In this document: positions 1 to 64,000 of the stretch, in pieces
Layout: each line of letters opens with the position of its first letter
Position numbering within the stretch: position 1 is the stretch's first letter
Origin: Cavenderia fasciculata
Lineage: Eukaryota > Evosea > Eumycetozoa > Acytosteliales > Cavenderiaceae
NCBI RefSeq assembly: GCF_000203815.1
Contig: NW_004457737.1
Span: 1,426,001-1,490,000, forward strand
Length of the DNA stretch: 64,000 nucleotides
Direction of reading: 5' to 3'
The notes under the pieces: model-generated
Told to the model about the DNA's origin: nothing
The model's input: the letters and a program-made list of their open reading frames with translations, nothing else
Database searches by the model: none
Program-made: the position numbers and the translations under genes

Positions 1-1084
1 AGAAAAGAAATATTTACATTGGTTGGATTTTGTAAAGTAGTCAAAAAATAATAATTGTTGGTGTGGTGGGTGGGGTGTGACTGACTATAGTATAGTGAAT
101 ATGGGGATATGATATAGAAATGGAATGTATCTTCTCCTCAACAACAAAGAAATAAATAAAATAAATAAATATAAATAAATAAAAAATGAGATAATGACGT
201 TGGGGGTGATAATTGTATATATGTATTTATATATAATGTATAAATAGAATAGAATATGTTAAATCAGACAATGGTTTAAAAATGAAAAGAGATAGCTCTA
301 AAAGATATTTGTTATTAAATTTGGTCTACCTTGTCATTCTCTTCACCACCAACAACATCTATTGGTGTATATATATATTTATTTATTTTTTTGATTTTTT
401 CATTCAAAAGGAAGGATGGATATATACCCATATGAGGAATGGTTGGTAATGGAATGGAAGGTTGTTTTCCATTTTTTGGTTAGAGATTAAAGATGTCGAG
501 AGTCATTAAAATACTCTTTTGGAATTGATTCAATTCAATCGAATGAATGATGAAACCAATGCATCATTATGATTTCAATATCCTTTCCAAAATGAAAAGT
601 ATATTCATTTATATCAATATGTTGTTGTTGTTGTTGTTGTTGTTGTTTTACTTTATACGTAAATGATGAATTCATTAGTACAACCTATGTATATAGTTGT
701 TGATAACTAAATTTATCAATATCTATTTTTCTTTTATTATTGTTTTAATCTTTCTTGTTGTTGTCGTTTGAGTTCTTGTTCATTCCCCTCACCCACACTA
801 ATTTATAGACTGCAAACTCGGCTCTACAAAATAAGGGTAGGTTTTGGAGAAAGAGATGGGTGATCATTGGGTTCGTGTTGTCTCATTTCTGAAGAAATTT
901 TTTTTATTACTATTTAATTTTTATTTATATTTGTATATATATTTAGATATTGTCAACACGTCACAGAGATAGAAAGATTGATTAATTGATTGTTAATAAT
1001 TGGAGATTGATTAATTGATTGTTAATAATTAATTATCGCTTCTTCTTGTTGTTGTTGTTGTTGTTGTTCTTGTTCTATTGATAG
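1..1084. other. Upstream region of the Argonaute gene
   Basis: I see no convincing gene here. It is AT-rich with short T/A runs and a (GTT)n run at about 621-646. The last 150 bases, with repeated TTGATTAATTGATTG-type segments followed by another GTT run at 1045-1065, probably hold the promoter and 5' leader of the plus-strand Argonaute gene. Confidence 0.6.
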
Positions 1085-4000
1085 ATGGATACAAATATAC
1101 AGATCAAGCGACCCAGTGAGGAAGAGTTGCAGTATGAAGTAAAGAGAAAGAGAGACGGCGAGGACGGCGGATACTCTCATCCACCAGCTCATCACGCACC
1201 ACATCCTCCTCACTCTGCACATTCGTCGTACTATGGTGCACACGACCCATACAACAGACCACCACCTCCTCCCCAACAACACTATGACGCTCGTTCATCT
1301 CCCCCATCGTATGCACACCCTCCTCCTCCTACTCCTGTTGGCGACTATAGATCGTCACAACCTCCACCTCCTCATCCTGTTGGCGACTATAGATCTTCGC
1401 AACCACCTCCATCGTACGGTGCACCGGGTGCGGCATACGACGATCCACACAGAAGATACGATCAAAGTGGTGCACCTCCTCCCCCACCCTCCTCTGCTTC
1501 CCCTCCACACCATTACCACGATTTGAGATCATCTCAACCCCCTCCACCTAGATATGACCAACATCCACAGACGTATGCACCACCCCCTGCAGACTACCGT
1601 TCGTCGCAGGCACCTCCTCCAGCAGACTACCGTTCGTCGTCTGCACCACCTCCCGCCGACTACCGTTCGTCGCAGGCTCCACCTCATCAATCTGGATACC
1701 CTCCCCACGACCCCTACTATGGCCATCCCCCTCCACCAGCCAGCCACGACCCATACTATGGATCGTCGCACCACGGTAGCTCGTACTATGGCGCACCTCC
1801 TCCCTCCTCTCCCTATGGCAGTCACTACGCACCACCACCACCATCCTCGTACTCGCCCTATTCGCATGCTCCTCCACCACCCTCGCCGTACCACGGATAC
1901 TCGCATGCTCCACCTCCTCCATCTCCCTACTCGTCATACGACCGTTACGCACCACCTCCACCAGCCGCTGCGTCACCCTACGGACACCCACCCCCAGCCA
2001 GCCACGACCCGTACTATGGATCCCAATACGCACCACCACCCCCACCTCAATCCAACGGAGCACCTCCACCACCCCAAACCAACGGAGCACCTCCACCTCC
2101 ATCTTCCTACGGCGCACCACCACCTCCATCTCAACACTATGACAACAGAGGATCACCTCCATCTCACGGCGACCCCTACTACCCTCCATCCTCTTCTTCA
2201 TCAACTCCTGGTACAGCACCACCTCCACCATCATACGATCGTTATGGTCCACCCCCACCATCCCAATCTGATCAACAACCCCCTCCCCATCACAATGGAT
2301 ACCACCAACAACAACCACAACCACAACAACACCAACCACAAGGACCACCACCACCATTGTCATCGTCTACAGACTCTAGACCACCTCCTCTTAATCAATC
2401 TGGACCATCTCAAGAAGAACTTGATCATCAACAACGTAGCAAGATGCGTGAAGAATTGAGAGCTGAAAAGTTCCCAGAAGGTAGAGGGGGATACTCTTCT
2501 TCTTCATCCACATCAACCTCTCACTATGAATCTAGAACATCTTCAACACGCGAGTCACCATCTCATTCCTCCATCCCACCATCTTCAGTGGCCAATAATA
2601 CAATTATCCTTGGAGCCAAGAAATCATCCTCTTCCTCTTCCTTTTCCTCTACTTCCTCCTCCTCAATGGGTTCATCGTCAAGAGAATCAATGGGATCAAG
2701 TCTTGGAGGTGGTTATGACACTGATGAAAAGAACAAAAAGTTTGAAGATAGAAGACAAATTGTCAAATTGTCAACAAACTATTTCCAATGTAAAATTAAT
2801 TCAATGGTTGTTCATATGTATAACGTTGAATTTACTGTATGTAATTTTAAAAACATATATATATAACAACTAGAAAGTTCCTTTTTAATATTAATCATAA
2901 CCATTTATATATTTATATAGCCAACATTAGATAGTAGGGATATGAGAATTAGAACATTAAGAGAATTTGAAGCTTCTCTTGGACCATTCCAATTTGATGT
3001 AAATATTAAAGATGAAGAAAAAGAAGAAGAAGAATATTTAATCTAACTCTTATTTAACTATTTTTTAGGGTTCATCAATTATGATTGGAGTTAAAAAACA
3101 ACCATCAACTTCTTTTATTTCAGAGACTAATCATACAACTGTAAAGGTTAATTATATTAAAGAATTGAGAGAGAATGATCCAACTCTTATTCAACTTTAC
3201 AATGTTTTCCTTAAAAAGGTAAGATAGAAAAAGTCAAACAAAAGAAAGATATATTAATAGAGATTTTAATTATTTATTTCTTTTTACTTTTTTTTTAGTT
3301 GATGACAATGATGGATTATTCAATTATGGGAAGACAATATTATTCTTCAAAGTTGAAGCGTAGAATTGAAGGTGCAGATTTGGAAGTTTGGCCAGGTTTC
3401 TTTACAGCCATTTCTCAAAATGAAAGAGGTTTGTCATTGGTAGCAGATATTTCTCACAAGATTGTCAGAACTGAATCGGTTTGGGACTTTATTACAAAGT
3501 GTCTAAACAAGAGAATGAGAGAATCGGCCATCGAAGATGAATTAAAGGGCAAGATTATTGTAACAAAGTACAACAACAAGACCTACAGAGTAGACACTAT
3601 CGATTGGAATATGAATCCTAGAAATGAATTTGAAACTGCCACTGGAAAGATCACTTTCCAAAGTTACTATCAACAACACTATCCCAACCACAAGATCAAC
3701 TCTCTTAGTCAACCATTGGTAACCAGTCTTGTTAAAAGAAAGGGTACCAAAGAAACTATCTATCTAGTACCTGAACTTTGTTTTATTACTGGAATGTAAG
3801 TAAAACAAAAAAGAAAAAAGAAAAAAAAAGAAAGAGATCTTTATATTCAGAATTAAAACATTAATTGAATTTAATTTTTATTTAGGTCTGAAGATTTAAC
3901 ATCAAATTATAAATTGATGAGTGAATTATCAAAGATTGTTCATGTCAATGCCTCGGATAGAGACAAGAAACTTCGAGAGTTTGTGAGATCACTTAAAACA

Positions 4001-5471
4001 AATCCATTGGTAGAATCTGAATCAAAGAAATGGGGTATTACCTTTGCCAATGCAATGGAAGTTGATGGTCGTGTCATGAATGTACCACGAAACATTAGAA
4101 ACAATGACCCTATTCGTGGAACTTGGGTCTTGATTGCAAACTCTCAGGACAAAGGTCCCATCCCACAATTCATTAACGATCTTTGCAATTTTACAAAACT
4201 CCCACCACCAAAGGAGATCTATCTCAACAATCCACGTCCAGAACACTACTCTTCCGAGATTGGAAGATACATTGAATCCCAAGGAAAACCACTCTTTTTC
4301 TTTTGTATCATCCCCCAAAAGAATGATTTCTACAATCATATCAAGAGAGCTACGCTTATCAACCACAAAGTCATCACTCAATGTGCTTTGGCTAGAACCG
4401 TTGGAAGAGGTAAATCTCAAATCGTTTCAAAGATTACAAATCAACTTCGTGCAAAACTTGGTATGGCTCCATGGACTCTAGTAAGTAAAACTTAATTAAT
4501 AATTAATAATTAATAATTAATTAATAATATGAATTATTAATTTTTTTTTTTTCCAAATCTACAGAGTGTTGATAATCCAGTTAGAGGTGATTCAATGATT
4601 GTTGGTATTGATCTTGGTCATAATACTGATCAAAGAGGGTAAGTTAAAGAAAGATAGAAATCTAAATAATAATCATAATCATATTAATTAATTTATTTTT
4701 CTTTAGTAAATCTGTAGTTGGTATTTGTGCAACATTGAATGCACAACATACACTTTTCTATTCAACAGCCATTCTTCAATCACAAGCAGGAAAAGATATT
4801 ATTGAATCGTTAAAGCCATCGATGGAAAGTTCATTAAAGGCCTATTACAATCAAAACAAAAAACTACCCCAGACAATGATCATCTACAGAGATGGTGTAG
4901 GAGATGGTATGTTGGCATCGGTACACAAGTTTGAAGTATCGGCTGTTCGTGAAGCTGTCAACAATATGCCACAATCAATGGGTGCCAAACCAAAGATTGT
5001 ATATATTATCGTCAAAAAGAATACCAACACCCGTTTCTTTGATCTTAGTAATTCCTCCAACAATCCACAATCTGGAACTGTCATTTATGAAGGTTGTGTT
5101 CATCAAGTATGTATAAGGACTAAACAAACAAATAATAATAATAATAGAGCCTATAATATGTATATATATATATTGACCCACTATACTTTTTATTTATTTA
5201 GGATTGGTATGATTTCTATTTGATTGCTCAAAAGACTACAGTTGGTACTATCAATCCAACACATTTCCATGTGATTTGTGATGAATCGGATATTAACCCA
5301 CCAGCACTCCAACAACTTACATTCAATCTTTGTAACATATACTACAACTATGATGGCCCAGTTCGTGCCCCTGCTGTTTGTCAATATGCAAAGAAACTAT
5401 CGTTTATGATTGGCAGAAATGTCCACAGTCAGGCATCTGAAGATTTGAGTTTGAAACTATATTATTTATAA
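1085..5471 (+). CDS. Piwi-type Argonaute protein with long Pro-rich N-terminal arm (8 exons)
   Basis: Small-RNA-guided silencing protein. I read exons 1085-2836, 2921-2998, 3069-3218, 3299-3795, 3886-4480, 4565-4638, 4707-5106 and 5202-5471, all with GT-AG introns, giving 1271 residues. Residues 1 to about 480 are a disordered Pro/Tyr/Ser arm with repeated DYRSSQ and PPPP units. N and PAZ regions follow (about 560-830). The MID region keeps the 5'-phosphate pocket pattern (Y..xK....TQC near YNHIKRA and VITQCAL). The Piwi domain shows GIDLGH (D1040), a likely Glu finger near E1089, YRDGVGDG (D1111) and PTHFHV (H1203), so the DEDH slicer tetrad looks complete. YRDGVGDG is typical of the Piwi branch, and known dictyostelid Argonautes are Piwi-like. 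The start is the first ATG of the open frame. The C terminus (LKLYYL) fits the hydrophobic aromatic end usual for the family. Confidence 0.97.
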
Positions 5472-5707
5472 ATATATCAGTGACTATTATACAACACACA
5501 AACAAACAACAATAATAATTACACAACAACATTATCACCTCGGACTACACAATAAATTGATAAAATTTTCTAAAATATTAGGATTTGGAAAAACAAACTA
5601 TAACTTTTAATCATCTTTCATTGTAGCAGTTTTAAAAATATTTCTCTCTTTCTTTTTATATATTTATATATGTACATATACACAAACACACCGATGATTA
5701 TATAGAA

Positions 5708-5716
5708 ATGTTAAAC

Positions 5717-5748
<32 letters not shown>

Positions 5749-7830
5749 GACAGATCCAAATACATTGTTTACTGATATTGCAAGATATCGTATGGGTAAT
5801 GAATTGAGAATAAGAGGTAGATCATATTCAAAAAGAAATAATAATAATAACAATAGTAATAATAATAATAATAATACGACCAATAATAGAATCAACAACA
5901 ATGATGATCATTTCGATAGAGTAAAAGATCAATTAGTTTCAACTATATCATTAGACTATGTAATACCTAGAATACAGAAGGATAAATGTGCATATTGGTT
6001 ATCTTGGTCTCCCGATAGTGCTTATTTAGCGTTAGCAACTAGTATGTAAAAGAATAGACTACACTCAATATTGATTCAAGGTCGACTGACTCCTCTCGTT
6101 TACTTTTGATTTAAAGATGATTCGGTCGATATATTTGATAGTAGTTCAGGTGAATTATTGTATTGTTTAAAGCATCATACACAGGTGATATCGATTGTGG
6201 AATGGTTCCATACGCCATACTATAATAACAAGGATCTACCAGAGCACGAATCACTACCATCATACACTGGCAGATTACCTCGAAAATCAAGATCATCATC
6301 CTCTCTTACAAGTCCCTACAACTCTTTTGTTACTTGTTCACTCGATAATACCATCAATGTCTATAGAAACTTTAAACTTGTACAAACACTAACTCACCAT
6401 CAAGGTATTAACATAGTTGTAAAGTTTTATGCATATTATATATACATATTCCTAATAGCTTCTTATTCCTCTTATTTTTTTTTAGATTGGTTAAAATCAT
6501 TGGTATTATCACACGACGATCAATTAATGTTGAGTGGATGTGCAAGTAGTAATATTTGTGCATATGATATTCACGCTTCAAAGATTCTTTTTGATTTGGA
6601 AAAGGCACATCCTCATGAAGGAAGTGAGCTCAATACTATAAACACTCTAAAATTCAAGCATTCTGATAGCAATGTTTTCTTTTCTGGAGCTCGCTATGGC
6701 ACTGTGAGAGCATGGGATATTCGTCAACCGCTCAAACCAATCTTTAACATTCAGGCACACAACAAACTCAATTCTTTTCATTTCACAAGAGACGATCTAT
6801 ATCTCTTAACTGGTGGTCGTGATGATTGTCTCAGACTATGGGATCTTAGAAATATCTTTTCAGACAATGAATATAAAACTCTACTCTCTACAGAATCTAG
6901 TCAACTTTCAAAGTATGTCGAAATATATTTATTTATTTATTTATTGCAAACAATCTTTGTTTTTGCAAGCAAATGATTCATTTTGTAGTACTAATCTCTT
7001 TTATTTTATTTTAGAAGAGGAATAGTTCAAGAATATAAAGGTCATAAATGCTCTGGTTACAATATTGGATCTGCATTTATTAATAATGATCGACAAATTG
7101 TTTCAGGGTCAGAGGATAACTATGTCTATATTTATGATACGCAGAGTGCAAAGTTATTAAAGCGAAATCTTAGTCACAAATATGCTGTTCATTTGGTATC
7201 AGCATCACCGATTAAAGATGATCTAAGAGTGGCTACTGCCGCTATCGACTGTACCAGCATTCATGTATACAGTCCACAACCAAAAGAGGAGCAAGAACCA
7301 ACTCCATCGATCAGTTCCAAATTTTTAGGAGCCCAAAAACCAACAGATAAAGAAGTATCTCATAGAATCAGTGTGATCGATTACGTCAAAAGAATATCAC
7401 TCGAGAAATTAATGTTAAAATATGGTGATGAATTATTTAAATATTATCATAAACAAGTTAATCCTCAACAAATTGATCCAGAATTTGAAGAAATTGTGAG
7501 TATTTGGTGGAACAGAAACAAATGAAAAGAAAGAAAACTAATCAAACTTTTTCCTTTTAAATATAGTTTAAGGAAATTGAACAAGATTATCAATTATTTA
7601 CAAAAGAAAGTTTAATGATCGTTGCAGAAATGTTAAATATCGATGTTGGAGATGATCCTGAAAACCTACCACCAACAACTATTTTAAGACTGCTAACAGA
7701 GGAAGTTGATTTAAACCAATTGGAAAATGGTCGAACAAATTACTCTAATAATAATAATAATAATAATACTAATAACGATGATGATGATGATGATGATGAT
7801 AGTGATGACATTAGAGAGGAAGTAGATTAA
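5708..7830 (+). CDS. WD40-repeat protein with Asn-rich N terminus (5 exons)
   Basis: Exons 5708-6041, 6117-6404, 6486-6912, 7015-7495 and 7567-7830 join in frame to 597 residues. The first 60 residues are Asn-rich. A beta-propeller follows, with WD-type units such as WLSWSPDSAYLALAT, GTVRAWDIRQP, CLRLWDLRN and GSEDNYVYIYDTQ. The unit around KGHKCSGYNIG resembles the WDR25/DCAF class, but I could not settle on an orthologue. The last 120 residues are helical, then Asn- and Asp-rich, and not part of the propeller. Likely a scaffold protein, for example a substrate receptor or assembly factor; the exact role is unknown. It lies 236 bp downstream of the Argonaute gene on the same strand. Confidence 0.87.
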
Positions 7831-8128
7831 TCTACTTGATATATGTATAGGTAATAAATGATTATCGTATTTTATTATTTATTTAAGTTATTATTTTGGA
7901 TCATCGAATTGTTGATTTTAAAATTAAAAACCTTGACGACGAAAATTCTGGAAAGATTGGGAAATGAAAATCATGATTTTATGATGAGTATAGTATGTAT
8001 GGTAAGGAAGGAAATAAATATGTACCACAAAATGGGTATTATTTGTTGTTGTTGTTGATATTGTTGGTGGTGATGAAAAGAGTAGGAGGACAAGATCAGG
8101 TTCTATCTAGAGATCGGGTTCTCTCTCT

Positions 8129-11100
8129 CTATTGGAAAGTCCTCCAGGCGTTGGGTTGGGCGATGTTGTTTGTGGAAGTTGGGATACTACTACTGCTGCT
8201 TGAAAGTGCGTATTTGTTGTTGCCTGGTAACGATGTGGTTGGGTTTGGCTGGAATGAGTAACAACTCGAAGAAAGTGATCTGGTTGGTGGTGACAACTTT
8301 GTTTGTTGTTGTTGGGGATTCAACTGTTGTTGGTAGTTAACATTGAATCCACCAAGTCCATTGACTCCCGATTGGATTGACATCTTATTGAATAATGGAG
8401 ACAGTGCATTAACTCCGTTCATGAAAATATCGCCTGAATTGGACCCAGTTGCAAGACTAAAGGTTGGCGATGACGAAGTGGACGAGTTGGTAGACGAGGG
8501 TGTAGAGGCATAGTCGTTGTTATTGAGTGTTGGCGAGGGCGTGTTGTTGGCACTGTTGTTGTTGTTGTTGTTGTTGGACAATTGTTGTACGCCATTGGCA
8601 GCATCCAAAGGATGTTGATATCCGCGTTGTTGGTAGTGTGGAGGGGGGATTGACTGTTGCTGCAATGGAGCGGCAACGATGAAACGTGGTGGCAACTGTG
8701 ATTGTCCCTTGAAAGCATCCATGTGTGGTGAAGATTGTGGAAACATATTACCATTATGGTGTTGTTGATGATGGTGGTGATGGAAAGCATTATTATTACT
8801 CTTGGGTTGTGATGTTGATGATGATGATGATGGAGGAGATGGAATCTTCTGCTGACCATTTGTGGGTGGGAAATAATCAGTGTTGAAAACCGATGACGAC
8901 GACGACGACGAGTTGAGCGAAGGGTGTTGTTGTTGTTGTTGTTGGTAATGGTGATGTTGATGTTTTGGAAGCGACTGGAGGGGGTCGGATCCAGGACCAT
9001 GTACCATGGAATTCAACCGAATAGGATTGTTGTTGTTGTTGGAAGAGCCACCAACGTTGGATTTGATGGCAGGTGAGGATGATTTAACTGGAAATTCCCA
9101 TCCAGTTTGGGAGAGATTATTGCCAAAGTAATTATTATTATTATTACTAATGTCATTGGTTGCCCATAATTGCGATTGAACCATACCAATTGGTGGTGGA
9201 ATACTCATCCCACCATTAGAGTTGGTTAGCAATATATTATTATTGTGTTGTTGTTGTGGAAGTGGTGGTAGTGGTGGCAATGGTTGTTGTTGTTGTTGCA
9301 TTTGTTGTTGGTATTGTTGTAATAATAATTGTTGTTGTAATATTTGTTGTTGGTGTTGAAGTTGTTGTTGTTGTTGTTGTTGCTGCTGTTGTTGCATTTG
9401 TTGTTGCTGTTGTTGTTGTTGTTGTTGCTGCTGCTGCTGTTGTTGTTTATAATATTTATTATTATTGTTATTATTATTATTGTTATACTTGTTATTATTA
9501 TTATTACCATTCTTATTGTTATTATTACCATTATTATTATTATTATTTCCACCAATATTAGGACTCTTAATAAAAGAGGATGTGATTGATTGATTAGGAA
9601 TGGAACCCATGCTAGATGATAAATTGTTTGATGAAACATTCAATCCACCGTTTGAACCGTTGAGCATGACCGGTGAGGTATTGTTGTTGTTGTTGTTACC
9701 GCCAGCGGTATTAGAAGTAGATCCAGGTGAAACCTTTTTCTTGGAGAAGGAACAGGAAATCTTGACACCACAAATGAAATTCTCGGTAAAGAATTGAATA
9801 GCAAGTTCCGATGCAAACTCTCCCTTTTGGGAATCCTTAAAATGGACAAATCCAAATCCTTCATAGGCACCAGTTGAATTGTTTCTTGGGATATTGTAGT
9901 GATTAATCTTTCCAAATTCTCTACATTTTTGAAACACTTGTTTATGGAATCCTTGTGGTGCCTAGAATATTAAATAAATAAATAATAATGTTAGATTTGA
10001 AATGAATATTATTATTATTATTATTCTTACAAGTTTAGAATCAAAAGTAATATGAATACTTGTTCTTTGGTCACAAGAATCACTCCATTTAATCTTTAAT
10101 TCCTTGTCTCCCAACTTTTTGGCGTTTAGATGGGAGAGGGCTTGTTCGGCATCGTTTCTGCTTTGGAACTTGATGAATGCATAGTTGTTTATAAATACAC
10201 ATTCTTTGTATTCCAATTCACCAAAATGAGAGAATTCCCTTAGTACTCTATCTTGTGGTAGATTTGGATCAAGATTCTTGACATAAAGAGTGGAAATGGG
10301 AATAGCCCAATAAACTTTTAATTCAAAATTTCCAATTCCTACAAACAAAGTAAATAAAAAGTAAATAAAATGATCGTTTAAATATTTGATAAGGTATGTT
10401 GATGGATATTCATATTACATACTCATATTTTGTAAATTCATTTTACATTGCATAGCATCCTTTTCATTTTGAAAACCAGCAAATCCATATGATTGGGTTT
10501 GTCCGTTTGGATTTAATCGAAGTTTGAAACTAATTGGATTAAAATGTTTGATTCTTTCTGTAAATGTTTCACAAGTTTCTGCTGTTGGAATATTACCAAT
10601 AAATAAAAATCCTTTAAAAAAAACAATAAATAAATATTAAATATTAAATATTAATAAACAAATATAATATAATATAATAATCGTCTATCTATTTGATTTC
10701 ATACTCTTTTTAGTTGGAGTTTTCAATTCATTCTTTTCATGATAAATAATGTAATGATCGATAGAATGTTTTTTGTTTTGATAGTTTCCAATGTTGTTTG
10801 AACTATTGATCAGACTACCAAGAACATCTTCGGCACCTTCCATCAAACTTCCACTACTGCTACTCTTGCTAATACCGATTCCCATGCCACTAGTGCTAGA
10901 GTTGAGATTGCTGAGACTGCTGGTACTGCTGTTCAAGCTACCATTGCTGTCTTGTAGATTGATGAGTCCCATGTCTTGTTGAATCATCATTGACAATGGT
11001 GGTGGAGATGGAGAGGATGATAAAATGATATCTGGTTCATAGAATGTGTTGTGAGAAGAGGAACTATTGGATAAATAACTGCTGTTGCTGTTTCCATTAT

Positions 11101-11524
11101 TGGGTTTGGCAATAATATTTCCATTTAAAATCGGTGTTGTCAAAACTGAAGATGATGAACCCAAAAAACCATCACCTCCAGCACCTCCCAATATTGATGA
11201 AGAGATATTATGAGTATGACCAATAACCATGTTATTTCCATTACCAAGAATTACATTATTATTATTATTTCGACAAAATGAATTGGAATCTTCAAAATTG
11301 ATAATATTATTAAAATTATTTTTGTTGTTATTATTATTATTAATGATATTATTATTATTATTATTGTTGTTGTTGTTGTTGTTATTATTATTATTAATAT
11401 TATTATTATGATTAATATTAATATTATTATTTCCAAAAGAAAGCATTAAACAATCAGGTGAAATTGGAGGCCTAACTGGCATTGCAACGGGTGAACTTGG
11501 CTCGGTTGGTGTGGGTGGCGACAT
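8129..11524 (-). CDS. RNA-binding protein with three RRM domains and Asn/Gln-rich tail (4 exons)
   Basis: Exons 11524-10705, 10611-10423, 10338-10031 and 9961-8129 join in frame to 1049 residues. Residues 1-273 are Ser/Asn-rich. RRM1 starts at LFIGNIP (about 275) with the RNP1-like QSYGFAGF. RRM2 starts at TLYVKNLD with NYAFIKF as RNP1. RRM3 has IHITFDSKL and YEGFGFVHF. The layout of successive RRMs recalls poly(A)-binding or ELAV-type RNA binders, but I cannot name an orthologue. The remaining 500-plus residues are low complexity: Asn runs, a Gln run of more than 30 residues encoded around 9290-9450, and Ser/Pro-rich stretches. Such prion-like tails often drive RNP granule formation (inference). 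The ATG at 11524 opens MSPPTPTEP and is the first in frame. Confidence 0.93.
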
Positions 11525-12249
11525 GATTTAAATGGCCAGAGGGTGTTGATGTTTGTTGTTTAAAACAAGAAATAAATAAATATATTATAATTATTGTTGT
11601 ATTTTGTGTAGGTGTAGCTATTACAATTGTGTGTGTATATATTTATATATATATATATATATATATAAAATTGGTCAGTTGCACCAATCAAATCAAAATA
11701 TGATGGATGAGATGGATGGATGATAAAATTTAAAATATTTACAATGGAATTGAACAATGATAACAGCTAAAATTGTGTAAAAACAAATTAATGGATGATG
11801 ATGATGACGGTTGTAGTAGTTGTAAATGTAAAATTAAATTATATATATATATATATTGTATAAGAGGTGGATTATGATGATGATGATGAAAAGATATATG
11901 GAGATTTAAGGAGTGGGTTGTAGTAGGAGGAGAGGAAGGCTTCCCTCGTATATTATATTATTAATTTTGTTGTTGTTGAATTTATAAATTTAGAGTGTCG
12001 CTACTGCTTTGCTTGCTTTGCTTTTGTTGCTGGCAGGATTGGATGGGTGGGGTGGATTATTATTATTGGCTGATTGATTGCAAGTGATGACAATAATGTA
12101 AAAAGAGCGGGAGGTATTATTATTATTATTATTATTATATTACCAACAACTCCTCTCTCTATATTTAAATATAATTGAAAATATTGTCGTTGTTGTTTTG
12201 GGTTTGATTTGATTTGATTGTTCCTGAATGGTATCGAAAGAGTAGCAAG

Positions 12250-12272
12250 CAGGCAGGCAGGCAGGCAGGCAG
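12250..12272. repeat. (GGCA)n microsatellite
   Basis: Five tandem GGCA units and flanking partial units. It lies in the gene-free interval. Confidence 0.85.
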
Positions 12273-12386
12273 CTGCAAGAAGTGATTCTCTGTCTGTGTG
12301 TGTTTTTTTTTTTGTTTTTTTTTGGATGCAATTGCAATTCAATTGTAATTGTTGATATATACTTTAAATAATTTTAGGTCGTTATA

Positions 12387-12387
<1 letters not shown>

Positions 12388-12420
<33 letters not shown>
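12388..12420. repeat. (GTT)n microsatellite
   Basis: Eleven uninterrupted GTT units, noncoding here. The same triplet or its complement encodes the Asn/Gln runs elsewhere in the window. Confidence 0.85.
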
Positions 12421-12421
<1 letters not shown>

Positions 12422-12836
12422 GTTGGTGGTTGTTGATTTAATCAAAAATGTGAACTGCGACAATTGTCTATGGCAAGAGCTGCATCTGGCGGGGGTGTAT
12501 GGGAGGGTGGTGGCTGACTGGTTCCAAATCATTAAAGTGGAGTGTGAATGTGAATGTGTACAAAAGGAGGAGGAGGGGGAGGAGGAGGAGGAAGCTAGAC
12601 AGGATAAAAAGAGATTGTACTGAGAAGGAGAAGATAAAGATTTTTAATTATTGTAGAGAGTGGCGGGGGTGCGTGGGTGCGTCTATGTCTTTTTGGTATT
12701 CAATTATTATTATTATTGTGAGTGGGTGGAATTGATGGTGGTGGGTGGAATTGGAAAACTGTTGTTGTTGCTGTTGTTCGTATGTTGTGTGTATGAACCA
12801 TTTAATGATCGACCCGATTGTGATTGTATTGCTTTT

Positions 12837-12856
12837 GCTTGCTTGCTTGCTTGCTT
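12837..12856. repeat. (GCTT)n microsatellite
   Basis: Five tandem GCTT units in the gene-free interval. Confidence 0.85.
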
Positions 12857-13133
12857 GTTCGTCGTCGTTGATATTGATTGTTATTATTATTATGCAAAAA
12901 CAATGCCCACCAATATTTTTTTAAAGTAGAAGAGAAGAAGAAGGAGGAGGTTATTCCAATTCCATTGAGTGCACGCGTGTGTAGTGCAGAAATGATAGTA
13001 GTAAGTGGTGTGGGTAATTGGAAACCTCACTGAGCCGCCAAACTTTGATGATGAGAGGGTGGTGGGGTAGTACTATTCAATTTGGAGGGAACTACTACTG
13101 TAGTGGTTGGCTGCTTGGTTTTTACTATTGTCT

Positions 13134-13157
13134 GGTTGGTTGGTTGGTTGGTTGGTT
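13134..13157. repeat. (GGTT)n microsatellite
   Basis: Six tandem GGTT units in the gene-free interval. Confidence 0.85.
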
Positions 13158-14210
13158 ATGGATAAATGGGTGGTTGCCTCAAAATATATTAAATACTAAT
13201 TAATACCAAAAAGGGGTCGGGTAAGGGTTAGTGGGTTAGGTATTGAATGTGAAGAGTAGATGAATTGGATCAGATGAACAAAAAGTGTGAATTGATATAT
13301 ATATATATATGGATGGATGATGGTTAAGCACTACTCGAGTAACTAATGCTATTGTGAAATTTCAAAAAGATAGATAAATAAAAAGAGAGAGAGATAGAGA
13401 TAAACAACAAATTTATGTACATATACAATTAAGGGGGTGCGAATGAATAAGAAGATTGATTGGTCGGTTCGATAATTTAATGATCATAGAGAGGAGGATG
13501 AAAGAGGGAGGAGGTCGGTTCGCTCTCCTTTCCTTTCTTTTCTTTTCTTTCCCCAGTAGCAGCCGCCTTGGCTGGCTTTTACGTAAAGTCTCTGTTCTAT
13601 TAATCGACAACAACCAACTTTAGTCGGAACCTAATAATGAACATCATCATAAAAGGGGAGACGATCTGCGCGCACCTCTTGACAAACAAAAAGGGGATGA
13701 GCCTTTAAATTCATTTGGAGATTGTTAGGTTTAAAGAACAAAGATGACTCTAGACCTCTCATTCTTGGGGTATCATCATGCTTTGCACTTTATCCGAACA
13801 ACGATTGTTTACGTGAAAAAGCTCGTGAATCGATTGTCGTCACGACTTCGCAAAGTTTGCTTGCACTCGTGGTGGGTTACAAGACCCTTTGTAGCAGCGC
13901 AGAGTCATTTCGATCTTCAATGAAAAATTCATCGTTACTTTTCTCTCTATTCAGAGATCCTTTCACAAGATGAAAGACTGCATCTCATCTCTCTCTTTGA
14001 AGTTCAACTTTTTATTTTTAGGTTAGAAAACTCTAGAGTTGAGGTGAGACAACGAAAATATCTTTGGGAGAGAGAATCGATCTATGTTGTTTCTGTTTCA
14101 AAACCTACCAAATTTCATTTTACTTTTTTTTATACATCGGATAACAATCATAGAAATGACTTGATTCATTTCAAGTTTGCTACAAAAGAGAGAGAGAGAT
14201 AATAGAGAGA

Positions 14211-16634
14211 ATGATGGATATATCTCTATTTAGACAATGGTTTCACAACAAATACTTGTTTCAATTGGTCATCAAGTTTGTATCATTTTGTAACAAACAA
14301 CAACGACCTGAAAGGTTGATGTATGATCCAAGCACAAAGAATAAATTAGCATCGTTTGGTATCAAGAACTTTGGTACTGCTGCAAATTTATGTATGTAGT
14401 GTAATGATGATCAGATCATCTCAAGTAAACTTTGTATTAATAATCTATTTATTTATTTATTTATTTATTGGTTAGGTTATGTAAAATGTTTTAGATTATT
14501 ACATTATATAATGATGTTACCAGAGCCTTTAAAGGATCGATTGAGAAGAGAACATGGGTTGCATTGTGACATCTTTTCACTCAAAGCAGTGGTACCCTTT
14601 TTGAGGTGTTGCAACGATTACAAGATCTATCTCGATATTTACAATCTATTCAAATCGGCATTTACACAAGCTAAAGTTCTACCCGATCCACTCAAAGAAG
14701 CATGTTTGGCAGGTAACATTGATATTATTAAACACCTTTGCACGACTGTTGGTTTCAAAGCCGATGATTGTTGTTTGGGAAGAGCATTCGAATCACCCAA
14801 CACTGAAGGTGTCATGCAAGTCATTCAATATCTAGTCAAAGAGCAAGGAGTTAGAAAAGGATTGACTATTACAACCATGACACATGCATTTCAAACAAAG
14901 AGAATGGACGTTATTCAATTCATCTTTGAGAATACAATGTATGAAGCAGCATTTGAAAAACATATATTGGCCAATGCCTCACAGACGTGTAATGTAGAGA
15001 TTATAAAGTATGTTGAAAAGATGATGGTTGCAAGAGGTCACGTGTCATCACTCCAATACATTTTCTCGCATCCACTCAAAAACGATGCAATGGAGACACT
15101 TCATTATCTCGCCAAAAAGTATCCAGAAGGTTTCAATGACCAAAATGTCTATATTGCATCGTCAAAAGGTTTGGAACCCATAAAATATATTCACGAAAGA
15201 TTTAAAGAAAAGTCTGTACCCGCTAAATACTATGATGTTCCACATCTTGTCGATTCTGCATCATCCAAGGGTCAATTAGATGTTGTAAAATATATGTTGG
15301 AAGAATGTCGTACACCTCCATTAAGAAAATTTATGGTATATATATAAACAAAATCAAATCAAACTAAATCAAATCAAATCAACCAAATTACTAATTTAAT
15401 TTAATTTATTTATTTAGGATACGGCTGCAATTACCGGAAATTTAGATATTGTTGAATATTTTCATCAATCAACTACTGTAGGTTGTTCAAAAGCTGCAAT
15501 GGATGGTAAATATATAAATATTAAATAATGATTGTTACTCTAATTTATAATGAATTAACGTTAATTTAATTTTATATAGGGGCAATTAAAAATGGACATT
15601 TAAATGTAATTCAATTCTTACATAATTTTACAACAGAGGGAGGATCACCTAATATTATAAATATTGCTTCACAAATTGGTCGATTGGATATTATTAAATT
15701 CATGATTGAGAATAATAGAACAGAGGGATTCTCTGGATTGGCTATTAATTGGGCCATTGCACAAGGTCGGTTTGATATAGCCGAATATTTGAACCCACAC
15801 TTGCCAAGGGAAAAGAGAGCAACCATGTCTGATGCAGTTGTCAATGCTGCTCATATTGGAGACGTGTATTGGGTAGACTGGGCCATTCGTGAGGGCTATC
15901 AACTCAACCCTCAAGATTGTATGATGGCAGCCATCAAGAATGGTCATTTGGGTGTGGTTCAATATTTGGTCAATCACCAAGACTTTAAACTCTCAGATAT
16001 ACACATTCACAGTGCCGTCGATGATAATGGTGCAGACATTCTAGAGTTTATGATTGATACTTGTAAATACAACTTTGACGTGACCGACCAGTTCTTTGTA
16101 CTTGCGTTGGATAGCGCAGCCTCTAAAGGTCACCTCAACTCTATTAAATTCATTACCACTAGATATGGACCGAGATGGAGTGCAAATGCCGTTGCCCGGT
16201 CTGTCTATCACGCTCACATGACCACACTTGTCTATCTATTGGAGCAAAAGAGTGACCCGTCCTTTTTGACCTACCATACTTTTGCACAGGCAATTCAAAA
16301 TGCCTGTAATCACGGTCATCTCCATGCAGTCATGTTCCTATGCGAATACCTATGTCTGGCACGTCCAGACATTGATATTAACAAGATGTTTGAAAAGGGG
16401 TACTCGTTTTCCGATATGCCTAAACATTTCCACATCGTCAAGTATCTTGTTGAGAATGGTCATGTCGAGAAACCAGTCATATCAAAACTCGTCCCCAGCT
16501 ACGAAAGACAAAATAATGGGATGGATCATGACTATGATAAATTATTTTCTTCTTCAACAAAAGTAATCAAAAATAATAATAATAATAATCAAAATTCTCT
16601 ATCTTTATTTTCATTGAACCTTACACAGAAATAA
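14211..16634 (+). CDS. Ankyrin-repeat protein, copy 1 of a tandem pair (4 exons)
   Basis: Exons 14211-14391, 14476-15335, 15418-15505 and 15580-16634 join to 727 residues. The N terminus (LFRQWFHNKYLFQLV) is the short opening module seen in many dictyostelid ankyrin proteins; the copy at 16761 opens the same way. The rest is a chain of degenerate ankyrin-like units, recognisable by G-H/N-L-(D/x)-(I/V)-V/I-(K/Q)-(Y/F)-(L/M) patterns such as GNLDIVEYF, GHLNVIQFL, GRLDIIKFM and GHLGVVQYL. This is probably a protein-interaction scaffold; no enzymatic domain is visible. The end (about residue 700 on) turns Asn/Ser-rich. Its third intron and parts of exon 4 are almost identical to the downstream paralogue. 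Confidence 0.92.
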
Positions 16635-16760
16635 ACCAGAGATTAAAAAAGATATTTATATTTATATTTATTTTTAGTTTTTTTTAATCTATTTTTGAAA
16701 TCAATAAACTTCAAACTACTTACTTATAATAGTTTGTAAAAAAAGGAGAGAGATAGAAGA

Positions 16761-19223
16761 ATGAATGAAGTATTATTTAGACAATTATTCAAAAATAAAT
16801 ATTTATTGAACAAGGTACTTTCATTTGTACCGCTGATTAATAAGTCACAGTATGTTGATAAAGGTTCATCACCAACAGAAAAGTTACTACCATCATTTGG
16901 TATAAAGAAGTTTGGTTCTGCTTCAAATCTATGTATGTGTATATGTATATCTATCTATCTATCTATGTATGATGATTAGATGAACCTAATAGATTTCTAT
17001 TACTATTTCTACAACAGGTAAACATAAATGTTTTAGATTATTACATTATATAATCAAATTACCAGAGAATGTAAAAGATCAAATGAGAAGAGAACATGGA
17101 TTACATTGTGACTTGTTTATGATGGAGAATGTTATTCCATTCCTTGAATGTTGTAATGACTATCAAATCTTTTTAGATTTCTATACAAGGTTCCCAGAAG
17201 CATTTAAACTTGCAAATATGTATTATAACGATACGCTGTTCAAACCTGCACTTGGATCAAAAGGTACAACTAAATTGGCATTCGAATCGGCATGTCTACC
17301 AGCCAACTTTGAAATCATCCGTCATCTTTCAAGAGATGGTTTTAAAGCAGACAAAAGAAGTGGACAGACTCTAATCAACATATTATCAAACAAGAATTGT
17401 AGTATGGAGCTATTAAAGTATATAGTCGAAGAATTAAAAGTAACCCTTATCACACCAGAAGCAAAGTATCTAGCAATAGAAAGTGGTAGGATAGAGGTGA
17501 TAGAGTACATTTATGTAAATTGTAAAATCGATAGAACAGATCGAATGCCTAACCCTCTTGATACTACCACTCAAAAGTGTCAGCAGTTACCTTCACTTCA
17601 AGTGGTAGAGTTTATTTGCACCAAAGATCCAAAAGCTATTGACATTAATGATGCAATCGATCAAAATAGACTAGATATATTTATTTACATGTGTGAGCAT
17701 TTTAGAGAACTCGTTCAACTGGAAAAAGTATTAATAGAACGTGTTTGCTCGTCAGGTGCTCTCGATGTATTAAAGTATATACATCAAAAGTTGTTCATAT
17801 CAGCTGATCCAGTTGGTTATTTTGTCGATCTTAATTTCATGAGAAATGCCGTCAACAATGGTCACCTTGAAATTGTTAAATTCCTAACATATGATTTTAC
17901 TGTTAAATCATCAAGTTATGTAATGGTAAGAGAGTTTAAAAAGAAGAAGAAGAAGAAAGAAGAAGAAAAACCAAATGGAACATTAATATTAATATTAATA
18001 TTAATATTTTCTTTCTCTTTAGGATTTGGCAGCTGCCAAAGGATATTTTGAAATAGTTCAATTTTTACATGAATCAAGAACAGATGGTTGTTCTATATCT
18101 GCAATGGATGGTAAATATATAATAATATAAATATTAAATAATGATTGTTACTCTAATTTATAATGAATTAACGTTAATTTAATTTTATATAGGGGCAATT
18201 AAAAATGGACATTTAAAAATTATAGAGTTTCTTCATAATCATAGAACAGAAGGAGCATCACCAAATATTATAGATTATGCTTCACAAATTGGTCGATTGG
18301 ATATTATTAAATTCATGATTGAGAATAATAGAACAGAGGGATTCTCTGGATTGGCTATAAATTGGGCTGTTGCACAGGGAAGGTTGGATATTGTTCAATA
18401 TTTAACTCCGCACTTGTCAAAAGACACGAGAGCGAAAATGGCAGAGGCTGTCGTCAATGCTGCTCATATAGGGAGCGTCGACATTTTGGATTGGTTGGTA
18501 GAACATGGATACAAACTTTTGGAGAATAATTGTATGATGGCTGCCATTGGAAATGGTCATTTACAAGTGGTTCAATATCTTGTCAATCGTAACAACACCA
18601 AAATAGCGGTCACCGCTGAACAAGTATCACTAGCAATAGAAGAGAATAGAGTAGGTATACTCGAATTGTTTTGTTCAATGGAGAGTTGTGCAACATTATT
18701 TTCACCAAATGCCCCCGACGAGTTCTTTTCAGCCTCGTTGGAGTTGGCTGCATCAAAAGGGCATTTGGGCTCGATCAAATTTATTAATGAGAGGTTTGGA
18801 AGGAAATGGAAAGCCAACGCAATTGTACGCTCAGGTTCGTGTGGTAGCCTACCAACTCTTGCCTATCTGTTGGAGCACAGTGATCTCTCTTACTTTATAC
18901 CACATACCATCTCGACCACACTTAAAAATATGGTAAAGCATGGGCACTTTCATCTATTTATTTACATGTGCGAGTTTCTAAAATCCAAACACATAGATCT
19001 CTCGGAATCTCTGGACAATGCGGTGTACACGGCCAACTCTGATGGTGCTTTCCATTTTGTCAAATACATGATTGACAATCGTTTAGTATCACCTGCCAGT
19101 CTAAAGAAGCTATATGATTTTAATCACAAGTTCCACGCCAGTTTTATGCTAATAGATCATCGACAATTTATGATAGATTATACAAAATCTTCAAGTTTTT
19201 TCTCTTCCCTTTTCAAGAAATAA
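16761..19223 (+). CDS. Ankyrin-repeat protein, copy 2 of a tandem pair (4 exons)
   Basis: Exons 16761-16932, 17018-17925, 18023-18110 and 18193-19223 join to 732 residues. The intron positions and phases match copy 1, and the third exon is 88 bp in both. The opening module is LFRQLFKNKYLLNKVLSFV, then ankyrin-like units such as GHLEIVKFL, GYFEIVQFL, GRLDIIKFM and GHLQVVQYL. It is clearly a tandem duplicate of the gene at 14211, separated by only 126 bp. Divergence is substantial in exon 2 but very low around intron 3 and the start of exon 4. Likely a scaffold or interaction protein of unknown partner. Confidence 0.92.
18111..18358 (+). repeat. Near-identical segment shared with copy 1 (intron 3 plus start of exon 4)
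   Basis: Intron 3 (18111-18192, 82 bp) matches intron 3 of copy 1 (15506-15579, 74 bp) apart from an 8-bp indel near the donor. The 80 bases at 18279-18358 match 15666-15745 without a visible mismatch. The sequence between and around these blocks is more divergent. Confidence 0.85.
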
Positions 19224-19296
19224 ACAAACAATGAAATGTTGATTTATATCTACATATTTATTTATTTATTTATTTAAACAGAGATTTTTTTTGTTT

Positions 19297-20292
19297 TTAA
19301 ACTGAATGATCATTATTATCTGTTGATTCAGAGAGGGTTGGTTGAGAAGAAGTGGAAGGAGTTTTGGAGAGTTGCATTGAGATGTCGGTATTGGAGGTTT
19401 GGGGAGTATTGTTCTCGACTTGAGGTAAAAGTTTATATTTCTTTTTGATAATGAATCTTGCAACTGGAGGAATTGAACCAAGTATCCATAACGACCCTTG
19501 ATTCAAAAACAATCTGCCTACAAATTGATGGTTGGATTTTGGAGTCCAAAATATGGCTTCGATACTGAGAAATGAAAACAATCCTAAAACAACAACCATG
19601 ACCAAAGATTGAAGTTGTTGTCGACGAAATGATGCTTTTGATTCCACTGATAATAATCTTTCAAGTGTTAAATATTCAATGTACAAACAGATACTATGAA
19701 CTCCAAAACATAAAAGAATAATGATTCCAAAACCAACTTTATAGAATGGTTGTAGAGTTTCCCATTCCATAAAGATTGAGGTCACCCCAACACTGATCAT
19801 GACTAAATTGGTGACATGTAAAAATAAAATAGACATTCTAACTGAACATTTGGATGAGGAGTGATTATGAATGATCTTGTGAAACTTTGACAAACGTTGA
19901 AGATTGAAAATGAGCTCACATAAATAGGCGACTAAGAAAATGGTCACACCAACACCATTTAATAGTTTCATGATTAAAGTATTTTGTACTTTGAAAATTA
20001 ACAATAAATTTCTAATCATCAAAACTACATTTCCTATTAAAATAAAAAGGTTAACTTGAAATGGTGAGAATTTGATTTTAAATGATCTAATATTGATGTT
20101 TTGATAAAATGAAATGTTTTTGGTTGAAAATACTTTGTATGATAAATAGATAATAAAACAATTAAATGAAAGGGAAAGGAAAAATAAAAAACAATAGAAA
20201 AATGGATATGTTTTGCAACCTATTACAGTTCCATTGAATTGAGAAGTATTATTTGTTGAAATGGGATTTGGGTCACAATAAATCTTTTCCAT
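19297..20292 (-). CDS. Seven-helix membrane protein, array member 1
   Basis: Single exon, 331 residues from the ATG at 20292 (MEKIYCDPNP). An upstream in-frame ATG at 20346 would add 18 residues, but the paralogue at 21675 starts at the same MEK-type position. The N terminus is short with YCDPNP and a later GCKTYP, suggesting an extracellular Cys pair. Seven hydrophobic stretches follow at about 31-56, 77-98, 109-131, 148-170, 180-203, 225-246 and 260-283, then a Ser/Thr-rich tail. The topology is receptor-like, but I recognise no GPCR family signature; THH1/TOM1-type or GPR137-like proteins are possible. It has three tandem relatives in this window. Confidence 0.85.
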   Translation of the reverse strand: MEKIYCDPNPISTNNTSQFNGTVIGCKTYPFFYCFLFFLSLSFNCFIIYLSYKVFSTKNISFYQNINIRSFKIKFSPFQVNLFILIGNVVLMIRNLLLIFKVQNTLIMKLLNGVGVTIFLVAYLCELIFNLQRLSKFHKIIHNHSSSKCSVRMSILFLHVTNLVMISVGVTSIFMEWETLQPFYKVGFGIIILLCFGVHSICLYIEYLTLERLLSVESKASFRRQQLQSLVMVVVLGLFSFLSIEAIFWTPKSNHQFVGRLFLNQGSLWILGSIPPVARFIIKKKYKLLPQVENNTPQTSNTDISMQLSKTPSTSSQPTLSESTDNNDHSV

Positions 20293-20634
20293 TGAGAGAG
20301 AATAAATAAATAAATAAATAAAAAGGAAAAAATAAAATATGATCAATCAAAAATATTAAATATTGTTTCACCTATGTTAAACAAATTTGAATATGATTTA
20401 AGATCCCAAAAAATAAAGGTCAACCCATCACAAATAGTGATCACTATGAAAATTTTGGGTTAATTTTATTGTCACTGTTTTTTCGTGGTGGGTGAGTTTG
20501 ATGATAAAATTTGAACCTTAGGTCAAGTGGTGAATGTTGATCTAGATCATGATCAGTTTGACGAGGAATAATACGTGAACATAAACATTCCATCATAAAT
20601 TGGTTTTTGTATAATTCCTGTGTCTAAAAATAAT

Positions 20635-21675
20635 TTAAATAGAATCCCCATGGTTATTAGAGTTTTGACTTTCTTCTGTTGATTCAGAGATGGTTGGTTG
20701 AGAAGAAGAGGAAGGAGTTTTGGTGACTTGCATTGAAATGTCAGTGTTTGAAGTTTGGGGGTTATTCTGGACTTTTTGAAGTAAAAGTGTATATTTCTTT
20801 TTGATAATGAATCTTGCAACTGGAGGAATTGAACCAAGTATCCATAACGACCCTTGATTCAAAAACAATCTGCCTACAAACTGATGGTTAGATTTTGGAT
20901 TCCAAAATATAGTACCAATATTAAGAATTGAAAACATTCCAAAAACAACAACCATGACCAAAGATTGAAGCTGTTGTCGACGAAATGATGCTTTTGATTC
21001 AAGCGATAGTAATCTTTCGAGTGTTAAATATTCAATGTACAAACAGATACTATGAACTCCAAAACACAAAAGAATAATGATTCCAAAACCAACTTTATAG
21101 AATGGTTGTAGTGTTTCCCATTCCATAAAGAATGAGGTCAGTGCAACACTGATCATAACCATGTTGGTAAGATATAAAAATAAAATTGACATTCTGACTG
21201 AGAATTTCGAGGTGGAATGATTATGAACAATCTTGTGAAACTTTGATAAAAGATGGAGATTAAAAATGAGTTCACATAAATAGGCAACTTGAAAGATTGT
21301 AACACCGACAACACTTAATAGCTTCATGATGAAAATATGTTGCACTTTGAAAATTAACAATAAATTACAAATGATGAAAAAAGTGTTACCAATTAAAATA
21401 AAAAGATTGACTAGAAATGGAGAAAACTTGATTTTGATGAATGATCTAATATTGATGTTTTGATAAAATGTAATTTTCTTGTTGTTGGAAAATACTTTGT
21501 ATGATAAATAAATAATAAAACAATTAAAGAAAAAGGAAATGAAAAATAAAAATAAATAGATAATTGGATATGTTTTGCAACCTATTACAGTTCCATCATA
21601 TTGAGATACTGTATTATAAATAATGAATTCATTTGATGAAATGGGATTTGGGTCACAATAAATATTTTTCTCCAT
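20635..21675 (-). CDS. Seven-helix membrane protein, array member 2
   Basis: Single exon, 346 residues (MEKNIYCDPNPIS). It is closely related to member 1 along its whole length. For instance, the coding stretch for NQGSLWILGSIPPVARFI is identical in DNA in both copies, apart from rare changes just outside. It has the same seven hydrophobic segments, the same N-terminal YCDPNP and GCKTYP, and a Ser/Thr/Asn-rich tail. The spacing and shared upstream blocks (an AATCCCAAAAA-type stretch, then a TTTTGGGTT stretch) show that the duplication included flanking DNA. Function unknown. Confidence 0.85.
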   Translation of the reverse strand: MEKNIYCDPNPISSNEFIIYNTVSQYDGTVIGCKTYPIIYLFLFFISFFFNCFIIYLSYKVFSNNKKITFYQNINIRSFIKIKFSPFLVNLFILIGNTFFIICNLLLIFKVQHIFIMKLLSVVGVTIFQVAYLCELIFNLHLLSKFHKIVHNHSTSKFSVRMSILFLYLTNMVMISVALTSFFMEWETLQPFYKVGFGIIILLCFGVHSICLYIEYLTLERLLSLESKASFRRQQLQSLVMVVVFGMFSILNIGTIFWNPKSNHQFVGRLFLNQGSLWILGSIPPVARFIIKKKYTLLLQKVQNNPQTSNTDISMQVTKTPSSSSQPTISESTEESQNSNNHGDSI

Positions 21676-21983
21676 TTTTAAATAAAATAAAAACTATATA
21701 TTTGATCAAATAAAAATAGTCCTGTCGAAATAATATAAATAATGTACATATTAAGATATGATTAAAAAGAATCCCAAAAATTGTTTATAATCGTATTGGG
21801 ATCGATGACTATGGTTTTTGGGTTTTGTAAATGGGGTGGGGGTTTGATGATCAAGATAGAGGTGAATGCAAGATCTTACATTTTGATTGCATTGCGGAGA
21901 ATGAGTAAATTGAATCATTAGATTGATCTTCTAGAGTGTCAATACGAGGTACCGGATGAGTAGGCCTCCAAGAGCAAAATATT

Positions 21984-22298
21984 TTATTTGTCAAATCTAA
22001 AAGAGGTGAGATTTTCTTTTAGTTGATCTAAAGAAAAAAAAAGTGTTAGTTTTGATTGATTCTTTCTTTATCTTTTTTTTTCTTTTTCTTTTTCTTGACT
22101 TACTTTCAGTAAGGTTGCATTGAGTTTTAAAAAACTCAACAACAAATGGAGCAGCTTGTGGGCTTGATTCAAAGCAATTGTATTTCACTGAGATCCTTTC
22201 CCGTGAAATGATTGTGGTCTGGCAATTGTTGTAGTGTAAGTTTTGGTGGAGGAGGTGGGTCAACAGTTGGCTAGCCAACAGTCGGTGAGTCACTAGAG
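21984..22298 (-). CDS. Possible small spliced gene, 5' end not resolved
   Basis: Two possible exons, 22298-22104 and 22027-21984, have good splice signals: an acceptor CTTTTTAG at 22299, a GTAAGT donor at 22103 and a CTTTAG acceptor. Joined in frame they give about 79 residues with codon use like nearby genes and three Cys, ending FRFDK. I found no ATG in frame with this exon within the preceding segment, so a further upstream exon would be needed. The type resembles the many small secreted proteins of dictyostelids, but this is weak. Confidence 0.28.
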
Positions 22299-23113
22299 CT
22301 AAAAAGGTGAGAATTTGTTTGACATTAAAGAAGAATGCTATGATTAAAAAAACATAAATAGGTATGTGAAATGAGAACAATGACTTGAATTGTGTGTATG
22401 TGTATGATAATATCTGTATCTCTTGTGCCTGTAAAAAAAAAGAGAATGTTTTTCACCTCTCTTCACCCTCATTTTGTTGCACACATTAAATTAATTTTAA
22501 TTTTAGAGAGGGGTGATGCCCACTACTCTGATGTTCAAGTCACAGTTCTCTCTCTCTCTCTGGACTATCCATCCATAAATTTAGTAGTATTCCTTTTTAT
22601 AGTAAACTATGAGTGGGAGGATGATGAGGAGATGGGGTGTAGCTCATCTAGATAGTTAGAAAGGTTTTATACCATATAGATCACTCTTTCCGACCACTCT
22701 CTCCATCATCAGATGCAGCTTGATATGGATTAATAATGACCAGATCAGATCTCAACCTATGAAACAATTAACAAAGAGGAGGCAATTGTATAATGAAAAG
22801 ATATTGAAGTCAGCGGCCTACCCCTCAAGATATCTCTAACCATTCGTAGAATCAATCAACAATTCATTATTTAATATCATATTAAAAGCTATTTAATGAA
22901 TTATCAATCATTGATTAAGTTTATAACCATTCGCTGCTCATTTTTATATTAATTAAGTTAATTGCCATTGTTGAAAAAATATACCACAAAAGATCTTCAT
23001 CTTTTATGAACTTTATTAAATATAATTTATTTAAATTACTTTAGGGAGATATATTTATATATATACATATGGATCGGTCATATTGAGAAGGTAGAGTGGG
23101 TGGGTGGGTGGGT
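22299..23113. other. Intergenic interval
   Basis: Nothing supportable. AT-rich with CT microsatellite (22547-22561). Short plus-strand frames here lack domains. Confidence 0.5.
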
Positions 23114-24112
23114 TTAGGGTTCCCTGGTATGAGTCAAATACTGACCATGGTGAGTAGTAGGGGAACCATCTTGATTCTTCATTTTAATTGTCTTGGATGA
23201 TGAGTGGGAAGGTTTTGAAAAGATGGCTGTTATGATTGGTGAAAATCCAAACAAGAATATAAAGAATCGATTGAGTATTAACCAAGCTACCACTTGTTCA
23301 CTTGATGAAGGGTTCCAAAATAAATGTACAATCATTGCAATTGAAAATGTGCATAGTGAGAGTACCAGTACGAATGCACCCATTACTTGTTTCAAAAACA
23401 CTGATTTAGTTGAATCACGTAGACCACTTGACAATTTCTTATATTGTCTCCAATAACAAAAACCACTGATACCAAATATGATCAAGAGGACCACTCCTCC
23501 CGACGCCAAAAATATATTGGTAAACATTGGTGTCCAATAGGTGATTGTTGCCACAATCCAGAGACCCAACAGAACAATACCGGAAAAGTAGAGCAAGTAC
23601 ATTGACACTTGTACCACTTTTTGTGATGTCGATGAACTGTGAGTCACTTGATAGAGTAGGTATAGGTTATTGAGATTATAGACAAGTTGGGTAATATAAG
23701 CTAGAAAAAATAAAATCACACCCAAACCAAGGAAAAATGCCATAAATGTTTGATTCCTCTCTTGGTGTATCAACAATGAGGATCTAACAAAATAAATAAA
23801 ATTGCCTAGGAATAATAAAAAGGTGACTAAAAACTCTGATGGTGATACAAATAATTTACAAAGAAATATTATTTTTTCTATTATTATTTCCCTTCTACTT
23901 GAATGATTATTATTATTAATATTATTTTTAGATTTTGATTTTTTATGTTTTTTAATAGATTGGTGAAATAGAAATATTAAACGAACAGAATTGATAAATA
24001 AAGAGATAAAGAATAGAAATAAATATAAAACTGCATATGAAAAACATCCTCCTTTGAGACCCTCATATTCAAATTCAATATTTGGGTCACAATATATTGT
24101 ATTAGTGTACAT
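23114..24112 (-). CDS. Seven-helix membrane protein, array member 3
   Basis: Single exon, 332 residues from the ATG at 24112 (MYTNTIYCDPN). It keeps the N-terminal YCDPN and a later Cys (GGCFSY) of members 1 and 2, but is otherwise distant from them and close to member 4. It has an Asn/Lys/Ser-rich loop between helices 1 and 2 (KNNINNNNHSSRRE), seven hydrophobic segments, and the tail ends THTREP as in member 4 (HTHNREP). Function unknown. Confidence 0.85.
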   Translation of the reverse strand: MYTNTIYCDPNIEFEYEGLKGGCFSYAVLYLFLFFISLFINSVRLIFLFHQSIKKHKKSKSKNNINNNNHSSRREIIIEKIIFLCKLFVSPSEFLVTFLLFLGNFIYFVRSSLLIHQERNQTFMAFFLGLGVILFFLAYITQLVYNLNNLYLLYQVTHSSSTSQKVVQVSMYLLYFSGIVLLGLWIVATITYWTPMFTNIFLASGGVVLLIIFGISGFCYWRQYKKLSSGLRDSTKSVFLKQVMGAFVLVLSLCTFSIAMIVHLFWNPSSSEQVVAWLILNRFFIFLFGFSPIITAIFSKPSHSSSKTIKMKNQDGSPTTHHGQYLTHTREP

Positions 24113-25039
24113 CACAAGTGTGTAAAAAGAAATAGTATAAATAAATAAATAAATAAATAAATGTAAATAAAAGTCCCAAGTATCTTGAAATATAGAAGAA
24201 GGGAAAAGGGGATATAATTTTACAAATGATGAAAATGATGAATATGGTGAAGTCGACGAAAGACTAGTAAGTTCTACTACTATTTATAAATAAAACTTAG
24301 AACTCTGAAGATTTAAATATTTGCGCGTGAATTCATATATGGTGGATTGGCTGTATTATGATTATGAAGAATAAATAATAATGCCCCCAAATGGCTTTGT
24401 ATTATTTTGGAAACACACTACAGTGATGTTGATAGAAAACCTGGGTTGATTGTAAACGAACGTTTGTAAGATTGCAAAACATACAACAGTAACTGATTGC
24501 CTATCTTTTTTTACTTATTATTTTATTTCCATCTACATACAGCCCACCCACAACCACTGTTTATGTTTGTTTGTTTATCATAATACAAAAAAGACAAACA
24601 AATCTCACCCAACAGGTGAATCCTCTATCCATTACCCCACCGACCTAAAGACACACAATTTTTTACGATTGATAGGGTGGTGAAAGATATCTCATTGATG
24701 AATGATTTTTTTTATTTCGTTTCCCCCTCCAATCAAATCGTCAAGGGAATAACACTGTTATTCGTTCGTCATTTGTTTGTCAGTTTTTTAAACAAACTTA
24801 TCGTTTATCCCTGTTGGTGATTGAATTGTTATTTTTATCAATGCAAAGAATGTTAGAGTGGTAGTCTTCCGTGCTGGGATGTCTTCCAAAGGGGCTCGCC
24901 ATGGTGTATGGATTTTTTTTAAAACATAAGAATAAGATTAATATTAAAATATTCTAGAATTTCAAAGTTATTTAACATTATTTATTTGAGTTTTACAATG
25001 TATTGATTGTTTGATGAGAAGAAAAGATTTCAATATGTC
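24113..25039. other. Intergenic interval with duplicated block
   Basis: No gene is seen. A block around 24636-24785 (ACCCCACC, CAATTTTTTACGATTGA, ATTTCGTTTCCCC, GTTCGTCATTTG) resembles a block upstream of array member 4 (27748-27905). A more GC-rich patch at 24850-24905 is unexplained. Confidence 0.45.
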
Positions 25040-25302
25040 TTATAAAATAGTACACTTTGTGTGTTTGGAGTTATCAGTAATATCTGGGATCATCATGGGA
25101 TTAAAATGATAGTTATCTCTTGTTGGATTTATCTTTGTATCATTTTCCAAAGATGTAGATTTGTTTGTGTTGTTGATTTGTAAGGATGTCAAAGCTTCTT
25201 TTGAAAACAAAAAAAAAGATAAGAAAAATAGAGATTAATAATTAGTTTTGATTTAGATGAACATCTTTTAATTCAATTTAGGTATTTACCTGATACCGGC
25301 AT
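25040..25302 (-). CDS. Tiny two-exon gene, 56 residues, CaaX-type end CTIL
   Basis: Exon 1 is 25302-25290 (13 nt, ATG then three codons and one base). A GTAAAT donor and a TTTTCAAAAG acceptor bound a 92-bp intron, and exon 2 is 25197-25040. The joined frame gives 56 residues, MPVSEALTSLQ at the start and HTKCTIL at the end, then TAA. A C-terminal Cys-aliphatic-aliphatic-Leu box is the signal for geranylgeranylation, so this could be a small membrane-anchored protein. The FNPMMIP segment followed by a polar stretch and CaaX loosely recalls the end of G-protein gamma subunits, but the usual N-terminal helix is not evident and I do not claim that identity. It sits between two seven-helix receptor-like genes, same strand. 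Confidence 0.5.
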
Positions 25303-26273
25303 TGTTTTTAAGATTGTAAAATAGTTTGTTAGATTTAGTTTGTTAAATTATTAGTTTGATGTTTTTAATGATTGATACCTAAATAAATATTATCACATAA
25401 CCAACCAATATATTAATGAATAATTTAACTCTACCTTTCTTTTCCATTTATTTCAATATTGTCAAGGAACCATGTTGTCATAATTTGTTTAATACTAATA
25501 TAATGACTTTTTTCCATGGTTCAATAGAGGAAGAGGAGGATAAAATCCCATGATATAGCATTTTCGTTTCAACTCTTCATATTCTCCAATCTTTTTGTTA
25601 TCTATGCTCTCATCATCTTGTTGTTATAACATTGTTGTTATTAAAATCAGTGGGAAAAATACTACTATAAAGCATTGTATTTAAAAGTGATTGTTTAATT
25701 ATACTATAGAATTGTACAACGGTATCGAGAGGAGGGGTGGTGGGAATAAATCCAATGATCGCTGGATGATCAGATCGTATGATGGTGGTGTAGCACGCGC
25801 ACGTGGTATACCTATCTATTTTTTTCTACCTGAAAAGATCAATCAATTGATACTGTATCAATGTTATAGAAGAATCCTCTATCCCCACCTCATACGAATG
25901 ATAGAGTTCTCTTTGTGGCAGATGGATGGTTGAAAAAGAAGGAACCATCATTCCTTTCTTTTCGTTTCCAATCCAAACATTGCTTGTTCGTTCTTCTTTG
26001 TTCATTTGGAAATGAAGGATGGAAAACTATCGTCACTGTTGTTTATTAAGAATGATATGTATTTCCATTCTTAATGTTGCTATCTGTGTATATGTGGAAT
26101 ACTGAGTTTTTGGTGGAGGTGGTCGAATATTAATATTAATAAAGGGTGAGTCTAATGACTATCTAAACTTGGTTGATATATGCATATTAAAAAGTTATGT
26201 AATTAATATTAATAGACACTTGATAATTTATTGAGGAATATAATTGTTAGAAGAGGAAGGGAGGATGTTGGAT
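25303..26273. other. Intergenic interval with repeated blocks
   Basis: No gene is supported. It contains the block order GGGAAAAATACTACTATAAA (25651), GGTGGTGGGAATA (25736), CCCCACCTCATACGA (25882) and CATTCCTTTCTTTTCGTTTCC (25948). The same units recur in the interval upstream of member 4. Confidence 0.5.
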
Positions 26274-27030
26274 TTACGGCTCTCTGTTGTGTGTATGGTG
26301 ACGAGAAGAATCTAGAGATTGCATTCTATTACTTGATACCGACGAACCAATCTGTTGGTCAAGGAAGATAGCAATGTTGGGTGCGAGGCCAAATAGGAAT
26401 ATAAAGAATCTGTTTACTATCAACCATACTACCACTTCTCCGTTGGATTTAGGGATCCATGTTAAATGTGCCAGAATTGAAATTGACAATGTGCATAGTG
26501 ACAGTACCATAATGAACGCCACAGAAGCTTTTTTGAAAAAGCCTACCTTTGATTGAGGGCGTAGATGATGGACCAATGTGATGTATTGGAAAAGGGAAAG
26601 GAATTGGACCATACCAAATATGATCAAGAGGACCACTCCTGCAGCAGCCAAAAATACATTTGTATAGAATGGAGCCCAGTAGATGACCATGGCCACTATC
26701 CAAAGGACAAGCAAAATGATACCAAAGAAATAAAGCAAGTAAATGGTTCCTTTAATTATTTTTTGAGAACAAGGTGAAATATGAACCACTTGATAGAGGA
26801 CAAGAAGGTTTTTGAGATTGTGAATGAGTTGGGTAATATACGCCAAAAAAAATAAAATGGTACCTAGACCTAGTAGAAAGGCCATAGATGTTTGGTTCCT
26901 CTCTTGGGTCATCAACAATGTGGATCTGACAACATAGATAAAATAGCCTAAAACCAAAAAGAATGTCACTAAAAACTTTGATGGTTTAAAAAGAATTACA
27001 ATTTTATCTATTTTTTTTTAATAAAATTAC

Positions 27031-27082
<52 letters not shown>

Positions 27083-27250
27083 GTATATTTCGATTGCTTG
27101 GTTGAATTGATAAATTAAATTAACAGTGCTGATGATAATGCCAATAATATTTAAACTTAAAGTAAAAAAAGCATACGAATAACAGCCTGATTGTTGACCT
27201 TCATATTCAAATTGAACATTTGGATCACAATAGATAGTATCCGTGTACAT
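26274..27250 (-). CDS. Seven-helix membrane protein, array member 4, with a frame break
   Basis: The frame opens at 27250 (MYTDTIYCDPN), covers helix 1 and an Asn run encoded by an (AAT)n tract, and stops after FIKKK at about 27008. The rest of the protein, matching member 3 from KIVILFKPSKFLVTFF to the REP terminus, continues one base out of frame to 26274. The break lies at a run of nine A (27011-27019 on the minus strand); one more or one fewer group would restore colinearity with member 3. This may be a real inactivating indel, an assembly error in the homopolymer, or allelic variation. A 23-nt GT-AG pair there would also join the frames but is far too short for a normal intron. The remaining sequence looks well conserved. 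Confidence 0.75.
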
Positions 27251-28160
27251 TGTACAAAAATTTATAAATTTAATGGAATTATATAGATGGATAGATAAAA
27301 AGGGTTTTAAATGGTTGTAGTAGTATTGGTAAGAAAAGTTGGGATATTAATAATATAGATGTTTTAAAAAAAAATGGTTTATATATATCTTATGGCAGTG
27401 TAATAAAAAGATGAGAGTAAGAATAATTTGGATGGTAAATGATGAATAGAATATGAATTGGCGAAAGAGAAAATATCAATATTAAAATAACTTTAATAAT
27501 AAAACAACAATGAAAGATTAAATATTTGAGCTTGGTGTTGGATTATTATTAAAATATTTAATGGGTAGACACTTACGCTATATGGCCCCCTTGTTTTGTT
27601 TAATGGATGTTCCGTCACTCGGTTGATTTATCAACATATTGGTATGATAGCTGATTGCTCTTTTTTGTAGGTAGGAAAAGTAAAAAAAAGATAGGGTGCA
27701 GAGGGGGATCACTACCAATTTTTTTTTAATCACTACACACTTTAAATCCCCCCACCTCATACAATTTTTACGATTGAGGTCTTGGATGGTATCATTGTGG
27801 CTGATGGGTGATTGATTTTTAAAACAGTGGAATGCATTCCTTTCGTTTCCTTTTAATCCATTCATCAGTAAAGATTGTTTGTTCGTCTTTCATTTGTATA
27901 TCAGGTATAACGACTTCATGGTTCGATAGGAGGATTATTTCTACAACTGTCGAGCTGTTGTTTATTGAGAGTGGTCATAGACCTGATGTTGTGTTGTTAA
28001 GTGTGTATGTGTGCGTGGGAAAATACTGCTATAAATAAAAAACGTGATGCAGTGATTATTGTTGCCTACAATTGTCATATGACAATCGTTGTGTATTGTG
28101 TTTTAGTGGTTGGGAGGAGGAGGATGGTGGGAATATTATATGAAAAGGACAGTCACCTGA
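27251..28160. other. Intergenic interval with duplicated blocks
   Basis: No gene is supported. It carries CCCCCCACCTCATAC (27747), CATTCCTTTCGTTTCC (27836), GGGAAAATACTGCTATAAA (28018) and GGATGGTGGGAATA (28121). These correspond to blocks in the 25.3-26.1 kb interval, so the intergenic DNA duplicated along with the seven-helix genes. Confidence 0.5.
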
Positions 28161-30078
28161 CTAAACCTGGCCGATATTATTATTATTATTTGTTGTTGTT
28201 GTTGTTTTTCTGTGGTCACTTTTAATTTGGTAAAGATTTTTCAGCACACTGATATAATTTGTTGTAAAATCTCTCACACAATACAATGCACTACCAAAAA
28301 CGATCATTTCTGGGTTTAAATTTTGAAGTTCCTTGCGTTGGATCAGATCGTATCTGATGGCAGTGTAGGTGGTATCTAAATTCTCTACACTGTTTTGTAA
28401 GAGTTGGAGGATGGACATATCCTTTTCTCCATCGATCAGTGGCAGGTGAATCTTTTCACCATTGGCGAGCAGTGACTTGACATCCTGTATGCTGAGCTTG
28501 ATATTCTCCATGAGAATAAACAACGACATTCTGACTGGCTCCATCGACTGAACCATCTTTTCACTAAACGAGTGTTGGATAAACGACGTCTCGGTGGCAA
28601 CCAATCGATTAAATGTTTTAGAGAGGTTGTCAATGATTGAAAAGTAGGTTGATGGCGATGCTGTCCTACCAGGTTTCAACCACAACTCCATTCTAATGTC
28701 ATAGAGCAATAGTTTTTGTTGTGACAATAACATTCTATTCTTTCGAATAGTTGAACCTATTGCATTCATTGTCTTTATCTTTTCTTCTTCATCTGCTACC
28801 ACTGCTGCTGTGACTGGTTGAATAGATAAATCACCACCATTGTTATTGATTTGGTCACCAACTTGAGCTACTGGAGGTATTAAAGAGAGGTTGGCATACT
28901 TGTTGACGAATCCAACCTCGACAATACTAACAAATGTCTCGGCCATTGACGTTGCCAATTCTGCATACTTTGTTTTAGCAGTCTTGTAGGTGAGGAATGG
29001 AAAGACGCAAACATAGACAATGAGTAGCCACACCAACCCAATAATGATATTAAATTCACGCATAATAGGAGTAAAGATTGAATTTTGTTCGGTAAAGTAG
29101 TTGGTATAGGCAATGATGAAAAAGGTGATACCAGATACCGTACCGGCGTAACTGTACTTTGCCTCTTGTTGAACAAAAGAGGTTGCAAATAACCAAATAA
29201 ACGTTGACACAGCCAAAACTATTTCTTTAAAAGGTTTATCAACATTTTCTACAATCAATGCAATCACAAACCCCAAAGCTCCACCAAGAATGGTTCCAAC
29301 AAATCTATGAAATCCTCTTGTTAATGTTGCTCCAAGTGATGGTGACATTACTAATGCTACAGTTGCACATCCTAAAAATAATTAAATTAGATTAATAATA
29401 AATTATTAGATTAATTTTATACTTTTTTTTTTAATTTTAATTTTACTTACCCCAAATACCATGAATAACCAATTCATTATAACCACGACCATCGAAATAA
29501 TAGAAAAATGCAAATGAAAGAGTGATTGCTATACTAAGTTGAAGAGGATATCTCCATTTCATATTTGCAAAGAATAAATTGTAAAAATAATTGCCTATAT
29601 CCTTGAAAAATTGTATAAATCGACTTTGTTTTTGTTGACCCTCCACCAAAGGTTGACTCTTTGCTGTGACCATGTTGTATAGGATTTTACATCTTTTAAA
29701 TAACCATATTGGAAAACTAGTAACCAAATAAATAATACCAAATCGAAGGATTTCAAATTGAACCGGTCCAGTATAGATTGTTTTGTTGATTTGATAGATA
29801 GTATCGGTCAGTTGACGTTGTTGTTTGGCAAATGAAAAGATACCAAACAAAAAGAAATGAATCTTTGTGACTTCACTGGCCGGTAGAATAGGCATATTAT
29901 TTTTCAAATATTCCTGTCCAACATTTTTAAAAATCTTTTCAGTCTCTTCAATCAGTGCCTTTGCTTCATTAAATGATTCTTCCAATAATGATCTTATAAT
30001 CCTAGAATGTTGTTTTCTATTATATTTTTTCTTTTCAATTGATTTTAATTTTCCAAGCCTTTGTTGTCTTTGTTGATC

Positions 30079-30131
<53 letters not shown>

Positions 30132-30664
30132 GATTATCACCTCCTACTACATTATTCATTTCAATTTCCTCGTGGAATTGTTGTTGCTGTAGTTGTTGTG
30201 GATCTTGGATGTCGTCATCCAATGAACTATAATTCATCTTTACAATCTCCATCATAAAACCAAGTTGAAGATAGATTTCATCGGCGATGGAATTGATAAA
30301 GGGGAGTAGGGGAAGAACCGCTTCATTCCCCAAGAGTGGTGAGAACCCACTTTGAACAGACGATTTGATTGAATAGAGTTGCTTTTGGTTCATTTCAAGC
30401 ACGTTTAAAAGCTTTTCATAGAGTGGTACCAATCTAAGATTCCATCTCTCCAATTTAGTCTCGTTCAACAACAATGTCAAACGATTGATTTGGTCGGTCA
30501 GTTTCTTGTCCATGTCGTGTAAATCGTAAATGGTCGGTATCTTGATGGCCGATGTTGGAATTGCCTTTTTAGAATTATTAGATACTTTGTGATAATTTTG
30601 GTCTGGTGATACTGGCGGAAGTGATTCAATATCGATATTGTCAATTGTACCAGTATTATTATTA

Positions 30665-30696
<32 letters not shown>

Positions 30697-31518
30697 TTGA
30701 TCCATTTGTTGTTGAATGGCAGTATTGGTGTTTAGATTTTCATCTCGTTCTTGAATGATAACTTGGTTGTCGTAGTGACTGTACTGTCCTTCGGGACTAT
30801 TGAGATACTCTGGCAAACTAAACGAATAGTTTTTAATCATGATGGGTGGCGCCATTGTCTTGCCTAGATCTTGGTTGATACGTGCTTCCATCTGGTATCC
30901 AATACCTCTAAAGTACCGTCTCGAAGTATGCAGTGTCTTGATAATCTTGCTTAAAAACAACCGACTCGATAGGATGGGATCGAGCAGCAAACTAATGACA
31001 AATATACATCCAAGTATAATGGCATTAGACACTACGTTTTGCCAAAGGAATGTGTTAAACATTGACCGTGGTGAAAAGTAGAGAATGATCATCACATCCA
31101 ATATAAACTTTTTGGCGGCTAAACCAGTCAGCCATCTTCTTCCAACTGCAAGGTTGGTAATAATAAAAGTGGCAAAAAAGAGTATGATAAATGTGATCCA
31201 ATGCAATTCGTGTGGAACGATATTATGAACAATCACCAGATAGATGGTTGCCAATACACCTCCATAAAACACAACAGCACCATTCAATATAGATGTCCAT
31301 ACCGATACTGTGCATGCTGCAATCACGATATAGATGGGAATGAGCAATATAAGGTTGGGATCCAATCCAGAATTCAAATAGAATATAATAGATGACACGG
31401 TCGCTTCCAATGCCACCCTCAAGGCCACACGTCCCCTCAGACCAAATATCTTCTTTTTAAAGTAATTATGAGTTATAGATTGATTTATATATGAATGGTG
31501 ATGATGTTGATGAGGCAT
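28161..31518 (-). CDS. FUSC/ALMT-like multi-pass membrane transporter (2 exons)
   Basis: Exons 31518-29451 and 29371-28161 join to 1092 residues. The first membrane block spans about residues 25-180 (helices around SSIIFYLNSGLDPNLILLIP, FYGGVLATIYLVIVH and FIILFFATFIITNLA). A long cytoplasmic region with helical segments, an Asn run (about 270-290) and a Gln run (about 470-490) follows. The second block, from about 655, contains the family signature VMSPSLGATLTRGFHRFVG then TILGGALGFVIA, typical of fusaric-acid-resistance (FUSC_2) and aluminium-activated malate transporter-like proteins. These move organic anions or aromatic acids across membranes; the substrate here is unknown. The two half-domains separated by a big soluble region are usual for eukaryotic members. 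The C terminus is Thr/Asn-rich. Confidence 0.88.
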
Positions 31519-32558
31519 TCTTTAATTATTATATTCTTATTATTATTTTTTCGTCTATAGCTTTAATATAATAATAGTAATATTATGAGTTAGTAATGCA
31601 TGAAATAACTCTATAGACAATGACATTGTTTATAAAACTTACAATAGTAGTTTACATATTATTTATTCTATAATTGGTCAGTGTAATTAATAGTTAATTG
31701 TTTGCAGATATATAAGCCACTATTAAATATTATATTTATGATTATGTCTGTTAATGTGTTGTTTGTTGGGTGTGTTTACGTATCACAAAATGAATGAATA
31801 ATCTATTGCTGGCAACAATAGATATATAATTTAATATTTTCAGTAGTAAAAGTGACCTTTTCTCTCTTTCTCTCTCTCTTTGTTGTGATGAATGAATAAT
31901 GTGTATCTATGTTATGTGTATGTGTGCTTGTGAGGTGATAACACTAGTGTACACACTAGAGTCACAAAGAAGCAAAGAAGAGAATGAACAAATCGGCTTT
32001 CGAACTTGTCTTTTATGGGGTGAGAGGAGTCTAAAAAAATAAACGACACAAGAGATTATGTCCCGATTTGGTCATTCATTGGTTGAAATAAATATATAAT
32101 ATAATTAATTATATTCGTTAGTTGGTACCGATAATGAACATGATTCTTTTCATTATCATTATTATTAAGTATAACCCCACCCATCACAATGAACGAATCA
32201 ACCCATCAACCACTCCCCTCCATTATAATTTGTATCTTTCGCACAAAAGTATAATATAGTTATTACAATGTTATCTGTATCGGGCGATATACGATAATCT
32301 GATGTTAAGGAGCATGCATATATACTCAACTCAAGTTTATCACTAGATAGATAGATAGTTGTTTGTGCTCTTAAAGACAAAAGGTCAATATAAATTTCTC
32401 GAGCCTGAGGTTTCAGTTCACATTAGAGAACATTTTCATTGCAATAGAGGTATGCTAGCTAGGCTACATCACCTGATCAAGACAAGATGTAAACCATTCA
32501 ATCAATCCTTCTCTATCTCTCCTACTCTGTTAAATAGAGATAGAGATAAAAGACAGAG
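31519..32558. other. Divergent intergenic region
   Basis: About 1 kb between the minus-strand transporter gene and the plus-strand gene at 32559, so both promoters should lie here. No other gene or RNA is recognised. Confidence 0.55.
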
Positions 32559-34984
32559 ATGAAGAAAAAGCAACAAACACAAACACAAACACAAACACTT
32601 CAACCTAAAGATGATTTATCATCATCACCATTTCAGAATCATTCTTTTAGAGGATTGTCTAAAGAGATATCAAACTATTTAGAAAAGTTATCATCTGGTC
32701 AGAGTAATGATGCTACTGCTGCTGCTGTAACAACACACCTACAAAATAACTTTTATCTTGTAACAAGTCAGAGCCCATCAGCTGCTTGGTCAACCCAAAT
32801 ACCAATCACTATTGGCAACATTTTGTTTGGTGAAGCATCACCTCTTAAAACAAATTATTTCTATGATTTGGTTGGTGCAAATGATGTATGTATATCAATC
32901 ATCAATATCAATAATATCAATATAGATACTAATCATTGTTTAAAAGAACAAAATATTAAAAAATTGTTTAGAGTTGATTCAATATTTTACAAGTACTTTT
33001 AATCAAAAAGGTGAAGTTATTAAAAGATTACATGTCCAAGTTGATGTAGTTAAAAAGAATAGTGTCTTGATTGAAGCAGCCATCTCTTTACTTGGTTTTG
33101 ATGAGGTAATATTATTTATCATATGATCATATAAATAATTAAAGTTTAATGGATATCTATATATTAATCCAATCATTTGTCTTTTATAACATTATAAATT
33201 ATAGAGTTCATTTACTTATCAAAATAACAACTATGAAGATGTATATCAACCACTTTTATTTCAAATTGAAAAGACTCATCCAATCTTGAAGAACCCAAAA
33301 GAAAGATATCAGGTTTGTATCTTCATCAATAATCCACGTGACTCTATGATATTAATAATTAATTGATTTCATTTCATTCTTTGTATTTCTAGAAATTAAT
33401 GAAAGAGTTGATTAGTAATAACATTAATACTATTATTACTCAAAGTTTAAAGGGAATATTGTTATTGTCTAAATTAAATGCCGTTGAATCTGGAAGATCC
33501 TATCAAATCGAAAACCAACATGTACTTGAAGAATTTGAAGATTTGATGGGTTTAAACAAAGGTAGAATGGCAAAATTGTTGGAAACCTACAAATCAAAGA
33601 GACAATTTGATTATGAAATTCCAAGATTATTAGCTGGTAAGAAGAAAAAAAAAGAAAGAAAAAAAAAGAAAGAAAAAAAAGAAAAAGAAAAAAAAAACAA
33701 TATTACTAAACTATCATTCTTTACATTTCATTTCATTTCAATAGAAATTTATCATTCAACATTAAACTTTTTGGTTAAAAGTTTAAATACTATTCTAGAG
33801 AAAAAGTTAAGTTTTAATGATTTGGATCCCAAATCTACAAACTCGTTGCATAAAAAAAAATATAGATGTATTGATTACAATCCATTTGTGGTCAAAGATC
33901 CAGAGTCTGTCTTGAAGAGTAGTGTCATGGGAAAGATGTTTATCCACGAGGTGGTCATGTCATCACTCATCACCAAGTTGGGTCTCACCAACAACGACAT
34001 TACCGAGGTGAATGCATCCAATTTACTTCTCTTTCAAAAACTACTAGAGTGTGAACAAAACCCAGTATCTCTTTCATCGTTTTGTTCCACCAATTCTACA
34101 ATGTCAACTACATTGTTGACAGACATGTTTTCACTCACCGTTAAACATTCCTATGGTGTTCATAATGTTGTAAGTATAGACTTATTTAATCTTAGCAGAG
34201 CTTAAAATATTTATTTATTTATATTGACGATATTTAATTTCAATATTTCTATCTAGGTTCATTATGACTTTTTTGACTCTTTAGTGTATGAAAGTAATTG
34301 TGACTATAAGTCTATTATGCATCATTTGCAAGTACCTATTCTCACTCAATACTATACCGACAAGTGGACTTGTCTTGGTAATGATTTCAAAAGTATCAAG
34401 GAATCGATAGACACTGCCAACAATGTGTGTGTCTTGGTGGTTCAATTGGCTAAAAACTCTGACATTCAAGTTGAAAAGGAGTATCTCTATAATCAACTAT
34501 GCTCAATAGGTGTATCAGAATGTTTGGAAAAGTTATCACAAGGAGGAGGAACAACAAATAATAGAGGTAGAGATGATACTTTTACTCCACCAACAACAAC
34601 AACAATAATTACAAAACCATTACCACCAATACCAACTCCAAAGGAAATCATTCAAAAAGAAGAGGTATCTGAGGATATTATCAATGAAGATTCACCGCCT
34701 GACTATTATACTGCGACCAAAGATGATATTGTAGAAGAACAAGGTCACCATTCCATTGAAATGACTCAATTTGGTACTGTTAGATCTTCCAAAGCAATCA
34801 GTCCTCCTCAGGTAAAGGTATTCATCTATGAACAATTCCGTCACAATATCTATACCAAGGATAATCAACTGCTTCAAGCTTTTACAAGTACTATTTATCG
34901 TCATGATCATGATCCTTATAATCCTCTTGATAATGTATGTAAATTTAAAGAATTATTATTTGTTTTAAATATTTTATTAATGTT

Positions 34985-35015
<31 letters not shown>

Positions 35016-36089
35016 TAGGGAATAGTATTTGGTTTTAACGAACAGATAAGATTATTATTTGATAGTGATCAATATGAATATGATTATGATTTATTAGAGA
35101 TATTGTATGGATATCAAATTGCACTGTCGACTGATCAAGCCTTGTTCCAATTTGATGACAATCGATACACTCGAATCAAAGTATTACTCCAATCGAGAAT
35201 ATTCAATGTTCTTGTCTCCTTTTTGCAGCAATATGCAAAGTTAAAGGATGTCGATGAATATGGAGCTGGATACAACCAAGTCATTGGATCAATGGCCAAC
35301 ATTGTATTCCTTTCCATTGAAAACATGTCCATCTATGCCAATTCACGTGGCAAAAAGTTAAAGGATGACCTAGTGTTGTTTATCAACTCTTTGTATCCAC
35401 TGTTATCGCATCCAGTGTGCTCTGCAAAGTGTTTGGCTTCATTTGCATCGTCGATCATCCATTTGACCAGTCCTGGTGTCAAGCAAAAGATTGTCAATGA
35501 ACTCATCAACAAGAAACTCGTCACTGTGTTGGTCGACAGTATTGACCCTCTCAATGAACAAAAGAGTCGTCAAATCATCCTCATCCTCTTTATCATTTGT
35601 AGATTGCCCAATCGATTCAAACATGTTGCTCAACACTTGTACCAAAAAAATAGAGGTCATCTTGTCATCCCATTCCGTAGACTCTTGCAATCCAAAAAAT
35701 TGGATAACCTATCCGAACTATTAGATGCCAACCAAGTATGGGATGTCACCAAATTCAACAATAATCATAGTGGTGGAATGGAAGATACCACTACAACCAA
35801 CAGTTTGTCAGATGACCAATATGGTGATGATGATTACATTGATGAAGATGAAGATATGGATAGTGAAGAGGAAGAATACGAGTACAACTATAACAATCAA
35901 GACGACGGCGATGATGGATACATTGTTGGTGAAAGTGAGGGAGGATATCTAGAGTTTGACGACGATGATGATGATGATGACAGTGAAGAAGAATATGTAC
36001 TCGAGTATGATGATGATGAAGATGAAGATGAAGAAGAAGAAGAATTCGATGATACCCCAGATCAAAGATGTTTTTCATTCTCTTCCTAA
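32559..36089 (+). CDS. Large unrecognised helical protein with acidic C-terminal tail (7 exons)
   Basis: Exons 32559-32885, 32974-33105, 33205-33312, 33393-33636, 33745-34169, 34257-34934 and 35019-36089 join to 994 residues. Exon 2 uses the second AG of TTTAGAG, because the first would break the frame. I do not recognise the family. The N terminus has a QTQTQT run. Residues 30-560 and 640-880 look all-helical, and the part from RIKVLLQSRIFNVLVSFL to RFKHVAQHLYQ reads like armadillo/HEAT-type helices. Between them is a Pro/Thr-rich linker. The last 100 residues are Asp/Glu-rich. The acidic tail could bind basic partners such as histones (inference only). No signal peptide or membrane segment is clear. 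Confidence 0.85.
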
Positions 36090-37096
36090 ATCAAAATATT
36101 TTAACAACTACCTTTTATATCCTAGGGTGTAGTGTTAATATTTTATCCATTTGTTTGTTTGTTTTGTGTATTCAATAAAATTTAATCTATTTTTAACATT
36201 AATTAACTAAACTCTTGTTAATTTCTTTTTCTCTCTTTTGTACTAAGTCAAAAAGACTCCACAATGTAAACATTGATAATCTATTCTCTTTTGATCTTAT
36301 AATTGAATTACACGTGTTTAAATTGAATCATCAGGTGATGAATCATGCGTATCTCCTTGTTGTTGCAAAAAAAAATATTAATTAATACAAGAGATTTTTT
36401 TGCATCCACACAAAATTGACCCTGCCATCCTTGTTTTTTTTTTTCTTCATTGATTCGATGAATTTATTAATAATAATCACTTAAGGTTCGTTGTTAATTA
36501 TAGGCGTCCTCCACAGTATTCAATTTATCGTTGTTTGATCAAACAACCTAAGAGAGAATCAAACTATTAATCAAATCTTCAAACTATAGTTTATTGTTGT
36601 ATTGACCGACCCACTGTAATATTCACATTCACATTTCAAGCGTGTTTCCAACATCACCCTAAATTTTATTATTATCTATATTTATTTGTTGTTTTTCGAA
36701 ATTATTAAAAAAAAAAAAAAAAAGGTAAATATTTTCAAGCTGTGTGTTCATTCATTCATCAAGCTTGATGGATGGTTTGGTAATAGTTTATTTTATCTAA
36801 TTTTCATTTTTATCATATACTAGTCATCACATTCACCTTTTAATTAATTAAATTAGTTAGTTGTCACAATAACTCAAACATCAACAGAATCAAAAAAGAA
36901 AAAGAAAAAACAACAAATTGTATTTAATTAAAAAGTTAATATAAATATTGAATAATAGTAATAATTATAATTAGTATCAAGAAAGAAAGAGAAAGAAGAG
37001 ATAGAAAAGAGAGAAGAAAACTAATTAGTTAGTTTAGAAAAGAAAAAGAAAAAGAAGAATAGAAAGAAGAGAGATAGAGAGAGATAATAGAGAGAG
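36090..37096. other. Intergenic region upstream of cullin-3
   Basis: No gene is seen. It is AT-rich with an A run at about 36707-36723. The last 150 bases are purine-rich (AGAAAGAGAAAGAAGAGATAG) and probably form the 5' leader of the cullin gene. Confidence 0.55.
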
Positions 37097-39997
37097 ATGT
37101 CAACCAAACCTCAACAAAAAATCAATCTTACACATTTAAAGAATTATAATGCCAGTTACCAACAAGCAGATAATACGATTCTAATCAACACGGCATGGAA
37201 GTTGCTAGAGGATGCTATCAAGACCATCCACTCCAAGAATGCATCGTCACTGTCGTTTGAAGAGTTGTACAGAAATGCTTACAATGTAGTATTGCACAAA
37301 CACGGAGAGTTCCTCTACAACAACCTCAAGAAATTGCTCGATACGCATCTCAAGAACATTGCACAGGGTGTAGAGGCTGCCAACGATGAGGTGTTCCTCA
37401 AAGAGCTCAATCGATGTTGGAACGACCACAAGACTTCGATGATGATGATCCGTGATATTCTCATGTACATGGATCGTACCTATGTCGACCAATCCAAGGT
37501 CGCTCCAGTCTATGACCTCGGTCTCAACCTCTTCCGTGACAATGTCATCCACCATAAACAAATCAAAGATCGTCTTACCAATATATTATTGGAAATGATT
37601 AAAAAGGAAAGATCTGGTGAAATGATTAATAGGTAATAATATAATATAATAATATAAATAATAGATAGAAATAGATAGAGTAAGAGTATAGAAATATTAA
37701 TACTTTTATTTACAATTATTATTATTATTATTAGATTATTAATTAAAAATATTACACAAATGTTAATTGAACTTGGAATTAATTCAAAGATTGTTTATGA
37801 AGAGAGCTTTGAAAATCAATTCTTGGCAACTACTGCAAAATATTATCAACTTGAATCACAACAATTAATATCAACTTGTAGTTGTCCAGATTACATGAAA
37901 AAGGTTTGTGTCTCCATTGATCATTATTTATACTCTCTATTTTCATTAAAATATATAACTAATACTGTTTTTATTTAAAAGGTTGAAACATGTTTAAAGG
38001 ATGAACTTGAAAGAGTATCATTGTATTTGGATGGTAGTACTGAATCAAAATTAAAGGAAGTTTCAGAGAAACAACTTATTTCAAATCATATGAAGACTCT
38101 TGTTAAGGTATGACAAACAATCATAATATTATATATTGTGACTCACAATTTAGATATTAATATTTATTTTGTTCTATATAGATGGAAAATTCAGGTTTAA
38201 TTTCAATGTTGACCGATGATAAAATTGAAGATCTCAAGAGAATGTATATATTATTTACTAGAGTACCAGATGGTCTTAATTTAATGAAAGATGTAATTTC
38301 AAAGCATGTCAGAGAAATTGGTAGAGAAATTGTTATGGATGAAGAAAAGGTAAGAATGAAAAGAGGATCATTGATAATAATTAAAAACAACAAAATGATT
38401 ATTAATAATCTAATTTTTTTTTGAATTAATTAGACCAAAGAACAAGGAACTTATTTCCAAAGCTTATTAGATCTAAAGGATAAATATGATAATTTGCATA
38501 TCAATGCATTTTTCAATGATAAACAATTCCAACATACTCTTCATCAGGTAAATTATTATTATCTCAAATAATGTTAAAAAAAGTTATACTTTAGTTATTA
38601 ATAGGTTATTTTTTTTTTATTATATTATTTAGTCATTTGAATACTTTATCAATTTAAATCCAAAATCACCAGAATTTATTTCATTGTTTATCGATGAAAA
38701 GTTAAAGAAGGGATTAAAGGGAGTTGGTGAAGAGGAAGTTGATATATTGTTGGATAAGATTTTAATGCTCTTTAGATTCATTCAAGAAAAGGATGTCTTT
38801 GAAAAGTACTATAAACAACATCTTGCCAAACGTTTATTGTTGGGTAGAAGTGTATCAGATGATGCCGAAAGAAATATGATTGCCAAATTAAAGACTGAAT
38901 GTGGTTATCAATTTACAAGCAAGTTGGAGGGTATGTTTACTGATATGAGATTATCAGTTGATACAATGAATGGTTTTAAACAATATACTCAAACTTTACA
39001 AGTATGTATAAAAACAAAACAAATAACAAAAAAACAAAAATAACCATAATAATAATTAATCAATTATTTCTTTTTTTTTTAATCTTTTCTTTTTAGTCGC
39101 CATTAACATTTGAGTTAAGTGTCCATGTGTTGACTACAGGATTCTGGCCAACACAAAATACTGCACATTGTATATTACCAAGAGAGATTTTGCATTGTTG
39201 TGAAGCATTCAAATCATTCTATCTTTCTCAACACAATGGTCGTTTGGTTGTTTGGCAAACCAATATGGGAACTGCTGAAATCAAAGCATCATTCCCATCA
39301 AAGACTCACGAGTTACAAGTTTCAACCTATCAAATGGTTATTTTATTATTGTTTAATGATACTCAAAAAATTGGTTTCAAGTATGTATAAAAGAAAAAAA
39401 GAAAAAAGGAAAAGAAAGAAAGAAATTGAAAACAAGACAGTTTTATTAATCCCAACTTCTTTATAGGGAAATTGCAGAAACAACTGGAATTCCAATTCCT
39501 GATTTAAAGAGAAATTTGATGGCATTGACAAGTGCAAAGAATAAGATTTTGGAAAAGGAAAGTGAGAGCAAGACTATTGAGGAATCTGATGTATTTGCTT
39601 TCAACACTAAATTCAAGAGCAAATTATATAAAGTCAAGATCATGTCTGTCATACAAAAAGAGACACCTGTAGAAGTTAGTGAAACTAGACACAAGGTTGA
39701 TGAAGATAGAAAGCATCAGTAAGTTAACAACAAAACAAAAAAAAGATGTAATAATACTCTTTGTACTAATCAACCTTTTATCTATCTTTCTATAGAATTG
39801 AAGCATCTATTGTTCGTATTATGAAGGCTCGTAAGACAATGGATCATTCCAATTTGATTTCAGAAGTAATCAAACAATTGTCCTCGAGATTTGTACCAAA
39901 TCCAATCATTGTAAAAAAGAGAATTGAATCTTTAATTGAACGTGAATATTTAGAAAGATCAAAACAAGATAGAAAGATTTATAACTATATGGCTTAA
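37097..39997 (+). CDS. culC: Cullin-3, scaffold of CRL3 ubiquitin ligases (9 exons)
   Basis: Exons 37097-37632, 37735-37903, 37982-38107, 38182-38349, 38434-38547, 38633-39001, 39097-39380, 39467-39718 and 39796-39997 join to 739 residues, close to the usual cullin-3 length. The N-terminal repeats ([40 protein letters not shown]) and [10 protein letters not shown] are characteristic of cullin-3 and would bind BTB-domain adaptors. The cullin homology region includes [17 protein letters not shown], which forms part of the RBX1-binding module. The C-terminal winged helix has [17 protein letters not shown], whose first Lys is the expected NEDD8 attachment site, and it ends KIYNYMA as in other cullins. 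It acts in the cytosol and nucleus as an E3 scaffold. Confidence 0.97.
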
Positions 39998-40280
39998 AAA
40001 ACCAAAAAGATATTAATAATAACCAACAACAACAACACTATAATAATAATAATAATAGTATGAAAATATATTTATTTATCTTTTTTTCAAAAAGAAGAAA
40101 AAGACATTTGGGGAAAACTAAAATCAAAACAAGAAGGGGAAAATAAAATTATTTTTAGATATATCTCTCTAAAAATAATACAAATCATTACAAATAAAAT
40201 CAAACAAAAAAAAAAGTATTGTACAAAAATAATATAATATAAGTTAAATAAATAATTTTATTTTTACAATTATTAATATT

Positions 40281-42058
40281 TTAGAGATCATCATTATTAT
40301 TTACAGGTATGAACGGTGAATTATTATTTTGAATCATAAGATTATTTGGATTGTTTTGATTATTTTGATTTGGGGAAATATCAAATTCTTTTTTAATTAC
40401 ATTGGTACCACCACTGATAGCTCCTTTGACGAGTACACTTTTAGCAGAAAATGTCATGGCAGTAGTGACTACATCCTTTCCAATCAAGAAAGAGTCTTGA
40501 GTGATATCTGCAGCATTTTTACCAAGCTTGTGATTGACAACATCAACAGTAGAGTTGTGAGCTTCGTCGAGGATGTTATTCAATCCTAACGAGATGGCAG
40601 TTGTAATTTCAGTGATGGCTGCAATAGATGTTTTTCCAAACTCTGCAGCTGCTGCCAATGTTTCGTTTTGTGGTCCATCTTGTTGTTTTGGTGCTATAAA
40701 TTTGACTCCAGTCACAACTCCACTACCAACTACTTCAACAACTGATGCAAATGCTAAATAAAAATATAATAATTAATAAATGTATTGTTTTTCAGATATG
40801 GTTTAAACATTTCATTTACATACTTGAAATAACAAATGAACTTGTAGAGACAGCATAGGGAGTTGCACTTTTAATTAATTTAATTGGTGCAGAAACAATT
40901 GGTGATACTTCAACTGGTACTTTATGCTTTTCTAGTGATGATTTTAATTTGATTCCACCTTGACGTAATGCAAGAGATACAACCATTGATGCACCCATTA
41001 TTCCACATGCAATAGAATTGGAGCCATTATTTACACCGGTTGACATACTGTTGAGTGAAGAAACCAAAAAACCAACCTTTTTCTCTTCCAGGGTGGAAGG
41101 GTCTGCTTGGACCAGTGCAAAACAACAAATAGAGTCCAAAGTCTTGTTAAATAGTTGAATATATACATCGGGGATATCAGATTGAAAGGTGATTCCATAA
41201 AAGTAGTCTTGGTATTCTAGTACATAGTGTCCATGTGCAACAGCAAAGATTGGTGTTTCCTTTACGATTGGGAATACCATCGTTTCAACTTCTCCAATAT
41301 CAAACTTGAATTCCATTAAATGTAATGAATCTGATACCTTCTTTAGGTATATAGGTCCTTCGCCAACAAGTTCTTTATCTGCATTTTGAGATGAATTTGA
41401 TATAATTGGTGATCCAGGTGGTGAACATGTATCAATATCTATATTATTATTATTATTAGGTGATGTTGGTTCATATGTTAATCTTTCTTGTTTCCAACGA
41501 TAACATGTAGCTTTTGAGATTGTAAAGATAGTCTCTGGTAGAGTATTATTCATTTGGTTTAATTCTTCCAACATTTTTGCTTTTGTTTCTATGATTTGTT
41601 TTCTTGTTTGACAAGAGTATTCTATAAATTCTATTAATCTTGAATATAATTCTTTTTCTCCTATAAATTAATTTGATAACATTTAATATTATTTATATTG
41701 TATCAAACATGTATGTATGTATGTATCTATTATACATACTTTGTATTATATTATTTAATATATGAATAGTACTTTGATAATTATCTATTGCTCTATTCAA
41801 ATTTTCAATTACTTGATTTATAAATATTGTTAAATTTAATTGTTGTTGATTATTACTATTATCGTAATTATTATTATTATTATTATTATAGTTATTATTA
41901 TAGTTATTATTATAATGGTCGTTATCGTTATAATGAATTAAAGAGGAATGTGTAAAGAGTGAATGATAATGATTCAGCAGTTCCTGTATCTCTGAATCTG
42001 TTCTAACTTGTATTTTTCTACAATGCTCAATAATCTCTTCAACTACGACTACTGTCAT
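40281..42058 (-). CDS. Spartin-like protein with senescence domain (3 exons)
   Basis: Exons 42058-41740, 41660-40824 and 40753-40281 join to 542 residues. The N-terminal 150 residues are helical with an Asn-rich insert, in the place of the MIT-like region of spartin. The middle (about 200-300) holds beta-type segments such as YFYGITFQSDIPDVYIQLFN. The C-terminal half contains the spartin/ERD7 senescence domain pattern: a Gly/Ala-rich run, KLIKSATPYAVSTSSFV, SGVVTGVKF, and LNNILDEAHNSTVDVVNHKL followed by GKNAADIT. Family members bind lipids and act on lipid droplets, endosomes or chloroplast membranes. It ends in an Asn/Pro-rich tail. The direct partner is unknown. Confidence 0.85.
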
Positions 42059-42335
42059 TTTGACTTGATGTACAAACTGTATATTATTGGTGGGTATATA
42101 TATAGTACTACTGCTTCTTCTCTCTGCTCAATAAGAAATGAACTTTGGCTTGCATTCTAAAAATTAAATGATTTTTTTAATTTTTTTTTTAATTGTTTTC
42201 CTTTTTTGGAGGTGGTGACTTTATCGGTTCACTTTTCCCATTTCCTCAAGTTTCCAACGATAGTAGTTTTTACAAATAAATATATATATTTATTTATTTA
42301 TTTATTTGTAGAATATATTTATTTAATTAGTTTAT

Positions 42336-43352
42336 TTATTTATTTATTGCTATACAAATTGGAACAATGATTATTATTATTAAATAGATACAAGTTACAA
42401 CGGTCATTGTTATTCTTGCTGATTTTCTTTGTAGGAATAATCCACCAGCCATGAGAAACCCGAGAATGAATCCACCCATATGCCCAGCCATGGAAACTTG
42501 TGGTCCAAAACTATTGATAATGATAATTAAAAGATGATAGAGTGTGGTGATGAGGAAATTGTATCTAGTTGCTTTGGAAAACTCTTTCATTGCAAAGAGG
42601 GATTCGAATACGATGACTCCTACAAATCCCAGAATAGCACCACTTGCACCCAACGAGGCCTTGTATGGATCCGAGGTTGCCATTATCATTAAACTGGAAC
42701 CGAAATTTGTAGCCAAATAGATAAATAGTGTTCTTTTCCAACCCCATCTTTTCTCCATAATGAGACATATTCTCAATAAGAACGTTGAATTGCCAAGTAA
42801 ATGCATAGGTCCACCATGAAGAATTAATGGGAAGAATAATCTATGCAACTGTCCTCGATAGACTAGATCTGGTACCATGTAGAGCAATTGGAATAGATTA
42901 TCATGACAAACTAAATAGACCACAAATTCTAATATCAACATAAACAATGATATTGCAAATACCCAAAACGAAACTGAACATACTAGCCCCTTGATTTGTT
43001 GTTTCGTAGGATATTCCAAAAAATAACCAGCGTATCTTGTGTAGGTTCTGTCTCTTGCGACCATTTCATTCTCTTCTTCCAAATAATAAACATTTCCATC
43101 CAATGCAATATATCCAACTCCTTTATTCCTAACCAACTCATCTTTATCTTCATTTAAAAATGTATCAGCACCATCTGATTCTAAACGATTATAATTTCCA
43201 TTTTGTTTTTTTCCATAAAGTTCTATTTCATTTATATTATTATTATTTCTATTTTGATTTATATTGATTGTATGTTGTTGGGGTTGATCAACTCTATCTT
43301 GTTCATCTATTCTTTCTATGATTGGGACTATAGTTGTTGAGTTATAATCCAT
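42336..43352 (-). CDS. Rhomboid-family intramembrane serine protease, copy 1
   Basis: Single exon, 338 residues. The N-terminal 110 residues are cytosolic and Asn-rich. The membrane core begins at about 122. Family motifs are present: HLLGNSTFLL (H184 and N188, oxyanion region), GASGAILGF with the catalytic S237, and AGHMGGFILG with the catalytic H291. A W-R-like loop is represented by GWKR. The Ser-His dyad is complete, so an active protease is expected, cutting single-pass membrane proteins within the bilayer. A paralogue lies 308 bp upstream on the same strand. Confidence 0.94.
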   Translation of the reverse strand: MDYNSTTIVPIIERIDEQDRVDQPQQHTININQNRNNNNINEIELYGKKQNGNYNRLESDGADTFLNEDKDELVRNKGVGYIALDGNVYYLEEENEMVARDRTYTRYAGYFLEYPTKQQIKGLVCSVSFWVFAISLFMLILEFVVYLVCHDNLFQLLYMVPDLVYRGQLHRLFFPLILHGGPMHLLGNSTFLLRICLIMEKRWGWKRTLFIYLATNFGSSLMIMATSDPYKASLGASGAILGFVGVIVFESLFAMKEFSKATRYNFLITTLYHLLIIIINSFGPQVSMAGHMGGFILGFLMAGGLFLQRKSARITMTVVTCIYLIIIIIVPICIAINK

Positions 43353-43660
43353 TTTTTTAAAAAATTAAATTAAAAGATATCTTTTCAAACAATGATTGAT
43401 ATTTATTTATGCATTCCATGGAAATATATTAATAATATTTTAATTCGATCCTCAGATCAATAATAATAAATTTTCATCATACCCACTCACACATCACCCA
43501 CATTCAATCAATCTACAAAAAATAGTTTGTATACTCTGAACGATTCCCAACTCAAATTAATTGTAAATCGACTAATTATTGTATCTTTTTTTATTTAATT
43601 TGGAATTGAAATGTACATTTTTTGAAAAAAATGTTGTTTGATTGATTGATTTGATTTCAT
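43353..43660. other. Spacer between the two rhomboid genes
   Basis: AT-rich, nothing beyond expected 3' and promoter sequence of the flanking minus-strand genes. Confidence 0.5.
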
Positions 43661-44824
43661 TCACGAGCGATAATACGTGCTCTCATCCCCACGTGCTGGT
43701 AAAGCCAAAAATAAGAGGATGGTAATAGAGAAATATCCAACAGCAAGTAGAATCATTGCAATTCTAATCTTTTTCTTGGCAGGATTTCTGATGAATATGG
43801 CACCACCCAATAAAACACCTGAGATAAATCCACCTAAATGACCTCCAAGACTGTAGCCCGGAAGACTACTGAGAATGAGACAGACAGCCATACTAAATAT
43901 CAAAGATCCAAGGGTATAGTATCGACTCACTTTACTCATCTCTTCTCTTGCAAAAAAGGTTTCGCACATGACTGCACCGATAAATCCACAAATCGAGCCA
44001 CTGGCACCAGACGTGAGGACATTGTACCCTTTTGGAGCATTCATTGCCAATAAACTAGCTCCAATGTCGGTGAGAAGAAATACGAGTAGTGTCCATCTCC
44101 ACTTCCAACGTTGTTCAGTGATGACACAAAACCGAATCAAGAAAACAGAGTTTATCAATAGATGAATGATACCGAAATGGATAATGAGTGGCAATACGAT
44201 TCGATAGATTTGATGGTGAACCTTGACATAGTAGGGGACCAATCCTCCGACGAGAAAGACAGCCTCGGGATGTGGACCAATCATCTTGTTTTCACGAGGA
44301 GATGCAAAGCCTTTCCCAATGACAAACTCTGCGATGAGCATTGCAAACGAAGCGAAAAATACCCAAAAGGAGATAGTCTTTAGTAAATTGACCAGATGCT
44401 TTCTTTTAACCTCTATTACGAATCCAAAACGAGCCAATAGTTTAGCGATCGTTGATGTGGTACGTTCATCATAGTAATGGTAGATACCATCAATTCCAAT
44501 ATAAACATTTGATCCATCTCCATTTGGCTCACCCAAGTCTTGGATAGTTGCATTTTGACCACTATAATTATTTGCTCTACTTTTATCTACTTTATCATCT
44601 TCTCTTAATTCATGATATTTTCCATCATTACTTTTAATATTTACATTATTATTCATAATATTAATATTATCATTATTATTTTCAGTTACTAATCCTCCTT
44701 TTTCTTTTTCAAGATCACTTAGTGTTGTTATTCCCATTGTTCTTTCTTCTTCTTCTTTTTTTGTGGTTGAATTATTATTAATTATTAATGATAAAATAAT
44801 AAGAATATAACACAACCAAACCAT
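43661..44824 (-). CDS. Rhomboid-family intramembrane serine protease, copy 2
   Basis: Single exon, 387 residues from the ATG at 44824 (MVWLCYILII). The frame is open further, but without an ATG. An initial hydrophobic segment (about 2-18) precedes a charged, Asn-rich region and a rhomboid core with HLLINSVFLI (H221, N225), TSGASGSICGF (S275) and GGHLGGFISG (H329). The dyad is intact. The region before the core (YIGIDGIYHYYDERTTS) parallels YIALDGNVYYLEEENE in copy 1, so the two are tandem duplicates with diverged N termini. An alternative start is M30 (MGITTLSD), which would drop the first hydrophobic segment. Confidence 0.92.
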   Translation of the reverse strand: MVWLCYILIILSLIINNNSTTKKEEEERTMGITTLSDLEKEKGGLVTENNNDNINIMNNNVNIKSNDGKYHELREDDKVDKSRANNYSGQNATIQDLGEPNGDGSNVYIGIDGIYHYYDERTTSTIAKLLARFGFVIEVKRKHLVNLLKTISFWVFFASFAMLIAEFVIGKGFASPRENKMIGPHPEAVFLVGGLVPYYVKVHHQIYRIVLPLIIHFGIIHLLINSVFLIRFCVITEQRWKWRWTLLVFLLTDIGASLLAMNAPKGYNVLTSGASGSICGFIGAVMCETFFAREEMSKVSRYYTLGSLIFSMAVCLILSSLPGYSLGGHLGGFISGVLLGGAIFIRNPAKKKIRIAMILLAVGYFSITILLFLALPARGDESTYYRS

Positions 44825-45207
44825 CAATCCATTATCAGAATCAAATATCAAATATATTTCCACTAATTAATATAACTATTAATAACAAACAAACGATCAT
44901 CATAGTGAAGGAATGATCATATATAATTAGATGATGGATGGGTATGATCATTCATTCTAATTACGATTGTGTTTATTGTGGTGTTGTTGTTGTGGTTGTT
45001 GTGATTGGATTATATATATAATATGTGATTACATCGATATCTGTATTGTGTGTACGAATTATTTGTGCATGTTGTGTTAATCTTTTTGTTACTCTACAAC
45101 TTTTAATTAAAAAAGGTAACAAAAAAAAATAAAATTAAACCTCCTCCCACACACTAATAATAAATCTTGCTTGTCTTTTCAGATATATATTTGATAGTAC
45201 TAAAAAG
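44825..45207. other. Divergent promoter region
   Basis: About 380 bp between a minus-strand rhomboid gene and a plus-strand ankyrin gene. It must hold both promoters. AT-rich with GTT-type repeats and an A run at 45121-45130. Confidence 0.5.
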
Positions 45208-47718
45208 ATGACAGATTGTGAACAACAACAAATACAACAACACCAACACCACAACATTCATAATATACTCAAGAATAAATATGTATTCAAGTTGATAACC
45301 AATTATATTCATGAATACTCACAACACAGTAGATATTCACCTCACGGTGTCTCTTACAAGATCGATGAGATACCAACGATGAGATGGGCGATCATCAATG
45401 GTTATGGAGGACTATTAGATTACTATTCAACCAACAAGGACAAGATTAGATCGTTGTGGCCTGTTCTGACAATCAACGATATTAAAGCATTATGTTCACC
45501 ACATCGATACAATCGGTCGTTTGCATTCAAATTGTCGACTTTCAAAAGATTGTTTGATATCTATAGTGATCAGTTGGCAGGTGATCATATAGTACTCGAC
45601 AATGCAGCAGAGTCTGGTAATTTAGAACTAGTAGAGTTTTTATTACAACAAGGTAGTACTACTACTGTGATCACTAATTTGGCTATTGAAAATGCATCTC
45701 AACAAGGTCATATTACAATCCTCGAAGCAATATTTAATCATATCAACAATAATAATAATAATAATAATTTGGATCATCCAAAACTTAAAAAGATAAACAA
45801 GATAAAGAATGCAAATATATTGACTTCTAGAGCATATGATTTGGCTGCATTTGATGGTCATGTTGGTGTATTAAAGTTATTGGATTCTTTTGAATGTGAT
45901 GCAACAAAGGATGCAATTGATATGGCTGTCAAGAATAATCATATTCAAGTAGTAGAGTACATGTTGGGTATTAAAAAGTACAAGAGTCTATTCACTCAAA
46001 AGGCAATCAAGAGAGCTATCCACAACAACAATCATGCAATGTTATTGTTGTTGATTAAAAAGGGTAGCCCGAAAAGCAAATACCTAGAACAAGATTCTAT
46101 CTTGTTGGCCGTTACAAACATGGTGTATCACAAAGATGTATCATCGAGTGTCAAGAATGAACAAACCGAGATGATCAAGTTTTTGGTAAAGAACAAGTAC
46201 TTGAGATCCATCTCATCCAACATGGTATCGACATTGGCACAATTTGGAAATATACAGGCACTCGAGTACCTTCATCAAGAGTTTGGATTGGAAAGAGATA
46301 ATTCTATAGAGACTTATGTTTGCATGAGTGGAGATATTGAAATGATGCTGTGGTATGCAAACAAGTTGGGTGGTACATTCTCTGATGAAAGTGTTAGATC
46401 GATTGTCAAACACGGAAATATAGAGTGTGTTAAATATGCATTGCCCGATCCATCAGTCATTGGCACAGACTTGCTCGAGTTTCTCATCCCAGAGGCATCG
46501 ACCAAAGGACATTTGGAAATTGTACAATATTTATTCAAGGGTTTTGGAGTAGACTATCGACCAACAACTCTGTTGGGATTGGATCAAGCAATGTCGTTTG
46601 GTCATTTGGATGTTGTAAAATATTTGGCCGAAAAGATTGACCTCGTTGCTGTGACGGAAAAGAGACCTCTAGAAAGAGGAATCGTCCGTTCAATTGAAGG
46701 AGGTCATTTCAATGTATTATACCATTTTTGTCAAGAGGTTCCGGTTGCCAAAGACATAGTGTCTGCCAATACAATCATGGCTGCTTGTAAAATGGATTTG
46801 GGTGTGACCAAATTCTTGTTTGACTATTTCAAAACATACGATATTATCGTCCCCTACATCTACCTGTCAGAGTGGATCAACACTGCTCGTGACAATGGAC
46901 AATTTGAAATATTTAAATATCTTGTCAGTCTAGACACTACTGTCACATTAAATATCGACGCAATATGTAAAAAGGGTCACGTACACATGCTAGAGTACGC
47001 ACTCTTTAAATCAGGCATCATCGTAGACAGCGACGACATTGAGATGGACAGAAAAAGACTAAAGATGAAAATAGAAACCAATACCGTTTTTAGTCTTGCC
47101 GAATTGGGTAGAGTCAAAGTGTTAGAGACACTTGTCAAATACAAGTTGTGGAGTGCTTCCAAACCTCTCCCAAATTCTATTATACCAATGTTGTTGGATG
47201 CCGGATACATCAACTTTGTCAAAAAGTCTTTAGACTCTAAAGTCTTCAACATGGAACACAGTTTATCTAGGGAATGGTACTATGTTCCCTTTCAAAGTGG
47301 CAATGTGGCTGTTATAGACTATGCTGTCAAAGTATTGGGTATCAAATTAACAACAACCAAGATGATCCTCGATTCTGAATCACCTCAAACCATTACAGTG
47401 CCATTTGTTATACCTCCAGTGGACAAGATCGGTACGAATGGATACCTACGTTCGATTGATTGGGCAAACAAATTGGACATTTACGACCACTCTACATTTG
47501 TCACTAAAATGGTTCCAAAACTAATCCAAAACAATCATTACACCATCGTGTCATCTCTCAAACTTAAACCAGAGGATTGGGATAGAGAAAACGTTGCTCT
47601 TTTAAATGCAGGATGGGATTCTAAAAATGAAACAATGTTAAATTATGTTTTATCAAAAGTTCCAAGTAAACATGCAAAAAAGTTTTTAGATTGGAAGAAA
47701 AATTATTCTAATCAATAA
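45208..47718 (+). CDS. Ankyrin-repeat protein, single exon
   Basis: 836 residues without introns. After a Gln/His-rich start (EQQQIQQHQHHNIHN), it has the same opening module as the ankyrin pair at 14-19 kb (ILKNKYVFKLITNYI). Degenerate ankyrin-like units follow: GNLELVEFLLQQG, GHVGVLKLLDSF, NHIQVVEYMLG, GHLEIVQYLFKGF and GHLDVVKYLAEK, with more to the end. It is not a tandem copy of the other two and is intronless. Its stop lies just 68 bp before the TTAA target site of the piggyBac element. It was originally convergent with the EGF/FN3 gene now at 51927-55774. Confidence 0.92.
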   Translation: MTDCEQQQIQQHQHHNIHNILKNKYVFKLITNYIHEYSQHSRYSPHGVSYKIDEIPTMRWAIINGYGGLLDYYSTNKDKIRSLWPVLTINDIKALCSPHRYNRSFAFKLSTFKRLFDIYSDQLAGDHIVLDNAAESGNLELVEFLLQQGSTTTVITNLAIENASQQGHITILEAIFNHINNNNNNNNLDHPKLKKINKIKNANILTSRAYDLAAFDGHVGVLKLLDSFECDATKDAIDMAVKNNHIQVVEYMLGIKKYKSLFTQKAIKRAIHNNNHAMLLLLIKKGSPKSKYLEQDSILLAVTNMVYHKDVSSSVKNEQTEMIKFLVKNKYLRSISSNMVSTLAQFGNIQALEYLHQEFGLERDNSIETYVCMSGDIEMMLWYANKLGGTFSDESVRSIVKHGNIECVKYALPDPSVIGTDLLEFLIPEASTKGHLEIVQYLFKGFGVDYRPTTLLGLDQAMSFGHLDVVKYLAEKIDLVAVTEKRPLERGIVRSIEGGHFNVLYHFCQEVPVAKDIVSANTIMAACKMDLGVTKFLFDYFKTYDIIVPYIYLSEWINTARDNGQFEIFKYLVSLDTTVTLNIDAICKKGHVHMLEYALFKSGIIVDSDDIEMDRKRLKMKIETNTVFSLAELGRVKVLETLVKYKLWSASKPLPNSIIPMLLDAGYINFVKKSLDSKVFNMEHSLSREWYYVPFQSGNVAVIDYAVKVLGIKLTTTKMILDSESPQTITVPFVIPPVDKIGTNGYLRSIDWANKLDIYDHSTFVTKMVPKLIQNNHYTIVSSLKLKPEDWDRENVALLNAGWDSKNETMLNYVLSKVPSKHAKKFLDWKKNYSNQ

Positions 47719-47785
47719 ATATTTGTATAAAAGAAGAGAGAAACGTTGTTGTATATTAAAATATCGATCGATCGTTTTATTTAAA

Positions 47786-47789
47786 TTAA
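47786..47789. repeat. Left TTAA target-site duplication
   Basis: TTAA directly before CACTTTGAAT. Pairs with 51935-51938. Confidence 0.85.
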
Positions 47790-47799
47790 CACTTTGAAT
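47790..47799 (+). repeat. Left terminal inverted repeat of piggyBac-type element
   Basis: CACTTTGAAT, matched in inverted orientation by 51925-51934. The identity stops at the eleventh base. Confidence 0.88.
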
Positions 47800-47827
47800 A
47801 GAGGGTGTGTCAAGTCGATGGCAGTGC

Positions 47828-47841
47828 GTAGTGGGTGCTAG
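47828..47841 (+). repeat. Left subterminal repeat
   Basis: GTAGTGGGTGCTAG, 38 bp in from the left end. It matches GTAGCGGGTGGTAG on the minus strand at 51834-51847 in 12 of 14 positions, so it is inverted like the ends. Possibly a transposase-binding site. Confidence 0.6.
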
Positions 47842-48483
47842 GTGCGTCGTTCAGCAGCTATCCCAATTGGGTCGTAAAAAAATAAAAAAAAAATGAATTT
47901 CCATTTTAGGAATTGTCGGTTGGCAGACTTTAGAGCACCAACCAAGCCACAGTAAGTTTATTATGAGTCAATAAAAGAGATAAAGTATAAGATAAATGAA
48001 GAGATAGAACATAGTATAGTTAGAACATATAGTATATAGTTATATATATAGATATATCATTGTATTTTGTGGCTCGTTAGTGCCAAATGCACAAGAAAGG
48101 ATAAGGAATAAGAGTTCACAATATTGTCAAGTACTGAATCAACACCAAGTCTATTGCTGTTATAACATTCACGAGTTACTTGTACTTATTTGCTCCTCCA
48201 ATCCACTCTTGTGCAGAGAGATACAGAGCTGTTCAAGTAAATTATCATTGTTTAAAGATATTGCCGCAGTTGCGTCTTTGTATGTTTAAATCTGCCACGA
48301 TTATCGATCATAGCATTGGTCCATTTACACTCAACTACCTGACCTGTGTCTCTTATCGCACTAGCTAGTTGCATGTTACTATAGTATAGAACTACCTACC
48401 TTTTTTTTATCTTCTTTTTTGGTTTTATTTATAACTATTTATTGGTGAATGGATGAATGGATGGATGGATGGAATGAACGGAG

Positions 48484-50260
48484 TTATCCTTGTCGTTGTT
48501 GTTGATGTTGATGTACTATTGCCGATAGAAGCAGTTTGTTTTCTGGGAGATGTGCTATAAGATAGCATTCATCGTGAAAGTTAACTTTACATTGGCAACA
48601 AGTCTTGGTGGTTCTTGTTCTACGCTTTACATCAAGGACTTTGCAATACTGACAAGGATTTAGATCACCTTGAACCAATGCGTGGACTACAGTTTGAGGA
48701 GCAGCAGCAGAAGTGGGAGCATATTGGCCTCCATTTCCACTGGTTACGTATGTGGATTGTGTAGCCAATTCTTGTTCCAGTTGTTTAATCCTATCTCTTT
48801 GATCCTGGAATACTTTTGATGTAATTGGATTCAAGTGTTCCAATTGTTTTTGAATAGGCTCCTGCAAGCCAAGCTTATCTCTTACCACGTTTTGAGTGAA
48901 ATCACAAAATCGGTATGTGCTATTGCCTTCAAGGGATTTGAAGATGCAATATGCATTCACCATTGCACGATCCAACTGCGCAAATATGTTAACATGTGTG
49001 TATTTGCTTTTTCGATGGGGATATGACCGACAATTTGATGATAGTTGTCCTGACAGATCGACTCCGTGGGTAGTTGCATTGTATTGAGTCTGCACATCGA
49101 GCTTTGTGAGTTTTCCTTCTTTTAATGTATATGGATTACAGGCATTTGATAAAAAATATGTTACTTTGCTGTCATTGATGGCGGTGGCACAAATGTCCTG
49201 GGGAATACCAGAGTCTTCTTTTGGAAATGCTATAGCAGCCAACTTTTTCTTGTTGTCCTTTTGTACCATGCGTCCTAAACCATCTTTGAAAAGGTACGTT
49301 GGTCTAATGGACCTTACAGTCATTACATAATGAATCTTATTGTTGGGATTGTTATCGTCGTTGTTGGAATTGATGTTTTGACTAAAGTTTGATAATACAG
49401 TGGCAACTTGTAATGATGTGTAATAGTTATCCATTGCAAACAAATAGTGACTCAATGGTCTATCATCTGTAGCTACTTTTTGTCTGACCCACTCTGCAAA
49501 TTCGATTGGGATTTTAAGAGGACTATTTGGTGGAAAAGAACTAACCACAGATGGATCTAAATAAGACAATAATAATGATTAGACATATGATGATAATGAT
49601 GATATTTGTAAATTGTTATAAAACAACATACCTATTGTTACAGATTTTGTTGTAGATTCATCACTACCTCTGTAAAGCCATTGGGTCAATATAAAACCAT
49701 TTGAGTCAGATAAAACGAAATACTTTAATCCAAATTTGTGTGGTTTATCTGGTTCATACTGCTTGAACCTTACCAAGCCTTTATAAGGGGCCATATATTC
49801 ATCGATTGATAAACGTAATGATGGGATATAGTGGTTGTTTGAATTTTTTTCAATCATTTGAATGACGGAATCTTCGTCATAGTGAAGGAATTTGAGGATG
49901 GACTTAAATCTTTTTCTTGACATTAATGGGCGGATAACAGATGGAGGATGGAAAGGGCTCTTTCTATTCCAATGGTCTTCCGCCCGTGGGAGTTTGACAA
50001 GACCCATAAAAAAGGCAATATAAAAGAAATTCTCCAATTGTTTATAGGTAAACAACTTGGTGTTGTCAACCAACTGTATTTCCTCTTGTTCTAACTGTTC
50101 TTGAATAAAGCTAAGCCTATCTTGTGGAGATAATCCTTGTGGCATTGTTGATAGAAACCCACGCTTCCAAGTCTCAAAATCAACCATTCTTCCAACAATT
50201 TGATTGTACTCAGTTTCTACTGCATTGGTTTGATTTGAGGTAGATGTGGTAGATGTTGTC

Positions 50261-50312
<52 letters not shown>

Positions 50313-51672
50313 TGGTCGATGTTTGCGAGTGGGAGGGTGTGAACAAACGAAGCAGACTGGATCCAAAGCTTGAAGAGGAAGTGGTGGCGGTGGTGGGAGT
50401 TGTTGATGAAGATGTATTAGAAAGAATAGGATGTTGGAATTGTTCGTTATCTTCATCAATTATTGTAACTGGCTGGCTCTTTCTTTGATTTTTCTTTTGT
50501 TTCTTTTTTCTCCTTGGTGTATCAGCCTCTTTTTCTTCATCATTATCATCATCTTCTTCTTCATTGTATCTTCTTCTAGAAGTTGAATATGTAGTTGTTG
50601 TTGTTGATGATGATGATGGAGGCGGCTGTGATTCCTTTGACTTATTCGTGAGAAAAAGTCTTATTTGTTGGTAATGTTGCTTGATGTATTTATAATCCCT
50701 TGCATATTTGCTTCGATGGATGAGATACAAATTCGATTCCTCGAGTATGTGGTTGATGACTGATTCGTCGATTATCAAGCTTATTACTTGACTAGGAGTT
50801 AATGGTTGATCGATGTTTTTGCTACGTGCTGATGCATTGCTGCTATCCATTTCATAGGTTATTCGATTCGACAATTCTTCTGAGTTTGTATTATTTAAAA
50901 TAGTCCATTTCTCTTTGAATAGATCCCCTATAAATGTGATAATTGTTCTAATTTGTTAGCAAGTTGTTGGTGAATCATCTATCTATCTATTTATATACAT
51001 ACGACATGGGCATTTACATTGAGAAGTACAACCATTATTATATAACTTGCATTTGCAAGCAGTACAATTCCCCTTGTTAGCGCATTTACATTCAAAAATG
51101 GTTGTGTCTTGAACAAAATAGTAAGACTTGGATGCACGTTTGTCCAAGTCCGTTAGGTTATTGAATAATGGGATACGACCGACACTTTCTGGTTGTTTTT
51201 TCTTCTTGTTATTCAACTTGTGGACATAAATCAATCTTGTTTGAAGAAATCTATTGAACTTCTGGTGGATTTCCAACTCTTCAGGTGATTCAATGGCTTC
51301 AATAGATTCTTTTGCTTCAAACTTCTTGAATAACTCCATGTGGGCATCGAAAGTCTCTTTGAACCATTCAAATTCCTCTTGTAAATCATCTTCTTTGTAG
51401 TTGGTACGTGGTTTTAGTGGTGGTTGTTGTTGTTGTTGTGAATACTCTACTTCTTTTTCTGGTACAGGTGTATGTGATCTTTGATATTCTGGTTCAACAA
51501 ATGCATCATCTTCTAGATCTTCATCGTCAAGTATAGCATTACCATCAAGTAAAGGATTATCATCAAGTAGATGATTGTCATCAAGTTGATTATTATCATC
51601 ATACTCGGCTTCGATCCCTCCTTTGTATATGCTTCGAAACAATGCTACACCTTTCTTCAAACTTTCAAACAT
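48484..51672 (-). CDS. piggyBac-type transposase (3 exons)
   Basis: Exons 51672-51003, 50927-49632 and 49556-48484 join to 1012 residues. The start is the ATG of MFESLKKGV; the frame is open upstream only to a GTG. Exon 1 encodes an acidic region with LLDDN-type repeats and ends in a Cys cluster (CKCANKGNCTACKCKLYNNG, then CTSQCKCPC) resembling a CXC-type metal-binding fold. Exon 2 has a basic region, Ser runs and the first part of the DDE_Tnp_1_7 domain, with SIDEYMAPYKG (D599) and KFGLKYFVL. Exon 3 has FAMDNYYTS (D698) and THGVDLSGQL (D822), then ALVNAY-like AMVNAYCIFK. This is the full DDD triad. The C terminus has the piggyBac Cys-rich domain (CQYCKVLDV, CCQCKVNFHDECY). It catalyses precise cut-and-paste at TTAA. 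It is longer than the insect enzyme (about 600 residues), mainly at the N terminus. Confidence 0.92.
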
Positions 51673-51833
51673 AGTTGTTGCTGCTGCTGATGCTGTTGAT
51701 GATTTATCTGTAAATACTCGTATTTTTGCAATAAAGAAACATATAATAGATAAATAATGTTGAGCGTACACATATTATATGAAGATATGTTAAAATATAA
51801 ATAGATAAAAAAAATTAAAATATTATGTTATTT

Positions 51834-51847
51834 CTACCACCCGCTAC
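51834..51847 (-). repeat. Right subterminal repeat
   Basis: GTAGCGGGTGGTAG on the minus strand, 87 bp in from the right end. Partner of 47828-47841. Confidence 0.6.
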
Positions 51848-51924
51848 TATAGATCGCTGAGCTATTACCAAATGCGGAATTGTTTTTTATTTTTTTTTGA
51901 CTTTGATCTGAAACTGATTTTGGC

Positions 51925-51934
51925 ATTCAAAGTG
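51925..51934 (-). repeat. Right terminal inverted repeat of piggyBac-type element
   Basis: Reads CACTTTGAAT on the minus strand. It also supplies the last codons and the TGA stop of the adjacent EGF/FN3 gene. Confidence 0.88.
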
Positions 51935-54900
51935 TTAAACCCTTATTTTTTTCCAAAATTTTCTTCATCTTTTTATCATGAATTTTCATGACTGATAACT
52001 TTTTATGATAGATAGTGGCACCTGTAGCAATGGCAACCAAACCAACTCCACCAACAACACATCCAACTATAATCTTCCAAGTTTTGGATGAAGAAGAATC
52101 GCATTCTTCTACTGTATCGCCGTTGAGAAGGAGGTCAAATTGTGGATCAAGAGTTGCTCTATCACTGAAATTTGGAATGAGTGTATAGATACTAATCATT
52201 TGTTGGTCTTTTTCATAGTTGTAGTATTGTTGCACTCTGTATCCAATCTTTCTTGGAATGTCATCCATCATTGCGCGATTAATTAATTTTCCAACTACAA
52301 TTTGATCCTTTCCAACAACTACCGAGGTGAATTCTGTTGAATTGTTCAAGATATTGTTTAGATCTACATCTCCTGAAACTCCACATCCTTGTTGACCTTG
52401 TGGTTGAGTTATGTTGGTTATTAATTGAAGAGTATTTAATCGATTGTCAAACTTCCATTGATCAATATCAATGGTATATTTGATCGAACCAAGATCTAGA
52501 TAAAATAATTGGTTTGCAAAGGTTATAGGTACCTTTGTTTCAGTGATATTAGTAACATCTGTTTGTGGTTGTTTCAATTGGTATTGTAAAAAGGTAATGT
52601 TGATCGAGTTGAAATGAGTTGTACTATTCGTTGAACTATAGATCCAAGTATTCTCCAACAATAGGTCAGACTTGATGGTTGGTTGATTGGTTTTGTTGGT
52701 TTGTGTCCAATTTTGGTTTGATAAATCCAACACCTTTACAATTTGGTCATCCAAATCCACTTCTCTGATTTCACAAATCACAAATTCGTAAAAGATATTT
52801 TTGTTGTTGATTACTACTTCTGGGGCGTTTGGTTTTGGATTTACATTGGTTCCATTACCACTGTCGGTTGTTGGTGTTTCACAATAAATACCAACTCTAT
52901 TATCATCACATAAACAAGTTCCATTTAAACATTGTCCAAATCCATTACAATCAATTGTATTATTTCCATTGTTATCAAAACAAGTTAAATTATTTGGATC
53001 TATAAAATAAAAGAATTAAAAAATTGATCAAATATATTATAAAAAACAGCTTACATCTCAAAGTTTGAATTGATGATGTTTTAACATAATCATCAAATTG
53101 TAAAGAAGATACAATGATATCTATGGCATAGGGAGTATTGGAAGTTAATTTGGTAATCAAACAACTAGTGGCAACACCAGAGCATACAGAAACAGGGGTT
53201 GGATGAGTACTACTTGGATTGTAAATGATGACCTCATAGCTAATGGTACCAGGTACTCCACCACTACTTGTCCATGAAACGTTTGCAAATTCATATCCAC
53301 TTGTTACATTGATTTGATCAATAGATGGGACTAATTTTAAAAAAATTAAATATTAGTCAATCAATGGTTTTGTAAAAATAAATTAATTAATTAATAAAGT
53401 TTTCTTACATTTATAAATTCTAAAAGTAAAAGGAGTTGTAACTTGATCATCACTTTGGGATGCTCTAATAGTTAAATTAAATGGACCACTTGGAATAGCA
53501 AGGTTTGGGGCAATGAATGAGTTTGTAGAGGTATTAAATGTAACCCCATTTGTGAAATTGGTAGAGGCCGATGCAAAAATAGTTGTAATAATACGTGATC
53601 CACCTTGTACAGTGGGTCTTATTTGTAAATAGGTTTGGTTTAAAGCGTTGATTTTTTGTATCGTTTCGGCAACGGTGATTTGCATGGTGGAAACGGAACT
53701 AAAAACGAATGGGAGTGTTTGGGATTTACGGAATGTCGTTGGCTGTACAACGGTTGCTGAAAAGGTATATTGAGTGTTTGGATTAAGGGTAAGTTTTAAG
53801 GGTCCTTGTGTACTGAGTCCCGTTACCACTAAAGATCCAGCAGAGGTAATTGGTATCTCGTAAAATCCACTTTGCAAATTATTAATAGTACACCAAAAAT
53901 TTGCAGAAATTGATGTAATATCTGTTATAGTTATATTACTAAGTAGAATATCTAAAAAATATTTATAATTAATTAAAAAAAGATTAATTAAAATATGATT
54001 CATATTTTTGATTTAAATTGATTGTTTTTACTTACTTCCTAACCAATTAAATGTTTTTATAACTTGTAAAGTGTTTCCATCATTGATGGCAGTAGCATTG
54101 ACTCTGTAATTGGTTGGTACACTTGGTGCTACTGCGAATGCTTGGTACATATTTTTAGTGTTATAGGGAGTATTTACACTGGTAACTAGATCGGTTACCT
54201 GAGTAATAAAGGTTGTTTCTCCGTATCCCAGGTTACTATAAGAAAAGGTGATGTTACCGGCCGAATAGGTAGGTTGGAATGCAAAATCAAAGTTGCTTAG
54301 TGGTGTGACAAGTTGTTGCATCACCGATTTAGTATTTGATGAACCAGTGTTGGTGACGGTAACAGTGACATTAACGAGAGCACCTAGAGGTAGTCCGACC
54401 AATTGACATGTTGTAGCAGCCGAGCATCCTGGGAATGTAATGGTAGTTGATGGTTGAATGATCGCACTCACAGCATATGTATTTCCATTGGCAAATCCAC
54501 CAGTAGATCCATATGTAATTGTAATAGAATTAGTTGTAACAGTTACTGGTGTAATAGTTGTAATCATTGGGTCTATTAAAATAAATAATTAATTAATTAA
54601 TTAATTAATTATCAATCTAAATTAATTTTAATGTATTCATTATACATACAAGCAGGAATAGTAAAAGTTTGAGTTACAAGGGGAGCAATAATAAGATTAT
54701 TAACATAATCAAAACCATCGACATAGAATCCGAGGGTACCTGAAAAGCCGGCAGTTAACCTTGTAAAGACCATATTTGTAGATGCTTGGTATGTATAACC
54801 ATCGTTGTAAGGTGTACTTGTTGATTGTTGGTTGAGCATAACCGTTGTATAGGCATTTGCCTTTTGATCAAAACCAAAGTCTAGTCCGAGTACTCTGACG

Positions 54901-55774
54901 GCAGTGTACGAGAGAACAGTGACAGTACCAGTGACACGAGTGTATGGCTTGGTTTTGAATGCCAAACCAATTTTGTAGGGATTGGGAGATGCCGGGCAAC
55001 TATAGTCATAGGTGATAGGAGAACCAGCACAATTGGCAGCATCATTAATAGTCTGAATCGATGTATCTGTACCATCAACACCTCTTTCAGCAATACCCAT
55101 ATAATCACTAAATGTACATCTATTTGGCATCAAGTAGACTCTAGCACTAAAATATCTGTCTGTTGATGATACATCACAGAAACTTCATTATATATATATA
55201 AAGAGATAGATATTATATATGAAAAAACAAAGTTAGTTGCAAGCATAATAAATAAATAAATCGATTTGTGAACATACGAAGTTATTGAAGTTTTTTCATA
55301 ATACAAATAAGGTAGTGAACCGATTATTGGAGCTTGTGGTTTTCCAAATCTAATGACAAACCATTTAGGTAGATTGAATGGATTCTGGCAACCAGCTATA
55401 GAGTAGTCGAGATTGAGGTCGGTCAGAATGGTTCCTTGGCAAGTCATAGTGTTGAATATTTGGTATTGAGCGGTGGTCGATGAAATGAATCGTACCAATA
55501 TACTACGAGTTGGATACCGATAACATTCTTCTGGTGTAAATGATTCAATCTTTTCTGGTGGGTTGGTTGGTACTTGACCTGAACTACATTCACTTTGGTC
55601 GTATGATACAATGGTTAGGAAATTCATAAAAAAATTCCCTGGACTCTCTGTTTGTCCGTTTACCATCATGCCTCTTTGTTGGTCATAACTACTACAACAT
55701 AATATTAAAAATAATATCTGTGCTACTACTGCAAAATTAAAAAAATATAACTTTTGTCTCTCTCTTTTATCCAT
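51927..55774 (-). CDS. Type I cell-surface receptor-like protein with FN3 and EGF domains (6 exons)
   Basis: Exons 55774-55278, 55182-54650, 54572-54036, 53951-53409, 53330-53055 and 52999-51927 join to 1152 residues. An N-terminal hydrophobic segment (about 10-28) should be a signal peptide. Several Ig-like or FN3/TIG-type beta domains follow, roughly one per exon, with the FN3 domain clearest at about 708-790 (FANVSWTSSG, ISYEVIIYNP). An EGF-like domain is encoded near 52890-52960 (DCNGFGQCLNGTCLCDDN, then CE). A large extracellular beta region, a membrane helix (about 1104-1126, IIVGCVVGGVGLVAIATGA) and a short basic tail finish it. The architecture matches dictyostelid EGF/TIG adhesion and allorecognition-type proteins such as ComC or Tgr relatives. 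The last residues (LTL) and the stop come from the transposon insertion. Confidence 0.9.
51935..51938. repeat. Right TTAA target-site duplication
   Basis: TTAA adjoining the right terminal repeat. Pairs with 47786-47789. Confidence 0.85.
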
Positions 55775-56466
55775 CTTTTTTTAAATAAATAAATAATATA
55801 TATATAATCAAAAATAATAAATAAATAGATAATACATAAAAAAAATTGTTATTACTATACTATGATTATTTCCAATGTTATGATTGGTTGGTTTGATGAT
55901 GAAAGGGCCGACCCCTTAGCCCTTTAGAGAAAGAACAAATGGGGGAAATAAAATTAAATGATATCATGGTATCTAAATATTTAAAGATTTTTATAATGAT
56001 ATTTTTGAAATTTCTTGCAAGATTTTTAATTAATCAATAAATATCTGCAGAGTATTATTGTAATTCACATCATCAAAGTATAAAAATCTATCAACAAATC
56101 GATTATTTGTCGATTAGTTCTGTAGGAAAATGAGAAAGTAAATGGATCATATCAGTAATCGATGAAAATAGTAGATACCCTTTTTCCAAGCACTATTCAT
56201 TACCAAATACCCCATTAGAAACAAAAAATATATTTTTTGAAGATCATTTGTTTCTCAAATATCTGTTGATGCTTAAAACGAAACTTTCCAAATACGACTT
56301 TTAGAGTTCTGCAATGATATGTCGACATGATATTTTGGCATGATGTCCAAGAAATATTAATTGTTCTCGAAGATCCTTTAAATATTATTAATTTAGTGTA
56401 TTGACATGAATAATTAAATTCGCATCATGGATGGAGTTTATAGGGTTAGTTATATTAATTAATTAA
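55775..56466. other. Intergenic region
   Basis: About 690 bp, AT-rich. It should hold the promoter of the receptor gene and the 3' end of the PAH gene. No gene is recognised. Confidence 0.55.
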
Positions 56467-59400
56467 TTATTTTTTTGGATTGTTGAGAGAAAACATCATT
56501 GAATGAGACATAAATGATGCATATTGTTCATATTGAGTTTTAACATTTCTTTGCCACACTGCAAATCTATCAATATTTTCATAGAGCATTTGGTTTTGAG
56601 TAGAAAGCTTTTGGTTTTCGTTTTGTGTCAATTGGATTTGTGCTTGTTGTTTTGAGACTAGTTGTAAAAGATACTGAATCTTTGCTTGGTCTGTCGTCAA
56701 TTCTTGAAGTGATTTTTCGGTTGATTGCATAAATTCATTTGTATTTATCGAGCCTACAGCAGATGATTTTTTGTTATTTTGTTGTTGTTGTTGAGGTCCT
56801 GTAGTAGTTGTGGTTGTTTGAGGTGGAATAATTGGTTGTGGTTGAACTTGGGGTTGAATAGTAGGAGGAGGAGGAGGTGGTTGACTTTGAGGAGCAGGTA
56901 TAATAACTGGTGGTTGTTGTGTTGTATTTGTAGTTGTTTGGAAAGCTGAAGTATCTGGTCTGGTCATTGCTTTTTGTTGAGGTTGTTCAAGTGGTTGTGC
57001 TGCTACAGCTGTTTTTTGAGGAGGAAGAACAGTAGTAGTAGTAGGTTGTGGTTGGGAATTAACAGATTGAGGTTGACCTTGTTGAACAATAACTTGTGGT
57101 TGTTGCAGTTGAGGTTGAGGTTTTTGTATTTGTTGTTGAGGTTGAGGTTGTTTTGGAGGGTCATGACTTTTTACAATTGTTTTAAGTTTACCAGAGACTT
57201 CTGAACGATTATTAATAATTGATTGGATTTCTGTTGAGGTGAATCTTGTGAGTAGATGGTTAGGTGGTGGAGGAGATGAAAGGATGCTGTACACTTTGAC
57301 AAGTGTAGATTTGAAGAGTTGGATTTCCTCTGGCGTTGTGAGTTTCTTTTGTTCTGTCATACGAGTGATAATCTTTTCCAAAGTATCTATTCCAGTAGAC
57401 TGACTGGTAAAACTGCTTGGGATATCAGCCAATGCAGCAAGTATTTTAGTTGGAACTCCAAACAATGGCACAATGATTTGATTCATCAAATGTACATGAA
57501 CCAATTTTTTCTTGGTGTGAGCAGTTGCCGATAGCCATTGATCAGTACTAACCGATTGATAAGATTTAATGACATCTGTAGCCTTCCACTTTAAAAATTG
57601 ATTAGATAATCCATTTTCTGAATTTAATAATTGTTGAAACTTATCTTTTTCAGTACCTAAAATAAATAAATAAATACAGTATTATAATTAGTTTCCACAA
57701 TATATATATATTTGTTTGTTTCATTTTTAAATTTACCTTTGGGAGCATTTGATTCTATTGATGGTGCAAATAAAGATAATCTCATTAATGAAATGAGAAT
57801 AATATTAATATTTGATTCCTTTTCATGTTTTAGTAATTCCTTTGCATTTAATATGGCTACTGCTGTCATTTTCTCTCTCATTTTCTTGTGGATGGAATTT
57901 GAGTTTGAAAACAATTTTTTGAAAACAACTGTTTCTCCTATACTACCATTTGAAATTGAAAGAGATGATTGAGATTCTAAAGAGGATTTGTTTAAAGATG
58001 GTGGTAATGCAAATGGTGATTGTGGTGGTGGATCTTTTCTCTTTTCTGATTTTCTTGGTGTTACAAATGATGATGATGATGATGATGAGGTAGTTGTTGT
58101 TGTTGATGTTGTTATATTTAAACTTTGACCTTCTAAAATAGGAGCCAAAGGATTTAAAGATAAAAGGTTGACTGAATCATTTAGACTTGATGAAAGGCTT
58201 GTATCCGATTCTGACACTTCTACCTCATCATCCTCGTCTTGGTCCTCTGGATACTTTTTCTTTCTACGTTTTTCAAACTTTGTTGGAGTGATGTATGGTG
58301 GAGGAGCACCTTTGGTAATTCGATCAAACATATCGTTTAGCTTTTGTTCTCTTTGGTATCGTTGTCTTGTGTTTCTTTGTCTTATAAGTTCGTGAATCTC
58401 TGTCATTCTCTTTTGATCGTTTAAATCGTCGGGGTTAAAGTCTACTGGATCTGGATCCTCTATTTGTTCGCCTTCATCTGATAATGCAACTTCGTCTTGT
58501 TGGTATCCAGCCTTGTTGGTTGTAGAAGATGACCCTTCTTCTTCCTCCTCTTCGTCTTCATCTTCATCTGATTCTTCTTCATCCTCTGTTGACTCTTCCT
58601 CTACTACTACTGCTACTACTTGTGGACCATCACTACCACTGCGTGGTGATCTAGGTTCGGGAGTGATTAGATCGTCAGTGGTGAGTGGTAAGTGACCACT
58701 ATTGTTGTTGCCATTGTTGTTGCTAGTTGACTCATCAATTGGTTGAATCTCTAGTTTGTTGAGTAATCTATGCAATGTCTCATCGGTTGTATGTCGTTTT
58801 AATTCAGTTACATTTGTTGTTATATCTGGTAACTCTGTACTTGTTTCAATGACACTGCTTGATAACAGCGCATCTGTCTTTGGGAAGAAGGAGGTTTGTG
58901 ATTTAGATGGTGTTGCCACAACAGGAACCAGAGGTTTCGTTTCAAGTGACGCAGGGATTGGAAGAGATGGAGGTGGTTTAGTTATAGTTGAAGAAACGAG
59001 TGGTGTAGTAGCAACATCATCATATTTTACAGGTTTGATTACAGCAGCTGATGTTGTTGTTGAAGTAACAGTAGTTGTAGGAAGAGGAAGAGGAAGAGGA
59101 GCAGTAGTTATGGTGGTAGGTGATGACTGTTGTACAACAGTTGGTTGAGTAGTAGGAGTCGTTGAAGTCGTAATTGGACTACCAACAACAAGATCGAATC
59201 CAATTAATAAATCTTGATGATCTTTAAATAAAGTTCTTATATTGTTTACAATGTATTCAGGTGTATGACTAAATGAAAATAATTAATTAATATAATCTAA
59301 AAGAAGAGAGAGACAATAGTGAATACTTACGAATTAGAGTGAAAACCTTGTAAGAGTCTAATAAACTCGTGAAATACAGGGCTTTGATCTCCAAACCTAG

Positions 59401-59719
59401 ATCTAACACTTTGAAGAAGATCCAATGATTGTTTGGTTTTAAGATCCTCAGGTGCTGGTGTTGGTGCAGCCGGCTGGACAACTACCACTGCAGCGGTATG
59501 AGAAGTGATAGGTTGAGACAATTTAATATCATCTACTGTTGCTACTGAGGATTCTACTACAACAATTTGTTGTTTAATTGCCTGTTCTGATTGAGCAGAA
59601 TCAACTACAGATTCTTCTTGTGGAGTTGTTGATGTAGTAGTTGTTGTAGCAGGTCCCAGAAAGTTTGGTTGTATACGTTTCCTTGATACAAATGATTTTT
59701 GATGACCTGTTGTGCTCAT
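56467..59719 (-). CDS. PAH-domain (Sin3-like) protein with long disordered regions (3 exons)
   Basis: Exons 59719-59331, 59268-57737 and 57656-56467 join to 1036 residues. Residues about 98-155 form a paired amphipathic helix domain split by the first intron: SLDLLQSVRSRFGDQSPVFH, then EFIRLLQGFHSNS, then HTPEYIVNNIRTLFKDHQDL and LIGFDLVV. PAH domains bind short helices of transcription regulators, as in Sin3 and GON4L. The middle is Ser/Thr/Pro-rich with an acidic run and a basic EKRRKKKYPE segment. The C-terminal third has helices (KDKFQQLLNSENGLSNQFLK, MNQIIVPLFGVPTKILAALA), a Pro/Gln-rich stretch and a final coiled-coil (DQAKIQYLLQLVSKQQAQIQ). No HDAC-interaction region of Sin3 is seen, so it is probably a Sin3-type co-regulator rather than Sin3 itself. 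Confidence 0.85.
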
Positions 59720-59941
59720 CTCTATCTCTCTTTTATCTATCTATCTATCTATCTTTCTATTCAAGAGACGATCACACAAGATAATGAATTAAAATTAGCA
59801 AGTCAGACACCCCTAATAATCTGTATTTCATGGAAATTCGACTTCCCTCCTTTTTTTTTAGACAATTTCAAATATCACACTCAAGATGGTGGATATCCCA
59901 GTGAATTGAGTACATAATGATTTATTTATTTATTTATTTAT

Positions 59942-62315
59942 TTATTTATCAACAACAGTTTCATAAATAAAAGGGTTAATTGCCGATCTCCATTTTGAAG
60001 AGACCGGACCTTGTCCTTGGGTGTTACCTCCATCCAAACTTGATGGGATTGAAAACTGTATGGTCTTGATTGATGTCATCTCGTGTAAACTGGTCAAACT
60101 TGCTCTGGTCACACTTAGTATAGATGATGTTCTGTTGGCAAGTGTATTGTTGGTTATATTCATTTCAACGTCGGTTGTCTCTGTCAATGCAATGGGAATG
60201 GTCAATGTTCCAATACCATATTTTGAAGCTGTCAATAAAATATTTCTAAGACCTTTGGCCAAATCAGATGATGTCAATAATTGTGATTCTCCCCATGGTG
60301 TTCGATCTATAGATAGACAATAAAGAATATTAATACACAACCCAAGTTAAAACTCTAATCTTGTAAGTTGACCTACTCTTTTTATCAGCAAATAAATGGA
60401 ATACTACTTGTACATCTGACAAGTTTGAATGTTTTGTTATAAAGAAATCACCATTCTTTAATTGTGTAGTTGGTCCAATCGATTGTTTAAATTGTTCAAT
60501 TTGTTCATCAATTGAATCAAAATGTAATTCTGTAGACATATTACAATATTGTACAAACACTAAAAGAGTAGAGTAAAAAATGATTAGTATATGAACCTAT
60601 AATATATATTTTTGATTGACTATACTTTTTTCACATAGTGAATTAAATCCCAAAGATGGATCAGCCAATAAAATGACAGCAGACAATGAATCTGAATAAA
60701 GGGTAGATATATATTCCATTCTTTTTGATTTTAGATATTCTCCAGTTGAAACTGGACGACAAAGTTGAAGTGGTGAAGCATCGATTAATTTAAATTCAAA
60801 TAATTTTTTCTTTTGTACTCCAACTGCTATGAGACAACATTCCAATACTCTATAAAACATCTTTTCTTGTTGTTGATCTTTTTGTTGTTGTTGTTCCTTT
60901 TGTTGTTGTTCTTTTTGTTTTTTGTTATCATCTGATCCCCCACCACCTGATAATATATTTGGAATGGGCAAGAATGATTTACCAAGTGTTTGCTTTGATG
61001 GACTTTTACCTGGTGTTCCAAAAGAATCTTTTCTTTTTGGTTCATTACTTATTGGTAATGGTTGTGAAGATGAAGATGAAGATGAAGAAGATGTCTGGTT
61101 CAAAGAGGAGGAATCTGTATTATTGTTAGAATTTGGTTGTTGTTGTTGTTGTTGTTGTTGTTGTGATGATGGGGAAGAAGTATTATTCAAAGATGGACCT
61201 GTTTGTCCAATTAGATTATTTGAAGATGTTGTAGCTGGAGCAGCAGGTTGTTGATTCTTTTTACCAAAACCAAAATTAAAAAATGATGATGCTCTTTGTT
61301 GAACTTTATCAATTGTACCTGTTAATACACCTTTATCTTGTTGTTGCTGGACAACTTGTTGTTGTTGAGATTGAGTTAATGGTGAAGTAAGAGGCGGTGT
61401 GGTTTGACTTTTAGTTATATTGTTAAATTCATCATCAACCTCTTTCAACTCATCCTTTGTCGTCTCTAACCAATAAAGATCATTTAAAAAGGTTGTAAAG
61501 TCTTCCTTTTGTTTCTTCTTTAGAGTTTTAATTTCAATGTCGTATTTGGCTTCTACTTGGTCCAATCTCTTTACATTCTCTGACACCATTCTTTCAATTT
61601 CCTCACCGATGATTCCCTTGTTGGCAACTTCTTGCATCTCCTTGGAGTGTTCTTCGTTGATTGCCTCTAATTCTTCTTTCCGGCGACTGAGTAATATATT
61701 AAAAGAGGTTGCAAACAATTCCTCTTGATTGATGATCTTTTCCTTTGTCTCGGTTGACTTTTGTACTAGGTACAAGAAGATCTTTATCTTTTCATCTTGT
61801 AACTTTTGCTCCTCGGTGATTTCATTCTTTACCAAACTATTCCAATAGTTTGTCTTTTCACTATACTGATGTGCTAATTCATTTATCTTACTATTAATAA
61901 GAGTATAGTTTGATGATGACGACGATGATGATGATAAAGTTGATGAATCCAAAGAGAATGATTCAGTTGTATCTTGTAACTTTAATGTTTTCACTTTATA
62001 GGAGATGATGAGGTTTGGTTAATATTAAATGATATCATTTATGACATAATCATCTATATCTCTACTTCACATATTGTACATACATTGAAGGATATCTTGT
62101 TGATCATTATATAGGATATATTCTTGTTCAAGCATTGACTCTACCATATTGAGAATAGATACAGATAGATAGGGAGGAATGTCAAACTCTGACATGAACT
62201 GATCGACAGCAGTACTCGTATCCTCACCCTTTCTCAGGTTGAATATGCCAGCCACATACTTTCTACCAACTGGAAACTCTAGTTTAAATTGTATGTCTGA
62301 ATGTGATATAGTCAT
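59942..62315 (-). CDS. FERRY3: FERRY3 (C12orf4) homologue (4 exons)
   Basis: Exons 62315-62084, 61993-60626, 60559-60377 and 60306-59942 join to 715 residues. The start is the ATG of MTISHSDIQFKL; the open frame further upstream lacks an ATG. The N-terminal domain (FKLEFPVGRKYVAGIFNL, DIPPYLSVSILNMVE) and central coiled-coil (about 100-280) match the FERRY3 family. A low-complexity Gln/Ser/Asn insert spans about 290-470. The C-terminal part has [20 protein letters not shown] and [20 protein letters not shown], which align closely with human FERRY3 ([30 protein letters not shown] then TTITIPLLL). In animals FERRY3 is part of a five-subunit RAB5 effector that couples mRNAs to early endosomes. 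The role in an amoeba is inferred only. Confidence 0.9.
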
Positions 62316-62958
62316 CTCGATCAAAGAAAGTATTAAGTAGCAAGATAAGATAACTTGTTTAAACAAGAGTTCGATTCGATACTACTACCACTACTACTAG
62401 ATAAAGATCTTTATCCAATTGTCAAAGTTAACTTCAAAGTACGTGAGTGAATGAGTTGGGTTGATTGGTTGATTGGTTGATTGATTAATTGATTGATTGT
62501 AAGTTATAACCTATACCTATCTATCTATGATCGATTGATTGATTGATGAGTTTTGTGTTTTGCTCAAAGTTGTGTGTATGTGTGAGGTGTGGTGAGGTGT
62601 GAAGTATGACGATCGAATGTTGTTGTTTGCACACTATAATAATAATAATATTTGGGTCAGGCACACACATACAAGTTTTTAAATTAAAAAATTAATATCA
62701 ATTTACACTATATCATGATCGATCAATATATCAGTAGTATAGTAGTAGTATTATTATTTAATTATTGTACATTATTAATGTTCCATAGAAAGAGATAATA
62801 ATAATAATAAAATTAAAATAATCAAAAGTTTAATTATAATTATTAATTTATTTTATTATTTGTATTGTTAAAGTACTATTATAGTATGGAATTTAATATT
62901 CGAATATTATCTATCTATCTTTAATCTTCATCATCATCAAAAATAAAATTAAAAGAAA
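62316..62958. other. Divergent promoter region
   Basis: Between the minus-strand FERRY3 homologue and a plus-strand membrane protein gene. It contains GATTGATTGATT-type repeats at 62461-62545. No gene is recognised. Confidence 0.5.
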
Positions 62959-63957
62959 ATGGACAATACAGATAATAATAATAATAATAATAGTAATAAT
63001 AATAATAATCACGATTTAGAAAATAATAATATTGATAATCAAGATGATCAACAACCGCAACCAGCTGAGAGAACAGCAGCAACAACAGAAGATTTAATAT
63101 TTGGTGATCAAACATTTAGACATAGTTTCCTGACAATATTTGTTAATAATAATGGACCATCACTACCATTCATGATTATGTTGGTGGTAGTCATTCCATT
63201 TGTCGTATTCTTATTATCACTCATACCAATGGTGACAGGCAGTTATTATCTAAAGTATCATAGTTTACTTTGTTTTAAAAATAATACTGATTCAACTTAT
63301 CCTCCTGACACAAATAATACTAATAATAATTTTAATAATACTAGTACAAGTAATATTAATAATAATAATACAAATACAAATTCAATAATTAATTCACATA
63401 ATAATGATATTCAAACAGATTCACTTTATAATGTATACCATAATAGAGATAAAAAACACAAGAATAATAATAATTATAATAATGGTAGTGGTTTAGTAGA
63501 CAGAGATAAAGAAGCATTGTATTTATACTATCGAGCCAATCATAGAGTTTGCAATGACTTTTTTTATATTCGAAATTTCTATGATGGTAAAGATAATGGA
63601 ACTTGGTCTAATGAGACTTCACCCATTGGTGATGTTCCAAAAGCTCGGTATCTCTATCTGTCATTTCGGGTATTAGGATTGACAGCTTTATTTCCAGCCA
63701 TATTTTGTATCGTAGGATATATACACAGACCATTTATTTATGGTTCCATATCAATACTGTATCTTGTGGTTTTAGTGGCACCTGTAATGACTATATTAAA
63801 ACTACCAATATTCTATCAACAAGAAGAAGGTTCCTATTCGCGTCCGACTTGTTATTACAATGAAACATTTTTCAATTATTGCCAAGAAAATAGAGGTTAT
63901 AGATCATTTGATCATGGTGAATATGTTTTATATCAATTAAATAATAATACTAAAGAG
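62959..63957 (+). CDS. Multi-pass membrane protein, first exon (gene continues beyond window)
   Basis: The open frame from the ATG at 62959 runs 333 codons to a likely donor (GAG|GTAAAC at 63958), so only the first exon is seen. The N terminus is Asn-rich. The first membrane helix is at about 70-96 (FMIMLVVVIPFVVFLLSLIP). A long Asn/Thr/Ser-rich, probably lumenal or extracellular, region with many N-glycosylation sites follows, then a helix pair (FRVLGLTALFPAIFCIVGYI; SISILYLVVLVAPVMTILKL). The family is not recognised; the remaining exons are needed. Confidence 0.78.
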
Positions 63958-64000
63958 GTAAACTAAAATTAATATTATTTCTAATTATTGTTATTATTAA

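Follow-up and report, generated by a model that had tools for sequence, protein, structure and literature searches.

An apparently complete and recently mobile piggyBac-superfamily transposon in Cavenderia fasciculata

The 64-kb stretch of DNA analysed here (the window) very probably carries, judging from its sequence, a complete and recently mobile cut-and-paste DNA transposon of the piggyBac superfamily native to Cavenderia fasciculata. A whole piggyBac-type element of a dictyostelid, the correct host group, had already been proposed in a sequence-only reading of the same DNA, and this proposal is borne out by the element's two ends, the TTAA on both sides, the gene structure, the match to the Pfam domain DDE_Tnp_1_7 and the catalytic triad, to which near-identical copies elsewhere in the genome are now added. 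In two respects, both common to a second family of the same genome (family B), the element departs from textbook piggyBac: it has an N-terminal CXC-like cysteine motif, and a Gly takes the place of the fourth conserved Asp. The coordinates of all features are collected in Table 1.

Table 1. Features of the element and its surroundings, in window positions unless a contig is named
Feature	Position	Strand	Remark
piggyBac element without TTAA, 4,145 bp	47790..51934	- (transposase strand)	at least six young genomic copies
Element with both TTAA, contig coordinates	C1:1473786-1477938
TTAA target-site copy, left	47786..47789	.
Terminal inverted repeat, left, 10-bp CACTTTGAAT	47790..47799	+
Predicted transposase exon 3, including stop	48484..49556	-
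C-terminal Cys/His cluster (C957-H991)	48550..48654	-
G825 codon, aligned to fourth conserved Asp (D450) of T. ni piggyBac	49048..49050	-	same Gly in family B and C11 relic
D822 codon, catalytic Asp 3 (GVD)	49057..49059	-
D698 codon, catalytic Asp 2 (MDN)	49429..49431	-
Predicted intron 2, 75 nt, GT-AG	49557..49631	-	position matches family B
Predicted transposase exon 2	49632..50927	-
D599 codon, catalytic Asp 1 (SIDE)	49801..49803	-
Predicted intron 1, 75 nt, GT-AG	50928..51002	-	position matches family B
Predicted transposase exon 1, codons 1-223 plus base 1 of codon 224	51003..51672	-	start Met backed by similar MF..KK start in family B
N-terminal CXC-like cysteine motif (C195-C223)	51004..51090	-	family B: sub-threshold match to Pfam TCR PF03638
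Terminal inverted repeat, right, 10-bp	51925..51934	-
TTAA target-site copy, right	51935..51938	.
Neighbouring ComC-domain gene, end	51927..52781	-	stop codon 51927-51929 from the element; an empty site would give the ending KNKGLI*

Ends, transposase gene and catalytic core

Exact matches to TTAACACTTTGAAT occur at only two places in the window, 47786-47799 on the plus strand and 51925-51938 on the minus strand, compared with a mean of 0.01 in shuffled windows and with two matches in 0 of 100 shuffles. When up to three mismatches are allowed the sequence is not enriched in the window (25 occurrences versus 28.8 expected), and the evidence for the ends is thus the exact, inverted, TTAA-bounded pair. 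The short terminal inverted repeats typical of piggyBac are hereby present as an exact 10-bp pair of CACTTTGAAT, in agreement with the earlier placement of inverted repeats next to TTAA at both ends. TTAA is likewise the target of the Trichoplusia ni piggyBac, and the ends may resemble those of piggyBat. Rfam gives no match at gathering score between positions 46000 and 54000.

Removal of two 75-nt GT-AG introns opens a predicted transposase frame of 1,012 codons on the minus strand, distributed over three exons. The earlier description of these exons as well spliced holds in that the frame is open and the intron positions are identical to those of family B; the splicing itself stands as a prediction from sequence, the splice sites of both introns having been picked by eye and those of family B having been selected to reproduce the public gene model DFA_06867. 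Family B, to which DFA_06867 belongs, has copies at C21:218440, C5:2552664 and C7:59781 and shares with the element the three-exon layout, the N-terminal Cys motif, the sequence GVDLSG and TTAACACYTTG ends. Identity between the two amounts to 45% for the protein, 53% for the core and about 65% for the DNA over the matched stretch, and amino-acid divergence is overall well below synonymous divergence. Further homologs with E <= 0.001 are few: one search (5,514 candidates) returned one C. fasciculata and one fish protein, and a wider one (6,993 candidates) returned three from C. fasciculata, one from fish and five from lgn/jgi/ena, whereby the need for shared 5-residue words means that so few matches do not imply absence from other dictyostelids. 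With the N-terminal region, DFA_06867 alone was matched among 297 candidates.

Residues 504-858 match Pfam DDE_Tnp_1_7 (PF13843) with E = 7.1e-27 and 95.1 bits (cut-off 22.4), and all three catalytic Asp (D599, D698, D822) are kept in the spliced frame under the same residue numbers as first reported. In line with this assignment, the catalytic domain matches the DDD domain of T. ni piggyBac (PDB 6x67, E = 7.6e-8) and that of piggyBat (PDB 9c0f, E = 9.5e-8). The element nevertheless differs from the former in its length (1,012 versus 594 residues), its two introns, the N-terminal CXC-like motif and the Gly for D450, and from the latter, a 578-residue chain of distant sequence, in having GVDLSG instead of GVDRAD. 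The GVDxxD motif with its fourth Asp, a feature common in the piggyBac superfamily and not strictly defining for it, is replaced by GVDLSG in the element's own family, in the C11 relic and in family B. According to PMC2533014, D450 is the least critical of the four Asp of piggyBac, with D450A cited as active in vitro, and the conclusion drawn there is that efficient excision in cells requires an acidic charge at all four positions. A structure model of the core is of low confidence (mean pLDDT 40.7).

Young copies and recent mobility

Young copies were found on six different contigs (C1, the element in the window, and C8, C14, C18, C3 and C7), which puts their number at six or more. They have different flanks and differ from C1 by 0-13 substitutions over the aligned parts (C8, 4; C14, 1; C18, 13; C3, 2+0; C7, 0). 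TTAA and the terminal inverted repeat are found at both ends in four of the six (C1, C8, C14 and C3), as expected for the TTAA target-site duplication of piggyBac, and only C1 combines both ends with an open full-length frame. The frame of C18 is open as well and its right inverted repeat is lost, the TTAA at the right junction probably being the original target-site copy; C8 has an early stop in the transposase frame, C14 and C3 carry a common +1 frameshift, and C7 is truncated and retains the left end only. The genome search that the sequence-only reading had recommended thus recovered copies with the same ends, and the apparent recent mobility that it had put forward is strongly supported by these within-genome copies.

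The +1 shift of C14 and C3 is absent from C1, C8, C18, C7 and the C11 relic and is therefore derived. Its presence at two loci suggests mobilisation of a defective copy by transposase acting in trans, which may have come from an intact copy. The markers conflict in C3, which has the shift of C14 together with the 42-bp GAT-repeat expansion seen in C7; the family has therefore undergone gene conversion or more than one round of the repeat expansion. As to the mechanism, the three-exon transposase would be made and would bind the element ends via its C-terminal Cys/His domain, possibly assisted by the N-terminal CXC-like module; excision at TTAA by DDD catalysis would then be followed by reinsertion at another TTAA.

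Whether the family is still active is a separate matter from its classification. A recently extinct family, i.e. the same piggyBac that moved lately and of which every copy is by now silenced or catalytically lost, agrees with the classification given here and differs only on present activity; we regard it as possible but unlikely. Five of the six young copies are defective in gene or ends and the fourth Asp is missing, as this explanation would have it, but the frames of C1 and C18 are still open, and the same Gly occurs in family B, which has several copies, so that the substitution seems not to have blocked spread. Far less probable is a domesticated piggyBac-derived host gene retained in place for a host function. 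Its open frame with conserved domains and the amino-acid conservation relative to family B would fit such a gene, yet six near-identical copies sit at different loci with intact TIR/TTAA ends in four of them, and four of the six (C8, C14, C3 and C7) are broken or truncated in the gene, as in a decaying transposon family. Copies with the same ends, different flanks and 0-13 substitutions are hence not a fixed single-copy gene, and we rejected a PGBD-type gene, a single copy without TIR or target-site duplication; the fixed insertion lacking other copies, named at the outset as the sign of domestication, is not what the genome holds. An assembly artefact or contaminating DNA, to which the split of the C3 copy (C3:845977-860203) by a 10-kb stretch, either a real insertion or an assembly join, might point, is practically negligible given that one gene with ankyrin repeats and one with a ComC domain flank C1 and that the copies are spread over six contigs.

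Cysteine motifs and relation to known elements

The C-terminal Cys-rich domain of piggyBac, which had been noted before, is present in the element as the cluster C957-x2-C960, C975-x2-C978, H983, C986, H991. It is conserved in family B, shows the highest nonsynonymous difference among the stretches compared by codons, and is matched by no Pfam model. In PMC2533014 the Cys-rich domain of T. ni piggyBac comprises C559, C562, C574, C577 and C582, an arrangement much like that of the cluster.

At the N-terminus, a CxC..C..CxC..C..CxC..C spacing like that of the CXC consensus occurs in three of three proteins and in none of 20,000 shuffles of either exon 1 or the Cys stretch, with a pattern that was written after viewing these sequences. 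None of these proteins reaches the Pfam cut-off for the Tesmin/TSO1-like CXC domain (PF03638, 23.5 bits), family B coming closest with 16.8 bits; of five TCR matches in a genome scan, the three sub-threshold ones are the family B copies. Pieces of the element's own family and of the C11 relic have no TCR match in Pfam, VESA1_N being their sole weak match, and a PDB search with the CXC-like region returned no CXC protein among its matches. In the model of exon 1 (pLDDT 58.9) the Cys motif lies below 50. We advance only tentatively, and as somewhat less probable than its opposite, that these elements form a distinct recently mobile piggyBac lineage whose transposase carries a zinc DNA-binding domain of the CXC type at its N-terminus and, in GVDLSG, a third motif devoid of the fourth Asp. 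If so, end recognition or target choice would depart from that of insect and bat piggyBac.

The genome of C. fasciculata was reportedly published by Heidel et al. in 2011. The earlier view that an intact dictyostelid piggyBac is noteworthy was overstated, as the proteins are already labelled piggyBac-derived in public databases, C. fasciculata was known to harbour Sola2-type DNA transposons (PMC3627910) and piggyBac is listed for Entamoeba (PMC6917348). The latter entry, LEAPFROG1_EI (DNA/PiggyBac), is tabulated for an Entamoeba genome and represents piggyBac in another amoebozoan lineage. The Sola2-type Fanzor1 elements DFa-1, 2 and 3 of Dictyostelium (Cavenderia) fasciculatum differ from the element in their Sola2 transposase, in their 12-13-bp TIRs and in duplicating an AT-rich 4-bp AWWT rather than TTAA. 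Tdd, DDT and Thug of D. discoideum are dictyostelid DNA transposons as well, but piggyBac is a different superfamily, and their transposases are described in a review as lacking significant similarity to known ones (PMC5633606). Compared to these, the present element offers social amoebae an apparently intact native transposon of a mechanistically understood kind. It might be developed into an endogenous tool or, by way of empty sites, a strain-history marker, and it could reveal whether piggyBac chemistry changes when the fourth Asp is lost and a Cys module is added at the N-terminus. Our literature search found no paper under the word dictyostelid together with piggyBac, or under Cavenderia fasciculata together with transposable element; this search covered papers and not Repbase, so that an earlier description may exist.

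Insertion sites and additional end motifs

A search with the joined flanks of C1, C8, C14 and C18 (C3 and C7 excluded; 40 of 77 candidates scored) gave no paralogous empty site, only the loci's own halves touching a join. Genome-wide, TTAACACYTTG has 54 exact matches, versus 38 for the reversed control. Short non-autonomous (MITE-like) derivatives with exactly these ends were considered and rejected, the listed positions holding, besides the known copies, one convergent pair less than 10 kb apart: C2:1674783 (+) and C2:1682186 (-), separated by 7.4 kb, on a contig where PF13843 has no match. Two fragments, C21:1489561-1489875 and C1:2111973-2112105, have no clear ends by eye. The C18 element sits between two open-frame stretches on the same strand; a gene split by the insertion is not claimed here, as the long frame does not run on across a plain TTAA and its protein relatives do not span the site.

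Ends, gene and insertion site of the window element

The terminal sequence TTAACACTTTGAAT occurs exactly twice in the window, in inverted orientation and beside TTAA, with a span of 4,153 bp from end to end, both TTAA included. Shuffled windows contain on average 0.01 exact TTAACACTTTGAAT, and two occurrences were obtained in none of 100 shuffles. With up to three mismatches, the frequency of TTAACACTTTGAAT in the window is not above chance, thus only the exact pair counts as evidence for the TTAA-flanked inverted ends that the sequence-only reading had described. The element contains a single minus-strand gene of 1,012 codons with two 75-nt GT-AG introns, after removal of which the frame is open, as proposed for the three-exon transposase. 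Hereby, the spliced frame places the catalytic aspartates at the residue numbers originally read, namely D599, D698 and D822. The Pfam domain DDE_Tnp_1_7 spans residues 504-858 (E = 7.1e-27), and the two PDB matches with E < 0.1 are the piggyBac and piggyBat transposases.

The window copy sits between two convergent genes and is inserted within the last codons of one of them, the ComC supersandwich gene, whose frame now terminates KNKGLTL*, with bases of the element; the joined empty site would give KNKGLI*.

Features around the window element, and state of the young copies (C1, C3 and so on denote contigs of the same genome; C1 is the window copy)
Feature	Position in window	Strand	Frame	Substitutions relative to C1 (aligned parts only)
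Ankyrin-repeat gene	ends 47718			
ComC supersandwich domain gene		minus		
Transposase exon 1	51672-51003	minus		
Transposase exon 2	50927-49632	minus		
Transposase exon 3	49556-48484	minus		
C1 copy			open, 1,012 codons	
C18 copy			open to 1,023 codons, tail altered	13
C8 copy			stop after 366 codons	4
C14 copy			stop after 471 codons, from +1 shift	1
C7 copy				0
C3 copy				2 (left part), 0 (right part)

Copies across the genome

In the genome of the dictyostelid Cavenderia fasciculata, whose 21 contigs total 30,995,898 bases, the window occupies C1:1426001-1490000. Searching this genome with the complete element as query yielded at least six young copies. Four of these (C1, C8, C14 and C3) possess both ends with TTAA and terminal inverted repeat (TIR), and their flanks differ. 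The alignment of the C18 copy ends 34 bp before the right end, so that the right TIR is gone, with TTAA at the junction, and the C7 copy is truncated beyond its left end. The copies differ from the window copy by 0-13 substitutions, the remaining differences being indels of 1-42 bp, many of them within triplet repeats; the C14 copy has a 28-bp deletion 56 bp from its left end. Older relatives are a decayed relic on C11 (about 80-93%, five pieces) and fragments on C16 (85-90%). No empty site was found in the genome for the joined flanks of C1, C8, C14 and C18, four of the six young copies, in a search that scored 40 of its 77 candidates. The recent mobility suggested by the sequence-only reading is supported by near-identical copies at different loci, and the window element belongs to a recently mobile piggyBac family, here family A, with one apparently complete copy. 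At C2:1674783-1682186, convergent TTAACACYTTG ends 7.4 kb apart match no known copy and could have arisen by chance.

The four full-length or nearly full-length copies (C1, C18, C8, C14) were spliced in the same way. Only the window copy, one of the six young copies found, combines both ends with an open frame. The extra base of C14 is also present in the C3 copy and absent from C1, C8, C18, C7 and the C11 relic. Because C14 and C3 lie at different loci, each with its own TTAA, the simplest reading, though not proven, is that a copy already bearing the +1 shift moved with transposase supplied in trans. This reading is qualified by a 42-bp GAT-repeat expansion common to C3 and the shift-free C7: the markers of the copies have been mixed, either by gene conversion or by repeats that changed more than once. 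Single-base assembly errors may also be present.

When its flanks (C3:845977 and C3:860203) are joined and inspected by eye, the C3 copy appears to occupy intron 1 of a gene whose first exon resembles a signal peptide. The copy is split by 10,016 bp (C3:848665-858680) flanked by a 5-bp AATAG duplication, which may be a real insertion or an assembly join. This stretch contains host-like genes, one of which breaks off abruptly within an EGF-like sequence; parts of the stretch show 77-87% similarity to C1:1478906-1484611, directly beside the window element. Also inside it, at C3:852970-854100, two inverted repeats of about 268 bp are 97% identical to each other and have approximately 80% relatives at C14:1365211-1365826.

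Sequence motifs and a second family

A second family, family B, was found at three loci (C21, C5, C7). Its terminal sequences are TTAACACCTTG / TTAACACTTTG, and two of the three copies are bounded by TTAA at each side; the one on C7 is missing its right end. With splice sites picked to reproduce the public model DFA_06867, the family B protein has the same intron positions as that of family A and a similar start. The third-Asp stretch is absent from DFA_06867 itself but is encoded in the C21 copy. The two proteins are 45% identical overall and 53% over the compared transposase core. Per site, synonymous differences amount to 0.80 (saturated) and nonsynonymous ones to 0.38 (923 codons) or 0.28 (core), which fits selection on the protein; selection is less clear in the 51-codon Cys/His stretch (0.69 and 0.53, respectively). 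Between family A and the C11 relic, limited to codons retained for good identity, synonymous and nonsynonymous values are 0.12 and 0.09 in exon 1, and 0.31 and 0.10 in exon 3.

Two features, a cysteine motif in exon 1 and the third-Asp motif, may represent departures from canonical piggyBac. The cysteine motif is common to family A, the C11 relic and family B. Against the Tesmin/TSO1 CXC model the family B motif scores 16.8 bits, under the cut-off of 23.5, and family A and the relic give no match. A whole-genome scan with this model returned five matches, two above the cut-off and close together (C21:692669-693068), those below it being the three family B copies. The PDB search matched no CXC protein, and the structure model of the region is poor. 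We regard the N-terminal CXC resemblance as a lead and do not assign the motif to that domain family. At the third motif, A, C11 and B all have GVDLSG, compared to GVDTLD in T. ni piggyBac and GVDRAD in piggyBat; a fish relative has VVDLSG, and GVDKAD occurs at another C. fasciculata locus (C14:1118800-1121000). According to excerpts of PMC2533014, excision in cells is impaired when D450 is altered, and all four positions were concluded to require an acidic charge; the paper nevertheless ranks D450 as the least critical, and D450A is cited there as active in vitro.

Related elements and gene models

A literature search combining "dictyostelid" and "piggyBac" returned no paper; Repbase lay outside its scope, and an earlier description is possible. 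The matched proteins already bear automatic labels starting "PiggyBac transposable element-de...". In the part consulted of a review (PMC5633606), the D. discoideum DNA transposons Tdd, DDT and Thug have transposases unlike known ones, and an excerpt of PMC6917348 tabulates a piggyBac, LEAPFROG1_EI, for an Entamoeba genome.

To the right of the C14 copy (C14:2921350 onwards), a multi-copy repeat starts 18 bp past TTAA and is 100% identical at C2, C3 and C18. We take this repeat to have a TnpB/Fanzor-like zinc ribbon. It is consistent with the Sola2-type Fanzor elements described in C. fasciculata itself, as excerpted from PMC3627910.

Genome-wide there are 19 PF13843 matches, counted exon by exon and thus corresponding to fewer loci. 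One separate piggyBac-like frame (C14:816487-817554) has 528 codons between stops, a PF13843 score of about 250 bits and an N-terminal SAP match just below cut-off. Homologous C. fasciculata proteins are DFA_06867, DFA_05162 and an "ABC transporter G family protein", the last being, on C11, a fused model of the relic's third exon and an ABC-transporter-like end.
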